Source of the DNA: Corynebacterium tuberculostearicum
Lineage (GTDB): Bacteria > Actinomycetota > Actinomycetes > Mycobacteriales > Mycobacteriaceae
NCBI RefSeq assembly: GCF_016894265.1
Contig: NZ_CP069791.1
Span: 1,798,001-1,862,000 of the forward strand
Reading direction: 5' to 3'
Length of the DNA stretch: 64,000 bases
Shown: in pieces, positions 1 through 64,000 of the stretch
Position numbering within the stretch: position 1 is the first letter of the stretch
Layout: every line of letters starts with the position of its first letter
The notes under the pieces: model-generated
Databases searched by the model: none
Told to the model about the DNA's origin: nothing
The model's input: the letters and a program-made list of their open reading frames with translations, nothing else
Program-made: the position numbers and the translations under genes

Positions 1-315
1 CTCGCCATAAAACTCGCGGGCATAGGACACGAAGGAGCCGGAGCTGGGGCGATAGACGATGAGCTCGCCAAGTGAGCGCAAGATGATGTAGCCGAAGAAG
101 CCACATACGAGGTACAGCACGGCGAGGAAGGGGCCTGCGTCCTGCAGGCGGCCGCCGGTGCCCAGGAGAAGGCCGGTACCGATTGCGGAACCGATGGCAA
201 TCATCTGCAGCTGGCGATTGCCCATTCCCTTTTGCAGGCCATGGTCTTCCGAAGCGTAGACTGCCTTTTCATTCTCGTGTGGCCCAGCTGGAGTGGGCGG
301 AGAATTTACTGTCAT
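1..315 (-). CDS. Amino-acid permease, APC family (N-terminal part, runs off window)
   Basis: Only the first 105 residues lie in the window; the gene continues beyond position 1. After a hydrophilic N-terminus of about 30 residues comes the segment [20 protein letters not shown], the typical first-helix signature ([13 protein letters not shown]) of amino acid/proton symporters of the APC superfamily (AnsP, ProY, LysP, CycA type). A second hydrophobic segment follows ([23 protein letters not shown]), also typical. The start is ATG at 313-315, preceded by AAAGGA about 12 bases upstream. Substrate cannot be told from this part. It points away from argH and is separated from it by a terminator, so it is an independent unit. 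Confidence 0.85.
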
Positions 316-483
316 AGGAGAGATCGTCCTTTCATTACGGTGAACGAGTCTGTTAGGTCACATTCCCTGCAAGAATACTAACGCACCACACTGTTACCCA
401 TGTCACCACTACCCCCATTGTGTTCAACAACGCAGTTGACAGGTTGGGAATGGGGGTCAATCTCCCACCCCCGCAGCGAGATA

Positions 484-520
484 TAAAAGAACCGCATGGC
501 CAGCGACCATGCGGTTTTAA
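484..520 (-). terminator. Rho-independent terminator of the arg operon
   Basis: A perfect 10-bp inverted repeat, AACCGCATGG (490-499) and CCATGCGGTT (507-516), lies 14 bases after the argH stop. Read leftward it is followed by TTCTTTT, a usable U-tract. Confidence 0.8.
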
Positions 521-533
521 AGAGCGCCGAGAA

Positions 534-1970
<1,437 letters not shown>

Positions 1971-3191
1971 CTACTTCTGCGCGCTGGTGGGGAAGCCACC
2001 GTCGCGATCACGCTGGTTGGAGATCTGGGTGGACAGGCCGTGCAGCTGCACGAAGCCCTTAGCCGCGGTCTGGTCGAAGGTATCGCCAGTGTCATAAGTA
2101 GCCAGGTCGAAGGAATACAGCGACTGGCCGGAACGGCGTCCGGTGACCGTGGCGGTACCGGCATGCATGCTCAGGCGGATATCGCCGGTGACGTTCTCTT
2201 GGGACTCCTCAACGAAGGCATCCAGGGAACGCTTCAGCGGCGAGTGCCAGAGGCCGTCATAGACCTCCTCGGACCAGCGGGCATCGGTCAAGCGCTTGTA
2301 GCGGGCCAACTCACGCTCCACGGTGACATCCTCCAGCGCCTCGTGGGCCTGGATGAGGACCATGGCGCCCGGAGCCTCATAGACCTCACGGGACTTAATG
2401 CCCACCAAGCGGTCCTCCACCATATCCAGACGGCCAATGCCCTGCGCACCAGCGCGGCGGTTGACCTCTTCAATAATCTGCAGCGGGGACATCTTCTGGC
2501 CATCGACTGCCACCGGGATACCCTTCTCAAAGGAGATGATGATTTCATCCGGGGCATTACCCAGGCCCGGGTCCTCGGTATAGGCGTAGAGGTCCTTCGT
2601 TGGCGGGTTCCACAGATCCTCGAGGAATCCGGTCTCTACCGCGCGGCCCCACAGGTTCTGATCGATGGAAAATGGCGAGGAAGCGGACTGCTCAATCGGC
2701 AGGTTGATCTCTTCCGCGAAGGCAATGGCCTTATCGCGGGTCCAGGCATAATCGCGTGCAGGGGCGATAATTTCGAGGGAAGGATCCTGGGCGCGGAAGG
2801 AAACCTCGAAGCGTACTTGGTCATTGCCCTTGCCGGTGCAGCCGTGGGAGACGTGGGTGCCGCCGAATTCCTGCGCGGCCTTTACCAAGTGCTTGGTAAT
2901 GAGGGGGCGGGAAATAGCCGATACCAGCGGGTACTGCTTCATGTACATGCCGTTTGCCTTGATGGTGGGAACGCAGTACTCCTCTGCAAACTCATCCTTG
3001 GCATCGATAACGATGGACTCTACGGCACCGCAGTCAAGTGCACGCTGGCGAACCGATTCCATATCTTCGCCACCCTGACCCAGATCCAGGGAAACGGCGA
3101 CAACGTCACCACCGGTCATTTTTGCCAGGTATGGGATGGCAACGGAAGTATCAAGGCCACCAGAGTAGGCCAAGACTACGCGTGCGGACAT
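1971..3191 (-). CDS. argG: Argininosuccinate synthase
   Basis: Condenses citrulline and aspartate with ATP to argininosuccinate. The N-terminal PP-loop SGGLDTS is at about residues 11-17, and length (406 aa) fits the family. ATG start at 3191 with AAGGAG just upstream. An 81-bp gap separates it from argR. That gap has a hairpin and an AT-rich promoter-like stretch, so argGH may have its own promoter as described for C. glutamicum. Confidence 0.98.
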
Positions 3192-3214
3192 GGTTAATCT
3201 CCTTGTTCTATTGG

Positions 3215-3262
3215 AAACAATTCATCTAAGTACATAATATACGATGGTGGTCAGGATTGCCA
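3215..3262 (-). promoter_or_regulatory. Possible internal promoter with a hairpin upstream of argG
   Basis: Reading leftward, a GGTGGTGG...CCACC hairpin after argR is followed by an AT-rich block TATATTATG about 45 bases before the argG start, then by TGAATTGTTTCCAAT, which resembles a weak ArgR box. The -35 element is poor. A separate argG promoter under ArgR control is known in C. glutamicum; its presence here is inferred. Confidence 0.4.
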
Positions 3263-3272
3263 CCACCGCCGT

Positions 3273-3755
3273 CTAAATATTCCGCGTGGTAAGTGTCACT
3301 GCCAGATCTTCCCCCGTGACACCCTCGCGCGCCAAGACGAAGATGGTGTCATCTCCGGCGATGCAACCGATGACATCGTGCAGCCCCACCCTGTCAATAA
3401 AGCTGGCAAGGTACTGGGCCGCACCGGCTGGAGTGCGCAGCATGGCTATATTGCCGGAAGAATCATGGGATACCACCAGCTCATCGAGCATGCGGCGCAG
3501 CTTTTCACGGGGGCCGCCCACTTGGTCTTCAAATTGCTCCAGTTCACCGCCGACCACGTAGTAGGAACGACCACCATCACGTTTTACCTTCTTCGCTCCC
3601 AACTCATCCAAGTCACGGGACAAGGTGGCCTGCGTGATGTCGATGCCGTCTGCGAGAAGAAGCTCGGATAGTTGCACCTGGCTGGTGACGCGATTGCGAT
3701 CCAAAATCTCTAGGATCTTGGCCTGCCGAGCATTGCGGGTGGTCGGGGTGTTCAT
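3273..3755 (-). CDS. argR: Arginine repressor ArgR
   Basis: 160-aa transcriptional repressor. It has an N-terminal winged helix (about residues 1-75, with SQVQLSELL and [12 protein letters not shown] typical of the ArgR DNA-binding domain). The C-terminal arginine-binding/oligomerisation domain (about 90-160) contains [11 protein letters not shown] with the Gly-Asp-Asp ligand motif. ATG at 3755, three bases after argF, so it is an operon member that controls its own transcript. It remains intact even though the upstream biosynthetic genes are lost. Confidence 0.97.
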
Positions 3756-3758
3756 TAC

Positions 3759-4679
3759 TTAGTTGATCTCCTTATTTATTTCGAGCAACCAGACAAGAAG
3801 CGCTTTCTGCGCATGCAGGCGGTTCTCCGCTTCATCAAAGACGAGCGACTGTGGCCCATCAATTACCTCAGCCGTGACCTCATTTCCACGGTACGCCGGC
3901 AAACAATGTAAGAATATTGCATCCTTATGCGCTTTGCTCATTATGGTCGAATCAACCTGATATGGCAGGAATGGCGTACGCCTATCGCGGCCATCATTGT
4001 CCTGCCCCATAGAGATCCACGTATCTGTAATGACTACGTCTGCGCCTGCAACTTCATCCACGTCATCAGTAATGGTGATGTTGCCCCGCTTGCGCGCGCG
4101 GTCGACGAATTCCTGGCGCGGCTGGAATCCCTCGGGCGCGATAATGGAGACGTCCATGCCGGCCGTGGCAAAACCAATCATGTAGGAGTTAGCCATATTA
4201 TTATCGCCATCGCCCAAGTAGACGGCCTTTCTGCCTTTGAGGTCACCCAAATTCTCACGACAGGTCAACAGGTCAGCCAGAATCTGGCAGGGATGCAGGT
4301 CGTCGGAAAGCGCATTGACCAGAGGAACGGTAGTAGTCTCCACCATCTGGAGAAGGTTGTCATGGTCAAAGGTGCGCCACACGATTGCCTCCACGTACCG
4401 CGAAAGCACCGCGGCCGTGTCTTGGTAGGACTCCCCTTTGCCCATCTGAGTCGTAGAAGTATCGACGGTAATGCCCTTGCCGCCCATATTCGCTACTGCG
4501 GTTTCAAAGGAAAAGCGGGTACGCGTAGACGTTTTATCAAAGAGCACCGCCACGGTCTTTGGCCCCTCTAGTGGGCGCTCCGCAAAGGGATCCTTCTTGA
4601 GCTTTTCAGCTAGGTCCAAAATGGTTGCTTGTTCTTGTGGGCTGAGATCGTCGTCAGCCAGAAAGTGTCGCAGGCTCAT
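3759..4679 (-). CDS. argF: Ornithine carbamoyltransferase
   Basis: Makes citrulline from ornithine and carbamoyl phosphate. The carbamoyl-phosphate binding motif STRTR is at about residues 51-55 and the ornithine-loop motif HCLP at about 256-259. Length 306 aa is normal. ATG at 4677-4679 overlaps the stop of the argC'-'argD fusion by four bases (ATGA), the overlap expected of a native argD-argF junction, so argF may depend on translation of the upstream fusion. Confidence 0.98.
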
Positions 4680-5002
4680 GCCAGCTCCTCCATTATCGTC
4701 CGAAGTGTTGTCAGTGCTGTGTCTAGTTCGTTGTGGGAAATAACCAAGGGTGGGGTGAGGCGGAGTACATTCTCACTGGGCGCGTTGAGGATGAGCCCTT
4801 GTGCAAGTCCGTCGCGCACGGCCTGCTTAGCCACTGGTTCCGCTAAAACAATGTCGAGCATCAGGCCGCGGCCGCGTACGCGTTCTACAAGCGGCAATTT
4901 TTCAACCTCTTGCCGCAGATAGTCACCCTTATGAGTAACTTCCGCAAGAAATTCCGCATCCACGTATCCGGTGGCGCCTGCTATTGCTACTGAAATCGTC
5001 AT
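4676..5002 (-). pseudogene. argC'-'argD fusion remnant (deletion of argC-argJ-argB-argD)
   Basis: From the ATG at 5000-5002 the first 14 residues, MTISVAIAGATGYV, are the Rossmann-fold N-terminus of N-acetyl-gamma-glutamyl-phosphate reductase (ArgC). The next 95 residues, from about DAEFLAEV to the end, match the C-terminus of acetylornithine aminotransferase (ArgD), including VRGRGLML and LRLTPPLVI. The join, near 4958-4966, is in frame. The ArgC catalytic domain, all of ArgJ and ArgB, and the ArgD part with its PLP lysine are absent, so neither activity can remain. The frame is also open upstream to 5047, but the ArgC homology begins at 5002. The open frame and the ATGA overlap with argF may keep argFRGH translated. 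An assembly artefact cannot be excluded from one sequence. Confidence 0.88.
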
Positions 5003-5009
5003 AGGGGCG

Positions 5010-5047
5010 ACTATAGCAATAAATACACTCGACCGTATGCTATTCAT
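5010..5047 (-). promoter_or_regulatory. arg operon promoter with ArgR-box-like repeats
   Basis: Leftward, TATAGT (complement of 5010-5015) lies seven bases before the argC' ATG and no Shine-Dalgarno sequence is present, which fits a leaderless transcript. Just upstream are TGAATAGCATAC and GTATTTATTGC, AT-rich half-sites resembling ArgR boxes (consensus TGAAT/ATTCA type). The -35 is not clear. Retention of this control region agrees with argFRGH still being expressed. Confidence 0.5.
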
Positions 5048-5101
5048 GTAAATTGGGGATATTCCCTGGTTAATGCAGCACCAGAAATGAAAAATTGCAT
5101 G

Positions 5102-5137
5102 AAAAAAGGGGCGGTGAGGTAAATCTCACCGCCCCTT
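5102..5137 (-). terminator. Terminator after pheT
   Basis: AAGGGGCGGTGAG (5106-5118) pairs perfectly with CTCACCGCCCCTT (5125-5137). Leftward this is followed by a run of six T. It separates pheST from the arg operon. Confidence 0.9.
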
Positions 5138-5149
5138 CCTAGGGCCTAG

Positions 5150-7663
5150 CTATGCGCGCATCTCTGCGCCCAAGCGCTGCTTAGCCAGCTCCGCTGCGGC
5201 CGTGCGGTGCTCGTTGACCTCCTCATCGGTCAACGTGCGATCCGCTGCGCGGAACAGCAGCTGGAAGGCCAAGGACTTCTTGCCCTCCCCCAATTGCTCG
5301 CCACGGAAAATGTCGAAGAGCTCGACGGACTCGATGAGTTCGCCCGCCCCCTCTTCCACGGTGGCGCGCACGCGCTCTGCTGGGACGTCTTCATCCACCA
5401 CGAGCGCAATGTCCTGGTGCAACGCTGGGAAGGAGGACAGTACCGGCGCAGGGAACTTCTCTTCCAATGGCATAGCGGTAACGTCCAGCTCCATAGCGCA
5501 AGTACGCGCCGGCAAGTTCAGCGCTTCCAGAACCTGCGGGTGAAGCTCACCGGCATGGCCCAAGACCACATCGGTGCCAGCCACCTTCACGGCAGCACAC
5601 CGGCCTGGGTGCCAGGGAAGAACGTGCGCGGCCTCCAGCTCGATATCCACACCGGCGGCGCGAGCGACCTGGCGGGCGGATTCGATGGCGTCGGCGTAGC
5701 TATATGCGCGACCCTCGCCCCACGGGCCCTCATGCTCAATATTGCCGGTGGCCACCGTTGCAACGTGCAGCGGCTGCTCAGGAAGGGTATCCAGAAGTTC
5801 GGAAACAACCTGCTCAGAAGGTCGCTGCTCCACGGAAGGCATAGGCGAGGCCTCGGCGCGCTTGAATGCCACCTGCTGCAGCCCATATAGGGCGAGGTCG
5901 CTGCGGCCACGCGCAACATTGCGGCCGATGGCCTCCAGCATGTTCGGAAGCAGCGTCGTGGACAATATGGGCTTGTCGGCCTCAAGCGGGTTCTGGACCT
6001 CTACGGTGCGGCGGCGAGCATCATCCTTGTCCAAGCCCCACACATCAAAGGTGTCGTTCGCCACGAACGGGGCCGGCAATACCTCTGCATAACCGGCATA
6101 GGCCAGTCCGTGACCAATTGCGCGGCGACGCTTCTGCGCTGGCGTTAAGCCGCGACCGCCTGCGGGAGTAGGCAGGACGGTAGGAATGTCTTCCAAGCCC
6201 TCAAGACGTAGGACCTCCTCAATGAGGTCAACATCCATGGAGATATCGGTGCGCCACGTAGCGGGCGTTACCTGCAGCATTTCACCCTCATCGGCAACAG
6301 TGCAGCCGACTTCCTCGAGGCGGGAAATAACAGTCTCACGGGAGTAGTCAACGCCGGCATACTCGCTAGCCTTTGCGGTGCGCAGGGCAATGGGCTCGCG
6401 CTTGGCGACGTCCCCGATAAGCGTCCGGCCTTCCTCAATGGTGCCACCCGCCAGCTGCTGCAAGAGCGCACAGGCGGTGTCCAGAGCGACCTCGACAATC
6501 GCAGGGTCCACGCCGCGCTCGAAGCGACGCGAGGATTCAGAAGACAGCTTATGGCGGCGGGAGGTGCGCGCCACGGTAATCGGATCCCAGATAGCGGATT
6601 CGAAGACCACATCAGTGGTCTCCGCCGAGATTTCGGAGGTAGTACCGCCCATGACACCGGCCAGCGACTGGATGCCGTTGTCATCGCAGATAACCACATC
6701 TTCTGCAGAAAGCTCCCGCTTTACGTGATCCAAGGTCTCAAACTTCTCGCCTTCGTCGGCATTGCGGACAACGAGATTTCCTTGGATAACGTTGGCGTCA
6801 AAGGCATGCATCGGGGCACCCAAAAGCAGCATCACGTAGTTAGTAATGTCCGTGGGCAGGTTTACGCTGCGCTGGCCGCAGAGCATGAGCTCGCGCTCTA
6901 GCCAGAACGGGGTGCGTGCCTGCGGGTCGATGCCGCTGACCTTGCGGAGGCCGAAACGCTGCGCCTTGGTCTCGGGGTTGAGAGTGACGTCGATAAGCGA
7001 GCCCTGCGCCGCTGGAACAGAAGAGGTATCAATGCCAGCAACGGACGGGTCTTCGGCAATATCGGCAAATTCTAGATCGAAAGCGGAGGCAATCTCACGG
7101 CTCAAACCACGCGCGGACAGGGCGTAGCCGCGATCCGGGGTGATGTTGACGTCAAAGTCGGTATCATGCAGCCCAATAACCGGGCGAGCATCCTCGCCTA
7201 CCTTATCGGCGACGTCATCGCCCAAGACGATGATTCCGTTAGCCTGTGCGCCCAAACCGAGCTCAGCGCCGGAGCACAGCATGCCATTAGAGATGTGGTC
7301 GTAAGTCTCGCGCGCCGCAATCTTGAAGTCGCCAGGAAGCTCCGAGCCCGGAAGCGCCACAACGACATAGTCATTCAAACGGAAATTACGAGCACCGCAA
7401 ATGATGCCCTGCAGCTCGCCCGTGCCATTAGCCTGGCCTACATTTACCTGGCAGTAGCGGATGGGCTTTTTGAACTGCGTAAGTTCCTCGATCTCTACCA
7501 CCTGGCCGATGACCAGCGGACCGGTGCTCTCCGGAACGGCAGCGTAGCCCTCGGTTTCAAAACCGACGCGCACGAATCCGGAGTCCATATCGGCAGCGGA
7601 AACGTTCCAACCAGGGTTCTTAGCGCCCAGGATGCGGATGACCCAGTCTTGGGAAATAAGCAT
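5150..7663 (-). CDS. pheT: Phenylalanine--tRNA ligase beta subunit
   Basis: Large subunit of the (alpha-beta)2 PheRS. The 837-aa length and domain order fit. There is an N-terminal EMAP/OB tRNA-binding domain (about 40-150), then B3/B4 with the editing site, a B5 domain, and a C-terminal ferredoxin-fold anticodon-binding domain (last ~95 residues, beginning near SSFPALHQDIALVV). ATG at 7663 follows pheS by 24 bases, so the two are co-transcribed. Confidence 0.98.
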   Translation of the reverse strand: MLISQDWVIRILGAKNPGWNVSAADMDSGFVRVGFETEGYAAVPESTGPLVIGQVVEIEELTQFKKPIRYCQVNVGQANGTGELQGIICGARNFRLNDYVVVALPGSELPGDFKIAARETYDHISNGMLCSGAELGLGAQANGIIVLGDDVADKVGEDARPVIGLHDTDFDVNITPDRGYALSARGLSREIASAFDLEFADIAEDPSVAGIDTSSVPAAQGSLIDVTLNPETKAQRFGLRKVSGIDPQARTPFWLERELMLCGQRSVNLPTDITNYVMLLLGAPMHAFDANVIQGNLVVRNADEGEKFETLDHVKRELSAEDVVICDDNGIQSLAGVMGGTTSEISAETTDVVFESAIWDPITVARTSRRHKLSSESSRRFERGVDPAIVEVALDTACALLQQLAGGTIEEGRTLIGDVAKREPIALRTAKASEYAGVDYSRETVISRLEEVGCTVADEGEMLQVTPATWRTDISMDVDLIEEVLRLEGLEDIPTVLPTPAGGRGLTPAQKRRRAIGHGLAYAGYAEVLPAPFVANDTFDVWGLDKDDARRRTVEVQNPLEADKPILSTTLLPNMLEAIGRNVARGRSDLALYGLQQVAFKRAEASPMPSVEQRPSEQVVSELLDTLPEQPLHVATVATGNIEHEGPWGEGRAYSYADAIESARQVARAAGVDIELEAAHVLPWHPGRCAAVKVAGTDVVLGHAGELHPQVLEALNLPARTCAMELDVTAMPLEEKFPAPVLSSFPALHQDIALVVDEDVPAERVRATVEEGAGELIESVELFDIFRGEQLGEGKKSLAFQLLFRAADRTLTDEEVNEHRTAAAELAKQRLGAEMRA

Positions 7664-7687
7664 TAGTGTGTCTATCCTTTCTGGGTT

Positions 7688-8821
<1,134 letters not shown>

Positions 8822-8837
8822 TCATTCGGGGTTCTAC

Positions 8838-9641
8838 TTAGCTTCGCTCTTGGGCCTTTGCGGACTCATAAAGACAAATGCTGGCGGCTGTTGCCAGGTT
8901 GAGTGACTCCGCGCGGCCGCGCAGCGGAATACGCACCCGCATGTCAGCCTCTTCCAGCAATTCGCCGAGCCCATGCGCCTCGTTGCCAAAGAGCCACGCC
9001 GTTGGCTGAGACAAATCTGCCTCGGCTAGGTCTACCTCGCCATCGGCAGCCGTCGCCACGATCTGCATTCCCGACTTACGCAGCTGCCCCAAGACATCCT
9101 TAATATTGGGGTCTCGCGCTACCGGGACATGAAACAGCGAGCCAGCCGAAGCGCGCGCAACCTTGCAGCTGAGCGGGTCGACAGTCTCGCCCGCAAAAAT
9201 TACTCCGTCTGCGCCCATGGCGTCGGAAGTTCTAATCAACGTGCCTGCATTGCCCGGCTCCGAAGTAAGCACGGGAACAGAAACCAAACTTGGCTTGCCG
9301 TTAAGGATTTTGCCCGCGGACCACAGGACCGGCTTGCACAGCGCGAAAAGCCCCGTGGTAGTGGCGGTATCAGATAAATGCTTAGCCGCTTTATCGGTGA
9401 TGGGATGTACGTACACTCCCATGTATCCACAGGCGGTAATAATGTCACCGAAGCGTTCTGCGGCCTTTTCAGTGACGAAAACATCGACAGCAGCGCCAGT
9501 AGACACCGCGGCATCTACGGCGTTTTCTCCCTCAATCAGGAATTGCTTCGCCTTTTTCCGGTTAGCCGCACGGTGCAGCTTGGCTGCGTTAACAATGCGC
9601 GGGGTGCGTTCAGTAAAGGCAGAGTCAAAATCCAAATTCAT
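8838..9641 (-). CDS. TrmH/SpoU-family RNA 2'-O-ribose methyltransferase
   Basis: SPOUT-fold methyltransferase acting on rRNA (or tRNA). The N-terminal substrate-binding domain (NRKKAKQFLIEGENAV, about residues 23-38) is followed by a C-terminal knotted SpoU domain with motifs NEAHGLGEL and RIPLRGRAESLNLATAASI. The ORF is open to 9737. ATG at 9639-9641 has TAGGAG six bases upstream and matches the conserved N-terminus, giving 267 aa. It lies directly upstream of pheS, the same order as tsnR-like genes in other actinobacteria. Target nucleotide not determinable. Confidence 0.9.
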   Translation of the reverse strand: MNLDFDSAFTERTPRIVNAAKLHRAANRKKAKQFLIEGENAVDAAVSTGAAVDVFVTEKAAERFGDIITACGYMGVYVHPITDKAAKHLSDTATTTGLFALCKPVLWSAGKILNGKPSLVSVPVLTSEPGNAGTLIRTSDAMGADGVIFAGETVDPLSCKVARASAGSLFHVPVARDPNIKDVLGQLRKSGMQIVATAADGEVDLAEADLSQPTAWLFGNEAHGLGELLEEADMRVRIPLRGRAESLNLATAASICLYESAKAQERS

Positions 9642-9700
9642 GGCTCCTACCCTACCTACTAGTTGCCTAGCCCCAGACTCAGACCCAGCTGCGTATGCAA

Positions 9701-9734
9701 AACAAAAATCCTGTTGCCCGTGTGGCAACAGGAT
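9701..9734 (-). terminator. Terminator after the TM2-domain gene
   Basis: ATCCTGTTGCC (9708-9718) pairs perfectly with GGCAACAGGAT (9724-9734). Leftward it is followed by TTTTTGTTTT. Confidence 0.9.
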
Positions 9735-9748
9735 CACAATGTTGAGTG

Positions 9749-10201
9749 CTACTTAGCTAGTGGCACGCCGCGGGCGTCCTTATCGTAATCTCCGGCGCCG
9801 GCAATGATCATGATGAACTCAATGAAGACCCAGATTCCGAGGATGGCCCAAAACGCGAATCCGAGCAAGAACCAGAAAGTAGCCCAGCCCAGGATATTAA
9901 GCACCAGCTGCGCTACGCCGAAGGTCGTGCGGCCGGTATAGAAGTTATGCGCGCCGAAGGAGCCCAAGAAGAAGCACAGAAGCAAAGTCGCAATCCAAGA
10001 CTTTTGCTGTCCCTGCGCCACATACTGCTGCTGCACCGGATAGGAACCCATATTCGGTTGTGGTGCATAGCCCTGGTTGTACTGCGGCTGGTAACCGGCC
10101 TGCTGGTTATAGGGGTTGTACTGCTGCCCCTGGTTGTTGTCATAGGACTGGCCAGAATACTCGCCATTTTCTGGTTGGTAGCTACCATTTGGGTTTGTCA
10201 C
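9749..10201 (-). CDS. TM2-domain membrane protein with Gln/Asn/Tyr-rich N-terminus
   Basis: 150 aa. Residues 1-65 are low-complexity, rich in Q, N, Y, G and P (NQGQQYNPYNQQAGY), and probably disordered. Residues about 68-140 form a TM2 domain: KSWIATLLLCFFLGSFGAHNFY, the conserved GAHxFYxGR turn, then a second hydrophobic stretch. The C-terminus is charged. GTG at 10199-10201 with AAGGAG nine bases upstream is preferred over the longer open frame. TM2 proteins have no settled bacterial function. Monocistronic, with its own terminator. Confidence 0.85.
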   Translation of the reverse strand: MTNPNGSYQPENGEYSGQSYDNNQGQQYNPYNQQAGYQPQYNQGYAPQPNMGSYPVQQQYVAQGQQKSWIATLLLCFFLGSFGAHNFYTGRTTFGVAQLVLNILGWATFWFLLGFAFWAILGIWVFIEFIMIIAGAGDYDKDARGVPLAK

Positions 10202-10300
10202 AGGGAATCTGCTCCTTGGTCTCGGGGTCACTCGTGGTCTGGACTCAATGTAGCATGCGAGACCGAGCTCACTAGACAGATAGAGTGTAAAACGAACAAA

Positions 10301-10338
10301 GCCCGCTTCGCCCGGCACATAAGCCGGAGAAACGGGCG
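10301..10338 (-). terminator. Terminator of the infC-rpmI-rplT operon
   Basis: A long imperfect stem (GCCCGTTTCTCCGGC against GCCGGGCGAAGCGGGC, read leftward) lies about 15 bases after the rplT stop and is followed by TTTGTT. Confidence 0.8.
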
Positions 10339-10353
10339 TTATATTCCTAGTGA

Positions 10354-10737
10354 CTAGGCAGCCTTAGGAGCGTTGACGTCCTCAGGCAGAGCGGCCTTAG
10401 CAGCCTCGCACAGTGCGGAGAATGCCTCGAAGTCATTGACAGCAAGCTCAGCCAGGATCTTGCGGTCAACCTCGATCTCAGCCAGGCGCAGGCCGTGGAT
10501 GAGGCGGTTGTAGGTGATGTCGTTCATGCGGGCAGCAGCGTTGATGCGCTGGATCCACAGCTTACGGAACTCAGACTTACGGGCGCGACGATCGCGGTAA
10601 GCATAAGTCATGGAGTGCAGCCACTGCTCCTTCGCCTTACGGTACAGGCGGGAACGCTGGCCGCGGTAGCCCTTAGCGGACTTCAAAATCGCGCGACGCT
10701 TCTTCTTTGCGTTAACTGAGCGCTTTACTCGTGCCAC
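10354..10737 (-). CDS. rplT: 50S ribosomal protein L20
   Basis: 127-aa basic ribosomal protein needed for early 50S assembly. The N-terminus [19 protein letters not shown] and the central [20 protein letters not shown] are diagnostic. Last gene of the IF3-L35-L20 operon, 55 bases after rpmI. Confidence 0.99.
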
Positions 10738-10792
10738 AGTGATACTTCCTTAATTCGAATTGTGATGGCGGATGTGGGTTGATTCGGCGCTA

Positions 10793-10987
10793 TTATGCGC
10801 GGCCGAGCAGGCGCTTGACGCGCTTGGTGTCAGGCTGTGCGACTGCCTCGGTGCCCTTCAGACGACGGGTACGCTTGGACGGCTTGCCCTCCAGCAGGTG
10901 GCGGCGGCCAGCCTGCTCACGGCGCAGCTTGCCGGAACCGGTCACCTTGATACGCTTTGCGGTGCCCTTGTGGGTCTTCTGCTTCAT
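10793..10987 (-). CDS. rpmI: 50S ribosomal protein L35
   Basis: 64-aa basic protein with the L35 pattern [20 protein letters not shown] and a Lys/Arg-rich body. It lies between infC and rplT, the usual order, 36 bases after infC. Confidence 0.98.
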
Positions 10988-11023
10988 GAGTATTAAGTCC
11001 TTAAATCCTACGTGGAATCTGGT

Positions 11024-11545
<522 letters not shown>

Positions 11546-11803
11546 TGTGGTTCTCCTCGATTAGGGGGTGTATGAGTAAGTAGTTCACCTACCGGGACCA
11601 CAAACGAATCAAACCCGGTCTGCCAAAGACAGCCGGGAGTTCTCACAGTGCCAAGCACGAGTGCTTGGTTACCTTTACCTTTATCCTACGAACGATGTTC
11701 GCGGCATCGGGTGGGAGAAGCTCCGCTTGTGACCCACGAACCTCGAAAAGGCGTCATGGGCGGTAGTGGCTTTGAGGATAGCAGCTTCTACCCTTTCCAC
11801 CAA
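11546..11803 (-). promoter_or_regulatory. infC promoter and long structured 5' leader
   Basis: Leftward, TTGGTG (complement of 11798-11803), a 17-bp spacer and TATCCT (complement of 11775-11780) form a good promoter. The transcript would carry about 220 nt before infC. It contains a perfect hairpin CCAAGCAC/GTGCTTGG (11651-11668) and CCGG-rich pairing segments between 11590 and 11640. An autoregulatory leader is known for this operon in other phyla; no known riboswitch class is recognised here. Confidence 0.5.
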
Positions 11804-11815
11804 ATCGCAACTCGC

Positions 11816-12664
11816 TTAGCTGTCCTTGCATTGAACAGCTGGTTCAATGTTGCCCTTCTCTACCCCTTTATCAACGATGTCCACTAACTCATGGGCGAGA
11901 TACTTTACCGCTGGCTCGGCTTTGGCATAGTCCTCGCCATCGGTAACCACAGATAACGCGACGCCGACGCGCTTGCCAGCAACCTCATGAACGCCAAATT
12001 GGCGGTAGGTGTACTCATTGTCGTCCTCGTCCAAGCCCCAGCCGCTCTTGGCGCGGGTTCGCTTCTCTTTCGACAGACCAATCTTCTGCCAAGCCACAAT
12101 GTCTTTGAGCACCTTGTGGACGTAGTCCGCCTCCTCAATGCAGGGCAATTCAGCACCGAAGACTGCTTGGTCTTTCAATGACCACGTGGAGTAGCCGAAG
12201 GCGGTGTCATGGATATCCGCGTGCGATCCATAGTCTTCGAGCAATTCCTCGACTGCCTTATCGGCGGAGCCTTCGCGCCATTGCACCTGGGACCACAAGG
12301 AGTAGGCGGCATCGTTATCGGATTCCTTGATTGCCAGGTCGACCAAACTCTTATCCGCGCCGTCTTTCAGCGCCGCGATGGCGATAGGGACCTTTACCGT
12401 GGACCAGACGGGACCCTTGCCCTTATCGCCCACAGCAATGGTGTCATCGCCGGCCGAAATAGCGACCCCAACCTTGGCGTGGTACTTCCTTGCGGTCTTG
12501 TCTACTGCACGGTCAAGCTGAGTGCGCACTGAGTCCGGGTCAGGTGCCGGAGAGCTAGTTGACGGCGCTGGGACGTTTTCAGTTTCAGGATCGCCGGAGC
12601 AGGCGCTCACAGTAAGCAGAGTGAGCGCTGCCAGCAGGCTAACGCCGAGGCGGTAACTATTCAC
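11816..12664 (-). CDS. Lipoprotein with class A beta-lactamase-like serine hydrolase fold
   Basis: 282 aa. Signal peptide with lipobox LTVSAC gives a lipidated Cys22. A Pro/Ser-rich linker (about 30-45) precedes a penicillin-recognising-type domain. The three active-site motifs appear in order and spacing: S88-T-V-K91 (SxxK), S115-D-N117 (SDN) and K206-S-G208 (KTG-like). A clear Glu166 equivalent is not evident. It might be a beta-lactamase, a D,D-peptidase-like hydrolase or, like mycobacterial LppW, a fold without proven activity. It starts 7 bases downstream of uvrA and may be read with it. Confidence 0.8.
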   Translation of the reverse strand: MNSYRLGVSLLAALTLLTVSACSGDPETENVPAPSTSSPAPDPDSVRTQLDRAVDKTARKYHAKVGVAISAGDDTIAVGDKGKGPVWSTVKVPIAIAALKDGADKSLVDLAIKESDNDAAYSLWSQVQWREGSADKAVEELLEDYGSHADIHDTAFGYSTWSLKDQAVFGAELPCIEEADYVHKVLKDIVAWQKIGLSKEKRTRAKSGWGLDEDDNEYTYRQFGVHEVAGKRVGVALSVVTDGEDYAKAEPAVKYLAHELVDIVDKGVEKGNIEPAVQCKDS

Positions 12665-12671
12665 AGTGTCC

Positions 12672-15512
12672 CTACTTCAACATGTCCTTTAGGTACCTTC
12701 CGGTATAGGAGCCTTCCACCTGCGCAACATCTTCCGGGGTGCCCTGCGCGACTACGGTGCCGCCGCCGGCGCCGCCTTCCGGCCCCATATCCACTATCCA
12801 GTCCGCAGCCTTGATGACATCGAGGTTGTGCTCAATGATGAGCACCGAATTACCCTTGTCAACGAGGCCTTGGATAACCAACATCAGCTTGCGGATGTCC
12901 TCAAAGTGCAGACCAGTGGTCGGCTCGTCCAAGATGTAGATGGTCCTACCGTTGGTGCGCTTTTGCAGTTCCGAAGCGAGCTTAACGCGTTGCGCCTCAC
13001 CGCCCGACAGCGTGGTTGCGGCTTGGCCGAGGCGAACGTAGCCCAAGCCAACGTCGACAAGCGTGGCAAGGTAGCGGTGAATCGAGTTGATGGGTTCGAA
13101 GAAGTCCGCTGCCTCAGAAATCGGCATGTCGAGAACCTCAGCGATGTTCTTTCCCTTGTAGTGCACCTCCAGGGTCTCGCGGTTATAGCGAGCGCCCTCA
13201 CACACCTCACACGGAACATACACGTCCGGCAGGAAGTTCATCTCGATCTTGATGGTGCCATCGCCTTGGCATGCCTCGCAGCGCCCACCCTTGACGTTGA
13301 AGGAGAAGCGGCCGGCCTTGTAGCCGCGAACCTTGGCCTCCTGGGTTTCGGCAAAAAGGTTACGGATCTTGTCAAAGACGCCCGTATAGGTAGCCGGGTT
13401 GGAGCGCGGGGTACGGCCAATCGGGCTCTGGTCTACCTGGACTAGCTTATCCAGGTGCTCCACGCCCTCGACGCGCTTGGCCCGGCCGGGGACCTGCCGG
13501 GCACGATTGAGCTTATTGGCCAAAGTCTTGGCCAAAATCTCATTGACCACGGTGGATTTACCCGAGCCGGAAACGCCGGTAATGCACGCCAGCACTCCCA
13601 GCGGGATTTCGACGTTTATGCCCTTGAGGTTATTCTCGCGTGCCCCCACGACTTTCAGGGTGCGGTCCTTGTCGATCTCGCGGCGGTGATCCGGGACGGC
13701 GAGCACCTTTTTGCCAGATAGATACTGGCCAGTCAGGGACTCCTCTACCTTTTCAATTCCCGCCGGTTCGCCTTGGTAGACCACCTCTCCACCGTACTCA
13801 CCGGCGCGCGGGCCCACGTCGACAAGCCAATCGGACTCCCGAATGGTGTCTTCATCATGCTCGACCACAATGAGGGTATTGCCAATATCGCGCAAACGCT
13901 GCAGGGTCTTAATAAGGCGCTGGTTATCGCGTTGGTGCAAACCAATGGAAGGCTCATCGAGCACATAAAGTACGCCGGCCAAACCAGAACCAATCTGCGT
14001 GGCTAGGCGAATGCGCTGCGCCTCGCCGCCCGAAAGCGTGGACGCACCGCGGTCCAAGGTCAGGTAATTCAGACCGACGTCCAGAAGGAAGCGCAACCGA
14101 GCCTGGGTTTCCTTGAGTACCGCACCGGCAATGATTTCCTCGCGGTGGCCCAGAACCAAAGAGTCCAGGAATTCAGAGGCATCTTCAATCGAAAGCGCAC
14201 ACAGCCCCGCAATGGACTGCTCACCGTGAGTAGTAGAAGCCAAGCGGACAGCCAAGATCTCCGGCTTCAAGCGCGTGCCTTTACAGGTGCTGCACGGCAC
14301 GCGGCGGGTGTACTGCAGCAGGCGATCCTTTTGGGACTGCGAATCGGTCGTTTCCAGCTTGCGGTGAATGAAGCCAGTCGCACCCTCAAACGGCGCGGTC
14401 CAATTGCGTTGGCGCCCATAGCGGTTCTTGTAGCGAACCTGCACCTCCTCGTCCGTGCCATAGATGAGCGCGTGGCGCTGCTCCTTGGTCAATTCGCTCA
14501 CTGGCGTCCTAGGGTCAAAGCCCATTGCCTTGCCCAGCCCCTCCACTAGCTTGACAAAGTAGCGGGAGTTGGGAGAGGAGTGCCACGGCTGAATGGCATC
14601 AACCGCCGGGGCATCCGGATCCGGAATAAGCAGGTCAACATCGACTTCCAGCTTGGTACCCAAACCATCACACACTGGGCAAGACCCAAACGGGGCATTG
14701 AAGGAAAAGGCCCGGGGCTCATACTCCTCAATGGTCAACGTGTGGCCATTCGGGCAGGCAGCCTTTTCCGAATACGTGTGGGTGAGCTCTTCCCTATCCA
14801 CGAACTCGATGGTGACCAGTCCATCGGCCAAGCGCAGGGCCGTTTCCACCGAATCCGTTAAGCGTTGCTTCTGCGAGGCCTTTACCTGCAAGCGGTCAAC
14901 CACTACCTCAATATTGTGCTTGATCTGCTTCTTGAGCTTGGGAGGATCGCTGAGCTGATGGGTTTCTCCATCCACTCGCACGCGGGAATAACCCTGCGCC
15001 GAAAGATCCTGAAAAAGATCCACAAACTCGCCCTTGCGCTTGCGCACTACCGGTGCAAGTACCTGGAACTTTAGCTTTTCTTCTAGTTCAAGCACCGCAT
15101 CCACGATCTGCTGTGGTGTTTGGCGCTCAATTACCGCATCGCACTTAGGGCAGTGCGGCGTACCAGCACGGGAAAAGAGCAAGCGCAGGTAGTCGTAGAT
15201 CTCCGTGATCGTGCCCACCGTAGAGCGTGGATTATGGTTGGTGGATTTTTGATCAATGGACACTGCGGGTGACAGGCCATCAATAAATTCCACGTTGGGC
15301 TTGTCCATCTGCCCTAAGAACATGCGGGCATAAGAACTCAAGGATTCCACGTAGCGGCGCTGGCCTTCAGCGAAGATGGTGTCAAAGGCCAGCGAAGATT
15401 TACCGGAGCCGGATAGGCCGGTAAAAACAACCATTTTATCGCGGGGGATATCGATATCCACGCCCTTGAGGTTGTGCTCGCGGGCACCGCGCACCACCAA
15501 ACGATCAGCCAC
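12672..15512 (-). CDS. uvrA: UvrABC excinuclease ATPase subunit A
   Basis: 946-aa damage-recognition ATPase of nucleotide excision repair. Two ABC ATPase halves: first Walker [15 protein letters not shown] at about residues 33-46, second [13 protein letters not shown] in the C-terminal half. Paired CxxC zinc-binding segments (CPKC, CPNG, CPVC; CEAC, CEVC) and signature motifs TLSGGEAQR occur in both halves. GTG start at 15510-15512 with GGAGG eleven bases upstream; the protein begins [15 protein letters not shown] as in relatives. uvrB is 6.4 kb away on the same strand. Confidence 0.99.
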
Positions 15513-15577
15513 TGTGCTCAGACCTCCAGTACTAGGGATTGCAATCTTCCCTCGAATGTACCCGTAGGCTAGGACAC

Positions 15578-16180
15578 ATGACTAACGAGCTTCAGCTACA
15601 TCAAATTTCCGTCTCCGAGATGGACAATAACTGCTACCTCCTACAGGCGGGCGAAGAGGGCTTGCTTGTCGACGCCGCCGATGACGCCCCCGCAATCCTC
15701 GACATGGCCCGCAAGGCCGGAGTGAAAATCACCGCGGTGCTTACTACCCACCGCCACTGGGACCACGTGCGCGCACTCGAGGAGATTTTGTCCGAAACGG
15801 GCGCTACTCACTACGCCTCTTTCCTCGATTCCCCCGCCATCCCAGCTGAGGTAGACGTAGAGCTGCGCGAGGGCGATTCCATCGAGTTCGCGGGCCTTCA
15901 GCTGCCCATCATTATCTTGCGCGGCCACACCCCAGGCGGGGCGGCACTTGTTGCAAGCATCGATGGCGTCACCAACCTCTTCGTAGGCGATTCCCTCTTC
16001 CCCGGCGGTTTGGGCAAGACCACCTCTGAGGGCGACTTCGTACGCCTATATAAGGACGTCACCGCGCGCATCTTTGATGAGTTCCCCGACAATACGATCG
16101 TGCGCCCGGGACACGGCAAGTCCACGACCTTGGGCGAGGAGCGCCCCAAGCTTGGTGACTGGTGGGAACGCCGCTGGTGA
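15578..16180 (+). CDS. Metallo-beta-lactamase-fold hydrolase
   Basis: 200 aa. The zinc motif THRHWDH (HxHxDH) is at about residues 62-68, followed downstream by [15 protein letters not shown] and RPGHG, the metal ligands of glyoxalase II-like MBL hydrolases. Divergent from uvrA. ATG at 15578 is chosen over an upstream ATG at 15539, because the homology starts near [19 protein letters not shown], the usual N-terminus of this group. TAGGCT lies seven bases before the ATG, so a leaderless transcript is possible. Substrate unknown. Confidence 0.85.
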
Positions 16181-16200
16181 TCCAACGGCGAATTTCCGCG

Positions 16201-16206
16201 TACAAT
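16201..16206 (+). promoter_or_regulatory. -10 element upstream of the DoxX-like gene
   Basis: TACAAT at 16201-16206 lies about 50 bases before the ATG at 16258; no convincing -35 is seen. Confidence 0.4.
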
Positions 16207-16257
16207 GGTCTAGCACACGATAGGTCTAGAACAACGAGCTAAGGAGCTTTAAGGGCT

Positions 16258-17274
16258 ATGATTCGCAAGCTTGCCCGCCCCATGCTGGCATCCGTATTTG
16301 TATGGGAAGGCGTAGACAACCTGCGCAACGCGTCCGAGCATGTCAAGGAAACCGAGGGTTTCCTCAAGACCGTGCGCAAGGCCGTTCCTTCTGAGTACCA
16401 GGGCTACATCCCCAATGACCCAGAACTAGTTACCCGCGCCATTGGCGGCGCTAAGGTAGGCGCCGGCTCCACCTTGGCTCTGGGCAAGGCACCGCGCACT
16501 TCCGCTGCGGTTCTGGCCGCCGCTACCCTGCCTAACCTGATTGGCAAGAATAGCTTCTGGGCAGCAGACAACAAGGAAGACAAGGAATCTCGCCGCAACG
16601 GATTCGTTACCAACACCGCTTTGCTCGGCGCCTTGTTTATCGCTACCCAGGACACCGAGGGTAAGCCTGCCCTGCGTTGGCGCGCGCAGAAGGCCGGCAA
16701 GCGTACGAATAAGAAGATTCAGCAGGCGCTGCCTACTAAGTCTGAGTCCGAGCAGAAGCGCGAAGAACTCTCTGCCCGTGCTAACGAGCTGTCTTCCAAG
16801 GCCGGTGACTGGATCAACGAGACCTCTGCCAAGGCACAGGCTTATGTAGACGACAACAAGGATGACTGGCAGTCCACCGGCCGAGGTCTGCTGGATACTG
16901 CAAAGTCCTATGTTGACGATGCCAAGACCTACGTAGAGGACAACAAGGACGATTGGCAGGAGTCTGGCCGCGGCTTGCTGGGCAACGCCAAGTCCTTCAT
17001 CGAGGACTCGGTCGACAACGCCAAGACGTACGTTGAAGACAATAAGGGTGACTGGCTCGAGACCGCACAGGCTAATCGCGACATCGCCCGTACCCGTGCT
17101 GTGAAGGCAGCTACCAAGGCTCAGGCACGTGCCGATAAGGCCGTCGCCAAGCTGGATGGCGCCAAGTCGAAGCGCGCAAACAAGAAGGCCTCCAAGCACG
17201 CTGACAAGCTGCAGCAGGAGGCAAATAAGAAGATTGAGGCAGCTATCAAGAAGCTGGAAAAGCGCTCTAAGTAG
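16258..17274 (+). CDS. DoxX-like membrane protein with repeated charged tail
   Basis: 338 aa. Residues 1-145 resemble the DoxX family: MIRKLARPMLASVFVWEGV, an AIGGAKVGAGSTLALG helix, AAVLAAATLPNLIG and GFVTNTALLGALFIA. After about residue 150 the protein becomes a long charged helix-forming tail with three copies of a unit near YVEDNKDDWQESGRGLL (about residues 195, 224 and 256), followed by a Lys/Ala-rich coiled-coil-like end. ATG at 16258 with AAGGAG eleven bases upstream. The tail would lie in the cytoplasm or against the membrane. Role unknown; DoxX proteins are linked to redox homeostasis in mycobacteria. Confidence 0.75.
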   Translation: MIRKLARPMLASVFVWEGVDNLRNASEHVKETEGFLKTVRKAVPSEYQGYIPNDPELVTRAIGGAKVGAGSTLALGKAPRTSAAVLAAATLPNLIGKNSFWAADNKEDKESRRNGFVTNTALLGALFIATQDTEGKPALRWRAQKAGKRTNKKIQQALPTKSESEQKREELSARANELSSKAGDWINETSAKAQAYVDDNKDDWQSTGRGLLDTAKSYVDDAKTYVEDNKDDWQESGRGLLGNAKSFIEDSVDNAKTYVEDNKGDWLETAQANRDIARTRAVKAATKAQARADKAVAKLDGAKSKRANKKASKHADKLQQEANKKIEAAIKKLEKRSK

Positions 17275-17310
17275 CCACATCTTCCTCGGCCGAGTATCTC
17301 GGCGATGACT

Positions 17311-17346
17311 CAACGGCCCAGCCTTATGCTGGGCCGTTGTTCTTTG
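17311..17346 (+). terminator. Terminator after the DoxX-like gene
   Basis: AACGGCCCAGC (17312-17322) pairs with GCTGGGCCGTT (17328-17338), followed by GTTCTTT. Confidence 0.85.
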
Positions 17347-17437
17347 TCACAGCAGGGTCTAAACTCATCTCTCCCCCTCGCCGGACAGCGTGCCCGGCAC
17401 CTTCCACCCCATCAACGTCCAATCACCAAGGAGTCAC

Positions 17438-19663
17438 GTGAACTCAGCATCCCAAAAGCACGCGGCGGCCGCAGGTTCCTCGGAGCGCGAAGCCATCGCT
17501 ACGGAGCAAGATTATGTGGACGGCCTTTTCTCCCGCCTCGACGATGAGGTGGCTGCTGCAAATGAACGGCTCAATGAGGTGCAGGCGGACGTAGATCCCT
17601 CCACCCCGGACGCGGATGCCTTGGTACGCCGCGAAACGGAATACCACGGGCTCCAAGCCAAGCTGGATCGTCTCAATGTGGCACAGATGGGTTTGGTCTT
17701 TGGCCGCATCGACATCGATGCCCCAGGTGACAATCCCACCCCGGAAGGCCTAGACCGCCGCTACATCGGCCGCATGGGGCTCGATGCGCGTGAAGAGGAC
17801 TATCGCACGCTACTGCTTGACTGGCGTGCCCCCATGGCACGGCCCTTCTATCTCGCTACTACCGCCCAGCCAGAAGGCGTGCACACCCGCCGCCAAATCC
17901 GCACCAAGGGGCGCACCGTCACTGGCATTCATGATGAAGTCCTTGCTGGCCCCGGCGTGCGTGAAGAAGAGGCCGGCGTAGCGAGCGAATCCGCTCTCTA
18001 TCACGCCATGCAGCGAGCCCGCACGGGCCACATGGCTTCCATTGTGGAGACCATTCAGCGGGAGCAGGACGAGATTATCCGCGATAACACCCGCGGGGTG
18101 ATGGTAGTAGAAGGCGGCCCCGGCACCGGTAAGACCGCAGTTGCGCTGCACCGCGTTGCCTATCTGCTCTATACCCACCGCGAGCTACTTTCTGCCACCG
18201 GCGTACTTATCGTCGGCCCCAATAGCAGCTTCTTGGACTATATTTCGCGCGTGCTCCCAGAACTGGGCGAGACCGGCGTGGTGCTCTCCACCATCGGCGG
18301 GCTCTTTCCTGGAATTGAGCCGGACCACGAAGAAGACCTCGTGGCTCGGGAAATCAAGGGCAGCGACGCCATGGTGGAAATCCTCTCCACTGCGGTCAAG
18401 GACTACCAGTTGCTTCCCGACGCCCCTCGCGAGCTGACCGTCGACGGCCTTACCTTAAGCGTCACACCACACATGGTGAAAAGCGCCCGCACACGTGCAC
18501 GGCGCTCGCGCAAGCCGCACAATGAGGCGCGTGGTGCCTTCATCGAGCACCTCGTAGAGGACCTTGCCCAGCAAATGGCAGAAAAGGTCGGTGCCGATCC
18601 GCTTGGCGGAAAGAATCTCCTGTCGCGCGCCGATATCGATCAATTCCACGATGACCTTGCTGAGGACGCGGCCGTTACTGCCTTGATCGATGAGTTTTGG
18701 CCCGAACTACACCCCACCGATGTACTTGCTGCTCTAGTCTCCTCGCGCGAGCGCATCGCTTCTGCCGCGCACGGATATGACGAGGAAACCCAAGAAGCGC
18801 TCTACCGTGCAGAGGGGCGAGCATGGACGGATTCGGATGCGGCCTTGCTAGACGAGCTTGCCGTCCTCATCGGCCTACCCAACCCTGAAGAAAAGAAGGC
18901 AGCCGATGACGCCGCGTGGCGCGAGCAAGTGGCGGATGCGGAAGACGCATTGGATATCTTGTCTTCCTCCGAGTCCACAGATAACGACGATGACATGTTT
19001 GAAGCAGAAATCCTCTCTGCCCACGATGTCATCGACGCCGAAACCTTGGCGCACCGCCAGGAGGTACGCGATAAGCGCACCACTGCCCAACGCGCCCGCG
19101 AAGATCATACGTGGGCTTATGGTCACATCATCGTGGACGAAGCCCAGGAATTAACACCTATGGAGTGGCGAATGCTCTTCCGCCGCTGCCCTTCGCGGTG
19201 GATGACTTTGGTGGGTGATACCTCCCAGACTGGTTCCCCGGCAGGTGTTGATGACTGGGGCGAGGCCCTCGAGCCCTTCGTGGCTCAACGCTTCCGTCAC
19301 CACTTCTTAACCGTCAACTATCGCACCCCGCAGCCCATTACGGAATTGGCCAATGGACTTTTGGAAATGATTAACCCTGACGCCATTCCGGCGACAGCCA
19401 TCCGTGATGGGGTACAGGTGCGCCGGCTTGAGCAGGGCACCTACACCCCTGGAGTACACAGCGAAGAGGACGGCAGGCTCACAGCGGTTATTGACGCCGC
19501 CACGGCGGAGCGCTACAAGGGCCTCGAGTTTGACCACGTGGTCGTGCTCGATCCGCAGCGCATCGTGGATGCCTCCCCACAGGGATTGCAAAACCTCTAT
19601 GTCTGCATCACTCGTGCTACTCAATCCCTCACGCTCGTTGGTGACTGCGGCGAAGTTCTTTAG
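17438..19663 (+). CDS. HelD-type RNA polymerase recycling factor / superfamily 1 helicase
   Basis: 741 aa. An N-terminal coiled-coil arm (about 20-90) is followed by a superfamily 1 ATPase core: Walker A GGPGTGKTAVALHR at about 226, a DEAQELTP Walker B at about 565, GDTSQTG (motif III) and VCITRATQSLTLVG (motif VI). The GTG at 17438 with AAGGAG four bases upstream is the start; the open frame extends further but without homology. Length and layout match actinobacterial HelD, which pulls RNA polymerase off DNA, and some of which (HelR) confer rifampicin tolerance. That subclass cannot be assigned by eye. Confidence 0.85.
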   Translation: MNSASQKHAAAAGSSEREAIATEQDYVDGLFSRLDDEVAAANERLNEVQADVDPSTPDADALVRRETEYHGLQAKLDRLNVAQMGLVFGRIDIDAPGDNPTPEGLDRRYIGRMGLDAREEDYRTLLLDWRAPMARPFYLATTAQPEGVHTRRQIRTKGRTVTGIHDEVLAGPGVREEEAGVASESALYHAMQRARTGHMASIVETIQREQDEIIRDNTRGVMVVEGGPGTGKTAVALHRVAYLLYTHRELLSATGVLIVGPNSSFLDYISRVLPELGETGVVLSTIGGLFPGIEPDHEEDLVAREIKGSDAMVEILSTAVKDYQLLPDAPRELTVDGLTLSVTPHMVKSARTRARRSRKPHNEARGAFIEHLVEDLAQQMAEKVGADPLGGKNLLSRADIDQFHDDLAEDAAVTALIDEFWPELHPTDVLAALVSSRERIASAAHGYDEETQEALYRAEGRAWTDSDAALLDELAVLIGLPNPEEKKAADDAAWREQVADAEDALDILSSSESTDNDDDMFEAEILSAHDVIDAETLAHRQEVRDKRTTAQRAREDHTWAYGHIIVDEAQELTPMEWRMLFRRCPSRWMTLVGDTSQTGSPAGVDDWGEALEPFVAQRFRHHFLTVNYRTPQPITELANGLLEMINPDAIPATAIRDGVQVRRLEQGTYTPGVHSEEDGRLTAVIDAATAERYKGLEFDHVVVLDPQRIVDASPQGLQNLYVCITRATQSLTLVGDCGEVL

Positions 19664-19683
19664 GCTCCCGTAAGCTTTATGCC

Positions 19684-20700
19684 ATGGCCTTATCTGACAT
19701 CATGCGCAAAGCTGAAAGCTCACTTAACTCCATTACTTTGAAGCGCTCCAAACGGCGTGGATGGCAGCCCCTGATTGTGGGATATACAGGTTATGGCACC
19801 ACCGATCAGGTGAGAATCTTCGGCCGCGTACTGATGCATGATCCTGATGAAGGCAAGAGGGATACGTGGGGTGAGCGCGGCTACCAGCAGTTTCTTACCA
19901 TTCAAGTAGGACACCATGACGTTTCGGTGACTATTGGGGAAAAGACTGTCACCGGCACCACTGACCGCAACGGATACATTGACTTACTAATCCATGACCA
20001 CGGATTAGAGCCCGGATGGCATACGGCAACAATCGAGGCCGCAAACGCGAATGCCGTGGAGGTCCAACTACTTATCGTTGATCCGGCGGCCAAGATCGGC
20101 ATCGTTAGCGATATCGATGACACGGTGCTTGTCACGTGGCTGCCGCGCGCACTCACCGCGGCGTGGAATTCCTGGGCTAAGCGCCCTAGCAAGCGACAGC
20201 CGGTTCCCGGAATGGCCGAATTCTATGCTCAGCTACAGCAGCGCTTCCCCCAAGCCCCAGTGTTTTATCTTTCTACGGGCGCTTGGAATACCTTTGGCTC
20301 GCTCAAAAAATTCCTGTCTCACCATGGTTTCCCCACGGGTCCCATGCTGCTGACGGACTGGGGCCCAACGGAAACGGGACTTTTCCGCAGCGGTCAGGAG
20401 CACAAGCGTGTTCAGCTGCGCAATCTGCTCATTGCTTACCCGGATATGCAATGGATTCTCATTGGCGATGACGGACAGCATGATCCGCTCACCTACGGCG
20501 ATGTGGCCAATGAGCATCCGGACCGGATCCACTCTGTGCTCATCCGCAATCTGAGCCCGCAAGAGCAGTTGCTCTCCCACGGCTCCCTGAGCCCTTTGGC
20601 TGATGCCAATGAGGAGGGCCACTTCTCTATCCCTTTGATTCAGGGCGCGAACGGCGACGCCATTGCCGCCGCATTCGACGCTGCACACCCTGCGGAGTAA
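19684..20700 (+). CDS. App1-family phosphatase (DUF2183)
   Basis: 338 aa. A beta-rich N-terminal region (about 30-130) precedes a HAD-like phosphatase domain with the DxDxT motif D143-I-D-D-T147. The family motifs FYLSTGAWN and LLTDWGP, plus WILIGDDGQHDP, follow. This matches the conserved domain of yeast phosphatidate phosphatase App1. Bacterial members are presumed lipid phosphatases; the substrate here is unproven. ATG 20 bases after the helD stop, so it is probably co-transcribed. Confidence 0.85.
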   Translation: MALSDIMRKAESSLNSITLKRSKRRGWQPLIVGYTGYGTTDQVRIFGRVLMHDPDEGKRDTWGERGYQQFLTIQVGHHDVSVTIGEKTVTGTTDRNGYIDLLIHDHGLEPGWHTATIEAANANAVEVQLLIVDPAAKIGIVSDIDDTVLVTWLPRALTAAWNSWAKRPSKRQPVPGMAEFYAQLQQRFPQAPVFYLSTGAWNTFGSLKKFLSHHGFPTGPMLLTDWGPTETGLFRSGQEHKRVQLRNLLIAYPDMQWILIGDDGQHDPLTYGDVANEHPDRIHSVLIRNLSPQEQLLSHGSLSPLADANEEGHFSIPLIQGANGDAIAAAFDAAHPAE

Positions 20701-20716
20701 GCTGCGCTTAACGACG

Positions 20717-20756
20717 AAACCCGCCTTGGCCTTCCAATAAGACCAAGGCGGGTTTT
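20717..20756. terminator. Bidirectional terminator between the app1-like and usp genes
   Basis: AAACCCGCCTTGG (20717-20729) pairs with CCAAGGCGGGTTT (20743-20755), flanked by T/A runs on both sides. It serves the rightward phosphatase gene and the leftward usp gene. Confidence 0.88.
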
Positions 20757-20767
20757 AATCACCGCAG

Positions 20768-21208
20768 TTAGCTGACGGTGTGAACGATCATTACATCGCA
20801 GTCAGACTGGCGAGCAACGTCTGCCGGCACGGAGCCCAGCAGGCGACCGGTCAGGGAGTTGATGCCGCGGTTGCCCACGATAAGCAGGTCAGCATCGTTA
20901 TCGTTGACGATGGACATCAGGGCCTGCACTGGGGTGCCCGGGCGAACAGCGGTTTCTACCTTGGAAGCGCCGAACTTCTCAGCGTGTGCCTTAGCATCCT
21001 TGAGGTTTGCCTCCGCCTTCTCATCGCCCAAAATGGTTACGGAATCCTGGCGCAGGGTCTTGGAAGCCTGCTCCTGGTTTTCGTAGTAAGCACAACCGAT
21101 AATCAGATTGGAATCGAATGCGGCAGCAATCTTAGCAGCTCGCTCTACAGCGAGGAGAGAAGACTTAGAACCGTCAGTACCGACAACGATCGTGTTGTAG
21201 TCGCTCAT
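20768..21208 (-). CDS. Universal stress protein (UspA family)
   Basis: 146-aa cytosolic single-domain Usp. N-terminal IVVGTDGSKSS and the ATP-binding loop GNRGINSLTGRLLGS (G-x2-G-x9-G-S pattern) near the C-terminus suggest the nucleotide-binding subclass. It follows a second usp gene by 83 bases on the same strand. Confidence 0.93.
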   Translation of the reverse strand: MSDYNTIVVGTDGSKSSLLAVERAAKIAAAFDSNLIIGCAYYENQEQASKTLRQDSVTILGDEKAEANLKDAKAHAEKFGASKVETAVRPGTPVQALMSIVNDNDADLLIVGNRGINSLTGRLLGSVPADVARQSDCDVMIVHTVS

Positions 21209-21291
21209 GATGACCTTTCTTTGTGGGTGTGTACCCGGAGTGTTTATTTAGCCTACAGAGGCATTACTGCCAGTGTAACAACGAAAAATGA

Positions 21292-21744
21292 TTAACGTTT
21301 CTCGCTGGTATTAACTACGACGACGTCTACCTTTGACTTGTGGGTCAGTTCCGTTGGGACAGAACCGAAGACTCGACCACGAACGGAATTCACGCCGCGG
21401 TTTCCCACCACGAACAGGTCCACGTCATAGTCCTGGCCTACTTCCAACAAGGCTTTTACTGGGTCTCCAGATTTCCCTACAATTTCAATGTGTTCCGCAC
21501 CCTCTGACTCGGCGATACGGGTGGCATTGGTCAGGTAGGTACCGGCCATGTCCTCACTTACAACGGGCAGACCGGCTTCGTCGCCCCTCGGAGCACCAAG
21601 CATGGATCCAGCGTGGTTATAAAAAGCTGAGATGATGATCAGCTTAGCGTCGTACGCCCGTGCCATGGACGCCGCAGCGCGGACCGCGCGCAGGGAGGTT
21701 TCAGAGCCATCGGTGCCGACGGCAATGTTTTTATAGGTAAGCAT
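21292..21744 (-). CDS. Universal stress protein (UspA family), second copy
   Basis: 150 aa. IAVGTDGSETSLRAV at the N-terminus and GNRGVNSVRGRVFGS near the C-terminus mark the ATP-binding type. It is clearly related to its neighbour but diverged (extra loop GSMLGAPRGDEA). The pair probably arose by tandem duplication. An AT-rich TATACT sits about 65 bases upstream (complement of 21807-21812) and could be the -10. Confidence 0.93.
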   Translation of the reverse strand: MLTYKNIAVGTDGSETSLRAVRAAASMARAYDAKLIIISAFYNHAGSMLGAPRGDEAGLPVVSEDMAGTYLTNATRIAESEGAEHIEIVGKSGDPVKALLEVGQDYDVDLFVVGNRGVNSVRGRVFGSVPTELTHKSKVDVVVVNTSEKR

Positions 21745-21873
21745 TATTCTCCTCGCAGTTGAACTACTTCACAGTGACAACTAAACGGCGCTTCTGGCAC
21801 TTATCCAGTATAACTAGCGCAGCCCTTTAGAAAAGTACCCGCGGAGCCAATCATCACTTTCAGGGGGAGAAAA

Positions 21874-23967
21874 CTAGATTCCCGCTTCCTTCAATCCACG
21901 CAATTCCTTCTTTAGATCAGCAATCTCATCGCGCAGGCGTCCAGCCAATTCGAACTTGAGCTCGCGCGCGGCGGCACCCATTTGGGCCGAGAGGTCGTCG
22001 ATAAGCGCCTGCACCTCATCGGTAGCCATGCTGGAAATATCCCGCTTCTCCACCACTGCAGAGGGGTCAGAGTTGGACTCTTCTTCCCCACCGTCTTCAT
22101 AGACCTGGTCAAGGATATCGGCAATCTTCTTCCGCAAAGGCTGCGGGTCAATGCCATGTTCCTTGTTATAGGCTATCTGCTTTTCGCGGCGTCGCTCCGT
22201 CTCCTCGATTGCCTCCTGCATCGAATCGGTGATTTTATCGGCATACATAATCACCTCGCCAGAGACGTTACGGGCAGCACGGCCAATGGTCTGGATGAGC
22301 GAGGTGGTAGAGCGCAAGAAACCTTCCTTGTCTGCATCCAAGATGGCAACGAGCGATACCTCGGGGAGGTCAAGGCCCTCACGCAGAAGGTTAATGCCCA
22401 CCAGCACATCAAACTCGCCTAGACGCAATTGCCGCAAGAGCTCGACGCGCTGCAAAGTGTCGATATCCGAGTGCAAGTAGCGCACCTTAATCCCCTGCTC
22501 CAGCAGGTAATCGGTGAGGTCTTCTGCCATACGCTTGGTCAGCGTGGTCACCAGTACACGCTCTTGCTGCGAAATGCGGGTGCGTACCTCATCAATAAGG
22601 TCATCAATCTGGCCCTTAGTGGGTTTGACGTTAACCTTCGGATCCACCAGACCAGTCGGGCGAATCACCTGCTCCACGTACTCACCGTCCGAGGACGTAA
22701 GTTCAAAGTCACCTGGGGTGGCAGACATATAGACGGTTTGTCCCACACGCTGTTCAAACTCATCAAAGGTCAGCGGGCGGTTATCCACTGCGGAGGGCAG
22801 CCGGAAACCGAACTCCACCAGGTTGCGCTTGCGGGACATATCTCCCTCGAACATGCCGCCGATCTGTGGAACCGTGACGTGAGACTCGTCAATAATGGTG
22901 AGAAAATCCTCGGGGAAGTAATCCAGCAGCGTTGCCGGCGCGGAGCCGGCCGGACGGCCATCGACGTGGCGGGAGTAGTTCTCGATGCCGGAGCAAAAAC
23001 CTACCTGCTCGATCATTTCTAGATCGTATTCGGTGCGCATGCGAAGTCGTTGTGCCTCAAGCAGTTTGCCGCGGTTTTCTAGGTCTTCGAGGCGCTCGGC
23101 CAATTCCTCTTTGATGGCGGCTACGGCCTTTTCCATGCGTTCGGGTCCTGCCACGTAGTGGGTCGCGGGGAAGATACGCACCTCGTCTACTTCCTCGATG
23201 ACATCGCCAGTGACGGGGTGAATGTAGTAGAGAGAATCAATATCATCACCGAAGAATTCAATGCGCACTGCGCGTTCCTCATAAGCCGGAATGATATCGA
23301 CCGTGTCGCCCTTGGCACGGAATGTACCGCGGGTAAATCCCACGTCGTTGCGTTCGTATTGGATATCCACCAACAAACGCAGGAATCGGTCTCGGTCCAA
23401 CTCCTCGTCCACGGAAATAATGACTGAGCGATCCAAATAGGACTGCGGGGTACCCAAGCCATAAATGCACGACACGGAGGACACAACCACCACGTCTCGG
23501 CGGGACAGCAGGGCCGAAGTAGCCGAGTGGCGCAGGCGCTCTACGTCCTCGTTGATGGACGAGTCCTTTTCAATATAGGTATCCGTCTGCGCAATATAAG
23601 CCTCTGGCTGGTAGTAGTCATAATAAGAAACGAAGTACTCCACCGCGTTATGCGGCAAGAGTTGACGTAGCTCGTTCGCTAGCTGCGCTGCCAGAGTCTT
23701 ATTTGGTGCCATTACCAGCGTGGGCCGTTGCTGTTTTTCGATCAACCACGCAGCGGTGGCGGACTTACCTGTACCGGTAGCACCCATGAGTACGACATCG
23801 CGCTCGTCGCGGTTGAGGCGTTCATTGAGCTCTGCAATAGCAGCGGGCTGGTCGCCGGCCGGCTCGTATTCAGAGACAACCTGAAACTCACCTGGGGTGC
23901 GCTCGACCTCGCTGACGACGCGGTGCTCGGAATTTGGAATAAGAGGATGTTCAGCAGCAAAAGCCAT
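21874..23967 (-). CDS. uvrB: UvrABC excinuclease helicase subunit B
   Basis: 697-aa DNA helicase/damage-loading subunit. Walker [15 protein letters not shown] at about 62; the beta-hairpin region with [14 protein letters not shown]-like box DESHVT; C-terminal UVR motif ([25 protein letters not shown] split by the quoted limits) that contacts UvrC. A GTG at 23973 also opens the frame; ATG at 23967 is preferred by start type. No strong Shine-Dalgarno is visible for either. Confidence 0.98.
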
Positions 23968-24007
23968 GCCCACTACTCTACTGCTTATATGGCGCGGCTA
24001 GCTATGT

Positions 24008-24370
24008 TCACGGCAAGGAGTCCTGCGCGGTGCGCAGCCACTCTTCCAGCTCGCCGGTGGTCTCCCACAGCGCATAAACAGAAGACGTCTCTGGTCGCAT
24101 CGCACTATTAATGCGGCGGCGCAGCCACGCTTTAGACTGCGGCGTATACAGGGGCGCAAGAGCCTCGCGGTGGATTCCTTCCGGCAGCGCATCAGCTTTC
24201 AGCTTCAACAAGGCGCCCAGTGCGATCATGGTTTCTGCGTCATCGGAGTCCATGGGCTCTTCGGCACATGACTTCTGAAAGGCTTTGAGATCGAAAGAGC
24301 CATCACGCAAGCTAGCGAGCAGTTCTCGCGCTGCGTGATTATCAAAAGGCCCAGTATCCCACGTTCCCAC
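24008..24370 (-). CDS. DUF4259-domain protein
   Basis: 120 aa. It begins MGTWDTGPFDNHAARELLASL, the hallmark of DUF4259, and is acidic and soluble with no membrane segment. GTG start at 24368-24370 has no clear ribosome-binding site, so it may be leaderless or weakly translated. It sits between coaE and uvrB on the same strand. Function unknown. Confidence 0.8.
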   Translation of the reverse strand: MGTWDTGPFDNHAARELLASLRDGSFDLKAFQKSCAEEPMDSDDAETMIALGALLKLKADALPEGIHREALAPLYTPQSKAWLRRRINSAMRPETSSVYALWETTGELEEWLRTAQDSLP

Positions 24371-24460
24371 GGCGAGTAGCTTAAGACGCGAAAGTTAACG
24401 CAACTTCGAAACTGCGTAAACTCTAACCACCCAACGGTTAAAGTTTGGGTGACCCCGCGT

Positions 24461-25060
24461 CTATGACTCCGCTTCTATACGGTTCATGACCTCGGCCGCT
24501 CGCGCACGCAGCTGCTCCAGCGTTCCGTTGTTGTCAATGACGTGCGTGGCTGCGGCTAGTCTCACCTCATCAGGTACCTGCGCTGCTATGCGACGGCGCG
24601 CATCGTCCTCTTCCAACCCGCGTGAAGCAACGAGGCGACGGACGCGCTCTTCAACGGCCACGTCGACCACGATGACGTAGTCCATGTCTTTGTCTAAGCC
24701 GTTATCCACCAATAGCGGCATATCGTAAACGGCAAAGTCATAGCCTTCTTCACGTGCCTCCTCGAATTGGCGCTGCGTTTCCGCTTGGATGCGTGGATGG
24801 GTAATGGAGTTCAACAACTCGGTATGTTCCTTATCCACAAAGGCTCGCTGAGCTAATTCTTTGCGGTTGAGGCTGCCGTCCGACAAGAGGATATCTTCTC
24901 CGAATGCTGCCGCCAGCTCCGCCAACGCAGACCGCCCGGGCTTGACGACGTCGCGGGCAATGCCATCGGCGTCAACCACACGCCACCCTCGTTCGCGGCA
25001 GAGCGTTGCAACTGTTGACTTGCCACTGCCAATCCCGCCTGTAAGGCCAATGAGTTTCAT
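24461..25060 (-). CDS. coaE: Dephospho-CoA kinase
   Basis: Last step of CoA synthesis. The P-loop GGIGSGKST is at residues 8-16 of the product starting at ATG 25060 (199 aa), and the LID region DDARRRIAAQV follows. A GTG three codons upstream (25069) is also possible; ATG gives the normal N-terminus MKLIGLTGG and has AGGG eight bases upstream. Neighbour of ptsG, as in C. glutamicum. Confidence 0.97.
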   Translation of the reverse strand: MKLIGLTGGIGSGKSTVATLCRERGWRVVDADGIARDVVKPGRSALAELAAAFGEDILLSDGSLNRKELAQRAFVDKEHTELLNSITHPRIQAETQRQFEEAREEGYDFAVYDMPLLVDNGLDKDMDYVIVVDVAVEERVRRLVASRGLEEDDARRRIAAQVPDEVRLAAATHVIDNNGTLEQLRARAAEVMNRIEAES

Positions 25061-25080
25061 GGCAGCCACCCTACGCGAAA

Positions 25081-25115
25081 AGGAACCCCGCCATACGCGA
25101 TGGTGCGGGGTTCCT
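25081..25115 (-). terminator. Terminator after ptsG
   Basis: AGGAACCCCGC (25081-25091) pairs with GCGGGGTTCCT (25105-25115). Leftward it runs into TTTTCGCG. Confidence 0.85.
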
Positions 25116-25141
25116 CTGTCGCTATAGGTGTCAGCGTTTCT

Positions 25142-27193
25142 TTATTCCGCTGCTTCCTCCGGCTTCGGGGGAATGCGGAGCAAGTCATCACTCGGGGTAA
25201 CCGGGCCGGCTTCACCGGAGACCGCGCCGAACTTGGTGGCGTTAGTGACCACAACCGGAGTAATCAGGTTATAGCCCTTGGAACGGATGAATTCTGGGTC
25301 AAAGCTAATCAATTTATCGCCCGCGGAAATGCGTTGCTTCTTTTCCACGTGCACGTCGAAGCCTTCGCCGCCCAGTTCCACGGTATCGAGGCCTACGTGA
25401 ATGAGCAGTTGCACGCCATTGTCGAGGCTAAGGCCTACCGCATGGCCGGACTTTTGAACGGTGAGCACCTTGCCGTCGGCAGGCGCATAGACGGTAGTGC
25501 CAGTTGGCTGGACTGCCATACCAGGCCCCAGCTTTGCCCCAGCAAAGATAGGATCTGGGACTTCCGAAAGGTCAACTGCCTCGCCCTCCAGAGGGGAATC
25601 CAACACGATGTCCTCCTTGCCAGCCTGCTTGGCGGCAACACCAGTAGCAGCAGTGCCCGCAGCGCTGGCAGCAACGGCGCCACCCGCATTCGAGGACACG
25701 CCCTTTTCGGTCTTAGTGGACTTGAAATCCGAACGAGCAGCTACGTCATCCACGGATTCGCCCTGTTCGCGGGCGATGCGCTCCAAGTCTGCCTGCTTTT
25801 CTTCCGCCGTGCGGTAGCCAAAGAACAGGGTCAGGAAGAAAGAGGTAAGGAATGCAGCCGTGATACCAAGAACGTAGCCCAGCTGCGGCGTCATAGCGCC
25901 AGTGGTCAGTGCAGAGGTAAAGACAAAGGCCTCAGCGCGGACATCGAAGATACCGATGATTGCGCCGCCTACCGCACAACCTGGCAGCAACCGGTAGTAG
26001 CTGCGGCGGAAGCGCAACAAGATGCCATAGAGGGAAGGCTCAGACACGCCGCCGAGGATGCCCGCTGCGAAGGCACCAATAGAAACCTGGCGCATGGCAT
26101 TGTTCTTTTCCCTGAAGGAGATAACCATGACTGCGCCAACGACGCCGAAGCAGGCGAAGTTCCATGCGCCCATCGGGCCTTGGATGAAGTCGTAGCCGTA
26201 GGTTGCGATGTTCTGAATCATGATGACATTCAGCGGCCAGTGCAGGCCCATCGGAACGAGGAATGGGTACAGCAGCGGAATGACGATAGCCAGGATGAAC
26301 GGCGAGAAATCATTGATTTGGTACAGGACCCAGGAAATGCCATTGCCCACGCCAATGCCGAACGGGCCGAGCAGGAAGGCTGTTGCCGGAATCATAATGA
26401 GCAGGGAGAAGAACGGCACGAAGACCATATGAACTGCACTCGGGATGATCTTCTTTAGTCCCTTTTCCACCCAGTACAGGCCGATTGCAGCCAAAATGGG
26501 CGGGAATACCTGGGAGCCGTAGGAATTGATGACCAGCGGCAGGCCAAATACGTTGACGGTATCGCCTTGCCCACCCAGCGACATAAATTCGGGGGTCAAA
26601 AGTGCCGCGGGAATAGCTGCGGAGACCCACATATTCGCGCCCAGCTTCTGCGCCGCGGTCGCACCGACCATTACGGGCAAGAAATAGAAGACCGACTGGA
26701 ACATGGCATGAGCCAGCCGGAAGCCCTCTGGTTGCTCCTCCAGCGGTGCCCGGAAATCCTGGATGTGTGCTGTGTCCGCCAGGATGAGCAGCATGATGAT
26801 GAGCGAGGCGCCCAGCAATGCCCATAGGACGGGGCGGAAAGTATCAGAGAGGAACTCGAAGCAGTAATCTACCCAGTCATACTTACCGCGAACACCGTCA
26901 TACTCCTTCTTGGAGGACGCCTCTTTGTCGCTGGAAGCATGCACACCGGGCTGCTTAATGATCTCGTTGTAGTAGTCTGCAACGCCGCCGCCCATGACTA
27001 CCTGGTAGCCGTGAGCACCGTGGGGCACGGTACCAAGCACCGCTGGGTCGCTATCGAGCTTTTCTTGGTCAACTTTCCCCGCATCGGCAAGTTGGAAGCG
27101 CAGGCGCGTTGCGCAGTGCGTCAGCGACGTGATGTTGTCGGCGCCGCCGATACTTTCAACGATGCGGGTGGAAGTGTCCTTGATAGATGCCAC
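25142..27193 (-). CDS. ptsG: PTS glucose-type permease, EIIBCA
   Basis: 683 aa, the same length as C. glutamicum PtsG and very similar along its whole length. EIIB at the N-terminus with phospho-Cys27 in THCATRLRF; membrane EIIC from about 115 to 470 (SDTFRPVLWALLGASL, DFRAP, FGLPLVINSYGSQVFPPIL, GISEPSLYG-like segment); Ala/Lys-rich linker; EIIA at the C-terminus with the phospho-His in LLIHVGLDTVELGGEGF (about residue 598). Imports and phosphorylates glucose. It is flanked by coaE and rpsA as in C. glutamicum; a sucrose-type EII is the main alternative. Regulated from a promoter with an overlapping inverted repeat. Confidence 0.9.
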   Translation of the reverse strand: MASIKDTSTRIVESIGGADNITSLTHCATRLRFQLADAGKVDQEKLDSDPAVLGTVPHGAHGYQVVMGGGVADYYNEIIKQPGVHASSDKEASSKKEYDGVRGKYDWVDYCFEFLSDTFRPVLWALLGASLIIMLLILADTAHIQDFRAPLEEQPEGFRLAHAMFQSVFYFLPVMVGATAAQKLGANMWVSAAIPAALLTPEFMSLGGQGDTVNVFGLPLVINSYGSQVFPPILAAIGLYWVEKGLKKIIPSAVHMVFVPFFSLLIMIPATAFLLGPFGIGVGNGISWVLYQINDFSPFILAIVIPLLYPFLVPMGLHWPLNVIMIQNIATYGYDFIQGPMGAWNFACFGVVGAVMVISFREKNNAMRQVSIGAFAAGILGGVSEPSLYGILLRFRRSYYRLLPGCAVGGAIIGIFDVRAEAFVFTSALTTGAMTPQLGYVLGITAAFLTSFFLTLFFGYRTAEEKQADLERIAREQGESVDDVAARSDFKSTKTEKGVSSNAGGAVAASAAGTAATGVAAKQAGKEDIVLDSPLEGEAVDLSEVPDPIFAGAKLGPGMAVQPTGTTVYAPADGKVLTVQKSGHAVGLSLDNGVQLLIHVGLDTVELGGEGFDVHVEKKQRISAGDKLISFDPEFIRSKGYNLITPVVVTNATKFGAVSGEAGPVTPSDDLLRIPPKPEEAAE

Positions 27194-27257
27194 TTCTTAC
27201 TCCTCAGTTCAAATACCACTTATAACCAGTACTGCACTGGCTATAACGTCAGGTTCG

Positions 27258-27297
27258 ATTATAAGAGAATTCCCACATGAACAAAAGCCCGTTTTGT
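27258..27297 (-). promoter_or_regulatory. ptsG promoter with overlapping operator-like palindrome
   Basis: Leftward, TATAAT (complement of 27258-27263) is about 65 bases before the ptsG ATG. A palindrome ACAAAA-5 bp-TTTTGT (27281-27297) covers the expected -35 position. Placement suggests repression; SugR is the known repressor of ptsG in C. glutamicum, and assigning it here is inference. Confidence 0.55.
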
Positions 27298-27401
27298 TGG
27301 CCTTCCAGGGACTTTTTCTACCTGGGAGTGCTTCACCGCTGGTCAACCACCTAGAGGCAACGATCATCCCGGCAAACGATTGCACAAACTGTCTAAAAGA
27401 T

Positions 27402-27447
27402 CACAAAAGCCGCGCCCACCCCATCTAGGTGATGAAGTGGGCGCGGC
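27402..27447 (-). terminator. Terminator after rpsA
   Basis: GCCGCGCCCAC (27409-27419) pairs with GTGGGCGCGGC (27437-27447). Leftward it is followed by TTTTGTGATCTTTT. Confidence 0.9.
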
Positions 27448-27490
27448 CGTGAGCCAAGCCCTCAGGCTTAGCGGAAACTAACCGGAGGCT

Positions 27491-28951
27491 TTAGTTGCCA
27501 GCGAGCTTGTCGCGCAGTGCGGCGAGCTGCTCGTCGGAAGCCAGGGAGCCGCCAACCTCTGCCTGAGCCTCGGATGCCGGAGCTGCATCGGAGGAATCAG
27601 AGGAGTAGTTGGAGGACTCTGCAGACTCAGCAGCCTCAGCGGCTGCGGCGCGGTTGCGCTCAATCTGAGCGGTGTGCAGGTTGAAGCGACGCTCGGACTC
27701 TGCGTAGCGTGCCTCCCAAGCCTGACGCTGCTCGTCGAAGCCTTCCTTCCACTCGTTGGTCTCAGGGTCAAAGCCCTCAGGGAAGACGTAGTTGCCCTGC
27801 TCGTCGTAGGAGTCAGCCATGCCGTACTTGGACGGATCGAACTCTTCGGTGTAGTCCTCGTCTGCCTGCTTAACGGACAGGGAGATACGACGACGCTCGA
27901 GATCGATGTCGATGACCTTGACCATAACCTCCTGGCCAACGGTGACAACCTGGTCCGGAACCTCGACGTGGCGCTGAGCCAGCTCGGAGATGTGAACCAG
28001 GCCCTCGATGCCCTCCTCGACGCGAACGAAGGCACCGAACGGAACGAGCTTGGTGACCTTGCCCGGAACGATCTGGCCCACAGCGTGGGTGCGGGCGAAT
28101 ACGCGCCACGGATCTTCCTGGGTAGCCTTCAGGGACAGGGAAACGCGCTCGCGGTCCAGATCGACATCCAGAACCTCAACGGTTACCTCGTCACCAACGG
28201 TGACAACCTCAGATGGGTGGTCGATGTGCTTCCAGGACAGCTCGGAAACGTGAACCAGGCCGTCGACACCGCCGAGATCGACGAAGGCGCCGAAGTTGAC
28301 GATGGAGGAAACAACGCCCTTGCGGACCTGGCCCTTCTGCAGCTGGTGCAGGAACTCGGAGCGAACCTCGGACTGGGTCTGCTCCAGGTACGCACGGCGG
28401 GACAGAACAACGTTGTTGCGCTGCTTGTCCAGCTCGATGATCTTTGCTTCCAGCTCCTGGCCGATGTACGGCTCCAAGTCACGGACGCGACGCATCTCAA
28501 CGAGGGATGCAGGCAGGAAGCCACGCAGGCCGATATCCAGGATGAGGCCGCCCTTGACAACCTCGATAACGGTACCGGTAACAGGCTCTTCCTTGGCCTG
28601 CAGCTCCTCGATGGCGCCCCATGCGCGCTCGTACTGTGCACGCTTCTTGGACAGGATCAGGCGACCTTCCTTGTCCTCCTTGGTGAGAACAAGTGCGTCA
28701 ACCTCATCGCCGACCTCAACAACCTCGTCCGGGTTGACGTCGTGCTTGATGGACAGCTCGCGGGAAGGGATAACGCCTTCGGTCTTGTATCCGATGTCCA
28801 GCAGTACCTCGTCGTGGTCAACCTTGACGACGGTACCCTCGACAATGTCACCATCGTTGAAGTACTTGATGGTGGCGTCTACAGCTGCGAGGAAGTCCTC
28901 TGCGGTTCCGATATCGTTAATCGCAACCTGCGGGGTGTTAGAAGATGGCAT
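27491..28951 (-). CDS. rpsA: 30S ribosomal protein S1
   Basis: 486 aa with four S1 (OB-fold) repeats, at about residues 35-105, 123-190, 208-278 and 295-365, and an acidic low-complexity tail typical of actinobacterial S1. The open frame extends to 29035, but the conserved start MPSSNTPQVAINDIG begins at ATG 28951, with GGAG twelve bases upstream. S1 binds mRNA to the ribosome and often represses its own translation. Confidence 0.97.
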   Translation of the reverse strand: MPSSNTPQVAINDIGTAEDFLAAVDATIKYFNDGDIVEGTVVKVDHDEVLLDIGYKTEGVIPSRELSIKHDVNPDEVVEVGDEVDALVLTKEDKEGRLILSKKRAQYERAWGAIEELQAKEEPVTGTVIEVVKGGLILDIGLRGFLPASLVEMRRVRDLEPYIGQELEAKIIELDKQRNNVVLSRRAYLEQTQSEVRSEFLHQLQKGQVRKGVVSSIVNFGAFVDLGGVDGLVHVSELSWKHIDHPSEVVTVGDEVTVEVLDVDLDRERVSLSLKATQEDPWRVFARTHAVGQIVPGKVTKLVPFGAFVRVEEGIEGLVHISELAQRHVEVPDQVVTVGQEVMVKVIDIDLERRRISLSVKQADEDYTEEFDPSKYGMADSYDEQGNYVFPEGFDPETNEWKEGFDEQRQAWEARYAESERRFNLHTAQIERNRAAAAEAAESAESSNYSSDSSDAAPASEAQAEVGGSLASDEQLAALRDKLAGN

Positions 28952-29011
28952 ATTGAAAAAATGCTCCGAATAAATGTAGGAAATCGAAATTGGACAACTG
29001 CGCGTCTCTCG

Positions 29012-29029
29012 AAAAAAGCTTGCTAAGCT
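29012..29029 (-). promoter_or_regulatory. Hairpin with T-run in the rpsA leader (possible attenuator)
   Basis: Leftward, AGCTT-AGC-AAGCT (complement of 29017-29029) is followed directly by TTTTTT, about 60 bases before the rpsA start. A second small hairpin (CTGC...GCAG) precedes it. No gene ends here (the upstream neighbour is divergent), so it can only act on transcripts heading into rpsA. The stem is short. Confidence 0.35.
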
Positions 29030-29202
29030 GCGCAAATGCAGCTAAAAAGAGGAATATTCGATCCCGCCTCGTGATTGCTTAAAGCCTTCCTACAGGGACT
29101 TAGAACAACCCGTGGCATAGACACGCCCGTCCAACACTACATCTGTCCAGCTAAAAGGGCAAATACACGGACCAACTATTTCGCAAAGGAATTTCTCCCA
29201 CC

Positions 29203-29934
29203 GTGACTTCCCCCTCGCACGCAAACCAGGCCTACTGGGATAGCGACGCCGCCAATTACCACGCCGAGCACCCCGACTACCTTTCTTCCTTTTACTGGTG
29301 CCCAGAAATGCTCCACGAAGACCAAGCACACTTGCTAGGCGACGTCTCGGCTTCCTCCGTACTCGAAATTGGCTGCGGCTCCGCCCCGTGTACCGAATGG
29401 CTCCAGACACGCGCGCACTTCGCCACCGGCTTCGATATCTCCCGCGGCATGCTCAACCACGCTGGACCCGGGCTCGCCTTAACCCAGGCCGATGCACTCT
29501 CACTGCCCTACGCGACGGGCTCTTTCGACGCAGCCTTCTCGGCGTTCGGCGCCTTCCCTTTTCTTGCCAACCTTGATTTAGCCCTAAGTGAAGTCTCCCG
29601 TGTCCTCAAACCTGGCGGTAGGTTCGTCCTCTCGGCCAACCACCCCATGCGCTGGATATTCCCTGATGATCCCACCGATCTGACGGCCGATATCAGCTAT
29701 TTCGATCGCGCTTATCTGGAGCAAGACCGCGATGGCAACCTGACCTATGCGGAATTTCATCGCACTATCGCGGATTGGTTTCAGGCTTTACAGGGCGAAG
29801 GCCCGTTCCTAATCGAGGACATCATCGAGCCCGAATGGCCTAGGGATCTCACCACTACGTGGGGCCAATGGTCGCCGGAGCGCGGCGAAATCTTCCCCGG
29901 CACGATTATTTTCGTCTGCCGGAATTGCCGCTAA
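29203..29934 (+). CDS. SAM-dependent methyltransferase (class I)
   Basis: 243 aa. Rossmann-fold SAM-binding motif VLEIGCGSAPC at about residues 49-59, acidic loop GFDISRGML, motif II/III region GSFDAAFSAFGAFPF and VLKPGGRFVLSANHPM. This is the Methyltransf_11 pattern seen with small-molecule or tRNA-linked enzymes. GTG start at 29203 with AAAGGA twelve bases upstream. Divergent from rpsA; substrate unknown. Confidence 0.88.
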   Translation: MTSPSHANQAYWDSDAANYHAEHPDYLSSFYWCPEMLHEDQAHLLGDVSASSVLEIGCGSAPCTEWLQTRAHFATGFDISRGMLNHAGPGLALTQADALSLPYATGSFDAAFSAFGAFPFLANLDLALSEVSRVLKPGGRFVLSANHPMRWIFPDDPTDLTADISYFDRAYLEQDRDGNLTYAEFHRTIADWFQALQGEGPFLIEDIIEPEWPRDLTTTWGQWSPERGEIFPGTIIFVCRNCR

Positions 29935-29937
29935 CCT

Positions 29938-30414
29938 ATGGGCATGATTCTGGATCGAATTGGCCTTCTCTTGCGTCGCGGCCTCGCATGGTGGATCGAC
30001 GCCTTCCTGGCAGCAGCCGTGATCGTTGTGGCGCGATGGGCAATCAATGCACTTGCCGACGCCCCCTTAACCGGCCAAGCCCTCGAGATTTACAACGCTG
30101 TGGCCCTCGCCCTAGTTTTTTATGCCTACCGCGTATGGGCCGAGGCCACTAAGGCCACTTCGCTAGGAAAATGGTCGCTCAAGCTGGAGATCGTTGCCAC
30201 CCACCCCGGTGTGCGCGCGGCCTGCTTGCGCAATTCCTGGCTATTACTTTCCATGCTCACACTGACGGGAGTGCCGTTTATTGTGCCGTTGTTACTCGGC
30301 GTCCTAAGCGTGAGTGTCCTCGCCTTCGGCCAAACCCCTTTTGACATGCTGGCCAATTGCCTAGTCGAGCGCCGATCTCAGATGGATACGCCTTCTTTTC
30401 GCGGCACCAAGTAA
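29938..30414 (+). CDS. RDD-family membrane protein
   Basis: 158 aa with three to four hydrophobic segments. The pattern RRGLAWWIDAFLAAAVIV near the N-terminus (Arg..Asp) and TSLGKWSLKLEIV in the middle match the RDD family. ATG three bases after the methyltransferase stop, so it is likely co-transcribed. The last 37 bases overlap the end of the convergent small membrane-protein gene. Function unknown. Confidence 0.72.
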   Translation: MGMILDRIGLLLRRGLAWWIDAFLAAAVIVVARWAINALADAPLTGQALEIYNAVALALVFYAYRVWAEATKATSLGKWSLKLEIVATHPGVRAACLRNSWLLLSMLTLTGVPFIVPLLLGVLSVSVLAFGQTPFDMLANCLVERRSQMDTPSFRGTK

Positions 30415-30734
30415 TACAGGAGCGCAAGGACTACCAGGACAGCGAACATCCAGGAAGATGGGAAGAGGAATGCTAGTGCCGTAGCTACCACCATCACCGC
30501 GGCGGCCGTTAGCCTCCTGACCTTCGGGTTGGGTGCGACGCGGGCGATGGTCATGGCGGCCACAACATACGACACCGCCAAAATTCCGTACCCGATTACA
30601 CTCACCCTATATTCTGCAAGATACCGTTCGAGCCCGAAGTCAGCAATATCGGTGGCAGGAAAGGTTACTTGAATGGCCCAAAGGCTTTCAAAGACGCGGA
30701 GGGTCCACCTATTCGTCTTCTCTTCTATCGCCAC
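30378..30734 (-). CDS. Small membrane protein, unknown function
   Basis: 118 aa. Predicted cytoplasmic N-terminus followed by about three hydrophobic segments (VSVIGYGILAVSYVVAAMTI, TAAAVMVVATALAFLFP, WMFAVLVVLALLYYLVP) and a short charged end. GTG start at 30734 with GAAGGG about 13 bases upstream. Tail-to-tail overlap of 37 bases with the RDD gene. No family recognised. Confidence 0.6.
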   Translation of the reverse strand: MAIEEKTNRWTLRVFESLWAIQVTFPATDIADFGLERYLAEYRVSVIGYGILAVSYVVAAMTIARVAPNPKVRRLTAAAVMVVATALAFLFPSSWMFAVLVVLALLYYLVPRKEGVSI

Positions 30735-30811
30735 GGCTCGGCAATTCCCTTCTTAGTTTTTCGACTTACACTCATAACTTTTTCCGCACAGAAAAGGCTA
30801 CCTAAAAAAAC

Positions 30812-31771
30812 TTAGTGCGCATCCCGCCACAACTTTTGAACTTTCCGCATTGCATAGCCGGGCATGCCCAAGTCCTCGATGGTTTGCTTATTCCACGTTC
30901 CACGGACCTGTCCTTCCACCACGATGGCGCGGCGAAATACCCCGCGGTTTCCAGGAACAAGTACCTCGTGGACTTCCTTCGTCATCGCAAAAAGACGGTC
31001 TTGATAACCCAAGATGTACTCGTCAAATGCTCCCAGCAGCAATACCGATTGCTTCTTTCGCGCTTCGGCCATTTCCACTATCTCAGCCGACACAAGGTCC
31101 TGGGAAACTTCGCCGCAGCGCATGATGTCCGGCGCGAGGTTTTCGGCTGCGGGCCGTATCAGTCTTTGTGGGAGCTTTGCCCACCAGGCAAAGTCGTGCA
31201 ATGTTGCGGGACCGTGCGTTCGGAAGTACCGAGTCATCAGCTCCGCGGTCGCCGCGACTTTATCGCCGTTGAAGGTCTCCTCTAGCCCCGGCAGATCCAC
31301 CGGTGTGATGAGCTGATCGGCTCCTGAATAGACGGCGTGACCGCTTTCCATTGCTACACGCACAACATGCCAAAAGGGTACGTCGGGCAACGCTGTTGCA
31401 GCCCGCTCCTTGAGCTCGGCGCGCGAAAGCGGATTGTCAATGAGCTTGGTTACCCCTGCTCGCAGCTCGGTATCACCCTTGCGCCCCTTCGCGCAGAGTT
31501 CGGTTATCCAGCCTATGTCCTTGATAGAAGCCGCGAAAAGCGTATTGCGCATGGGATACCCACGCACAATGTTTCCAGCATCTGAATGGTCTTTCGCCCG
31601 CAAGGCCAGTGACCGGCGCACCGAATGCAAGTCTTGGCCTTGCATGACGCCGAAGGCGCGGGCTGTCTCCTCAGCACTCTCCCACCGCCTCATGGTTAGG
31701 CCTTGCGAGGCGAGCCTCAAGCGCGCCTTTTCCCGGCGGGAGAATGTAACCGAGCTAGTGGGCTGCGGCAT
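30812..31771 (-). CDS. Winged-helix DNA-binding domain protein (AlkZ-like, HTH_42)
   Basis: 319 aa. Matches the HTH_42 family that includes the DNA glycosylase AlkZ and many uncharacterised actinobacterial proteins. Seen are R-x-LASQGL-like N-terminus, GMQGQD-like segment (FGVMQGQDLHSV), a central winged-helix stretch, LLLGAFDEYILGYQDR and GVFRRAIVVEGQVRGTW. The Gln-x-Asp catalytic pattern of AlkZ is not clearly present. ATG at 31771 lies inside the last codons of polA (17-bp overlap), so it is translated from the polA message. Possible DNA repair role; unproven. Confidence 0.75.
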   Translation of the reverse strand: MPQPTSSVTFSRREKARLRLASQGLTMRRWESAEETARAFGVMQGQDLHSVRRSLALRAKDHSDAGNIVRGYPMRNTLFAASIKDIGWITELCAKGRKGDTELRAGVTKLIDNPLSRAELKERAATALPDVPFWHVVRVAMESGHAVYSGADQLITPVDLPGLEETFNGDKVAATAELMTRYFRTHGPATLHDFAWWAKLPQRLIRPAAENLAPDIMRCGEVSQDLVSAEIVEMAEARKKQSVLLLGAFDEYILGYQDRLFAMTKEVHEVLVPGNRGVFRRAIVVEGQVRGTWNKQTIEDLGMPGYAMRKVQKLWRDAH

Positions 31772-34394
31772 CCCAATCCTTGCCGGCTCCGGCGGAGACC
31801 TCTAGCGGCACGTTCAGCTCGATCGCTGAGTCCATCTCGCGCTCGAGAATCTCTCGAACTTCGTCCGCCTCACCGGGGGCGACTTCGACCACCAATTCAT
31901 CGTGTACCTGAAGCAGCACGCGAGACTTCATCCCTTGCAGTGCGCGGTCTACGCGAATCATCGCCACCTTAATAATGTCAGCGGCAGTGCCCTGAATCGG
32001 TGCATTAAGCGCAGCGCGCTCCGCGTTCTCGCGTGCTAGGCGGTTATCGGAGTTTAGCTCTGGCAAGTAGCGGCGACGGCCGAAGAGCGTTGCCGTGTAA
32101 CCATCCTTGCGGGCTTGGACCACGACTTCATCGAGGTACTTCTTCACGCCGCCAAAGCGCTCGAAGTAGCTTTCCATAATGGACTTTGCTTCCCCTGCCG
32201 GAATGCCCAATTGCTGGGATAGACCAAAGGCAGACAGCCCGTAGACCAACCCGTAAGACATGGCCTTGACTCGGCGGCGCAGCTCGGGTGTCACCTGGTC
32301 AACGGGAACGTCAAAGACTCGAGAGCCAACATAGTTGTGCAGGTCTTCGCCTTCCTTGTAGGCCTCGATGAGGCCTGGATCGGCGGAGAGGTGCGCCATG
32401 ACACGCATCTCAATCTGCGAGTAGTCCGCAGTCATGAGTTCATCGAAGCCATCGCCCACGATGAAGGCAGAACGGATCTGGCGGCCTGCTTCGGTGCGCA
32501 CGGGGATGTTTTGCAGGTTGGGTTCGGTGGACGACAAGCGGCCGGTAGAGGCCACGGTTTGGTTAAACGTGGTGTGAATGCGGCCGTCAGGCTGCACGGT
32601 TTTGATGAGACCTTCCAAGGTGGTCTTCATCTTCTGGTACTCGCGGTGTGCCAAGAGGTGATCGAGGAAAGGGTGAGGGTTCTTAGCCGCGAGCTGTTCA
32701 ATCTCCTTGGCCGCGGTGGAATAGCCCGTCTTCGTCTTCTTAGTCTTGGGCAGCTCGAAGGTCTCAAAGAGCACGGTTTGCAGCTGCTTCGGCGAGTTGA
32801 GGTTGAGTTTGTCATCGCCGGCAAGCTCGCGGGCGGCGCGCTCTTGTTCGGCAACCTGCTCTACAAAGGCATCCTTTTGTGTTTCGAGAATGTCAACGTC
32901 AACGGCAATACCGGTAGCCTCCATGCGCGCCAGGATGGTTACCAGCGGCAACTCAAGGTCGGTATAGAGCTCGAAGGAATCAATCTCCTGCAGCTCCGCA
33001 GTGAGCCGCTCTGCCAGCTCCATAATTGCCGCAGCTTGGTCAACCAGGGAGGAATCATCCAGCAATGAAAGCTGCTCCGTGGCGGCGCCGAGGGTCTTTT
33101 GGAGGTGGCGCTGGTAGACGTCGGCAAGCGCGTAAGTGCGCTGACCAGGGCGAAGCAGGTAGGCAGCAAGGGCCGTGTCATGGGCGATGCCGGCAAGCTC
33201 AATACCGCGGCCGGCGAGCATATGGAAGGCCGCCTTTGCCTCGTGGAAATACTTCGGCGTATCAGATGCTAACCACTGAGCCAGGGCCTTATCGTCCTCG
33301 GCAGAAAGGTCGCCCAGCTCCACTTGCAGGCCGTGGCGTTCCTGGTCCACGAAGGCTATCGCAGAAGCATCACCTTGTCCCGGGTTTCCCTCGCCTTGGA
33401 CATACACCGCGACATGCTCTCGGCCGGGCAGCCACTGGGACAAGGGTTCGTCATCGATGACCGTCTCTAGCTCTTGGACCTCCTCGGTCTGCTCGGCTGC
33501 CTCAGCGCCATCATTGGGAATGGCGGCGAGTACGCGATCGCGCAGGTTGGTACCGAACTCTAGGTCATCGAACTTGGCGGCGACGTCGGCGACCTTGGCT
33601 TCCTTAAAGGCCAAGTCATTTGGACCGACCTCTAGGTCCATGTCCGTAATCATCTGGGTGAGCTTGCGGTTCATCTGCACCTGCTCGATGCGCTCGCGGA
33701 AGTTATTGCCCACCACGCCCTTAATTTCCTCTGCGTGCTCGACCAAGGATGCCAAGTCTCCATACTTGACTATCCACTTGGTGGCCGTCTTCTCGCCCAC
33801 CTTGGGGATGCCCGGCAAATTATCGGAAGGATCGCCGCGCAACGCGGCAAAGTCCGGGTACTGCGCGGGGGTGAGACCGTACTTCTCCTCTACTGCGGCG
33901 GGGGTAAAGCGGTGGAGCGTGGATACGCCCTTCATGGGATAGAGCACCGTCGTGGACTCATTAACTAACTGCAGGTAGTCACGGTCGCCAGTGACGATGA
34001 GGGTCTCATAGTCCTGTGCCTCGGTTGCGAGAGTGGCCAGAATGTCATCAGCCTCGAAATTCTCCCGGGACAGGGTGGTAATTCCCAGTACCTCGAGCAC
34101 CTCGCGAATGAGGTCTACCTGACCCTTGAATTCCTCCGGCGCAGCCTCGCGCTGGGCCTTATAGTCCGGGAACATCTCAGTGCGGAAGGTCTTGCGCCCC
34201 ACGTCGAATGCCACCGCAATGGCGTCGGGGGCCTCTTCCGCCACGATATTAGAGAGCATCGATAAGAAGCCATACACGGCATTGGTGTGCTGGCCTCCTG
34301 AGGTGGAGAAATTATCCACCGGCAGGGCATAGAAGGCACGAAAGGCCATAGAGTGGCCGTCAATGAGCAGAAGTCGAGGCTGATTAGTAGTCAC
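31755..34394 (-). CDS. polA: DNA polymerase I
   Basis: 879 aa. N-terminal 5'-3' (FEN-like) exonuclease with LLIDGHSMAFRAF and GDRDYLQLV; a central 3'-5' exonuclease-like domain that appears to lack the catalytic acidic motifs, as is usual in actinobacteria; C-terminal polymerase with DYSQIEMRVMAHLS (motif A), RRRVKAMSYGLVYGLSAFG (O-helix) and QVHDELVVEV (motif C). The open frame runs to 34472. GTG at 34392-34394 has AGGATGG at good spacing and gives the usual N-terminus; ATG at 34403 is the alternative. Confidence 0.97.
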   Translation of the reverse strand: MTTNQPRLLLIDGHSMAFRAFYALPVDNFSTSGGQHTNAVYGFLSMLSNIVAEEAPDAIAVAFDVGRKTFRTEMFPDYKAQREAAPEEFKGQVDLIREVLEVLGITTLSRENFEADDILATLATEAQDYETLIVTGDRDYLQLVNESTTVLYPMKGVSTLHRFTPAAVEEKYGLTPAQYPDFAALRGDPSDNLPGIPKVGEKTATKWIVKYGDLASLVEHAEEIKGVVGNNFRERIEQVQMNRKLTQMITDMDLEVGPNDLAFKEAKVADVAAKFDDLEFGTNLRDRVLAAIPNDGAEAAEQTEEVQELETVIDDEPLSQWLPGREHVAVYVQGEGNPGQGDASAIAFVDQERHGLQVELGDLSAEDDKALAQWLASDTPKYFHEAKAAFHMLAGRGIELAGIAHDTALAAYLLRPGQRTYALADVYQRHLQKTLGAATEQLSLLDDSSLVDQAAAIMELAERLTAELQEIDSFELYTDLELPLVTILARMEATGIAVDVDILETQKDAFVEQVAEQERAARELAGDDKLNLNSPKQLQTVLFETFELPKTKKTKTGYSTAAKEIEQLAAKNPHPFLDHLLAHREYQKMKTTLEGLIKTVQPDGRIHTTFNQTVASTGRLSSTEPNLQNIPVRTEAGRQIRSAFIVGDGFDELMTADYSQIEMRVMAHLSADPGLIEAYKEGEDLHNYVGSRVFDVPVDQVTPELRRRVKAMSYGLVYGLSAFGLSQQLGIPAGEAKSIMESYFERFGGVKKYLDEVVVQARKDGYTATLFGRRRYLPELNSDNRLARENAERAALNAPIQGTAADIIKVAMIRVDRALQGMKSRVLLQVHDELVVEVAPGEADEVREILEREMDSAIELNVPLEVSAGAGKDWDAAAH

Positions 34395-34552
34395 CTGCCC
34401 CATCCTAGAGAAGCACACCGACATCCGAACACCCCGGTGCAGATTTTGTGGATGACGTGCGCATTCCCCCACTGCCCCAACCCAATTAGGAATTCGCCTA
34501 GTGCCTGCGCTACTATTTTCACAGTCAAAGGCAGTCCGCCTTTACACTGTGC

Positions 34553-34626
34553 GCCCCTGTAGCCCAATTGGCAGAGGCAACGGATTCAAAACCCGTCCAG
34601 TGTGAGTTCGAGTCTCACCAGGGGCA
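34553..34626 (+). tRNA. tRNA-Leu (anticodon CAA), class I shape
   Basis: 74 nt. Acceptor stem GCCCCTG/CAGGGGC is perfect; D-stem GCC/GGC; anticodon stem ACGGA/CCCGT (one A-C mismatch) around loop TTCAAAA, anticodon CAA; variable region only five bases (CCAGT); T-arm GTGAG-TTCGAGT-CTCAC; discriminator A73; CCA is not encoded. Leucine tRNAs normally carry a long variable arm, so the short one is unusual. The next gene leftward is polA. Confidence 0.9.
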
Positions 34627-34635
34627 CAACGAGAT

Positions 34636-34680
34636 AAGGCCTCGGTTTCCACTAAGTCAGGGAAACCGAGGCCTTTGCTT
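34636..34680. terminator. Strong bidirectional terminator
   Basis: AAGGCCTCGGTTTCC (34636-34650) pairs perfectly with GGAAACCGAGGCCTT (34661-34675). It ends tRNA-Leu rightward and the phosphoesterase gene leftward. Confidence 0.9.
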
Positions 34681-36863
34681 TAACCCAGTTCAGGCAGGGT
34701 TGGCAGGTGGTACTTGCGCAGGAGCGCGTTGATTTGCGGGATTGAGGCCTTCAGCTGCGGTAGTGCTAGACCGATAAGTCCGGCCACGCCTGCGATGCCG
34801 AGGATTGCTCCCAAGATGGCGGGCTTCGAGCTCGTCCTGGAGCTCAACTCGGAGCTTCCCGTGGCAGGCTGCGTAGTATCGACCGGTTCGCCGTCATCGT
34901 GTGCACGGGCGGTTAGCCATTCGTCCTTGCCCAGAACACCCTGGGTCAGGCGGGTCTCGCCGATCCAGCCGTACCACGGATCCTGCGGGCGCTGGTTATC
35001 AAAGCCGCCACCCATGACCCACTGCAGGTCCCGCGGGAGGAGGCCTTCGGCGCCTACGGCATTGCGCAAGATAGGCGCGCCGTTGATGAACATCTCCACG
35101 CTATCGCGCTCCGGATCATTGACCACGGCGATGTGCATCCACTCGTCCTTGGGCACCTCGTGGGACCATACGGTAGAACCGCTTCCCTGCTTCGGCTCCG
35201 CCCACCAGCGCAGCTCGCGGAGATTGGAGATACCAAACATGACGGTGGGATCCGTGTCCTCAGAGCCGTCGACCAACTTATTGATGGCAGAGTCGCGGCT
35301 AAGCGCGCTTCCCCAGCCATGTTGGGCACCATTGAAGTTCTTTGGAATCTTGACGAAGGATTCGAAGGTGTACCCCTTGGTGGTATCCACGTTATTAGCC
35401 GCGGCGCCCTTGTCGGTGCGGAACTCGGCATTGCCTACCTTGCCGGCAGGGTCGGACCAGAAGAGCGAGCCGGCATCAGAAGACAACGGGTGGTGATCGG
35501 AGCTATAGGTCACCCGATCACCTAGCATGGCGCCAGAGCGATGCAGGTCACTGCCGGAATCGCTGGCAATATCGGGGATGGTGGTGCCACGGCCGGCAGG
35601 GGCGCCGTCGGCAAGCGCATGGCCGTCCTTGTCTTGGGCCTGGCCCGGGCGCCAGTGGAATACCGTGCGATCATTCTTGGCAAAGTCATCCGCGCCCTTG
35701 GGCAGCTCATCCTCCGCGATGGTGTAGGGCCTATAGCCTTCCGCGGCGATGTCGCGCGCACGCTGCGCTAGGTCCGGCTGGTGGCCCTCGCCCACGGTGA
35801 AATCCGGGGAAAAGGAGGAAAAGCGCTGCTCAAAGTCGAACGGAATGGCGTAGCTATCGCCCTGATCATCCAGGGTGAGCTTATCGAATTGCGTCAGCTC
35901 CTCGTGCGGCTTCTGCGCCACCCACGGAGAGAGCGCGGTCATCTCCAGCTGCTTGCCGGAAAGGTCGAACTCGAGCACTCCCAGCAGACCATTTCCGCCC
36001 TGGTAAGCCATTTGATAGTCCTGCAAGATGGAAACGACATCGTGACCGGCATCGTTCTTATCCACGCGGTAGCCCGCACCGTGGTGGTGGCCGCCCATCA
36101 CCAGAAAAATCTGGTCGTTGCGCTTGATGAACGTATCCCACAGGCCCTTGCCATAGTCATCGGAATAGAAAACGTTGCCCTCGCCATCGATATTGAGGGC
36201 TTCGTGCGTCGTGACGATGACGGGGAGGTTGGGGTGCTTATCGATGATGCCTTGCGCCCACTCAATGGCTTTTTCATCGGCGCGCCAGCCCAGCGCAAGG
36301 TTGAGGTACTTCTGACCCTCAGCCTCAAAGATGTGAGCCTCGGAGTCATTATTGACCGCAGTGTAGCGCTCTTGGAAGGTCTCCGGGTTTGCGGCCTTGG
36401 CGCGATCGGCGCTAAACCACTTGTCATACGGGTGGGCCGCCGCACCCTCGACGTCCATGTCGTGATTGCCGGGCAGGATGGAGTAGTTCAGATCCGAGTC
36501 GTCGAGGACCTGCATGGCCTTATCGGCTACCTGCCATTCACCCTCCACGTTCCACTGGTCTACAACGTCACCCAGGTGGGTGACGAAGTCCATGTTCAGC
36601 TCGTCTTGGTGGTCTACCAACCATTGAGTTTGGGCCAAGTAGGGTTCGCTTCCGTAGCGAGCTTGGGCCAAGTTGCCCGTCTCCGGGGTGGAATAGCGCG
36701 AATAGAACTGGGTATCCGGTAAGACGCCGATGCTGAAACGAGAGCCCTCGCTTGGCGACGCCCCCTCGGCCCCAAACTCCGCAGCACTTGCGGCCGGTAC
36801 AACAACGAGGTTTCCCACCACCGCGGTTGCAGTTAGCGCGGGCAGGACGAAACGATTTTTCAT
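34680..36863 (-). CDS. Secreted calcineurin-like phosphoesterase with LamG-like domain
   Basis: 727 aa. Sec signal peptide (KNRFVLPALTATAVVGNLVV, cleavage near ASAAEFG). The metallophosphoesterase domain (about 35-280) has ligand motifs PDTQFY, HLGDVVDQW, LPGNHDMD, VTTHEA and GGHHHGAGY. Residues about 470-660 resemble a concanavalin/LamG fold (YTFESFVKIPKNF, WMHIAVVNDPERDSVEMFINGAPI). One C-terminal hydrophobic segment (ILGAILGIAGVAGLIGLALP) could anchor it, with a short basic tail. ATG at 36861-36863 with AAAGGA seven bases upstream. Likely a cell-surface phosphatase; the substrate is unknown. Confidence 0.85.
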   Translation of the reverse strand: MKNRFVLPALTATAVVGNLVVVPAASAAEFGAEGASPSEGSRFSIGVLPDTQFYSRYSTPETGNLAQARYGSEPYLAQTQWLVDHQDELNMDFVTHLGDVVDQWNVEGEWQVADKAMQVLDDSDLNYSILPGNHDMDVEGAAAHPYDKWFSADRAKAANPETFQERYTAVNNDSEAHIFEAEGQKYLNLALGWRADEKAIEWAQGIIDKHPNLPVIVTTHEALNIDGEGNVFYSDDYGKGLWDTFIKRNDQIFLVMGGHHHGAGYRVDKNDAGHDVVSILQDYQMAYQGGNGLLGVLEFDLSGKQLEMTALSPWVAQKPHEELTQFDKLTLDDQGDSYAIPFDFEQRFSSFSPDFTVGEGHQPDLAQRARDIAAEGYRPYTIAEDELPKGADDFAKNDRTVFHWRPGQAQDKDGHALADGAPAGRGTTIPDIASDSGSDLHRSGAMLGDRVTYSSDHHPLSSDAGSLFWSDPAGKVGNAEFRTDKGAAANNVDTTKGYTFESFVKIPKNFNGAQHGWGSALSRDSAINKLVDGSEDTDPTVMFGISNLRELRWWAEPKQGSGSTVWSHEVPKDEWMHIAVVNDPERDSVEMFINGAPILRNAVGAEGLLPRDLQWVMGGGFDNQRPQDPWYGWIGETRLTQGVLGKDEWLTARAHDDGEPVDTTQPATGSSELSSRTSSKPAILGAILGIAGVAGLIGLALPQLKASIPQINALLRKYHLPTLPELG

Positions 36864-37288
36864 AGAGAGTCCTTTAAGACTGGAAAGGAATGCTTGCTCA
36901 GGGAAGATGGCGGGAATACGCAAGGGATTCTAGGACGTGAAGCTTTCAGCTAGTTGAAGCCCGCGTAAACAGGAGACTGAATATTGGGAAACTTATGGTT
37001 GCCTCTGGAAGAGACATCTTCTCGTGTGAGATTCCGTATAACCTGCCCCAAACTGCATAGTTGCATTGGGGTGCATTAAACTGACAGAATATTCATGAAT
37101 GCGGTTTTACCTCTACGGTTAGGAAGAAGACCCTCCCCTACCGCGGTAGGTAGATCACCGCCCTCTAATGAAAGATATGCATTACGATTCACAGCGGTTC
37201 GCCTAGCCTCCCGCTTCGGCACTTTTCTGCTGCCTAGCTAGGCCAGTCGCCCTCCGCACCAGTCCCCTCCCAGGTAGATTTTTATTTT
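36864..37288. other. 425-bp intergenic region with clustered palindromes
   Basis: No gene seen. It holds the start regions of two divergent genes. Perfect palindromes include ATTCATGAAT (37091-37100) and CCTACCGCGGTAGG (37137-37150). The interrupted repeat CCCCAA (37046-37051) / TTGGGG (37066-37071) is also present. These could be operators for the phosphoesterase or DUF368 genes; no named regulator is implied. Confidence 0.6.
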
Positions 37289-38125
37289 ATGCAGTACATT
37301 TTGAACGCTATCCGCGGCGCCCTCATCGGCATGGCCGAGCTCGTACCGGGCATCTCCGGTGGCACCGTGGCGCTCATCGTGGGCATTTATGAACGCGCAG
37401 TCCACAACGCCAACGATCTCATCTCCGGCCGCTTCAAGAAGGTGGAATGGAGCTTCCTCATCTCCGTAGCGATCGGCATGTTCATCGCCGTCTTCGGAAT
37501 GTCCACCGTGCTTTCTAACTTCGTAGATAATCACGTATCGGCTTCCGGAGCGCTCTTTTTGGGCATGGTTGCCGTGTCCATTTTTGTACCGCTATCCATG
37601 CTTTCTAAGCAGGAGAGGCTGCGCCCCTCTTCCATCATTGCCTTTGTGATCGCTGCGATTGCCATCTTCTTTATCACCGGCTTCACCTCCGAACCGCACG
37701 AGAACCCCAGCCTCATCGTGGTCTTCTTCGCCGCCGCCATCGCGGTATGCGCACTCATCCTGCCTGGCATCTCCGGCTCGCTCATCCTGCTGACCATGGG
37801 CCTCTACCAGCCAATCATTGGCGCCGTTTCGGATCGTGACCTGGGCACTATCGCCGTCTTCGCGTTAGGTGCCCTGTGTGGTCTTGCGGCGTTTATCAAG
37901 ATATTGAACTTCCTGCTGGATCATCACCGCGCCCCTACGCTGATGGCTATGGCAGGCTTCATGCTCGGTTCTCTGCGCGCACTGTGGCCCTGGGGAGCTG
38001 ACCAAGATGCCTCTAGCGGCATCATCATCGGCATGTTCATCCTCGGTGCACTCATCGTCTCCGCCTTCATCTTCGTAGATATGAAGAAGGCCCGCGCTAT
38101 AGATGAAAGGACGGCGCAAAAATAA
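37289..38125 (+). CDS. DUF368 family, PopT-type polyprenyl-phosphate transporter
   Basis: 278 aa, about eight hydrophobic segments. The family's repeated re-entrant motif is present twice: MAELVPGISGGTVALI near residue 15 and LILPGISGSLILL near residue 160, an internal repeat. DUF368 members (PopT) were shown to return undecaprenyl phosphate across the membrane for cell-wall synthesis; in corynebacteria the carrier would be decaprenyl phosphate. ATG at 37289 with no strong Shine-Dalgarno sequence. The stop overlaps the next start by one base. Confidence 0.88.
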   Translation: MQYILNAIRGALIGMAELVPGISGGTVALIVGIYERAVHNANDLISGRFKKVEWSFLISVAIGMFIAVFGMSTVLSNFVDNHVSASGALFLGMVAVSIFVPLSMLSKQERLRPSSIIAFVIAAIAIFFITGFTSEPHENPSLIVVFFAAAIAVCALILPGISGSLILLTMGLYQPIIGAVSDRDLGTIAVFALGALCGLAAFIKILNFLLDHHRAPTLMAMAGFMLGSLRALWPWGADQDASSGIIIGMFILGALIVSAFIFVDMKKARAIDERTAQK

Positions 38126-39012
38126 TGCCGCGCTCGTTTTCTCGCCACGCAACTATCGCCGCGGTCCTCGTCCCCACGCTGAGCCTAGGCGCCTGCGTCA
38201 CCAACGAGGAAGATTCCACTCCAGACGGCTGGGAAGAACCCCATTCCGCAATGGTGCCGGAAATTGCCGCCATGTATGACGACAACGATGGCGTCCTCAC
38301 TGCCGGAACTAACCCACCCTATGCCCCATTTCAGCTTAAGGATTCCCACGGGGCGCTCCAGGGCGTTGAACTCGATCTTGCGCACGCCGTTGCCGGCGTC
38401 TTGGGACTCGATTTCCAGCCCGTGGAACAGGACTTCTCCATGATCCTGCCCGCCGTGCAATCGGGCCAGATTGATATGGGCGCATCCGGATTCACGGATA
38501 ACCCCGAGCGCCGCAATGAATTCGACTTTGTAGATCATCTCTACGCTGGCATCCAGTGGGCCGAGCGAGTAGATGGACCTAAGAAGGTTGACCCGGATAA
38601 TCCTTGCGGCTTGACCGTTGCGGTGCAGCGCACCACGGTATCTGAAACCGACGATGTGCGGCCCAAGAAGGATGCGTGCAACGGCGATCTCACGGTCTTG
38701 TCTTATGACACCGGTGACAATGCCGCGCTGGCGGTACTTATGGGACGCGCAGATGCCCTGTCCGCAGACTCCCCAGTAACGGCGTGGGCTGTGAATCGCT
38801 CCGAAGGAAAGATGCGGCAGGTAGGCGATATGTTCCAAGCATCGCCCTATGGCTTTGCCGTACCCAAGGATTCCGATTTGGGCAAGGCCTCTGCCGCGGC
38901 ACTGCAACACCTCATCGAAACCGGTGAGTATGCAGAAATTTTGTCCCGCTGGGGCATCGAGGATGGCTTAATAGACCAGGCAATGATTAATGAAAGGCCG
39001 ATCAATGGTTAA
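38125..39012 (+). CDS. Amino-acid ABC transporter, substrate-binding lipoprotein
   Basis: 295 aa. Signal peptide with lipobox LSLGAC (Cys about 30). Periplasmic-binding-protein family 3 domain: LTAGTNPPYAPFQ, GVELDLAHAVAGVLG, FSMILPAVQSGQIDMGASGFTDNPERR, typical of polar amino-acid binders. Its ATG overlaps the DUF368 stop, and permease and ATPase genes follow without gaps, so the four form one operon. Specific ligand not determinable. Confidence 0.92.
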   Translation: MPRSFSRHATIAAVLVPTLSLGACVTNEEDSTPDGWEEPHSAMVPEIAAMYDDNDGVLTAGTNPPYAPFQLKDSHGALQGVELDLAHAVAGVLGLDFQPVEQDFSMILPAVQSGQIDMGASGFTDNPERRNEFDFVDHLYAGIQWAERVDGPKKVDPDNPCGLTVAVQRTTVSETDDVRPKKDACNGDLTVLSYDTGDNAALAVLMGRADALSADSPVTAWAVNRSEGKMRQVGDMFQASPYGFAVPKDSDLGKASAAALQHLIETGEYAEILSRWGIEDGLIDQAMINERPING

Positions 39013-39958
39013 TGAAAATACGGCGACGCCAGCTACGGCAGAGCCTAAGGAAAAGCCCGCCAAGATCGAGGCGCGACCTCTACGCCACCCGTGGCGCTGG
39101 GTATTCGCCGGCCTGCTCATCGTGCTCGGCGTGTGGTTCATCATCGCCTCCGCCCGCAACGAGGCCTTTAGCTGGGACACCTACTTCCAGTACCTCTTTG
39201 ATAAGCGCATTGCACTTGCCTCCCTCCACACCATCGCCATCACCATTTTGTCCATGATCATCGGCGTTGTCGGTGGTGCCATACTTGCGGTTATGCGCAT
39301 GTCCCCGAACCCGGTGCTGCGCAGCGTCTCCTGGATATTCCTCTGGGTCTTCCGCGGCACGCCGATCTATGTGCAGCTGGTGTTCTGGGGCCTGCTCTCC
39401 GCCATCTACCAATCCATCAACTTGGGCTTTACCGAGGTGTCTTTGCAGACGATCCTCACCAACGCCTTCTTCCTTGCGGTGATGGGCCTAGGCCTCAATG
39501 AGGCCGCCTATATGGCCGAGATTGTGCGCTCGGGCATCACCTCCGTTCCCGAGGGGCAGAAGGAAGCTTCCAAGGCACTGGGCATGTCCTGGTGGATGAC
39601 CATGCGCCGCACCGTCCTTCCGCAGGCCATGCGCATTATCATTCCGCCCACGGGCAATGAATTCATTTCCTTGCTCAAGACCTCTTCCCTCGTGGTGGCC
39701 ATTCCTTATACCGAGGAAATCTTCGGCCGCACCACGGATATTTCCGCTGCCCTCTTCCAGCCCATCCCGCTGCTCCTTGTCGCAGCGTCCTGGTACCTCG
39801 TGGTTACTTCCCTGCTGATGGTGGGACAGTACTTCCTGGAGCGCCGCTTTGAGCGCGGTGCAACCCGCGAACTCACCGGCCGCCAACTCGCGGCACTGGC
39901 AGACGCTGAAGGAACCATCCCCCGCAACGTATCCGTGATTTCGGAGGCTAAAAACTAA
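39005..39958 (+). CDS. Amino-acid ABC transporter permease
   Basis: 317 aa. Hydrophilic 25-residue N-terminus, then five to six membrane helices. The HisM/GlnP-type family signature and the cytoplasmic EAA loop ([19 protein letters not shown]) are present. ATG at 39005 follows AAAGG and overlaps the binding-protein stop by eight bases; an in-frame ATG at 38990 is possible. Confidence 0.93.
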
Positions 39959-40722
39959 TGGCTACTCCCATGATTTCCGCCCAGAACGTCCATAAGTCCT
40001 TCGGACAGCTCGAAGTCCTCAAAGGCATTGACCTTGAGGTCCAGCCCGGCGAAGTGGCCTGCCTACTAGGCCCCTCGGGCTCCGGCAAGTCCACCTTCCT
40101 GCGCTGCGTCAACCACCTTGATAAGGCGACGGCGGGCCGCCTCTACGTCGACGGCGAGCTGATTGGCTACCGCGAAAAGAACGGCACCCTGTATGAGATC
40201 AGCGAAAAGGAAGCCGCAGAACAGCGCTCCGATATCGGAATGGTCTTTCAGTCTTTTAACCTTTTCCCCCACCGCACGGTGATTGAGAACATCATCGAGG
40301 CACCGGTGCAGGTGAAAAAGATTCCCGAAGAGACCGCCCGCGCCCGCGCTATGGAGCTGTTGGAGGACGTTGGACTTGCTTCCAAGGCCAATAACTACCC
40401 GGTGCAGCTCTCTGGCGGACAGCAACAGCGCGTTGCCATCGCTCGTGCGGTGGCTATGGATCCTAAGCTTATGCTTTTCGACGAACCTACGTCCGCCCTC
40501 GACCCCGAGCTCGTCGGCGAAGTGCTGCGCGTTATGAAGGACCTCGCAGCCGAAGGCATGACCATGCTCGTAGTCACCCACGAGATGGGTTTTGCGCGCG
40601 AGGTAGCCGATAAGGTCTTCTTCATGGACGGCGGCGTGGTCATTGAGTCCGGCAGCCCAGCTGAGGTTTTGGATAACCCGCAACAACCACGCACCAAGGA
40701 CTTTTTGGCTTCGTTGCTGTAA
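39958..40722 (+). CDS. Amino-acid ABC transporter ATP-binding protein
   Basis: 254 aa GlnQ/HisP-type ATPase: Walker [13 protein letters not shown] at about 37-48, Q-loop [10 protein letters not shown], signature [13 protein letters not shown], Walker [15 protein letters not shown] and H-switch VTHEM. Its ATG overlaps the permease stop by one base; last gene of the operon, followed by a terminator. Confidence 0.96.
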
Positions 40723-40751
40723 GCCCCCACTACACTCCGCAAAGTGCCTTC

Positions 40752-40790
40752 AGCCCGCCACCTCTTCAGCAAAGAGGACCGGCGGGCTTT
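40752..40790 (+). terminator. Terminator after the amino-acid ABC operon
   Basis: AGCCCGCC (40752-40759) pairs with GGCGGGCT (40781-40788), with an inner AGAGG-type stem; TTT follows. It may also stop leftward transcription from the TauE gene. Confidence 0.6.
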
Positions 40791-40806
40791 GCCGTGGCTC
40801 ACTCGC

Positions 40807-41550
40807 CTACGAAAGCGTCAAAATGCCCCGAATCAGTGCGCTGGCCGCGCCCAACCCGGCAACGCTCAGTGAGAGCACGCGGGCCTTTTCTCGTGGAACA
40901 CGCCGAGCAATGCGGGTGCCGGCCCAAATTCCGACGAACATACCTAAGACTCCGGCGGGCCACATCACCCAAGGCAGGCCATCAAAGTGGGCCGCACCAG
41001 TAAGCGTCTTGGTCATCACGGAAAAGAATCCGCCTACGACAAAAATCGGCTGCAGCGTAGCTGCGTAGACATTTTGGGGCCACTTTGCCGCCTGGGCGTA
41101 GACGGTAATAACCGGGCCGGCCACGCCCGCCAAGGTATTGGTAAAGCCGCCGAGAATACCGGCGGAGATGGCAGGGCCTTTGCCCTCCATCGGCGGGACA
41201 AACTTCTTTCCAAATGTCACTACGGCTAATGCAGCCAGAAGCGCAGCGCCCACCACGATCATGAGCCCTGCCGTGTCCATGCGCCTAATGAGCAGCGCCG
41301 CGGCCAAGGAACCAATCACCATGACTGGTGCTATCAGACCGAACTTCTTCCAGCTCACATTCTCACGCACGGAATAGGTGGTCAGAATCGCATTTATGCA
41401 GGCCAAGACGTTAATTACGAGGATTCCTTCGACCGGCCCCATAATGAGCATGAGGATGGGACCGCCGATGAGACCGAGTCCCATTCCGGATACCCGTTGC
41501 AGCGTCGAACCAACGACAACGACGAGGAAAATAACCAGTGCGAGGCTCAC
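40807..41550 (-). CDS. TauE/SafE (sulfite exporter-like) membrane protein
   Basis: 247 aa, seven to eight hydrophobic segments and the DUF81 repeat pattern (RVSGMGLGLIGGPILMLI and GGFTNTLAGVAGPVITVY). Family members export sulfoacetate, sulfite or other organic anions; substrate not known here. The open frame reaches 41637, but GTG at 41548-41550, preceded by AAGGAG, gives the normal N-terminus. The GTGA start overlaps the coaD stop by four bases, so it is coupled to coaD. Confidence 0.82.
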   Translation of the reverse strand: MSLALVIFLVVVVGSTLQRVSGMGLGLIGGPILMLIMGPVEGILVINVLACINAILTTYSVRENVSWKKFGLIAPVMVIGSLAAALLIRRMDTAGLMIVVGAALLAALAVVTFGKKFVPPMEGKGPAISAGILGGFTNTLAGVAGPVITVYAQAAKWPQNVYAATLQPIFVVGGFFSVMTKTLTGAAHFDGLPWVMWPAGVLGMFVGIWAGTRIARRVPREKARVLSLSVAGLGAASALIRGILTLS

Positions 41551-42020
41551 TGCCGGTATTTCTCCTTTACCGCACGACCGACAGGCTCTGGGAACATTCC
41601 CGTTACGTCGCCGCCAAACTTTGCTACCTGCTTGCACAGCGAGGAACTAATATATCCGTACTTCTCGTCCGTGAGCAGGAAGACGGTATCGATTCCGGAA
41701 AGGCGCCGGTTCATCTGCGCCATGGGCAGCTCATATTCATAATCCAGAGAGCTACGCAACCCCTTCACCAGGACGTCTGCCCCGTGCTCCGTGGTGTAAT
41801 CCACCAAAAGCCCGGAGCAATAATCCACCTTGATGGAAGAATCCACGCTCTGGCGGATAAGTTCCATGCGCTCCTCCACGCTAAAAAGCCCAGAAGGCTT
41901 GTCAGGGTTACCGGTTACCAACACGGTAACCTCATCAAACATTTGGTTAGCGCGGTTGATGATATCGACGTGACCTAAGGTAACGGGGTCGAAGGATCCA
42001 GGGCAGACGGCCTTAGTCAT
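41547..42020 (-). CDS. coaD: Phosphopantetheine adenylyltransferase
   Basis: 157 aa. Nucleotidyltransferase TLGH motif at about 15-18 (FDPVTLGHVDII) and the C-terminal ISSS loop. Makes dephospho-CoA from phosphopantetheine; the partner step gene coaE is 17 kb away in this window. Downstream of rsmD by 26 bases, a very common pairing. Confidence 0.98.
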   Translation of the reverse strand: MTKAVCPGSFDPVTLGHVDIINRANQMFDEVTVLVTGNPDKPSGLFSVEERMELIRQSVDSSIKVDYCSGLLVDYTTEHGADVLVKGLRSSLDYEYELPMAQMNRRLSGIDTVFLLTDEKYGYISSSLCKQVAKFGGDVTGMFPEPVGRAVKEKYRQ

Positions 42021-42046
42021 GCTACTTTCGCTTTCTGTTCAGGGGT

Positions 42047-42628
42047 TTAGCCTTCGGCGTCCTCGCTGCCGGGGCGGGTATAAACCGCCATATCCATGCG
42101 GGCGATGCCAAAGGTGCGCTTCTTCAGCTTCTGGCCGGTGGGCTCAAAACCAGCAGGCCACACAGTATCCGCGGAATCGACGTGGCGCTCAATTACTACC
42201 ATTGCGCGGTCGGTAAGCACCGGTTCGATGGCAGCAATGAGTTCATCCACCTCGTCGAATGCGTACGGCGGGTCCGCCAGCACCAGGTCAAAGTGTTTGC
42301 GCGGGGCACTAGCCAGGTAGGTGCCTACCTTCATCTCTTGCACGCGCACGCCGGGATGCTTGACGACGCCCATGTTGTGCCGGATGATTTTCACCGCATC
42401 GGCCGAAGATTCCACCAGTACTGCTTCATCTGCTCCACGGCTCGCCGCCTCTAGGCCCAGGGCACCAGAGCCAGCAAAAAGATCGAGCACTGAAGATCCA
42501 GCAAAGCCCCACCGTGCAGTGAGGGATGAAAACAGCCCTTCGCGGGCGCGATCTGCGGTAGGCCGAGTTCCTTCTGCGGGCACTTTGATGGTGCGGCCGC
42601 GGGCTTCGCCGGCAATAATGCGCGTCAT
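42047..42628 (-). CDS. rsmD: 16S rRNA (guanine(966)-N2)-methyltransferase
   Basis: 193 aa. MTRIIAGEARGRTIKVP at the N-terminus, FAGSGALGLEAASRGA for SAM binding, and the catalytic LADPPY motif. Adjacent to coaD as in most bacteria. ATG immediately follows the stop of the 70-aa biotinyl-like gene. Confidence 0.96.
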   Translation of the reverse strand: MTRIIAGEARGRTIKVPAEGTRPTADRAREGLFSSLTARWGFAGSSVLDLFAGSGALGLEAASRGADEAVLVESSADAVKIIRHNMGVVKHPGVRVQEMKVGTYLASAPRKHFDLVLADPPYAFDEVDELIAAIEPVLTDRAMVVIERHVDSADTVWPAGFEPTGQKLKKRTFGIARMDMAVYTRPGSEDAEG

Positions 42629-42841
42629 TTATGCTTCTCCAATCTCCATCAAAAGGTCTCCGCCCACCACATCACTAAAGTCAGAGACCACGATACGGTG
42701 GACCTTTCCTGGTCCCGGACTTTCTACGGGAGCCTCAAGCTTCGTGGCTTCAACGGTCGCAAGCGGTACTCCGGTATCAACAGTGTCTCCCACATTCACA
42801 TGGCAGCGGACGATGCCCGCGAAGGGGGCGTAAATTTTCAT
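42629..42841 (-). CDS. Stand-alone biotinyl/lipoyl-type carrier domain, 70 aa
   Basis: The whole protein is one flattened beta-barrel biotinyl/lipoyl domain: APFAGIVRCHVNVGDTV, then VEATKLEAPV, then a symmetric second half ending VGGDLLMEIGEA. The usual biotin motif AMKM is replaced by A-T-K-L, keeping Lys34 as the possible attachment site. It abuts rsmD and lies 20 bases after recG. In mycobacteria the pyruvate carboxylase gene, which ends in such a domain, sits near this place, so this may be a carrier subunit or a descendant of a larger carboxylase. Partner unknown. Confidence 0.75.
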   Translation of the reverse strand: MKIYAPFAGIVRCHVNVGDTVDTGVPLATVEATKLEAPVESPGPGKVHRIVVSDFSDVVGGDLLMEIGEA

Positions 42842-42860
42842 GCTTCTAGGTTAACCCGTC

Positions 42861-44993
42861 TTAGTTCTTCTCCAAGTATTCCTGTTCGCTTTCGCTCAAA
42901 TTGCGCGTGAGTTTCTCAGCCAATTCGGGATTGCGCAACACCATGGCGCGCGCATCCGTGTGGGTGCGCTCCACAATGTCTTGGTCATCCGCCAAGTTCA
43001 GTAGCCGCAGTGTGCGGTGCGTTCCGGACTGCATGGTGCCCAAGATGTCGCCCTCTTGCCGCTGGCGCAAATCAAGCTCGGCCAGTTCAAAACCCGAGGA
43101 CGTTTGGGCGATCTGAGTGATACGACGGAAGGACGGAGTGTTATCGGCTGCCGTCGTATGCAAAAGGCAGACGGAGGCATTACCGCCTCGTCCCACACGC
43201 CCACGCAACTGGTGTAGCTGGGAAACGCCGAAATGCTCGGACTCGCGAATGAGCATTACCGTGGCATTGGGAACATCCACGCCCACCTCAATGACCGTGG
43301 TAGAGACCAGGATATCGATCTCTCCCCTGGCAAATGACGTCATTACCTCGTCTTTATTGGGCATCTTCCCATGCAAGATGGCGACCCGCAGTCCCTTGAA
43401 GGGACCGTTTTCTAACTGCTGTGCAAGCTCTAGCACTCCGCCTTTGCCTTCAATGCGCGGGCAGACGATATAGGCCTGATGTCCGTGGGCAACCTCCTCG
43501 CGTATGCGCTCGAGTGCGCGTAGCACCCAGGTCAGCCGCCACTCGGCCACCACTGCTGACTGAATAGGTTTGCGACCACCGGGCAGCTCGGTCAGCGTTG
43601 ATACGGCGAGGTCGCCAAAGACGGTCATCGCAATGGTGCGCGGAATCGGTGTTGCTGTCATCACCAGCACGTGGGGGCTAAGGCCTTTACGTGCCTTTAA
43701 CCGCAGGCTATCGCGCTGCTCTACACCGAACCGGTGTTGCTCATCTACGACGACCAATCCCAAGTTAAAGAACTCCACGGTGTCTTGGATAATCGCATGG
43801 GTTCCAATGATGATGTCTGCTTCGCCGGAAACAATATCCAATAAAGCCTGCCGCTTGTCCGCCGTACGCATGGAGCCGGTCAGGAGTACCACCTTGACCC
43901 CTTCGGGTACCGAGGTCCCAATGGAGGCAGCGTGTTGGGAGGCGAGCACTTCCGTAGGCGCCAACAGTGCGGCCTGCGTTCCTGCGTCTACAGCCTGCAG
44001 CATTGCGCAGGTAGCCACCATGGTTTTGCCCGAGCCGACCTCGCCTTGCAGCAATCTCATCATGGGCAGAGGACGAGCCAGATCGTCTTCAATCTCGCTA
44101 ATGACCCGACGCTGCCCTTCAGTCAGATCAAAGGGCAGATGGCTCAGCAGTTCTTCGCGATAGCCGCCTAAGGATGCCGGCATGGTAGAAGCGGTGCGGG
44201 CTTCGGCATCTCGCTGGCGCAAGGCCATCACCAGGCCAATAGACAAAGCCTCGTCGTACTTCAGCCTCTGAATCGCACGGTACGGGCCTGCTTCCCCAGG
44301 CTCATGGATTTCCCGCACTGCCTTATCGAGGCTGATGATCATCTGATAATCCAGCGGTTCCTCAATCGGCGGAGTCTTGGACAGGACGTAGTGGATGGCG
44401 CCCATGATGTACCACGAGGTCACCTTGGACGTCGCCGGGTACACCGGTATCCATTCGCGTTCCAAGAGGAGTTGGTCGAGCCTGCCAAACTGCGACAGGT
44501 TCCGCAGCGAGCCGGTGGCCTTTGGGCGGTGCTTCTTGCCAGATTCGGCTGCAGGCTGGCGGTAATCATCCAGTTCGCCATCGGGGCGGCCGAAAGCATC
44601 AATCTCTACAAAGTCCGGCTGCTGCAACTGCGGCTGGTTGCGAAAGAACTTAAGCTTGCCGCTCATCATGACGCGCTGTCCGCGGTGCAACATCCGCATC
44701 ACGTAATTGGCATTAAAGAACGTCGCAATGATGCTGCCATCGAGCTGCACATTGATGATGGTGGTCTTGCCCGAGTCATGGCGGGTGAATCCGGTAATGG
44801 TTCCGGTAACCGTGACAATATCGCCCTCCGCAGCGTCTCCTAGGCCGACGTCCTTGTTGTGGCGGATATAGTCTCGCGGATAGTGAGCTAAGAGCTCGCC
44901 GCAGGTCTCATACCCCAGTGCTTTGGTAATCTTCGCGGCGTCTTTCGCCGCAAGCACCTCTGTCAAAGGGCGGTTGTCCTGCCAGCCGAGCAT
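42861..44993 (-). CDS. recG: ATP-dependent DNA helicase RecG
   Basis: 710 aa. N-terminal wedge/OB domain (GDIVTVTGTITGF), then the superfamily 2 helicase core: Walker A LLQGEVGSGKTMVA, DEQHRFGVEQR (DExH box), TATPIPRT, and GRVGRGG in the C-terminal half. Reverses stalled replication forks. The open frame extends into the DAK2 gene; ATG at 44991-44993, two bases after that gene's stop and with GGAG about eleven bases upstream, is the right start. Confidence 0.97.
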   Translation of the reverse strand: MLGWQDNRPLTEVLAAKDAAKITKALGYETCGELLAHYPRDYIRHNKDVGLGDAAEGDIVTVTGTITGFTRHDSGKTTIINVQLDGSIIATFFNANYVMRMLHRGQRVMMSGKLKFFRNQPQLQQPDFVEIDAFGRPDGELDDYRQPAAESGKKHRPKATGSLRNLSQFGRLDQLLLEREWIPVYPATSKVTSWYIMGAIHYVLSKTPPIEEPLDYQMIISLDKAVREIHEPGEAGPYRAIQRLKYDEALSIGLVMALRQRDAEARTASTMPASLGGYREELLSHLPFDLTEGQRRVISEIEDDLARPLPMMRLLQGEVGSGKTMVATCAMLQAVDAGTQAALLAPTEVLASQHAASIGTSVPEGVKVVLLTGSMRTADKRQALLDIVSGEADIIIGTHAIIQDTVEFFNLGLVVVDEQHRFGVEQRDSLRLKARKGLSPHVLVMTATPIPRTIAMTVFGDLAVSTLTELPGGRKPIQSAVVAEWRLTWVLRALERIREEVAHGHQAYIVCPRIEGKGGVLELAQQLENGPFKGLRVAILHGKMPNKDEVMTSFARGEIDILVSTTVIEVGVDVPNATVMLIRESEHFGVSQLHQLRGRVGRGGNASVCLLHTTAADNTPSFRRITQIAQTSSGFELAELDLRQRQEGDILGTMQSGTHRTLRLLNLADDQDIVERTHTDARAMVLRNPELAEKLTRNLSESEQEYLEKN

Positions 44994-44995
44994 TG

Positions 44996-46339
44996 CTATT
45001 CCACTCCGATTTCGGTTGCGATATCCGGTACTTTCAGTGCCATAACGTCCACGCGGAGCTGTTGAGCTAGGTCCTCCTGGTCCAGGTCTAGGGCGCTTAA
45101 GACTGTGACCTGCTCGCCGCCTTCTGCCAAAAGATCGCGGCAAGTGGCAATGATTGACTGTGGGGTTTCCTGGCTCGGGTAAGCCACCCGCATGGACTTG
45201 GCAGCATCACGCATGGCGGCGACGACGGCACCAGTATCCGGATTATCCGGTTCATAGACGGAGATCGCGGCTAAGGCTGCAGCCAGGGATTCCGCGGGCA
45301 CTACACGCCCAGCAGCGGTCTGCGAACTCACGCCGGTAGCAAGAACGATGTCCTCGTGTTCCGCCGCAATGGGATCATCCGGAGACACAACGCTAACCCC
45401 CGCAGACGCCAGAAGATCGCTGATGGGCCCGGCTGGTGCGGCGGCAAACACTCTACGAGCAATCGGCTCTCCGGAGGCAGCTTCGGCGTGAGGAGGCAAC
45501 ACCTCCAGGTGCAGGTTGGTTACCTTTCCTGTACCAAAGGCGGTTTCAACGACTTTGCCGGCCTGCCGGGAGTGGATATGTACATTAGCGTTGTCCTCGG
45601 TGGCCCGAGCGATGACAAGGCTGTCACCCATTGGGGCAATTGCTGTCTGCAGCGCGTCTATATCTCCCTCAAAAAAGAAGACTACTTCGAGTTCAGTGGT
45701 GGGCTCCGCCTCGGGCAGGCCTGTGTGCCCAGTCGAGCCTTCGATCTCAGCAAGGAGAGACTCTAAGAGGATAACGAGACCAGCGCCGCCGGCATCCACC
45801 ACTCCTGCCTCGCGCAGGGCTGGCAATTGCGAAGGAGTGCGCTCGAGGGCCGTTTCCGCGGCAGCGATTGCGGCGCTGACAATACTGTGCAAGGTTGCGC
45901 CTGATTGCGCTGCAGCGTCTTCGGCGGACTCGGATGCTGCCTTCAAAACCGTAATAACTGTGCCTTCCACCGGCTCGGCGATAGCTCGGTCCACCAGCTC
46001 CACGGCCTGCTTGAGGGAACGGACAAAGACGTCGCCGTCGATAACTGAGTCCACAGTTGACTCGGCCACGCCGCGCAGGACCTGCGACAGCACCATTCCC
46101 GAGTTTCCACGGGCACCACGCACCGCCCCGAGCGCGAGGGAGTCAGCGACATCGCCGCCATTGTCCAGCTCCGCAACCGCTGCCTCCATAGTGTGCGCCA
46201 TATTCGAGCCCGTATCGGAATCTGGTACGGGAAAGACATTGAGCGCGTTGATCTCATCGCGACGATGGGCTAATTCCCCCACGGCGCGGGTGGCCCAATT
46301 GCGCATTCCGTGGGAATCCAGCGTGCTGGGGTAGGACAT
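44996..46339 (-). CDS. DAK2-domain protein (FakA-like kinase)
   Basis: 447 aa. The N-terminal DAK2 phosphatase/kinase-like nucleotide domain (about 1-200) has INALNVFPVPDSDTGSNM with the Asp cluster that binds Mg-ATP, and GARGNSGMVLSQ. The C-terminal part (about 220-447) is the FakA-type extension. FakA phosphorylates fatty acids bound to FakB (DegV family); no fakB is in this window. ATG at 46339 is preferred over a TTG at 46345. Conserved neighbour of recG in actinobacteria. Confidence 0.85.
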   Translation of the reverse strand: MSYPSTLDSHGMRNWATRAVGELAHRRDEINALNVFPVPDSDTGSNMAHTMEAAVAELDNGGDVADSLALGAVRGARGNSGMVLSQVLRGVAESTVDSVIDGDVFVRSLKQAVELVDRAIAEPVEGTVITVLKAASESAEDAAAQSGATLHSIVSAAIAAAETALERTPSQLPALREAGVVDAGGAGLVILLESLLAEIEGSTGHTGLPEAEPTTELEVVFFFEGDIDALQTAIAPMGDSLVIARATEDNANVHIHSRQAGKVVETAFGTGKVTNLHLEVLPPHAEAASGEPIARRVFAAAPAGPISDLLASAGVSVVSPDDPIAAEHEDIVLATGVSSQTAAGRVVPAESLAAALAAISVYEPDNPDTGAVVAAMRDAAKSMRVAYPSQETPQSIIATCRDLLAEGGEQVTVLSALDLDQEDLAQQLRVDVMALKVPDIATEIGVE

Positions 46340-46349
46340 GCGCAATAGT

Positions 46350-46988
46350 TTACAAGCGCCAGTCTATTTCCTGTGCGCCTTGGTCCCGCAAAAGGGCGTT
46401 TGCCCGGGAAAAGGGCTTCGAGCCAAAGAAACCGCGGCTGGCCGAAAGCGGTGAGGGGTGTGGTGACTTGATACAGGGGACGTCGGGAAGAAAGCGCTCA
46501 CACGCTTGTGCATCCCGGCCCCAGAGAATCGCGACCATGGGGCTGCGGTTGAGCGCGCGAATGGCAGCCTCGGTGATCTCTTCCCAGCCGATGCGGCGGT
46601 GCGAACCGGCTTGGCCTGGGGCTACGGTAAGTACTCTGTTAAGCAGCAGCACTCCCTGGTCCGCCCAGGCGCTCAGGTCACCATCCTCCCGGCCGTTGAT
46701 ACCCAGATCATCGTGTAGTTCGCGGTAAATATTGACCAAGGAACGCGGCGGTTTCACACCTGGGCGAGTGGAGAAGGCCATGCCCATGGCGTGTCCTGGG
46801 GTGGGATAAGGGTCTTGGCCCACGATGAGCACTCGGACCTCGTCCAGCGGCATCTGCAACGCGCGGCAGACGTCCTCGGCCGGGGGCAAGTAGTCCTGTC
46901 CCTCAAGAGCGTGAGAAATCTGTGGCCATTGCTTTTCAACAACCGGCGCCAGCACCGGCTCCCAAGAGGGATGGTAGGTGGGGTGCAT
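46350..46988 (-). CDS. ung: Uracil-DNA glycosylase
   Basis: 212 aa family 1 UDG: water-activating loop [13 protein letters not shown] (catalytic Asp) and the DNA-intercalation loop [18 protein letters not shown]. The open frame is longer at its 5' end; ATG at 46986-46988, two bases after the thiL stop, fits the family length. Removes uracil from DNA. Confidence 0.97.
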
Positions 46989-46990
46989 GG

Positions 46991-47947
46991 TTAAAAGCTC
47001 AGCCAGCCTTTCTGATAGCTCGGTGTCGTGCCACCCAGCGTAACCCCGCAGCCGCGGGTTACGGTGCCAATCTTTCGGAATCCCGAGGGCGCTTCCTTTG
47101 CGGTCGTGCCGATGAGGGTGTGGTCTTCGCCGCCGCTGAGTACCCATTCCCACGGGTCGCAGTCGAGTAGATCCGCGGCTTGGCACAGCAATTCTTCCGG
47201 TTGCAAGGCCTGCGGATCCAAGTCCATGTGCACGCAGGAATGCTCGGCCATTGTCGTGCAGTCTTGAATCAAACCGTCTGAGTTATCGGTCATGGCGGTG
47301 ACCCCTGCGGCGCGGGCAATGACGCCGCGGCCGGGGTTGAGCCAGGGGGCACAGTGGGCGTCGATAAGCGGCTGCAGGTACTCATACCCTGCAGGAAGGT
47401 TCCGTCCAAAGCGCTCCAACAAGGCCAAGCCGGCGGCCGAGTGGCCGATCTTGCCGTGCGCTACCACCTGCTGGCCGGCCCGCGCCCCGTCCAAGGTCAA
47501 GGCGGGAAGGCTGCCGCCGAGGAAGCCTACGGCCGTGATGTTGATGACCAAGAGATCAGACTTAGTGAGGTCGCCGCCTACCAACTCGGCGTTATAGAAG
47601 GAGCTATGTTCCGCAATTCCCTCGGCAATGCCGCGCACGAAGGGCACCGGGGTATCGCCTGGCGCGGCGATTGCAAGGAGGGCGGCAACCGGGCGGGCAC
47701 CCATAGCTTCCACATCGGCAAAATTGCGCAAGATGGCCTTCTTGCCAATCTCGCGCGGGGTCGACCACTCGCGCAGGAAATGGCGTCCCTCCACCATCAA
47801 GTCCGTGGCTGCCACGGTGCGGGAATTCGGCGGCGCACTGGGCAGTACCGCGGCATCGTCTCCATTGAGCCCACTGGAGGCCACGGAGGTAATTTCCCGG
47901 ATGGCGGCGCGTTCTCCCACATCTGCGAGAGTCTGAGTTAAGTTCAC
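46991..47947 (-). CDS. thiL: Thiamine-monophosphate kinase
   Basis: 318 aa. PurM-like ATPase: GDDAAVL near the N-terminus, [15 protein letters not shown] and the C-terminal [13 protein letters not shown]. Makes thiamine diphosphate. The frame is open far upstream across the opposite-strand DUF3515 gene, but homology starts at GTG 47945-47947, which has AAAGGA five bases upstream. Confidence 0.95.
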
Positions 47948-47975
47948 CAGCTTCCTTTCGATACTATGAGCCCTT

Positions 47976-48875
47976 ATGACATCCCAATTTAACCGCACCG
48001 CGATCTTCATTTCACTTGGGTTGTCCATAGTGATGGTTCTGGCGGTCCTCTTCGGCGCAAAATACGTATTCAATAACGTCGCCAAAGCACCCGTGGCGGT
48101 CTCCCCCGTGGAGTCTAAGGAGGCAGACTCGCAAGCCTGCCGCAGCTTTATCGACGCCCTTCCGGATGAGGTCATGGATAAGCCACGTGCCGATATTGCC
48201 GAGCCCGTGCCTTCGGGCGTCGCGGCCTGGGCCACTACCTCAGACGATAAGGTCACCGTGCGCTGTGGCGTGGATATGCCTTTCCAGTACACCGAGTACT
48301 CCCAGACCCAGGACGTAGAGGGCGAACAGTGGTTCCAGGTGCGCGATGCCACCCCTGGCTCCAACCTCACCACCTGGTATGCACCGCAGCGCTTCCCCAT
48401 TGTCGCGGTCACTGCCTCCACTGACGCAGAGCCGGGCGAGCTTAACGACGCCCTCTCGTCCCTCGAAGAAAAGCCAGCCACCGCGCACAAGGCGCCACTC
48501 AAGGCTCTCAAGGCGGGTGATGACCAGATGTGCGCAGAAGTAGAAAAGGCACTTCCGGATGAAGTAGCTGAGGGCTACCGCCGCCGCGAGGTTGAGGAAA
48601 AGAATACCTATGTATGGAGCGCCGATGGCCGCGAAGACATCGTGGCGCGATGCGGCGTAGCCAAGCCGGAGAACTATCGCGCCGGAGTCAAGCTCCAGCA
48701 GGTTAACGATATTCCGTGGTTCGAGGACACCACCTTGGCCCATGGCACGACCGCAGGCACGTGGTTTGCCCTCGGCCGCGAGGACTACCTTGCGCTACAC
48801 GCCCCACAAGATGCCGCGCAGGCGGCACTGGTGGAAATCGGCGACGTGCTCGCAGAGCACACGACCGAAAAGTAG
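47976..48875 (+). CDS. DUF3515 family membrane-anchored protein with internal duplication
   Basis: 299 aa. One N-terminal membrane anchor (AIFISLGLSIVMVLAVLFGA), the rest outside the membrane. DUF3515 occurs next to thiL in mycobacteria and corynebacteria. Two related halves are visible (about 50-155 and 180-285). Each has C-x6-ALPDEV, a VRCGV/ARCGV motif about 45 residues later, then W-F and T-W-Y/F-A. Mycobacterial homologues typically have one such unit. Function unknown. Divergent from thiL, convergent with ddl. Confidence 0.8.
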   Translation: MTSQFNRTAIFISLGLSIVMVLAVLFGAKYVFNNVAKAPVAVSPVESKEADSQACRSFIDALPDEVMDKPRADIAEPVPSGVAAWATTSDDKVTVRCGVDMPFQYTEYSQTQDVEGEQWFQVRDATPGSNLTTWYAPQRFPIVAVTASTDAEPGELNDALSSLEEKPATAHKAPLKALKAGDDQMCAEVEKALPDEVAEGYRRREVEEKNTYVWSADGREDIVARCGVAKPENYRAGVKLQQVNDIPWFEDTTLAHGTTAGTWFALGREDYLALHAPQDAAQAALVEIGDVLAEHTTEK

Positions 48876-48888
48876 GCCACGCTTGGGC

Positions 48889-49950
48889 CTACTTGGCTAG
48901 GGCCTGCTCGATAAGCGCCTCGAGCAGCGCTGGGTACTCGACGCCCGAGGCCGCGAGCACCTGCGGGTACATGGAGATCGGGGTAAAGCCCGGCAGGGTA
49001 TTGATCTCGTTGATGTACACGGAGTCCTCGGTGACGAAGAAGTCGACTCGGGACAGACCCTCGCAATTGAGGGCCTCGAAGGCGCGGATTGCCATGTCGC
49101 GTAGCTTCTCGGTCAACTCGGGCGCGAAAGGTGCGGGGATTTCGGCGGTGACCACATTGTCGAGGTACTTGGTGTCGAAGCCATAAAAGCCCTCGTCGGA
49201 ATCATCGATACCGGCGAGCAGCGCCGGGACGGAGGCCAGCAAGGTGCCATCGGCATAGTGAAGTACGCCGATTTCTACCTCTTGGCCAACGATTTCCGGC
49301 TCCACCAGGATTTTCTCGTCATCCTCTAGCGCCAGGGCGACGGCTGCGGGGAATTCCTCCCAGGTAGAGACCTTGGATACGCCAATGGAGGATCCACCGC
49401 GTGCGGGTTTAACAAAGACGGGCAGGCCTAGTCGCTGCTTTTCGTCTTCGCTTAGCTCGGTGCGGCCTTTGAGGATGACCTCAGGCGCTACTGGGAGGTC
49501 TGCTGCTGCCAGCACCTTCTTGGTAAATTCCTTATCCATGCCCACCGAGGACGCCAAGACCCCTGGGCCTACATAGGGCAGGCCGGAAAGCTCAAAGAGG
49601 CCTTGTACAGTGCCGTCCTCACCAAAGGGTCCGTGCAGAATGGGAAATACCACGTCGACCTCTGCGAAGAGCGTGCCGTCGGTGACGTTATGGAATTGTC
49701 CCCTGGCATTGGGATCAAGAGAAAGGGTCAGCTCCGCCCCTGCGCTAACCTCCGGCATGACACCATCGACAATTTCTAAGCCCTCAGTGGTGCCGGGCGT
49801 CCACGTGCCCTCACGGGTAATGCCGATGGGCACCACCTCGAATTTCTCTGGATCGAGGTGGTTCATGATCGCGCCTGCGGATACGCAGGAGACGGAGTGC
49901 TCGGTGCTACGGCCGCCATAGATAACGGCCACGCGGGTCTTTTCAGTCAT
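48889..49950 (-). CDS. ddl: D-alanine--D-alanine ligase
   Basis: 353-aa ATP-grasp enzyme: YGGRSTEHSVSC at the N-terminus, KPARGGSSIGVSKV in the ATP-binding domain, and INEINTLPGFTPISMYP at the C-terminus. Makes the dipeptide for peptidoglycan precursors. 22 bases downstream of gpsA, same strand. Confidence 0.98.
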   Translation of the reverse strand: MTEKTRVAVIYGGRSTEHSVSCVSAGAIMNHLDPEKFEVVPIGITREGTWTPGTTEGLEIVDGVMPEVSAGAELTLSLDPNARGQFHNVTDGTLFAEVDVVFPILHGPFGEDGTVQGLFELSGLPYVGPGVLASSVGMDKEFTKKVLAAADLPVAPEVILKGRTELSEDEKQRLGLPVFVKPARGGSSIGVSKVSTWEEFPAAVALALEDDEKILVEPEIVGQEVEIGVLHYADGTLLASVPALLAGIDDSDEGFYGFDTKYLDNVVTAEIPAPFAPELTEKLRDMAIRAFEALNCEGLSRVDFFVTEDSVYINEINTLPGFTPISMYPQVLAASGVEYPALLEALIEQALAK

Positions 49951-49972
49951 GCCCGCAGATTTTACCCTCGAC

Positions 49973-50971
49973 CTACTCCGACTTCTTAGACCGACCCATC
50001 AAAGCGATGATCATATCTTCCACCGCCATGCCCTCGTAGCAGACGCCATAAACCGCGTGCGTGATAGGCATCTCTACCCCGGCCTGCTGGGCGAGGCGAT
50101 AGATGGAGTCACAGGAGTAGACGCCCTCCGCGACCTGGCCATTGGTTGCGGCCTTGGCCTCTTCAATCGTGCCGCCTTGTCCCAGGCGGTAGCCAAAGGT
50201 GCGGTTGCGCGACAGTGTCGAGGTGCACGTTGCCACCAAGTCGCCCATGCCTGCGAGGCCAGAAAAGGTAAATGGATCCGCCCCCAGCTCCACGCCTAGG
50301 CGAGTAATTTCCGCCAGACCGCGGGTGATGATGGTGGCCATGGTGTTATTGCCCAGCCCCTTGCCGGAGGCGATACCACAGGCCAAGGCGATGACGTTTT
50401 TGCAGGCGCCGCCGATTTCCGCGCCTATAACATCGGTATTGGTGTAGGGCCGCAGGTACGGCGCGGCGACCGCGGCTTGCACGCGCTGAGCGCGTTCTTC
50501 GTCAGGGCAGGCAATTACAGTGGCGGCCACTTGGCCGGCAGCAATCTCCTTGGCCAAGTTCGGGCCAGAAAGTACCGCCACGCGGTCTGCTGGCACGCCC
50601 GCTGCATCCATAATGACCTCGCTCATGCGCTTGAGCGTGGCAGTCTCTACGCCTTTAGAAATAGACACCAGGGTCGCGTCCTCTGACAGGTGCGGCGCCC
50701 ACTTTTCCACGTTGGCGCGCAAGGTTTGGGAGGGAACGCCGAACACGACGACGTCGGCAAGCGCCAATGCTTCCGCATCATCATGGGTGGCCCGCACCGC
50801 GGCCGGCAGCCGGGTATCCGGCAAATAGTCCGGATTGGTGTGGGTCTCGTTGATGGCCTGCGCCAATTCCGCGCGGCGCGCCCATAGGCGAACGTCATTT
50901 CCTGCGTCCGCAAAGACCTTGGCCAAAGTAGTGCCCCAAGAACCAGCACCCATCACGGCAACATTAACCAT
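49973..50971 (-). CDS. gpsA: Glycerol-3-phosphate dehydrogenase [NAD(P)+]
   Basis: 332 aa. N-terminal Rossmann motif [12 protein letters not shown] at about 8-19, central [12 protein letters not shown], and catalytic region [22 protein letters not shown]. Supplies glycerol 3-phosphate for lipids. Starts at ATG 50971 and heads a gpsA-ddl unit. Confidence 0.97.
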
Positions 50972-51132
50972 GGTGTCTCCTCCAAACGTGCAAATCTATA
51001 ACCCCAACCTTAAAGCATGCCCGTCCCCCGTGGGGCGAGGATGCACAACGCGCCTTACCCGTGGGACAATGGGCGCTTAGACGTTGTTTTCAAACACCCA
51101 ATTTCTGTGGAAAGGCCCCGTGGAGGCAGACG

Positions 51133-52131
51133 ATGCCCAATATTAAAAAGATGCACGAAACCGACAAGGATCAGCAGCACGAGGAGTTTATTTCCGGCCG
51201 CCATCAGGAAATCCCGGTGGACCCCGCCAAGGAATTCCACCGCACCACCCTTGCCGCCGGCGCCGTAATCTGGCGTGGGTCCCCGCAGGACCCGGAAATC
51301 GCGCTCATCCACCGCCCCCATTACGATGATTGGTCCCTGCCCAAGGGCAAGGTCGATCCCGGCGAGTCCCTGCCCACGACCGCGGCCCGGGAAATCCTGG
51401 AGGAAACCGGCTTTAGCGTGCGTCTAGGCAAGCTCATCGGCAAGGTAACGTACCCAGTCCAGGGCCGCACAAAGGTGGTCTACTACTGGGTGGCCAAGTA
51501 CCTGGGCGGAACCTATTCCGCCAATAGTGAAACCGATGAGCTGCGGTGGCTGCCCATCGACGAGGCACAGGACCTCCTGTCCTACGACGTTGATACCGCG
51601 GTAGTGGCCAAGGCGGCCAAGCGCCTGCGCATCGCGCCCGCTACCCGCGTGCTCTATGTGCGCCACGCACGCGCGCATGAAAGCGGTAGCTGGCAAGGCG
51701 ATGACAACCTGCGACCACTGGATAAAAAGGGCCGCCGCCAAGCAGAGATGCTGGTGCCGATGCTGAGTGCCTTCCAGCCCACCGCCATTTACTCTGCCCT
51801 GCCCCAGCGCTGCCAGCAGACGGCTGCCCCGCTTGCCGACGAACTGGGCAAGGACATTTCCATCAACAAAAACTTTGGCGACGAGGCCTGGGAGAACGAC
51901 CCAGAAGCAGCCAAGAAAGCTTTCCGCCGCGTGGTTAACGAAGGCGGCGTTCCCGTCATCGTAAGCCAAGGCGCCACCATTCCTGGCATCATTGAGGACC
52001 TCGCACCAAAGTTCCTCAAGAAGCCCGTGGACAAGCTGAAGTTTAAGAAAGCCTCTGTATGGGTCTTGTCCTTTAACAACGGCGAGCTCACCGGTGCCGA
52101 TTACCTGGCCAGCCCACTGCCCGTGCGCTAG
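51133..52131 (+). CDS. mutT1: MutT1-type NUDIX hydrolase fused to histidine phosphatase
   Basis: 332 aa. NUDIX domain (about 30-155) with the full box GKVDPGESLPTTAAREILEETGF, then a histidine-phosphatase (RHG) domain from about 175 with LYVRHARAHE and the branch ending IVSQGATIPG. This two-domain layout is that of mycobacterial MutT1, which hydrolyses 8-oxo-dGTP and diadenosine polyphosphates. Synteny with gpsA-ddl-thiL supports it. ATG at 51133 with GGAGG seven bases upstream; the upstream open frame lacks homology. Confidence 0.93.
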   Translation: MPNIKKMHETDKDQQHEEFISGRHQEIPVDPAKEFHRTTLAAGAVIWRGSPQDPEIALIHRPHYDDWSLPKGKVDPGESLPTTAAREILEETGFSVRLGKLIGKVTYPVQGRTKVVYYWVAKYLGGTYSANSETDELRWLPIDEAQDLLSYDVDTAVVAKAAKRLRIAPATRVLYVRHARAHESGSWQGDDNLRPLDKKGRRQAEMLVPMLSAFQPTAIYSALPQRCQQTAAPLADELGKDISINKNFGDEAWENDPEAAKKAFRRVVNEGGVPVIVSQGATIPGIIEDLAPKFLKKPVDKLKFKKASVWVLSFNNGELTGADYLASPLPVR

Positions 52132-52157
52132 CTTTTCACCTTTCCCGTTTTACGGCT

Positions 52158-52200
52158 AAGGTCCTGTCTGCCACCTGATTCGGTGGACCGGCAGGGCCTT
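52158..52200 (+). terminator. Possible terminator after mutT1
   Basis: An imperfect stem, AAGGTCCTGTCTGCCACC against GGTGGACCGGCAGGGCCTT, lies 27 bases after the stop; the T-run is weak. Confidence 0.45.
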
Positions 52201-52233
52201 CTGTGCACTCCTATTGTGCGACTACGCAGCTTT

Positions 52234-53145
52234 CTAGCCGCGCAGTCCAAGGGTGCGGCGGACAAAGAGGACCGTAATGAGCGTATTCAGCGCCGGGAAC
52301 AAAATGATGCCGACGATAGTAAAGCTCAGCACGGCGTACAGGACGGCAATGAGCACGAGCACCAAGATGGTAACTCCAACATTCTTCTTTGCCACCTCGA
52401 TGGATGCACCAAAGGTTTCGCCCACGGATAGCTCAGGGCGTGCAGCCTTGACGGCCGGCATCCACGTGAAGAAGAAGGCAGCAAAGAGGCCCGGGATAAT
52501 CAGGAGGAAAAAGCCCAGAAGGACAACCACGAACGACAGAAAATAGACCGCCATGAGTCCGGCGATATTCTTTAAGCTGAGGAAGTCCGTTATCTGCAGC
52601 GTGCCGGTATCCACCTGCTTATTGGCGGCCTGGTACCAGGTGCTATATGCCCAAATCATCACGAGGAACATCGCAATAAAGACAAGAACCATCACTGCGA
52701 CCAACCCGCCAGTAAGCGCAGCATCAGACCCCGAGCTACTGTTGGCTAGGGCATCAATGGATGATCCGCTGCCCGCTAGGACCGCAATCAATAGCAAGTA
52801 GAGGATAAACATCACTACGCCCTGGATCAGTGGGCCAAAAATCCATTGTGCCCAATTGCGACCAAAATACCGGAAGCTATCGCCGATGACCTGAATAGCA
52901 TCTACATCTTGGCCAAACAGGGAATCGTCTCCCGGATACGGGCTTCCGGCGTATCCGGGCTGGCCGTTTTGCTGCTGTCCATACTGTTGCTGGCCAAACT
53001 GCTGTTGGCCATAGTGCTGTTGGCCGTAGCCAGGCTGACCATTCGCATCGTGTCCATAAGATGCAGACTCATTGCCGGCTCCAGGGTGCTCGGCACCATT
53101 GTTTCCTGAATTGAAGGAATCATTATTCGAATAGGGATTGCTCAT
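52234..53145 (-). CDS. Multi-pass membrane protein with Gln/Tyr-rich N-terminus
   Basis: 303 aa. Residues about 1-80 are disordered and rich in Q, Y, G and N (repeats of YGQQQ/FGQQQ). After about residue 95 come roughly six hydrophobic segments (FGPLIQGVVMFILYLLLIAVL; VAVMVLVFIAMFLVMIWAYS; VYFLSFVVVLLGFFLLIIPG; TILVLVLIAVLYAVLS). It resembles the glycerophosphodiester phosphodiesterase-associated membrane domain family seen across actinobacteria, but no catalytic domain is present. ATG at 53145 has little Shine-Dalgarno. Function unknown. Confidence 0.75.
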   Translation of the reverse strand: MSNPYSNNDSFNSGNNGAEHPGAGNESASYGHDANGQPGYGQQHYGQQQFGQQQYGQQQNGQPGYAGSPYPGDDSLFGQDVDAIQVIGDSFRYFGRNWAQWIFGPLIQGVVMFILYLLLIAVLAGSGSSIDALANSSSGSDAALTGGLVAVMVLVFIAMFLVMIWAYSTWYQAANKQVDTGTLQITDFLSLKNIAGLMAVYFLSFVVVLLGFFLLIIPGLFAAFFFTWMPAVKAARPELSVGETFGASIEVAKKNVGVTILVLVLIAVLYAVLSFTIVGIILFPALNTLITVLFVRRTLGLRG

Positions 53146-53346
53146 AAATCTAAAGCTAGGGGGATACTTTGTTGCGGGAAACTGGAGCAAGCAATTGTTA
53201 CCTATACGTTACCGAGTTGTACCCCCACCTCTACCCCAAGGCGAAAGCTTGAGGTTCACGTATGAACGCACGGCACCCCTACAGACCTTTCGCCTCTTAG
53301 GACTGTAGGTACGCTGCTGGCCCGCCGATCGCCATCGATTCTTCTG

Positions 53347-53937
53347 CTATTGAGCGTGAACAGCGGGCTTGAAGCTGGGGCGGCGCGATTCGTACGCAGC
53401 GATTGCATCTTCATTGCGGAGGGTAATGCCGATATCATCCAACCCCTCCATCAACCGCCAACGGGTGTAGTCATCAATATCGAAGCGGTAAGTATTTTCT
53501 CCCACCGTGACCGTTCGAGCATCTAGGTCCACGGTGACCTGGGTTTCCCCGGCTTCCAACTGCTTCCAGATGAGCTCGATGTCTTCTTGCTCCATCAATC
53601 CAGTAAGCAGTCCAGACTTTCCAGCGTTGCCGCGGAAAATATCTGCAAAGCGGGAAGAAAATACCGCGCGGAAGCCGTATTCACTCAGTGCCCACACAGC
53701 GTGCTCACGGGAGGAACCGGTGCCAAAATCACTGCCCGCGAAAAGCACCGAGCCATCCTTGAATTGCGCCTGGTTGAGCACAAAGTTGTCATCGGAGCGC
53801 CAATTGGAAAATAGGCCTTCTGAAAAACCGGTACGCTTGACCGACTTCAAGTAGCGCGCGGGGATAATCTGATCAGTATCCACATTGGAAGCGCGCAGCG
53901 GCACGCCCGTTCCCGTATGGGTAATAAACTTCTCCAT
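53347..53937 (-). CDS. leuD: 3-isopropylmalate dehydratase small subunit
   Basis: 196 aa. [14 protein letters not shown] and [17 protein letters not shown] are the swivel-domain signatures. Works with LeuC in leucine synthesis. A TTG two codons upstream also opens the frame; ATG at 53937 follows GAAAGG and gives the usual MEKF N-terminus. 21 bases after leuC. Confidence 0.97.
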
Positions 53938-53958
53938 TGTCAATGCCTTTCTATGCGC

Positions 53959-55380
53959 TTAATCCAGGTCTGCAGGGCTAGACAGGTAACCGGTCACGGC
54001 AGTCGCGGCAGCCACCTGCGGGGAGACAAGGTGCGTGCGCCCACCAGGGCCTTGTCGCCCCTCGAAGTTGCGGTTGGAGGTGGAGGCGGATCGCTCGCCC
54101 GGAGCTAATTGATCTGGGTTCATACCCAAGCACATCGAGCAGCCGGCGGTACGCCACTCCGCGCCGAACTGTCGGAAGACTTCGTCGAGGCCCTCCTCCT
54201 CCGCTTGGGCTTTGACCACGGCGGAGGACGGCACCACCAGCATCCGCGTATCCGCTGCGATAGTGCGCCCCTTGACCACGTCGGCCGCAGCGCGCAGGTC
54301 TTCAATGCGGGCATTGGTACAGGAACCGACGAATACGGTATCGATCTTGATATCGCGCAGTGGAGTACCTGGCTGCAGGTCCATATACTGCAAGGCCTTT
54401 TCCACAGTGGCCTTTTCATTATCGTCGCCACAATCTTCCGGATCTGGGACCTTCTCCCCTAGCGGGAGGCCCTGCCCAGGATTGGTTCCCCAGGTAACGA
54501 ATGGGGTAAGCGAGGAGCCATCAATTTCCACGACCGTATCGAATTCCGCACCCTCATCGGTGGGAAGCGTCTTCCAATACTCAACCGCAGCATCCCAGTC
54601 TGCTCCTGTGGGAGCGAACTCGCGGCCCTTGACATACTCGAAGGTCGTCTCGTCGGGAGCAACCATGCCGGCGCGGGCTCCTGCCTCAATAGACATATTG
54701 CAGATGGTCATGCGCGCTTCCATGGACATCTTGCGAATGGCCTCACCGCGATATTCAATGATGTGGCCTTGCCCGCCACCGGTACCGATTTTGGCGATAA
54801 TGGCCAAAATGAGGTCCTTGGCAGATACCCCCTCTTGCAGCTCGCCAGTCACCTCGATAGCCATAGTTTTGAATGGCTTTAAAGAAAGCGTCTGCGTAGC
54901 CATGACGTGTTCTACCTCAGAGGTGCCAATACCCATGGCGATAGAACCAAAGGCGCCGTGCGTGGAGGTATGCGAGTCGCCACACACGATTGTCATGCCC
55001 GGCTGGGTGATCCCCAGCTGCGGGCCAACTGTGTGCACAATGCCCTGCTGGGCATCACCCATAGAGTGCAAGCGCACTCCAAATTCCTCGCAATTCGTGC
55101 GCAGGGTCGATACCTGGGTGCGTGAAACCTCATCCTTGATTTCCAAGAGGTTGCCGGACTTGATGCCTTGCGTGGGAACGTTATGGTCCTCGGTGGCCAA
55201 GTGCAGCTCAGGGTGGCGCAACGTGCGCCCGGCCAGCCGCAAGCTATCAAATGCCTGCGGACTGGTAACTTCATGTAGTAGCTGAAAGTCAATAAAGATA
55301 AGGTCTGGCGCCCCAGCATCGCCGTGTTGGACGACGTGATCGCGCCACACTTTTTCTGCCAATGTCAGCTTCTGGTTCAT
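53959..55380 (-). CDS. leuC: 3-isopropylmalate dehydratase large subunit
   Basis: 473-aa aconitase-superfamily enzyme carrying a [4Fe-4S] cluster: cluster cysteines in VGSCTNARI and [10 protein letters not shown], and substrate residues in [16 protein letters not shown] at 55380 is spaced six bases after GGAGAG; a second ATG at 55386 lies too close to it. First gene of leuCD, divergent from the regulator. Confidence 0.98.
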
Positions 55381-55397
55381 AAACATCTCTCCACACT

Positions 55398-55428
55398 TGA
55401 AATCTCATAAGTTGGGACGTAGATTTCA
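55398..55428. promoter_or_regulatory. Inverted repeat in the leuC-ltbR control region
   Basis: TGAAATCT (55398-55405) and AGATTTCA (55421-55428) are perfect 8-bp arms 15 bp apart in the 52-bp space between the divergent genes. Position fits a shared operator for LtbR; in C. glutamicum LtbR represses leuCD and other leucine/tryptophan genes. Assignment is inference. Confidence 0.55.
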
Positions 55429-55432
55429 TTGT

Positions 55433-56116
55433 ATGGGAGAGTATAGCGCAGTTTCCGGAATCAAGGTGTTGGATCGAGCAATGGCCATTATGATGGCCGC
55501 CGCCAACCACCCCTCCACCCTCAATGAATTATGCGAAACCACGGGCCTACCTCGAGCGACAGCACACCGATTGGCCACCGCACTCGAAGCGCACCGCATT
55601 CTCGTTCGCACCCCCGATGGGAAGTGGAAGGCCGGCCCTGCCCTTCCCGGCAACCGCGATCATCTCCTCGAGGCAGCCGGGCCAATCATGGAGAAACTGC
55701 GCGAAGATACCGGAGAATCCATCCAGCTCTACGAGGTCACCGGAAATACCCGTACCTGCATTGCCACCAGGGAGCCGGAATCCGGCCTCCACAACGTCGT
55801 ACCAGTCGGGCGCCAGCTACCGCTTAGCTCCGGCTCTGCCGCGCGCATCATTGCCGCATACGTAGACATCAATACCGATAACGCCTCGTTTACCCAAGAA
55901 GACATTGAGGCGGCCCGAAACCAAGGCTATTCCGAGTCTATTGAGGAACGCGAAGCCGGCTTAGCCTCCATCTCAGCGCCCGTTTTCGATAGTTCCGGGA
56001 CATTCCTCGCAGTGTTGTCGATTTCCGGATCTGTCGAGCGCTTCCAACCTTCCCCAGCCCAGAAATACGCCAACATTCTCACTTCCGCCGCACGCGAATT
56101 GAGCAATCTCCTTTAA
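55433..56116 (+). CDS. ltbR: IclR-family regulator LtbR
   Basis: 227 aa. N-terminal winged helix (STLNELCETTGLPRATAHRLATALEAH, about 22-50) and a C-terminal IclR effector domain. It begins MGEYSAVSGIKVLDRAMAI, close to C. glutamicum LtbR, and lies divergent to leuCD exactly as there. ATG at 55433 is five bases from the operator-like repeat and lacks a ribosome-binding site, so the message may be leaderless. Confidence 0.92.
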   Translation: MGEYSAVSGIKVLDRAMAIMMAAANHPSTLNELCETTGLPRATAHRLATALEAHRILVRTPDGKWKAGPALPGNRDHLLEAAGPIMEKLREDTGESIQLYEVTGNTRTCIATREPESGLHNVVPVGRQLPLSSGSAARIIAAYVDINTDNASFTQEDIEAARNQGYSESIEEREAGLASISAPVFDSSGTFLAVLSISGSVERFQPSPAQKYANILTSAARELSNLL

Positions 56117-56137
56117 GGTCCTCCCCAGCTTTACGAC

Positions 56138-56178
56138 GCCCGCCTCCACCTAGCCCCAAGGAGGCGGGCCCTTTTTAT
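56138..56178 (+). terminator. Terminator after ltbR
   Basis: GCCCGCCTCC (56138-56147) pairs with GGAGGCGGGC (56160-56169), followed by CCTTTTTATTT. Confidence 0.9.
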
Positions 56179-56221
56179 TTCCCAAACCGGAAAAATTAGA
56201 GAAACGCGCCCACACCTATTG

Positions 56222-56244
56222 AAACCGAAATGAAAATACGGTTT
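56222..56244. promoter_or_regulatory. AT-rich inverted repeat upstream of the His-rich gene
   Basis: AAACCG (56222-56227) and CGGTTT (56239-56244) flank AAATGAAAATA, about 55 bases before the ATG, with TGAAAA-type sequences repeated nearby (TGAAAATA, TGAAAACA). This resembles metal-regulator (Fur/Zur) sites in composition, but not a perfect consensus. Confidence 0.4.
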
Positions 56245-56299
56245 AATGAAAACACACTGAAAACAACGGGGCTTCCCCCACCAGAGAGGATCAGGCATC

Positions 56300-56593
56300 A
56301 TGACCCACACCACCCACGAAGACCATACCCACACCCACGGCGCTGACTGCGGCCACGTTTCCTTCCCGCACGGTGACCACACTGACTACCTCCACGAGGG
56401 CCACATTCACCGTGAGCATGATGGCCACTGGGATGAGTGCGAGACCACCGAGCACGTTGAAGCCGAGGCGCACGGTGACCACACCCATGGTGAAGGCTGC
56501 GGCCACGTAGCTATCCCGCACGGCGACCATGTGGACTATCTGCACGATGGCCACCGCCACGCCGCACACGGCGATCACTACGACGAGCACTAA
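56300..56593 (+). CDS. Histidine-rich metal-binding protein, two 35-residue repeats
   Basis: 97 aa with 26 histidines. Two tandem copies of a unit THG-x2-CGHV-x2-PHGDH-x-DYLH-x-GH-x-H (about residues 12-47 and 60-95), each with one Cys in CGH, joined by an acidic linker (DECETTEHVEAEAH). No signal peptide or membrane segment, so it is cytosolic. Probable binding or storage of Zn, Ni or Co; ion unknown. ATG at 56300 with AGAGGA eleven bases upstream. Similar short His-rich ORFs occur in corynebacteria near zinc-responsive genes. Confidence 0.85.
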   Translation: MTHTTHEDHTHTHGADCGHVSFPHGDHTDYLHEGHIHREHDGHWDECETTEHVEAEAHGDHTHGEGCGHVAIPHGDHVDYLHDGHRHAAHGDHYDEH

Positions 56594-56624
56594 TCGCCTG
56601 TCGGGGCTTAGCCCCTTATCGCGC

Positions 56625-56664
56625 CGCCCTGGCCCCTGACGTTATGGGTCACGGCGGCCTTTTC
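56625..56664 (+). terminator. Possible terminator after the His-rich gene
   Basis: GCCGCC near 56625 pairs with GGCGGC near 56653, with a partly paired interior, and is followed by CTTTTC. Confidence 0.5.
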
Positions 56665-56757
56665 TATGTCTGTTCTTTCGCTTTAGAACGCCCTGAAATT
56701 CACACCAGAAACATATCTGCGAGCTCGACAGGACGCACTCTCTCATTTCTGTTAAAA

Positions 56758-56768
56758 CTGACAGTCAG
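56758..56768. promoter_or_regulatory. Palindrome before the YhgE/Pip pair
   Basis: CTGAC-A-GTCAG, an 11-bp palindrome, lies 40 bases before the GTG start at 56808, inside an AT-rich stretch. It may be an operator; no regulator gene is adjacent. Confidence 0.35.
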
Positions 56769-56807
56769 ACTATTAGTTCTTTCCGGTTGGGTGCTACGGT
56801 TCTTCGA

Positions 56808-59459
56808 GTGATTACTAGTTGGAAGATATTTCTCCAAGATTTCGTCCGCTTGTGGCGGACCCCGCAGGTCTGGGTGATCCTTATAGGTTTGATGATCACC
56901 CCAGCCCTGTATTCCTGGGTAAACGTCTCCGGTTTCTGGGACCCGTACGGAAACACAGAACACCTCAAGGTCGCCGTAGTTAATGAGGACAAAGGCGCAT
57001 CCTCGGAGATGACTGGCCACTTAGATGTCGGCGGGCAGATGATTGACAAGCTGCATGACAATGACAAGCTGGGCTGGCAGTTCATGGACCGCCAGGAAGC
57101 CGAAGACGCCGTTAAGAAGGGTGACGTCTTCGCCTCGGTGATCGTCCCCGAGGACTTCTCAGCCGATTTCGTTAGCCTTTTTAAAGGTACCTATTCTCAG
57201 CCCACGCTGGAATATCACGTCAATGAAAAGCTGAACGCCATTGCACCGAAGATTACTGATACTGGCGCTTCGACCCTAGACACCACCATTAGCTCTACCT
57301 TTAAAGACCAGGTAGCGGATTCGGTGGCCACTGAGCTAAAGAACTCCGGTGGCGATTTGAGCCAGAAGATTAACAGTACTGCAAACAAGACCGCGGATTC
57401 TTTTTCAGATACTGCAGATACGGTAGCTAACTCCCGCAGCCAGCTTGCTGACGTGCATTCCACCATCGAGAAAGCGCGCCCAACTATCGCGCAAGCCCGT
57501 GAGTCTTTGGGCACGGTGCAAAAGACCATCGATGATGCCCAGACCGCCCTGGATCAACTTAACTCCATTACTGCGGAGGTCCAGCGGGAAGTTACTTCTT
57601 TCTCCGATGATGCCACCGCCGCCTATGTAGAAGGCACGACCGCGATGGCAGATGGAACCGCCTCCGCCAATGCCACCGTAGGCTCGGTCTCTGGCAAACT
57701 ACGCGGCGCACTCAATCGCGTCGGTGCCGCCTCTGCGGGCGCGTCAGGAATCGTCGGTGAAGCTGACCGGGCTATCGATCAGCTTGAAAAGCTTGCGTCT
57801 TCACCGGCCCTGCCCCCGCAGGTTTCCCAACAGATTAAGGATCAGGTAGGAGACCTCCGCGAACGCAATGACCAGAATAAGGCCGTTCTCGGTGACTTAG
57901 ATACTCTCAACGGCGATACGAACGACACCATCGATTCGCTCAATAAGACCACGGGCATGTTGGAAAAGATGGCCGCCCAAACGCGCGATGATTCCCACGC
58001 GCTGCGCGATAATGTGGCCGAAGGCCTACCCAAGCTCAATGCTGCGCTTTCCGCCGTCACCGCTACCACCGGCAAACTTTCCGCCTCACTCGAAAGCCAG
58101 CAGGCACTGGTAGGGCAAACCGATGGGCTCTTGGGCGGCGTCGACGAGCAGCTAAGCCAGGCCCAGCAAGTAGTTGAGCGCTTTTCTGTGGACCTCGACG
58201 GTATTGAGGAGGGGCTTCGCGCCTCCCGCAGCGATGTGATTGCGCTGAGCAATACCGCCAATAACAATTCCATCCTGCAGTCTGTGAAGGGCCTGAACAC
58301 CGATGAGGTGTCTTCCTTCCTTGCCTCCCCTGCAGAGATGGAAAGCCACGCCGTATTCCCTGTAAAGCACTACGGTTCCGGCATGTCCTCGCTCTTTATT
58401 AACCTCACGCTGTGGATCGGCGCATTCATGCTGCTCATCATCTTTCGCGCTGAGGTAGACCCGCTGGGCTGCAAGAACCTCACCATTACCAAGGCTTACC
58501 TTGCCCGCTTCCTTTTGCTTTCCTTCTTTGCCATCGCACAGGCACTCATCGTGTCCATCGGCAACCTGGCCATTGGAGTTGAACATGTCAATGCATTGGC
58601 CTACGTCGCTACCGCAGTCATCGTAGGCCTGTGCTACCTGAGCATTATCTATAGCTTGGTTTCTACGTTAGGGCACGTAGGCCGTGGCATCGCGGTGGTC
58701 TGCGCCTTCATCCAGATTCCGGGCGCATCCGGCACCTACCCCATTGAAATGACGCCGGACTTCTTCCGCGCCGTACACCCATTCCTGCCCTTTACCTATG
58801 GCATCGGTGCCATGCGCGAGACCGTTGGTGGTTTCTACGGCAACCACTATGCACGCAACCTTGCCGCGCTCATCGGCATGGCCGCGATCGCTTACCTCAT
58901 CGGTACTGTGCTGCGCCGCGGCCTGTCCAACGTCAACATGCTGGTCAACGACGAACTGTATAAGGGCGGTTTGGTTATCAATGAGCAGGTCCATCTGGTC
59001 GGCAGCCGGTACCGCTTTACCGACCTCCTCCATGCCTTGAATGACCGCGAGGCGTATCAACAAAGCTTGGAGGATAAATGGAGCATGGCGCGCAGGAATT
59101 ACTCCCAGCTGATGAAGATTACCGTCGCGGTAGGCCTAGCGTTAGTCGTAGCTTTGGGCATCTACTCACGCATTAACCCTGAAGAAAAGGCCATCATCTT
59201 CGGCCTGGCCTGCCTGGTCACGCTCATTGCGGTGGGGGTTATCTGCTCCCTTGAGTACGTCAAGCAGAGCATCGCGCACGATAACCGCCTGGTGGATCTC
59301 AGCGATGAGGAAATCCAGGAGCACCTCGAGCACCGACAGGAACACCCAAACCGCTACCTCCTAGAGGACTTAGACGAAGAATCCACACCTTCTAATACCA
59401 GCGAGACCAAGGAAATGCCCGCCGTTGATGGTGATGCCTCCGGAAAGGGAGGCGAGTAA
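56808..59459 (+). CDS. YhgE/Pip family membrane protein, large (first of pair)
   Basis: About 883 aa. An N-terminal membrane segment (VWVILIGLMITPALYSWVNV) is followed by a long extracytoplasmic region (about 45-540) with coiled-coil character. The C-terminus has five to six membrane segments of the ABC-2-like type (LFINLTLWIGAFMLLIIF, FLLLSFFAIAQALIVSIG, VLRRGLSNVN region) and an acidic cytoplasmic tail. This is the layout of YhgE/Pip (phage infection protein) and of EsaA from type VII secretion. Start could be GTG at 56808 or TTG at 56787; neither has a strong ribosome-binding site. Three bases before the next gene, so one operon. Confidence 0.82.
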   Translation: MITSWKIFLQDFVRLWRTPQVWVILIGLMITPALYSWVNVSGFWDPYGNTEHLKVAVVNEDKGASSEMTGHLDVGGQMIDKLHDNDKLGWQFMDRQEAEDAVKKGDVFASVIVPEDFSADFVSLFKGTYSQPTLEYHVNEKLNAIAPKITDTGASTLDTTISSTFKDQVADSVATELKNSGGDLSQKINSTANKTADSFSDTADTVANSRSQLADVHSTIEKARPTIAQARESLGTVQKTIDDAQTALDQLNSITAEVQREVTSFSDDATAAYVEGTTAMADGTASANATVGSVSGKLRGALNRVGAASAGASGIVGEADRAIDQLEKLASSPALPPQVSQQIKDQVGDLRERNDQNKAVLGDLDTLNGDTNDTIDSLNKTTGMLEKMAAQTRDDSHALRDNVAEGLPKLNAALSAVTATTGKLSASLESQQALVGQTDGLLGGVDEQLSQAQQVVERFSVDLDGIEEGLRASRSDVIALSNTANNNSILQSVKGLNTDEVSSFLASPAEMESHAVFPVKHYGSGMSSLFINLTLWIGAFMLLIIFRAEVDPLGCKNLTITKAYLARFLLLSFFAIAQALIVSIGNLAIGVEHVNALAYVATAVIVGLCYLSIIYSLVSTLGHVGRGIAVVCAFIQIPGASGTYPIEMTPDFFRAVHPFLPFTYGIGAMRETVGGFYGNHYARNLAALIGMAAIAYLIGTVLRRGLSNVNMLVNDELYKGGLVINEQVHLVGSRYRFTDLLHALNDREAYQQSLEDKWSMARRNYSQLMKITVAVGLALVVALGIYSRINPEEKAIIFGLACLVTLIAVGVICSLEYVKQSIAHDNRLVDLSDEEIQEHLEHRQEHPNRYLLEDLDEESTPSNTSETKEMPAVDGDASGKGGE

Positions 59460-59462
59460 GTC

Positions 59463-61670
59463 ATGAAAAACATTCTGACCATCCTCCGCGATGACCTCCA
59501 CGCCATTCGCACCAATGTAATGACCGCGCTCACCATTTTTGGCCTTGCCATCATCCCGTTGCTTTTCACTTCCTTCAACGTGCTGGCTAGCTGGGATCCT
59601 TTTGCTAATACCAACCAGCTCAAGATTGCTGTGGCTAGCGAGGATGAAGGCCACGAAAGCGACCTAGCCTCCATGAAGCTTAATCTGGGCGATAAGGTGC
59701 TCTCGCAGCTCAGCCGCAATGACGATATCGATTGGGTCATTACTGATAGCGCCGATGCAGTCGAAGGAACAAAGTCCGGCGAATACTATGCCGGCATTGT
59801 CCTTCCCAAAGACTTCAGCACGGACCTTCTCACGTTCTATGTAGAAGGAACCGAACCAAGCAAGCTCAACCTCTATACAAATGAGAAGAAGAATGCGCTG
59901 TCTACCACCATCACGCAAAAGAGTGCGGACGGCGTCATCCAGAAAATCGACGAGTCCTTCACCCGTGTGGTAGCCAATGTCGGCCTTGGCGTCGTCTCGA
60001 ATTTTGATAAATACCTCAATGAGGACGATACCCAGACTGCACTCAATAACCTGCACAATCGCGTCAATAACGTCAGCACTCGCCTTGATGCTGCGGCTGG
60101 CACCGTAGGTGCGCTAAGCAATCTGGTCGACTCCACCCTGCCTCTTACGCAGGCTGCGGACAATATTCTCGCCGAGGCTGGACGCCAGGCTACGAAGACC
60201 AACAATGACCAAGGCGAAAACCCCATCGACGTTCTGCGCTCTACCCTCAATGACTCGGCTGGTTCGCTCGACGCTTCCTTGGCGGCTACGACGCAAAGCT
60301 ACGATGCACTCTCTGCCCAGGTCGATGAGTTGCTCAATAATGCAAGCACCACCAGCGCACAAACGGCACAGACTTACCGCACCGCAGCTGAGCGTGTAGA
60401 CGAGCAGACAAAGGCCTTTGAGGGAGTTCGCGCTTCCATCAAGGACCAAGCCGATAAGGTAGCTCTACCAGCTCCAGTCGCGGGTGGATATAAGGCGATG
60501 ATGGGCCAGATTGATGCCTCCATTGCGCAGAGCAACGCGCTGCATGATTCGCTTGTATCTACCGCCGATGACCTTGAGCAAGGCCGTGGCACGTCCCAAG
60601 ACTCCCGGCAGCGCACCAAGGATGCCATCGCTAATGCCAAGCAGGCTGCTGAAAAGGCACGCAATTCCTATAACGAGAACCTCAAACCGCAGCTAGATCA
60701 GCTCAACCAGAGCGTCTCGGTTGTCGCGGACGATATTGATGCTGTCAAGCAGGACATCGCAGGCATTCGCTCCTCGGTTTCCGAGAATGACGAGTCGCCA
60801 AAGCAAAGCCTGGCGCGCGCCCGCGATACCACTGCCGGCCTTGCCGGCACCCTGCGGGAGCAAAGCGGCCGTTTCGCGGACATGGGCCGCAAGATCGACG
60901 AGGTGCGCCGTGGCGGCGATTTGGCCAAGCTGGCGGATATCGTCGGCAACGATCCAGAACTGCTTGCCTCTCGCATCGCCGCTCCCGTGGCCGTAGACCG
61001 CCAGCCGGTCTACCCTGTCGCTGCCTTTGGCGTGGGTATGACGCCGTTCTACCTCACCTTGTCGCTATGGGTAGGTGCCCTTCTGGCATGCGTGTTGGTG
61101 CATACCAACGCCGAGCGTAAATACTTGCGCAAGGACGAGAACGGCAAATACGACGAGAGCGAATTCACCCGTGGCCAAGCGTTCTTCGGTCGCTTTGCCA
61201 CACTCGGCCTGGTCGGCCTTGCGCAGGCCACCTTGGTGGTTCTCAGCCTCATCTTCTTCGTCCAAATCGAGCCTGCTCACCCATTCATGCTCATGTTTGC
61301 CGCATGGATAGTCTCACTGGTGTTTATGTTGATCATCTATGCGCTTGTCATCACACTCGATAGTGCCGGCAAGGCCTTAGCGGTGTTGTTGCTCGTGATA
61401 CAAGTCTCTGGCTCCGGCGGCGCGTACCCGCTGCCTTTGCTGCCTGAATGGTTCCAGAACGTGAGCCCGTGGCTGCCAGCAACGTACGCCATTGATGCTT
61501 TCCGCAGCGCCATTGCGGGCACCTATCACGGCGATATTTGGCGCGAGTTGGGCATGCTACTTCTCTTTACCATCCCGGCACTCATCGTCGGCCTCATTCT
61601 CCGCCGCGCCATGGATGCCTACCACAAGCGCCTCAAGAAGGCGATTAAGAAGACGAAGGTAATGGCGTAG
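59463..61670 (+). CDS. YhgE/Pip family membrane protein (second of pair)
   Basis: 735 aa. Same architecture as its neighbour but shorter: an N-terminal membrane helix (VMTALTIFGLAIIPLLFTSF) and the shared motif NVLASWDPFANTNQLKIAVA (compare NVSGFWDPYGNTEHLKVAVV in the first gene). A helical extracytoplasmic region (about 50-520) and about six C-terminal membrane segments follow. ATG at 59463 with GGGAGG eleven bases upstream. The pair likely forms a hetero-complex; role unknown, perhaps envelope export or stress tolerance. Confidence 0.85.
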   Translation: MKNILTILRDDLHAIRTNVMTALTIFGLAIIPLLFTSFNVLASWDPFANTNQLKIAVASEDEGHESDLASMKLNLGDKVLSQLSRNDDIDWVITDSADAVEGTKSGEYYAGIVLPKDFSTDLLTFYVEGTEPSKLNLYTNEKKNALSTTITQKSADGVIQKIDESFTRVVANVGLGVVSNFDKYLNEDDTQTALNNLHNRVNNVSTRLDAAAGTVGALSNLVDSTLPLTQAADNILAEAGRQATKTNNDQGENPIDVLRSTLNDSAGSLDASLAATTQSYDALSAQVDELLNNASTTSAQTAQTYRTAAERVDEQTKAFEGVRASIKDQADKVALPAPVAGGYKAMMGQIDASIAQSNALHDSLVSTADDLEQGRGTSQDSRQRTKDAIANAKQAAEKARNSYNENLKPQLDQLNQSVSVVADDIDAVKQDIAGIRSSVSENDESPKQSLARARDTTAGLAGTLREQSGRFADMGRKIDEVRRGGDLAKLADIVGNDPELLASRIAAPVAVDRQPVYPVAAFGVGMTPFYLTLSLWVGALLACVLVHTNAERKYLRKDENGKYDESEFTRGQAFFGRFATLGLVGLAQATLVVLSLIFFVQIEPAHPFMLMFAAWIVSLVFMLIIYALVITLDSAGKALAVLLLVIQVSGSGGAYPLPLLPEWFQNVSPWLPATYAIDAFRSAIAGTYHGDIWRELGMLLLFTIPALIVGLILRRAMDAYHKRLKKAIKKTKVMA

Positions 61671-61710
61671 CAGCGCTGGACGACGCCTCCCCTTCCGCAC
61701 TTCCTACACC

Positions 61711-61749
61711 GCCCACTAAGCCCTTTGTCACGGCTTGGTGGGCTTCTTT
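61711..61749 (+). terminator. Terminator after the YhgE/Pip pair
   Basis: GCCCACTAAGCC (61711-61722) pairs, with a two-base internal mismatch, with GGCTTGGTGGGC (61732-61743), followed by TTCTTTC. Confidence 0.8.
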
Positions 61750-62061
61750 CATGGTCGGGTCCCACGCTAGTGCCCCAAAGACCTAGAAGGGGCAGAGAAA
61801 GCCGCATATGCATCCACTAAAGGGACTCGGATACCCTTCCTATCTGCTAGGTCTAGCTTCCTTCTTAGGGGATTCCCTCGAACGCAGCTATCGGGCACGT
61901 AACCCACTTACGGCCCACCTGAATCCCTACTGAAGGACCGCTACGGGAGTCTGCGCCCCGCTTTACCCCAGCTCCCATACCGTCCCGTGGGCAGGACGGT
62001 TAGCCCTTGGACATCGAGACCTGTCCTACATGCCGCTAAACCGCACAGGTCTTGGATAGAG

Positions 62062-62093
62062 AAAAAGCTGCGAGCCATCTGGCTCGCAGCTTT
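62062..62093 (-). terminator. Terminator after tRNA-Glu (copy 1)
   Basis: AAAGCTGCGAGCC (62064-62076) pairs with GGCTCGCAGCTTT (62081-62093); leftward it runs into TTTTTCTC. Confidence 0.88.
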
Positions 62094-62100
62094 CCGTTGG

Positions 62101-62173
62101 TACCCCGTACGGGATTTGAACCCGTGTTACCGGCGTGAGAGGCCGGCGTCCTAGGCCGCTAGACGAACGGGGC
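62101..62173 (-). tRNA. tRNA-Glu (CTC), copy 1
   Basis: 73 nt. Begins GCCCCGTTCGTCTAG; anticodon loop CTCTCAC gives CTC; T-loop TTCGAAT; ends ACGGGGT-A with a G1-U72 wobble; CCA not encoded. Identical to the copy at 62842-62914. Candidate promoter upstream at 62215-62243. Confidence 0.97.
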
Positions 62174-62214
62174 GCGTTCGCAGCAATCGCACGCTGTGCG
62201 TTGCGGACTTGTTA

Positions 62215-62243
62215 AGAGTAAACGATGGGTTAATTCAGCACAA
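62215..62243 (-). promoter_or_regulatory. Candidate promoter of tRNA-Glu copy 1
   Basis: Leftward, TTGTGC (complement of 62238-62243), 17-bp spacer, TACTCT (complement of 62215-62220), about 42 bases before the tRNA. Confidence 0.5.
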
Positions 62244-62633
62244 ATCGCGCGGTCAAGGACGGTTTTGAGGGAAGTCGAAGGAAAACTCAAAAATTCCCGA
62301 GTCCGGTACTGCAGTGAGGTTCTTCGTGGCCGAGGTGCGGATCGAATCAGTGGTTATTCCGCAAGCAATCTGTGGATAGTCCGTGGCCGAGAACGCTGTG
62401 CTAGTAGGACTCGGGATGGCGCTGTGCGTCGAAGTGCATATGCTGCAGGCTCCTATACTTCATACAAACGTTGGTGGGAAGGAAGTTGTGGATTATAGCG
62501 TTACTACCTGGCTGTGCTTTCGGGCTGTGCGCCTTGGCTGTGGTGCGTTTCGCTTTCTGTCACCCGCTCTCCTTTCTGTCTGTTTTCTGCTGTACTTGCA
62601 GTCTATGCCTGCACGTGCAGGACAGGAAGGGTT

Positions 62634-62699
62634 TTGCACAACTTCGCGGCGGTCTTAGCCCTGGTCTCATTGGCAGCGGGCTGCGGCCTGCGCATATAA
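62634..62699 (+). CDS. Possible 21-residue lipoprotein-like peptide
   Basis: TTG at 62634 with AGGAAGG five bases upstream opens 21 codons that read as a lipoprotein signal peptide with lipobox LAAGC, then only five mature residues (CGLRI). A perfect 14-bp palindrome sits just upstream. Such tiny lipopeptides exist (lysis proteins, peptide pheromone precursors), but chance is a serious alternative, and TTG starts are uncommon. Confidence 0.22.
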   Translation: MHNFAAVLALVSLAAGCGLRI

Positions 62700-62806
62700 G
62701 GCGAATGGTCTGGGGTTAGGTTATAACCAGTTACGCTTGCGTCGTGGCCCCACCCCATACTGACGCCAGAAAAGATGACGCTAGAAAAAGACATTGCCCC
62801 GAGTAT

Positions 62807-62840
62807 GAAAAATCCTCCAGCTTTTGGGCTGGAGGGATTT
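62807..62840 (-). terminator. Terminator after tRNA-Glu (copy 2)
   Basis: AATCCTCCAGC (about 62811-62821) pairs with GCTGGAGGGATT (62828-62839, one bulge); leftward it is followed by TTTTTCAT. Confidence 0.85.
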
Positions 62841-62841
62841 G

Positions 62842-62914
62842 TACCCCGTACGGGATTTGAACCCGTGTTACCGGCGTGAGAGGCCGGCGTCCTAGGCCGC
62901 TAGACGAACGGGGC
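62842..62914 (-). tRNA. tRNA-Glu (CTC), copy 2
   Basis: Identical 73-nt sequence to the gene at 62101-62173, anticodon CTC. It follows tRNA-Gln by 39 bases and probably shares its promoter at 63094-63122. Confidence 0.97.
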
Positions 62915-62953
62915 ATAGAACTAGTGAGCCTGCCGTTTAAAGCATTTTCACTG

Positions 62954-63025
62954 CTGGCCTACCAGGACTCGAACCTAGAATGGCGGTACCAGAAACCGCT
63001 GTGTTGCCAATTACACCATAGGCCA
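62954..63025 (-). tRNA. tRNA-Gln (CTG)
   Basis: 72 nt. Acceptor TGGCCTA/TAGGCCA perfect; anticodon stem GCGGT/ACCGC with loop TTCTGGT, anticodon CTG; T-arm with TTCGAGT; discriminator G73; the gene is followed by CA rather than a full CCA. Lies between gltX and tRNA-Glu. Confidence 0.97.
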
Positions 63026-63093
63026 TTTGCTAACTTGCATTGGAAGCTTACTGCTTTTCGGCTGTTCTCCCTTGCTCGCTGCAACGTGTAATA

Positions 63094-63122
63094 ACTATAA
63101 TGATCATCGCGTAAACTGCCAA
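63094..63122 (-). promoter_or_regulatory. Promoter of the tRNA-Gln/tRNA-Glu unit
   Basis: Leftward, TTGGCA (complement of 63117-63122), exactly 17 bp, TATAGT (complement of 63094-63099): a near-consensus housekeeping promoter with a start about 60 bases before tRNA-Gln. Confidence 0.8.
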
Positions 63123-63164
63123 ATCGCCAGCACACAGCCCATTTTCAGGCCATTAGGATGGTTA

Positions 63165-63215
63165 ATAAAAATGCGGCGAATGACAGCGCTGTAGTTCAGC
63201 TGTCATTCACCGCAT
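63165..63215 (-). terminator. Terminator after gltX
   Basis: ATGCGGCGAATGACAGC (63171-63187) pairs with GCTGTCATTCACCGCAT (63199-63215) with one mismatch; leftward TTTTATTAA follows. Confidence 0.85.
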
Positions 63216-63263
63216 CGAGGGGCGGGATAGATATCTATCGCCGCCTTACGGGAGGCACTCCTC

Positions 63264-64000
63264 CTACTGTGCCGCCGGCGCGTAGGGAGTCACTTCACGA
63301 GCCGCACGAAGGCGCGCCAGGGTGGACTCCTTGCCCAGCAGCTCCATAGACTCAAAGAGCGGCGGGGAAACCTGAGCGCCGGAAATAGCTACGCGCAGTG
63401 CTCCGTAGGCCTTACGGGGCTTCAGCTCGAGGTCTTCAATAAGGGCCTTGGATAGTGCCGCCTCAATATTCTCGGTCTTCCACTCCGCAATACCCTCGAG
63501 AGTCTCGATGCCTACCTCGAGCGGCTGAATGGCCTCTTCCTTGAGGTTCTTCTTCGCCGCCTTTTCATCGAGCTTTAGATCGGCATCCGGGGTCACCAAA
63601 AAGCTCATGAGGCCATAGGCATCAGACAGAGTCTTGATACGGGTTTGGACAAGGTCAGCGGCGAAGGCAAACTTCTCGCCGTCATAGTCAGCCGGGAAGT
63701 CCGTGTACTCGGTCAAGTAATTGCGCAGACGGAAGGCAAACTCTTCCGGGTCCAGCTGGCGAATGTGGTCCGCGTTGATAGCCTCGAGCTTCTTCTGATC
63801 AAAGCGTGCGGGATTACCCAGCACGTCGTGGACGTCGAAGTTTTCAACCAAGTCATCCATGCTGAAGATGTCCTGGTCCGCGGACAACGACCAGCCCAGC
63901 AGGGACAGGTAATTGAGCATGCCCTCAGGGATGATGCCGTTATCGCGGTGATTAAACAGGTTGGACTGCGGGTCGCGCTTAGATAGTTTCTTATTGCCCT
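63264..64000 (-). CDS. gltX: Glutamate--tRNA ligase (C-terminal part, runs off window)
   Basis: The last 245 codons are present; the 5' end lies beyond 64000. Near the edge the product reads [11 protein letters not shown], the KMSKS-like class I synthetase loop of GluRS, then [23 protein letters not shown], followed by the helical anticodon-binding domain. The first internal ATG (63920) is not the start. Downstream come tRNA-Gln and tRNA-Glu genes, its own substrate or mischarging targets. Confidence 0.96.

Follow-up and report, generated by a model that had tools for sequence, protein, structure and literature searches.

A shared argC–argD deletion in Corynebacterium tuberculostearicum predicts ornithine auxotrophy and has probably moved by recombination

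Introduction

ArgF, ArgG and ArgH lead from ornithine or citrulline to arginine. Corynebacterium glutamicum carries an argCJBDFRGH operon, in which single knock-outs result in arginine auxotrophs (PMC3827942). Truncated arginine pathways have been described in gut bacteria, including a variant (A1) that has ArgG and ArgH only and for which salvage of intermediates was proposed (PMC9026213). Closer to the case presented here, axillary C. tuberculostearicum isolates were reported without the ornithine module M00028 (PMC12542688), that is, the same organism group with the same predicted gap; the accessible part of that study presents a KEGG module table and names no deletion, junction, polymorphism or recombination. 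For the nasal Corynebacterium pangenome, arginine modules were reported as complete in most genomes (PMC11651106), and a model of strain DSM 44922 lists arginine and ornithine exchange (PMC12893189), while the available sections of a study on the C. tuberculostearicum species complex (PMC9927478) do not treat arginine. On the host side, citrulline ranks among the main free amino acids in the stratum corneum (PMC6882842), and arginase produces ornithine there (PMC12471417).

Here, we analyzed a 64,000-nt stretch of a C. tuberculostearicum genome (contig NZ_CP069791.1; the window). As in C. glutamicum, argF, argR, argG and argH follow pheT, but argC and argD are stubs, and argJ and argB are gone. 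The locus resembles the gut variant A1 in that the lower half of the pathway is kept and the upper half lost; it differs in that ArgF is also kept, a single deletion is visible as the cause, and intact sisters exist. A literature search, to which subscription journals were mostly closed, found no published account of the deletion or its spread. The ornithine module gap is already in print; the allele, its apparent movement and the repeated parallels are new.

Results

An in-frame fusion in place of the upper arginine genes

The following features of the window, all on the minus strand, are referred to below.

5150..7663, minus strand: pheT, conserved upstream neighbour (ORF list and comparison of loci)
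5010..5015, minus strand: TATAGT, putative -10 element 7 nt before the ATG, visible in five genomes
4676..5047, minus strand: argC–argD fusion ORF, 123 aa from the first ATG; homologues with identical junction
4676..5002, minus strand: part of the fusion that is likely translated, 108 aa, from the presumed start, the ArgC start codon of intact relatives
4962..4963, minus strand: deletion junction; argC codons 1–13 and one further nt, joined to argD at about residue 297
4685..4691, minus strand: GGAGGAG, putative Shine-Dalgarno-like site of argF within the fusion ORF, read from the sequence
3759..4679, minus strand: argF, ornithine carbamoyltransferase, intact (open; passes NCBIfam equivalog TIGR00658)
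3273..3755, minus strand: argR, arginine repressor, intact (open; passes TIGR01529)
1971..3191, minus strand: argG, argininosuccinate synthase, intact (open; passes TIGR00032)
534..1964, minus strand: argH, argininosuccinate lyase, intact (open; passes TIGR00838)

According to the original prediction, one ORF joins the start of argC to the end of argD after a loss of about 4 kb (the rest of argC, argJ, argB and most of argD). Both points were confirmed. The ORF consists of the first 13 ArgC codons followed in frame by the last ~95 ArgD codons, its translation reading ...MTISVAIAGATGYV-DAEFLAEV..., with an ArgC-like start and an ArgD-like end. Compared to the intact sister C. tuberculostearicum FDAARGOS_993 (L003), which has the order pheT-argC-argJ-argB-argD-argF-argR-argG-argH, the locus lacks 4026 nt, a length divisible by 3; the gap begins at argC codon 14 and reaches about codon 297 of argD. 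On the plus strand, the junction separates position 4963 on the argC side from position 4962 on the argD side, and the deletion ends have just 2 nt (CG) in common in L003 coordinates. The intact arrangement is indeed the usual one in corynebacteria, as had been assumed: among 80 Corynebacterium loci collected via argF, argC, argJ, argB and argD lie upstream of argF in 72, and three of the eight deviating loci (L031, L037, L076) are contig ends. The downstream part of the prediction likewise stood, with argF, argR, argG and argH all open and above their NCBIfam equivalog cut-offs, and with the fusion stop and the argF start sharing ATGA (4676–4679).

Since argC of intact relatives begins at the ATG equivalent to 5002, the likely product of the fusion is 108 aa long, counted from this position. 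Pfam detected the C-terminus of Aminotran_3 in the ORF and nothing else, and the best NCBIfam match, acetylornithine transaminase, reached 83.6 bits against a cut-off of 457. The full PLP-binding domain of ArgD is absent, with profile positions 286–395 of 399 remaining, and we take the catalytic lysine of ArgD to sit upstream of this stretch. The fusion retains neither this domain nor the ArgC active site. Its product would be no enzyme, and at most a translated leader bringing ribosomes to argF.

An arg promoter upstream of the fusion had also been proposed. This was weakly borne out: TATAGT is visible in five genomes, but a strict sigma-70 scan upstream of the fusion found no promoter. If TATAGT acts as a -10 element, it could yield a leaderless transcript, a type that accounts for 33% of mRNAs in C. 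glutamicum (PMC3890552). Among the sisters, no other part of the locus varies as much as the pheT–argC interval (4993–5075, minus strand), with up to 22 differences per 100 nt.

The genome lacks a recognizable route to ornithine and keeps the route from it

The genome that contains the window (G000) measures 2.43 Mb and is 99.98% complete. No intact copy of argC, argJ, argB or argD was found elsewhere in it. ArgJ gave no match, with the C. glutamicum control positive in the same search, and for ArgC and ArgB nothing exceeded the cut-off (best 28.9 and 28.2 bits); these weak matches are also present in the intact genome of FDAARGOS_993 (G005), beside its true genes. The class-III aminotransferases of the genome are the fusion tail and HemL, which leaves neither an ArgD nor a RocD route to ornithine, and a second ornithine-forming aminotransferase was not found in the genome. 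Because argJ, argB, argC and such an aminotransferase are all missing, the cell is predicted to be unable to make ornithine and to require an external supply of ornithine, citrulline or arginine, likely from its host or from neighbouring cells; the requirement put forward originally is thus the natural prediction from the gene content. An unrecognized route that makes ornithine inside the cell appears improbable: family-based searches can miss unrelated enzymes, yet HemL is the one class-III aminotransferase besides the tail, and the genome has neither an arginase nor an arginine deiminase.

The lower half is complete, with argF, argR, argG and argH intact and carB, for carbamoyl phosphate, present and intact as well. 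Over the six sister loci, these four genes are under purifying selection (omega 0.05–0.16, 0.00–0.08, 0.01–0.03 and 0.02–0.06, respectively), although part of this signal may date from before the deletion; trees and omega values were computed on six to 14 loci. A catabolic function of ArgF was considered and rejected. The genome has no arginine deiminase (PF02274), and its ArgB search gave no carbamate-kinase-like match, whereas two deiminase-bearing genomes each gave one; the arginine deiminase pathway is therefore not available for ArgF to be part of. Arginase was rejected in the same way, as the sole arginase-family protein is HutG (formimidoylglutamase), whose gene adjoins a histidine ammonia-lyase-like ORF.

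Our main reading, to which we assign a probability of about 0.7, is that the operon lost argJ and argB together with most of argC and argD in one ~4-kb deletion, and that the cell likely cannot make ornithine and would obtain arginine only from imported ornithine or citrulline via ArgF, ArgG and ArgH. Transcription would begin at the ATG at 5002 or slightly ahead of it, with TATAGT seven bases upstream of this codon. The short fusion would then be translated, and ribosomes would either pass through the ATGA overlap to argF or initiate at GGAGGAG. With plentiful arginine, ArgR would continue to repress the operon; under arginine shortage, ArgF would carbamoylate imported ornithine, and ArgG and ArgH would turn citrulline into arginine. 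Since ArgF is kept, the cell could draw on ornithine in addition to citrulline.

The fusion is shared and polymorphic among sister genomes

The full-length fusion occurs in 3 of 242 Corynebacterium genomes (G000, G004 and G052), and among the loci collected via argF the junction is found in C. tuberculostearicum SK141 (L001), which apparently corresponds to G052. When compared directly, the junctions of G004 and SK141 are identical to that of the window. Three more genomes carry the ArgD tail at 88–91% identity, two of them (G005, G239) with an intact locus and the third (G108) with another deletion. The six sister genomes are accordingly divided into three with the fusion, one with a different, out-of-frame deletion and two that are intact. 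Among public protein clusters, 10 of 13 contain the junction (354 member sequences in sum, the window's own cluster included; P0010, P0011 and P0013 were excluded from the count). For comparison, the 13 ArgJ clusters with at least 94% identity to L003 ArgJ sum to at least 276 members among the best 120 of 977 matches, which were scored from at least 7999 candidates. As a rough hint, given that cluster members are not strains, both intact and fused alleles are common. One of the fused clusters, P0012 (80 aa), shows a second in-frame loss of 28 codons of the ArgD tail.

Another explanation is that the assembly collapsed here, or that a single strain acquired the deletion in the laboratory. We found nothing in favour of this explanation, and the recurrence of an identical junction in three separate assemblies and ten public protein clusters makes it negligibly probable.

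A second deletion and the question of frame

The sister genome G108 (locus L083) lacks 2563 nt, a gap that opens at codon 9 of argJ and closes within argD. Its argC is intact, and relative to the argJ start the deletion is out of frame. The stretch L083:8116-8843 carries this genome's own deletion, with argC left upstream as an apparently useless enzyme. Two protein clusters, P0134 (15 members, 100%) and P0149 (27 members, 93%), start just beyond the G108 junction and probably represent this type of deletion on two backgrounds. Within one close group, the arg stretch has thus been lost twice, once in frame and once out of frame. Two further clusters, P0153 (249 aa) and P0168 (254 aa), are truncated ArgD proteins that start upstream of the G108 junction; at 80–85% identity they are like other species of the complex and are possibly more broken argD alleles.

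The preserved frame of the fusion had originally been taken to suggest selection for argFRGH expression. This argument proved weak. A random deletion preserves the frame one time in three, and the loss of the same stretch both in and out of frame removes most of the argument's weight. Moreover, the fused cluster P0008 ends in another frame and looks frameshifted, and argF has its own Shine-Dalgarno-like GGAGGAG (4691–4685).

A related explanation is that the fusion ORF itself is selected, its translation as a leader or small protein serving to maintain both translation and transcription of argF. Its frame is preserved in three genomes, further losses in two fused clusters removed whole codons (one in P0004, 28 in P0012), and the TATAGT located 7 nt ahead of the ATG points to a leaderless start. 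In the 91-codon tail, changes between the window and the other fused alleles L081 (G004) and L082 (G052) are mostly silent (6 replacement to 11 silent and 5 to 9; neutral chance 0.0008 and 0.0026), so the tail has evolved like intact ArgD, for which the comparison of the intact L002 and L003 gave 8 replacement and 11 silent changes. Either this divergence predates the arrival of the deletion in that background, or the fusion ORF is constrained. L081 and L082 show the opposite pattern when compared to intact L003 (5 and 6 replacement to 2 silent tail changes), and the window has another residue in place of a glycine found in all nine other sequences of the comparison. Against a selected ORF stand the chance of one in three, the out-of-frame G108 deletion, the apparent frameshift in P0008, and the ribosome site of argF; in addition, the search finds open frames only and is hence biased towards preserved ones. 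Taken together, we regard selection on the fusion ORF as rather unlikely.

Conflicting histories of the deletion and its flanks

Across the six sister loci, the flanking genes are 93–98% identical and their gene trees conflict. In the joined flank tree, the window groups with G108 (0.991), away from the other two fused genomes, and the cluster P0003 combines the fusion junction with a tail identical to that of G108 in 91 of 91 residues. L081 and L082 do not differ from -376 to +204 about the junction. This 581-nt run is the longest in 10504 columns with 367 differences (96.5% overall identity), followed by one of 460 nt, and it covers the intergenic region that is elsewhere the most variable part. 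The chance of such a run is near 2e-8 under a uniform rate, though rates are not uniform, and the stretch may be a quiet region by chance.

With only 2 nt in common at the deletion ends, a repeated origin of the identical junction is unlikely, and the identity of L081 and L082 over 581 nt, when they are 96.5% alike nearby, indicates that the deletion probably moved by recombination. The simplest reading of these alignments is therefore one deletion event, after which homologous recombination probably carried the allele from lineage to lineage. For the window allele itself, the run across the junction shared with L081 and L082 is 47 nt and not exceptional (only run lengths were used here, as the shorter window piece adds ~540 end-gap columns), and the allele differs from the two other fused alleles about as much as species do. 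Since it is not unusually close to them, vertical descent fits the window as well as transfer does.

Loss of the upper half elsewhere in the genus

Ten of 221 drawn Corynebacterium genomes are without ArgJ (G000, G004, G052, G108, G016, G047, G099, G204, G143 and G118), one of which, G118, is just 53% complete. G016, G047, G099 and G204 have pheT followed by argF, argR, argG and argH, and their pheT–argF gaps of 95 to about 530 nt gave no match to argCJBD. The presence of argFRGH in these four further genomes, whose ArgF is 60–71% identical to the reference, indicates that the lower half persists for long without the upper half. G099 also carries an arginine deiminase. G143 lacks both ArgJ and the usual ArgF and has an arginine deiminase; at G143:C1:1921500-1940200, the deiminase is grouped with a 44% ArgF-like gene and a kinase-like gene.

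A tree of ArgF, ArgR and ArgG placed five changes, at least four of them forced and three outside the C. tuberculostearicum rows. It leaves out L076 (a contig end) and one of L056 and G047, taken as one genome; a first count that included these (10 rows, seven changes, at least five forced) was set aside. As a single clade of G099, G047 and G204 was not rejected (p 0.238), we claim at least two losses outside the group rather than three. Loss of the upper half with argFRGH kept has thus arisen at least twice elsewhere in the genus.

A candidate independent loss in three NML strains (L034, L038, L047) was rejected, because argB lies elsewhere in all three genomes, which points to relocation. 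Their sole gene between pheT and argF (L034:6749-7864, likewise in L038 and L047) is a divergent ArgJ-like gene, 36–38% identical to L003 ArgJ and below NCBIfam cut-offs. The arg cluster of these strains seems to have been relocated, with the odd ArgJ left behind or gained.

These comparisons bear on a competing explanation, in which imported arginine suffices and argFRGH is a leftover before decay. Arginine import is common, and the exchange between L081 and L082 appears recent, which may have left little time for decay in these genomes. However, the three fused genomes and G108 all have an intact argFRGH, and in the four genomes with clean argCJBD loss, with their ArgF at 60–71% identity, it outlasts that loss; G143 shows the other path, with this ArgF lost and a deiminase carried. 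On balance, we consider a mere leftover unlikely, if somewhat less so than selection on the fusion ORF, and favour import and use of ornithine or citrulline.

Discussion

The original picture of a single loss was correct as regards the ~4-kb deletion, but it missed the shared, polymorphic state of the deletion, its probable recombination and the similar independent losses. In conclusion, what we describe is a real, shared and naturally occurring deletion that, judged from gene content, most likely makes its carrier an ornithine auxotroph. More tentatively, and with the odds somewhat against it, the allele may be an advantageous loss of function of one origin that passes between sister human-associated Corynebacterium species by homologous recombination and converges with independent deletions; the upper half of the pathway would then be a cost because the host provides citrulline and ornithine.

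With this deletion, a predicted auxotrophy in a group that is common on human skin has a named cause, dated by its junction, and the intact sisters can act as controls. Pathway statements for "C. tuberculostearicum" are strain-dependent, which should be kept in mind next to the complete arginine modules reported for most nasal genomes (PMC11651106). As skin offers both citrulline and ornithine, the predicted dependence on host metabolites is directly testable. For the biology of the genus, the locus represents a clean case in which loss of half a pathway seems to have spread by recombination and not by descent alone.
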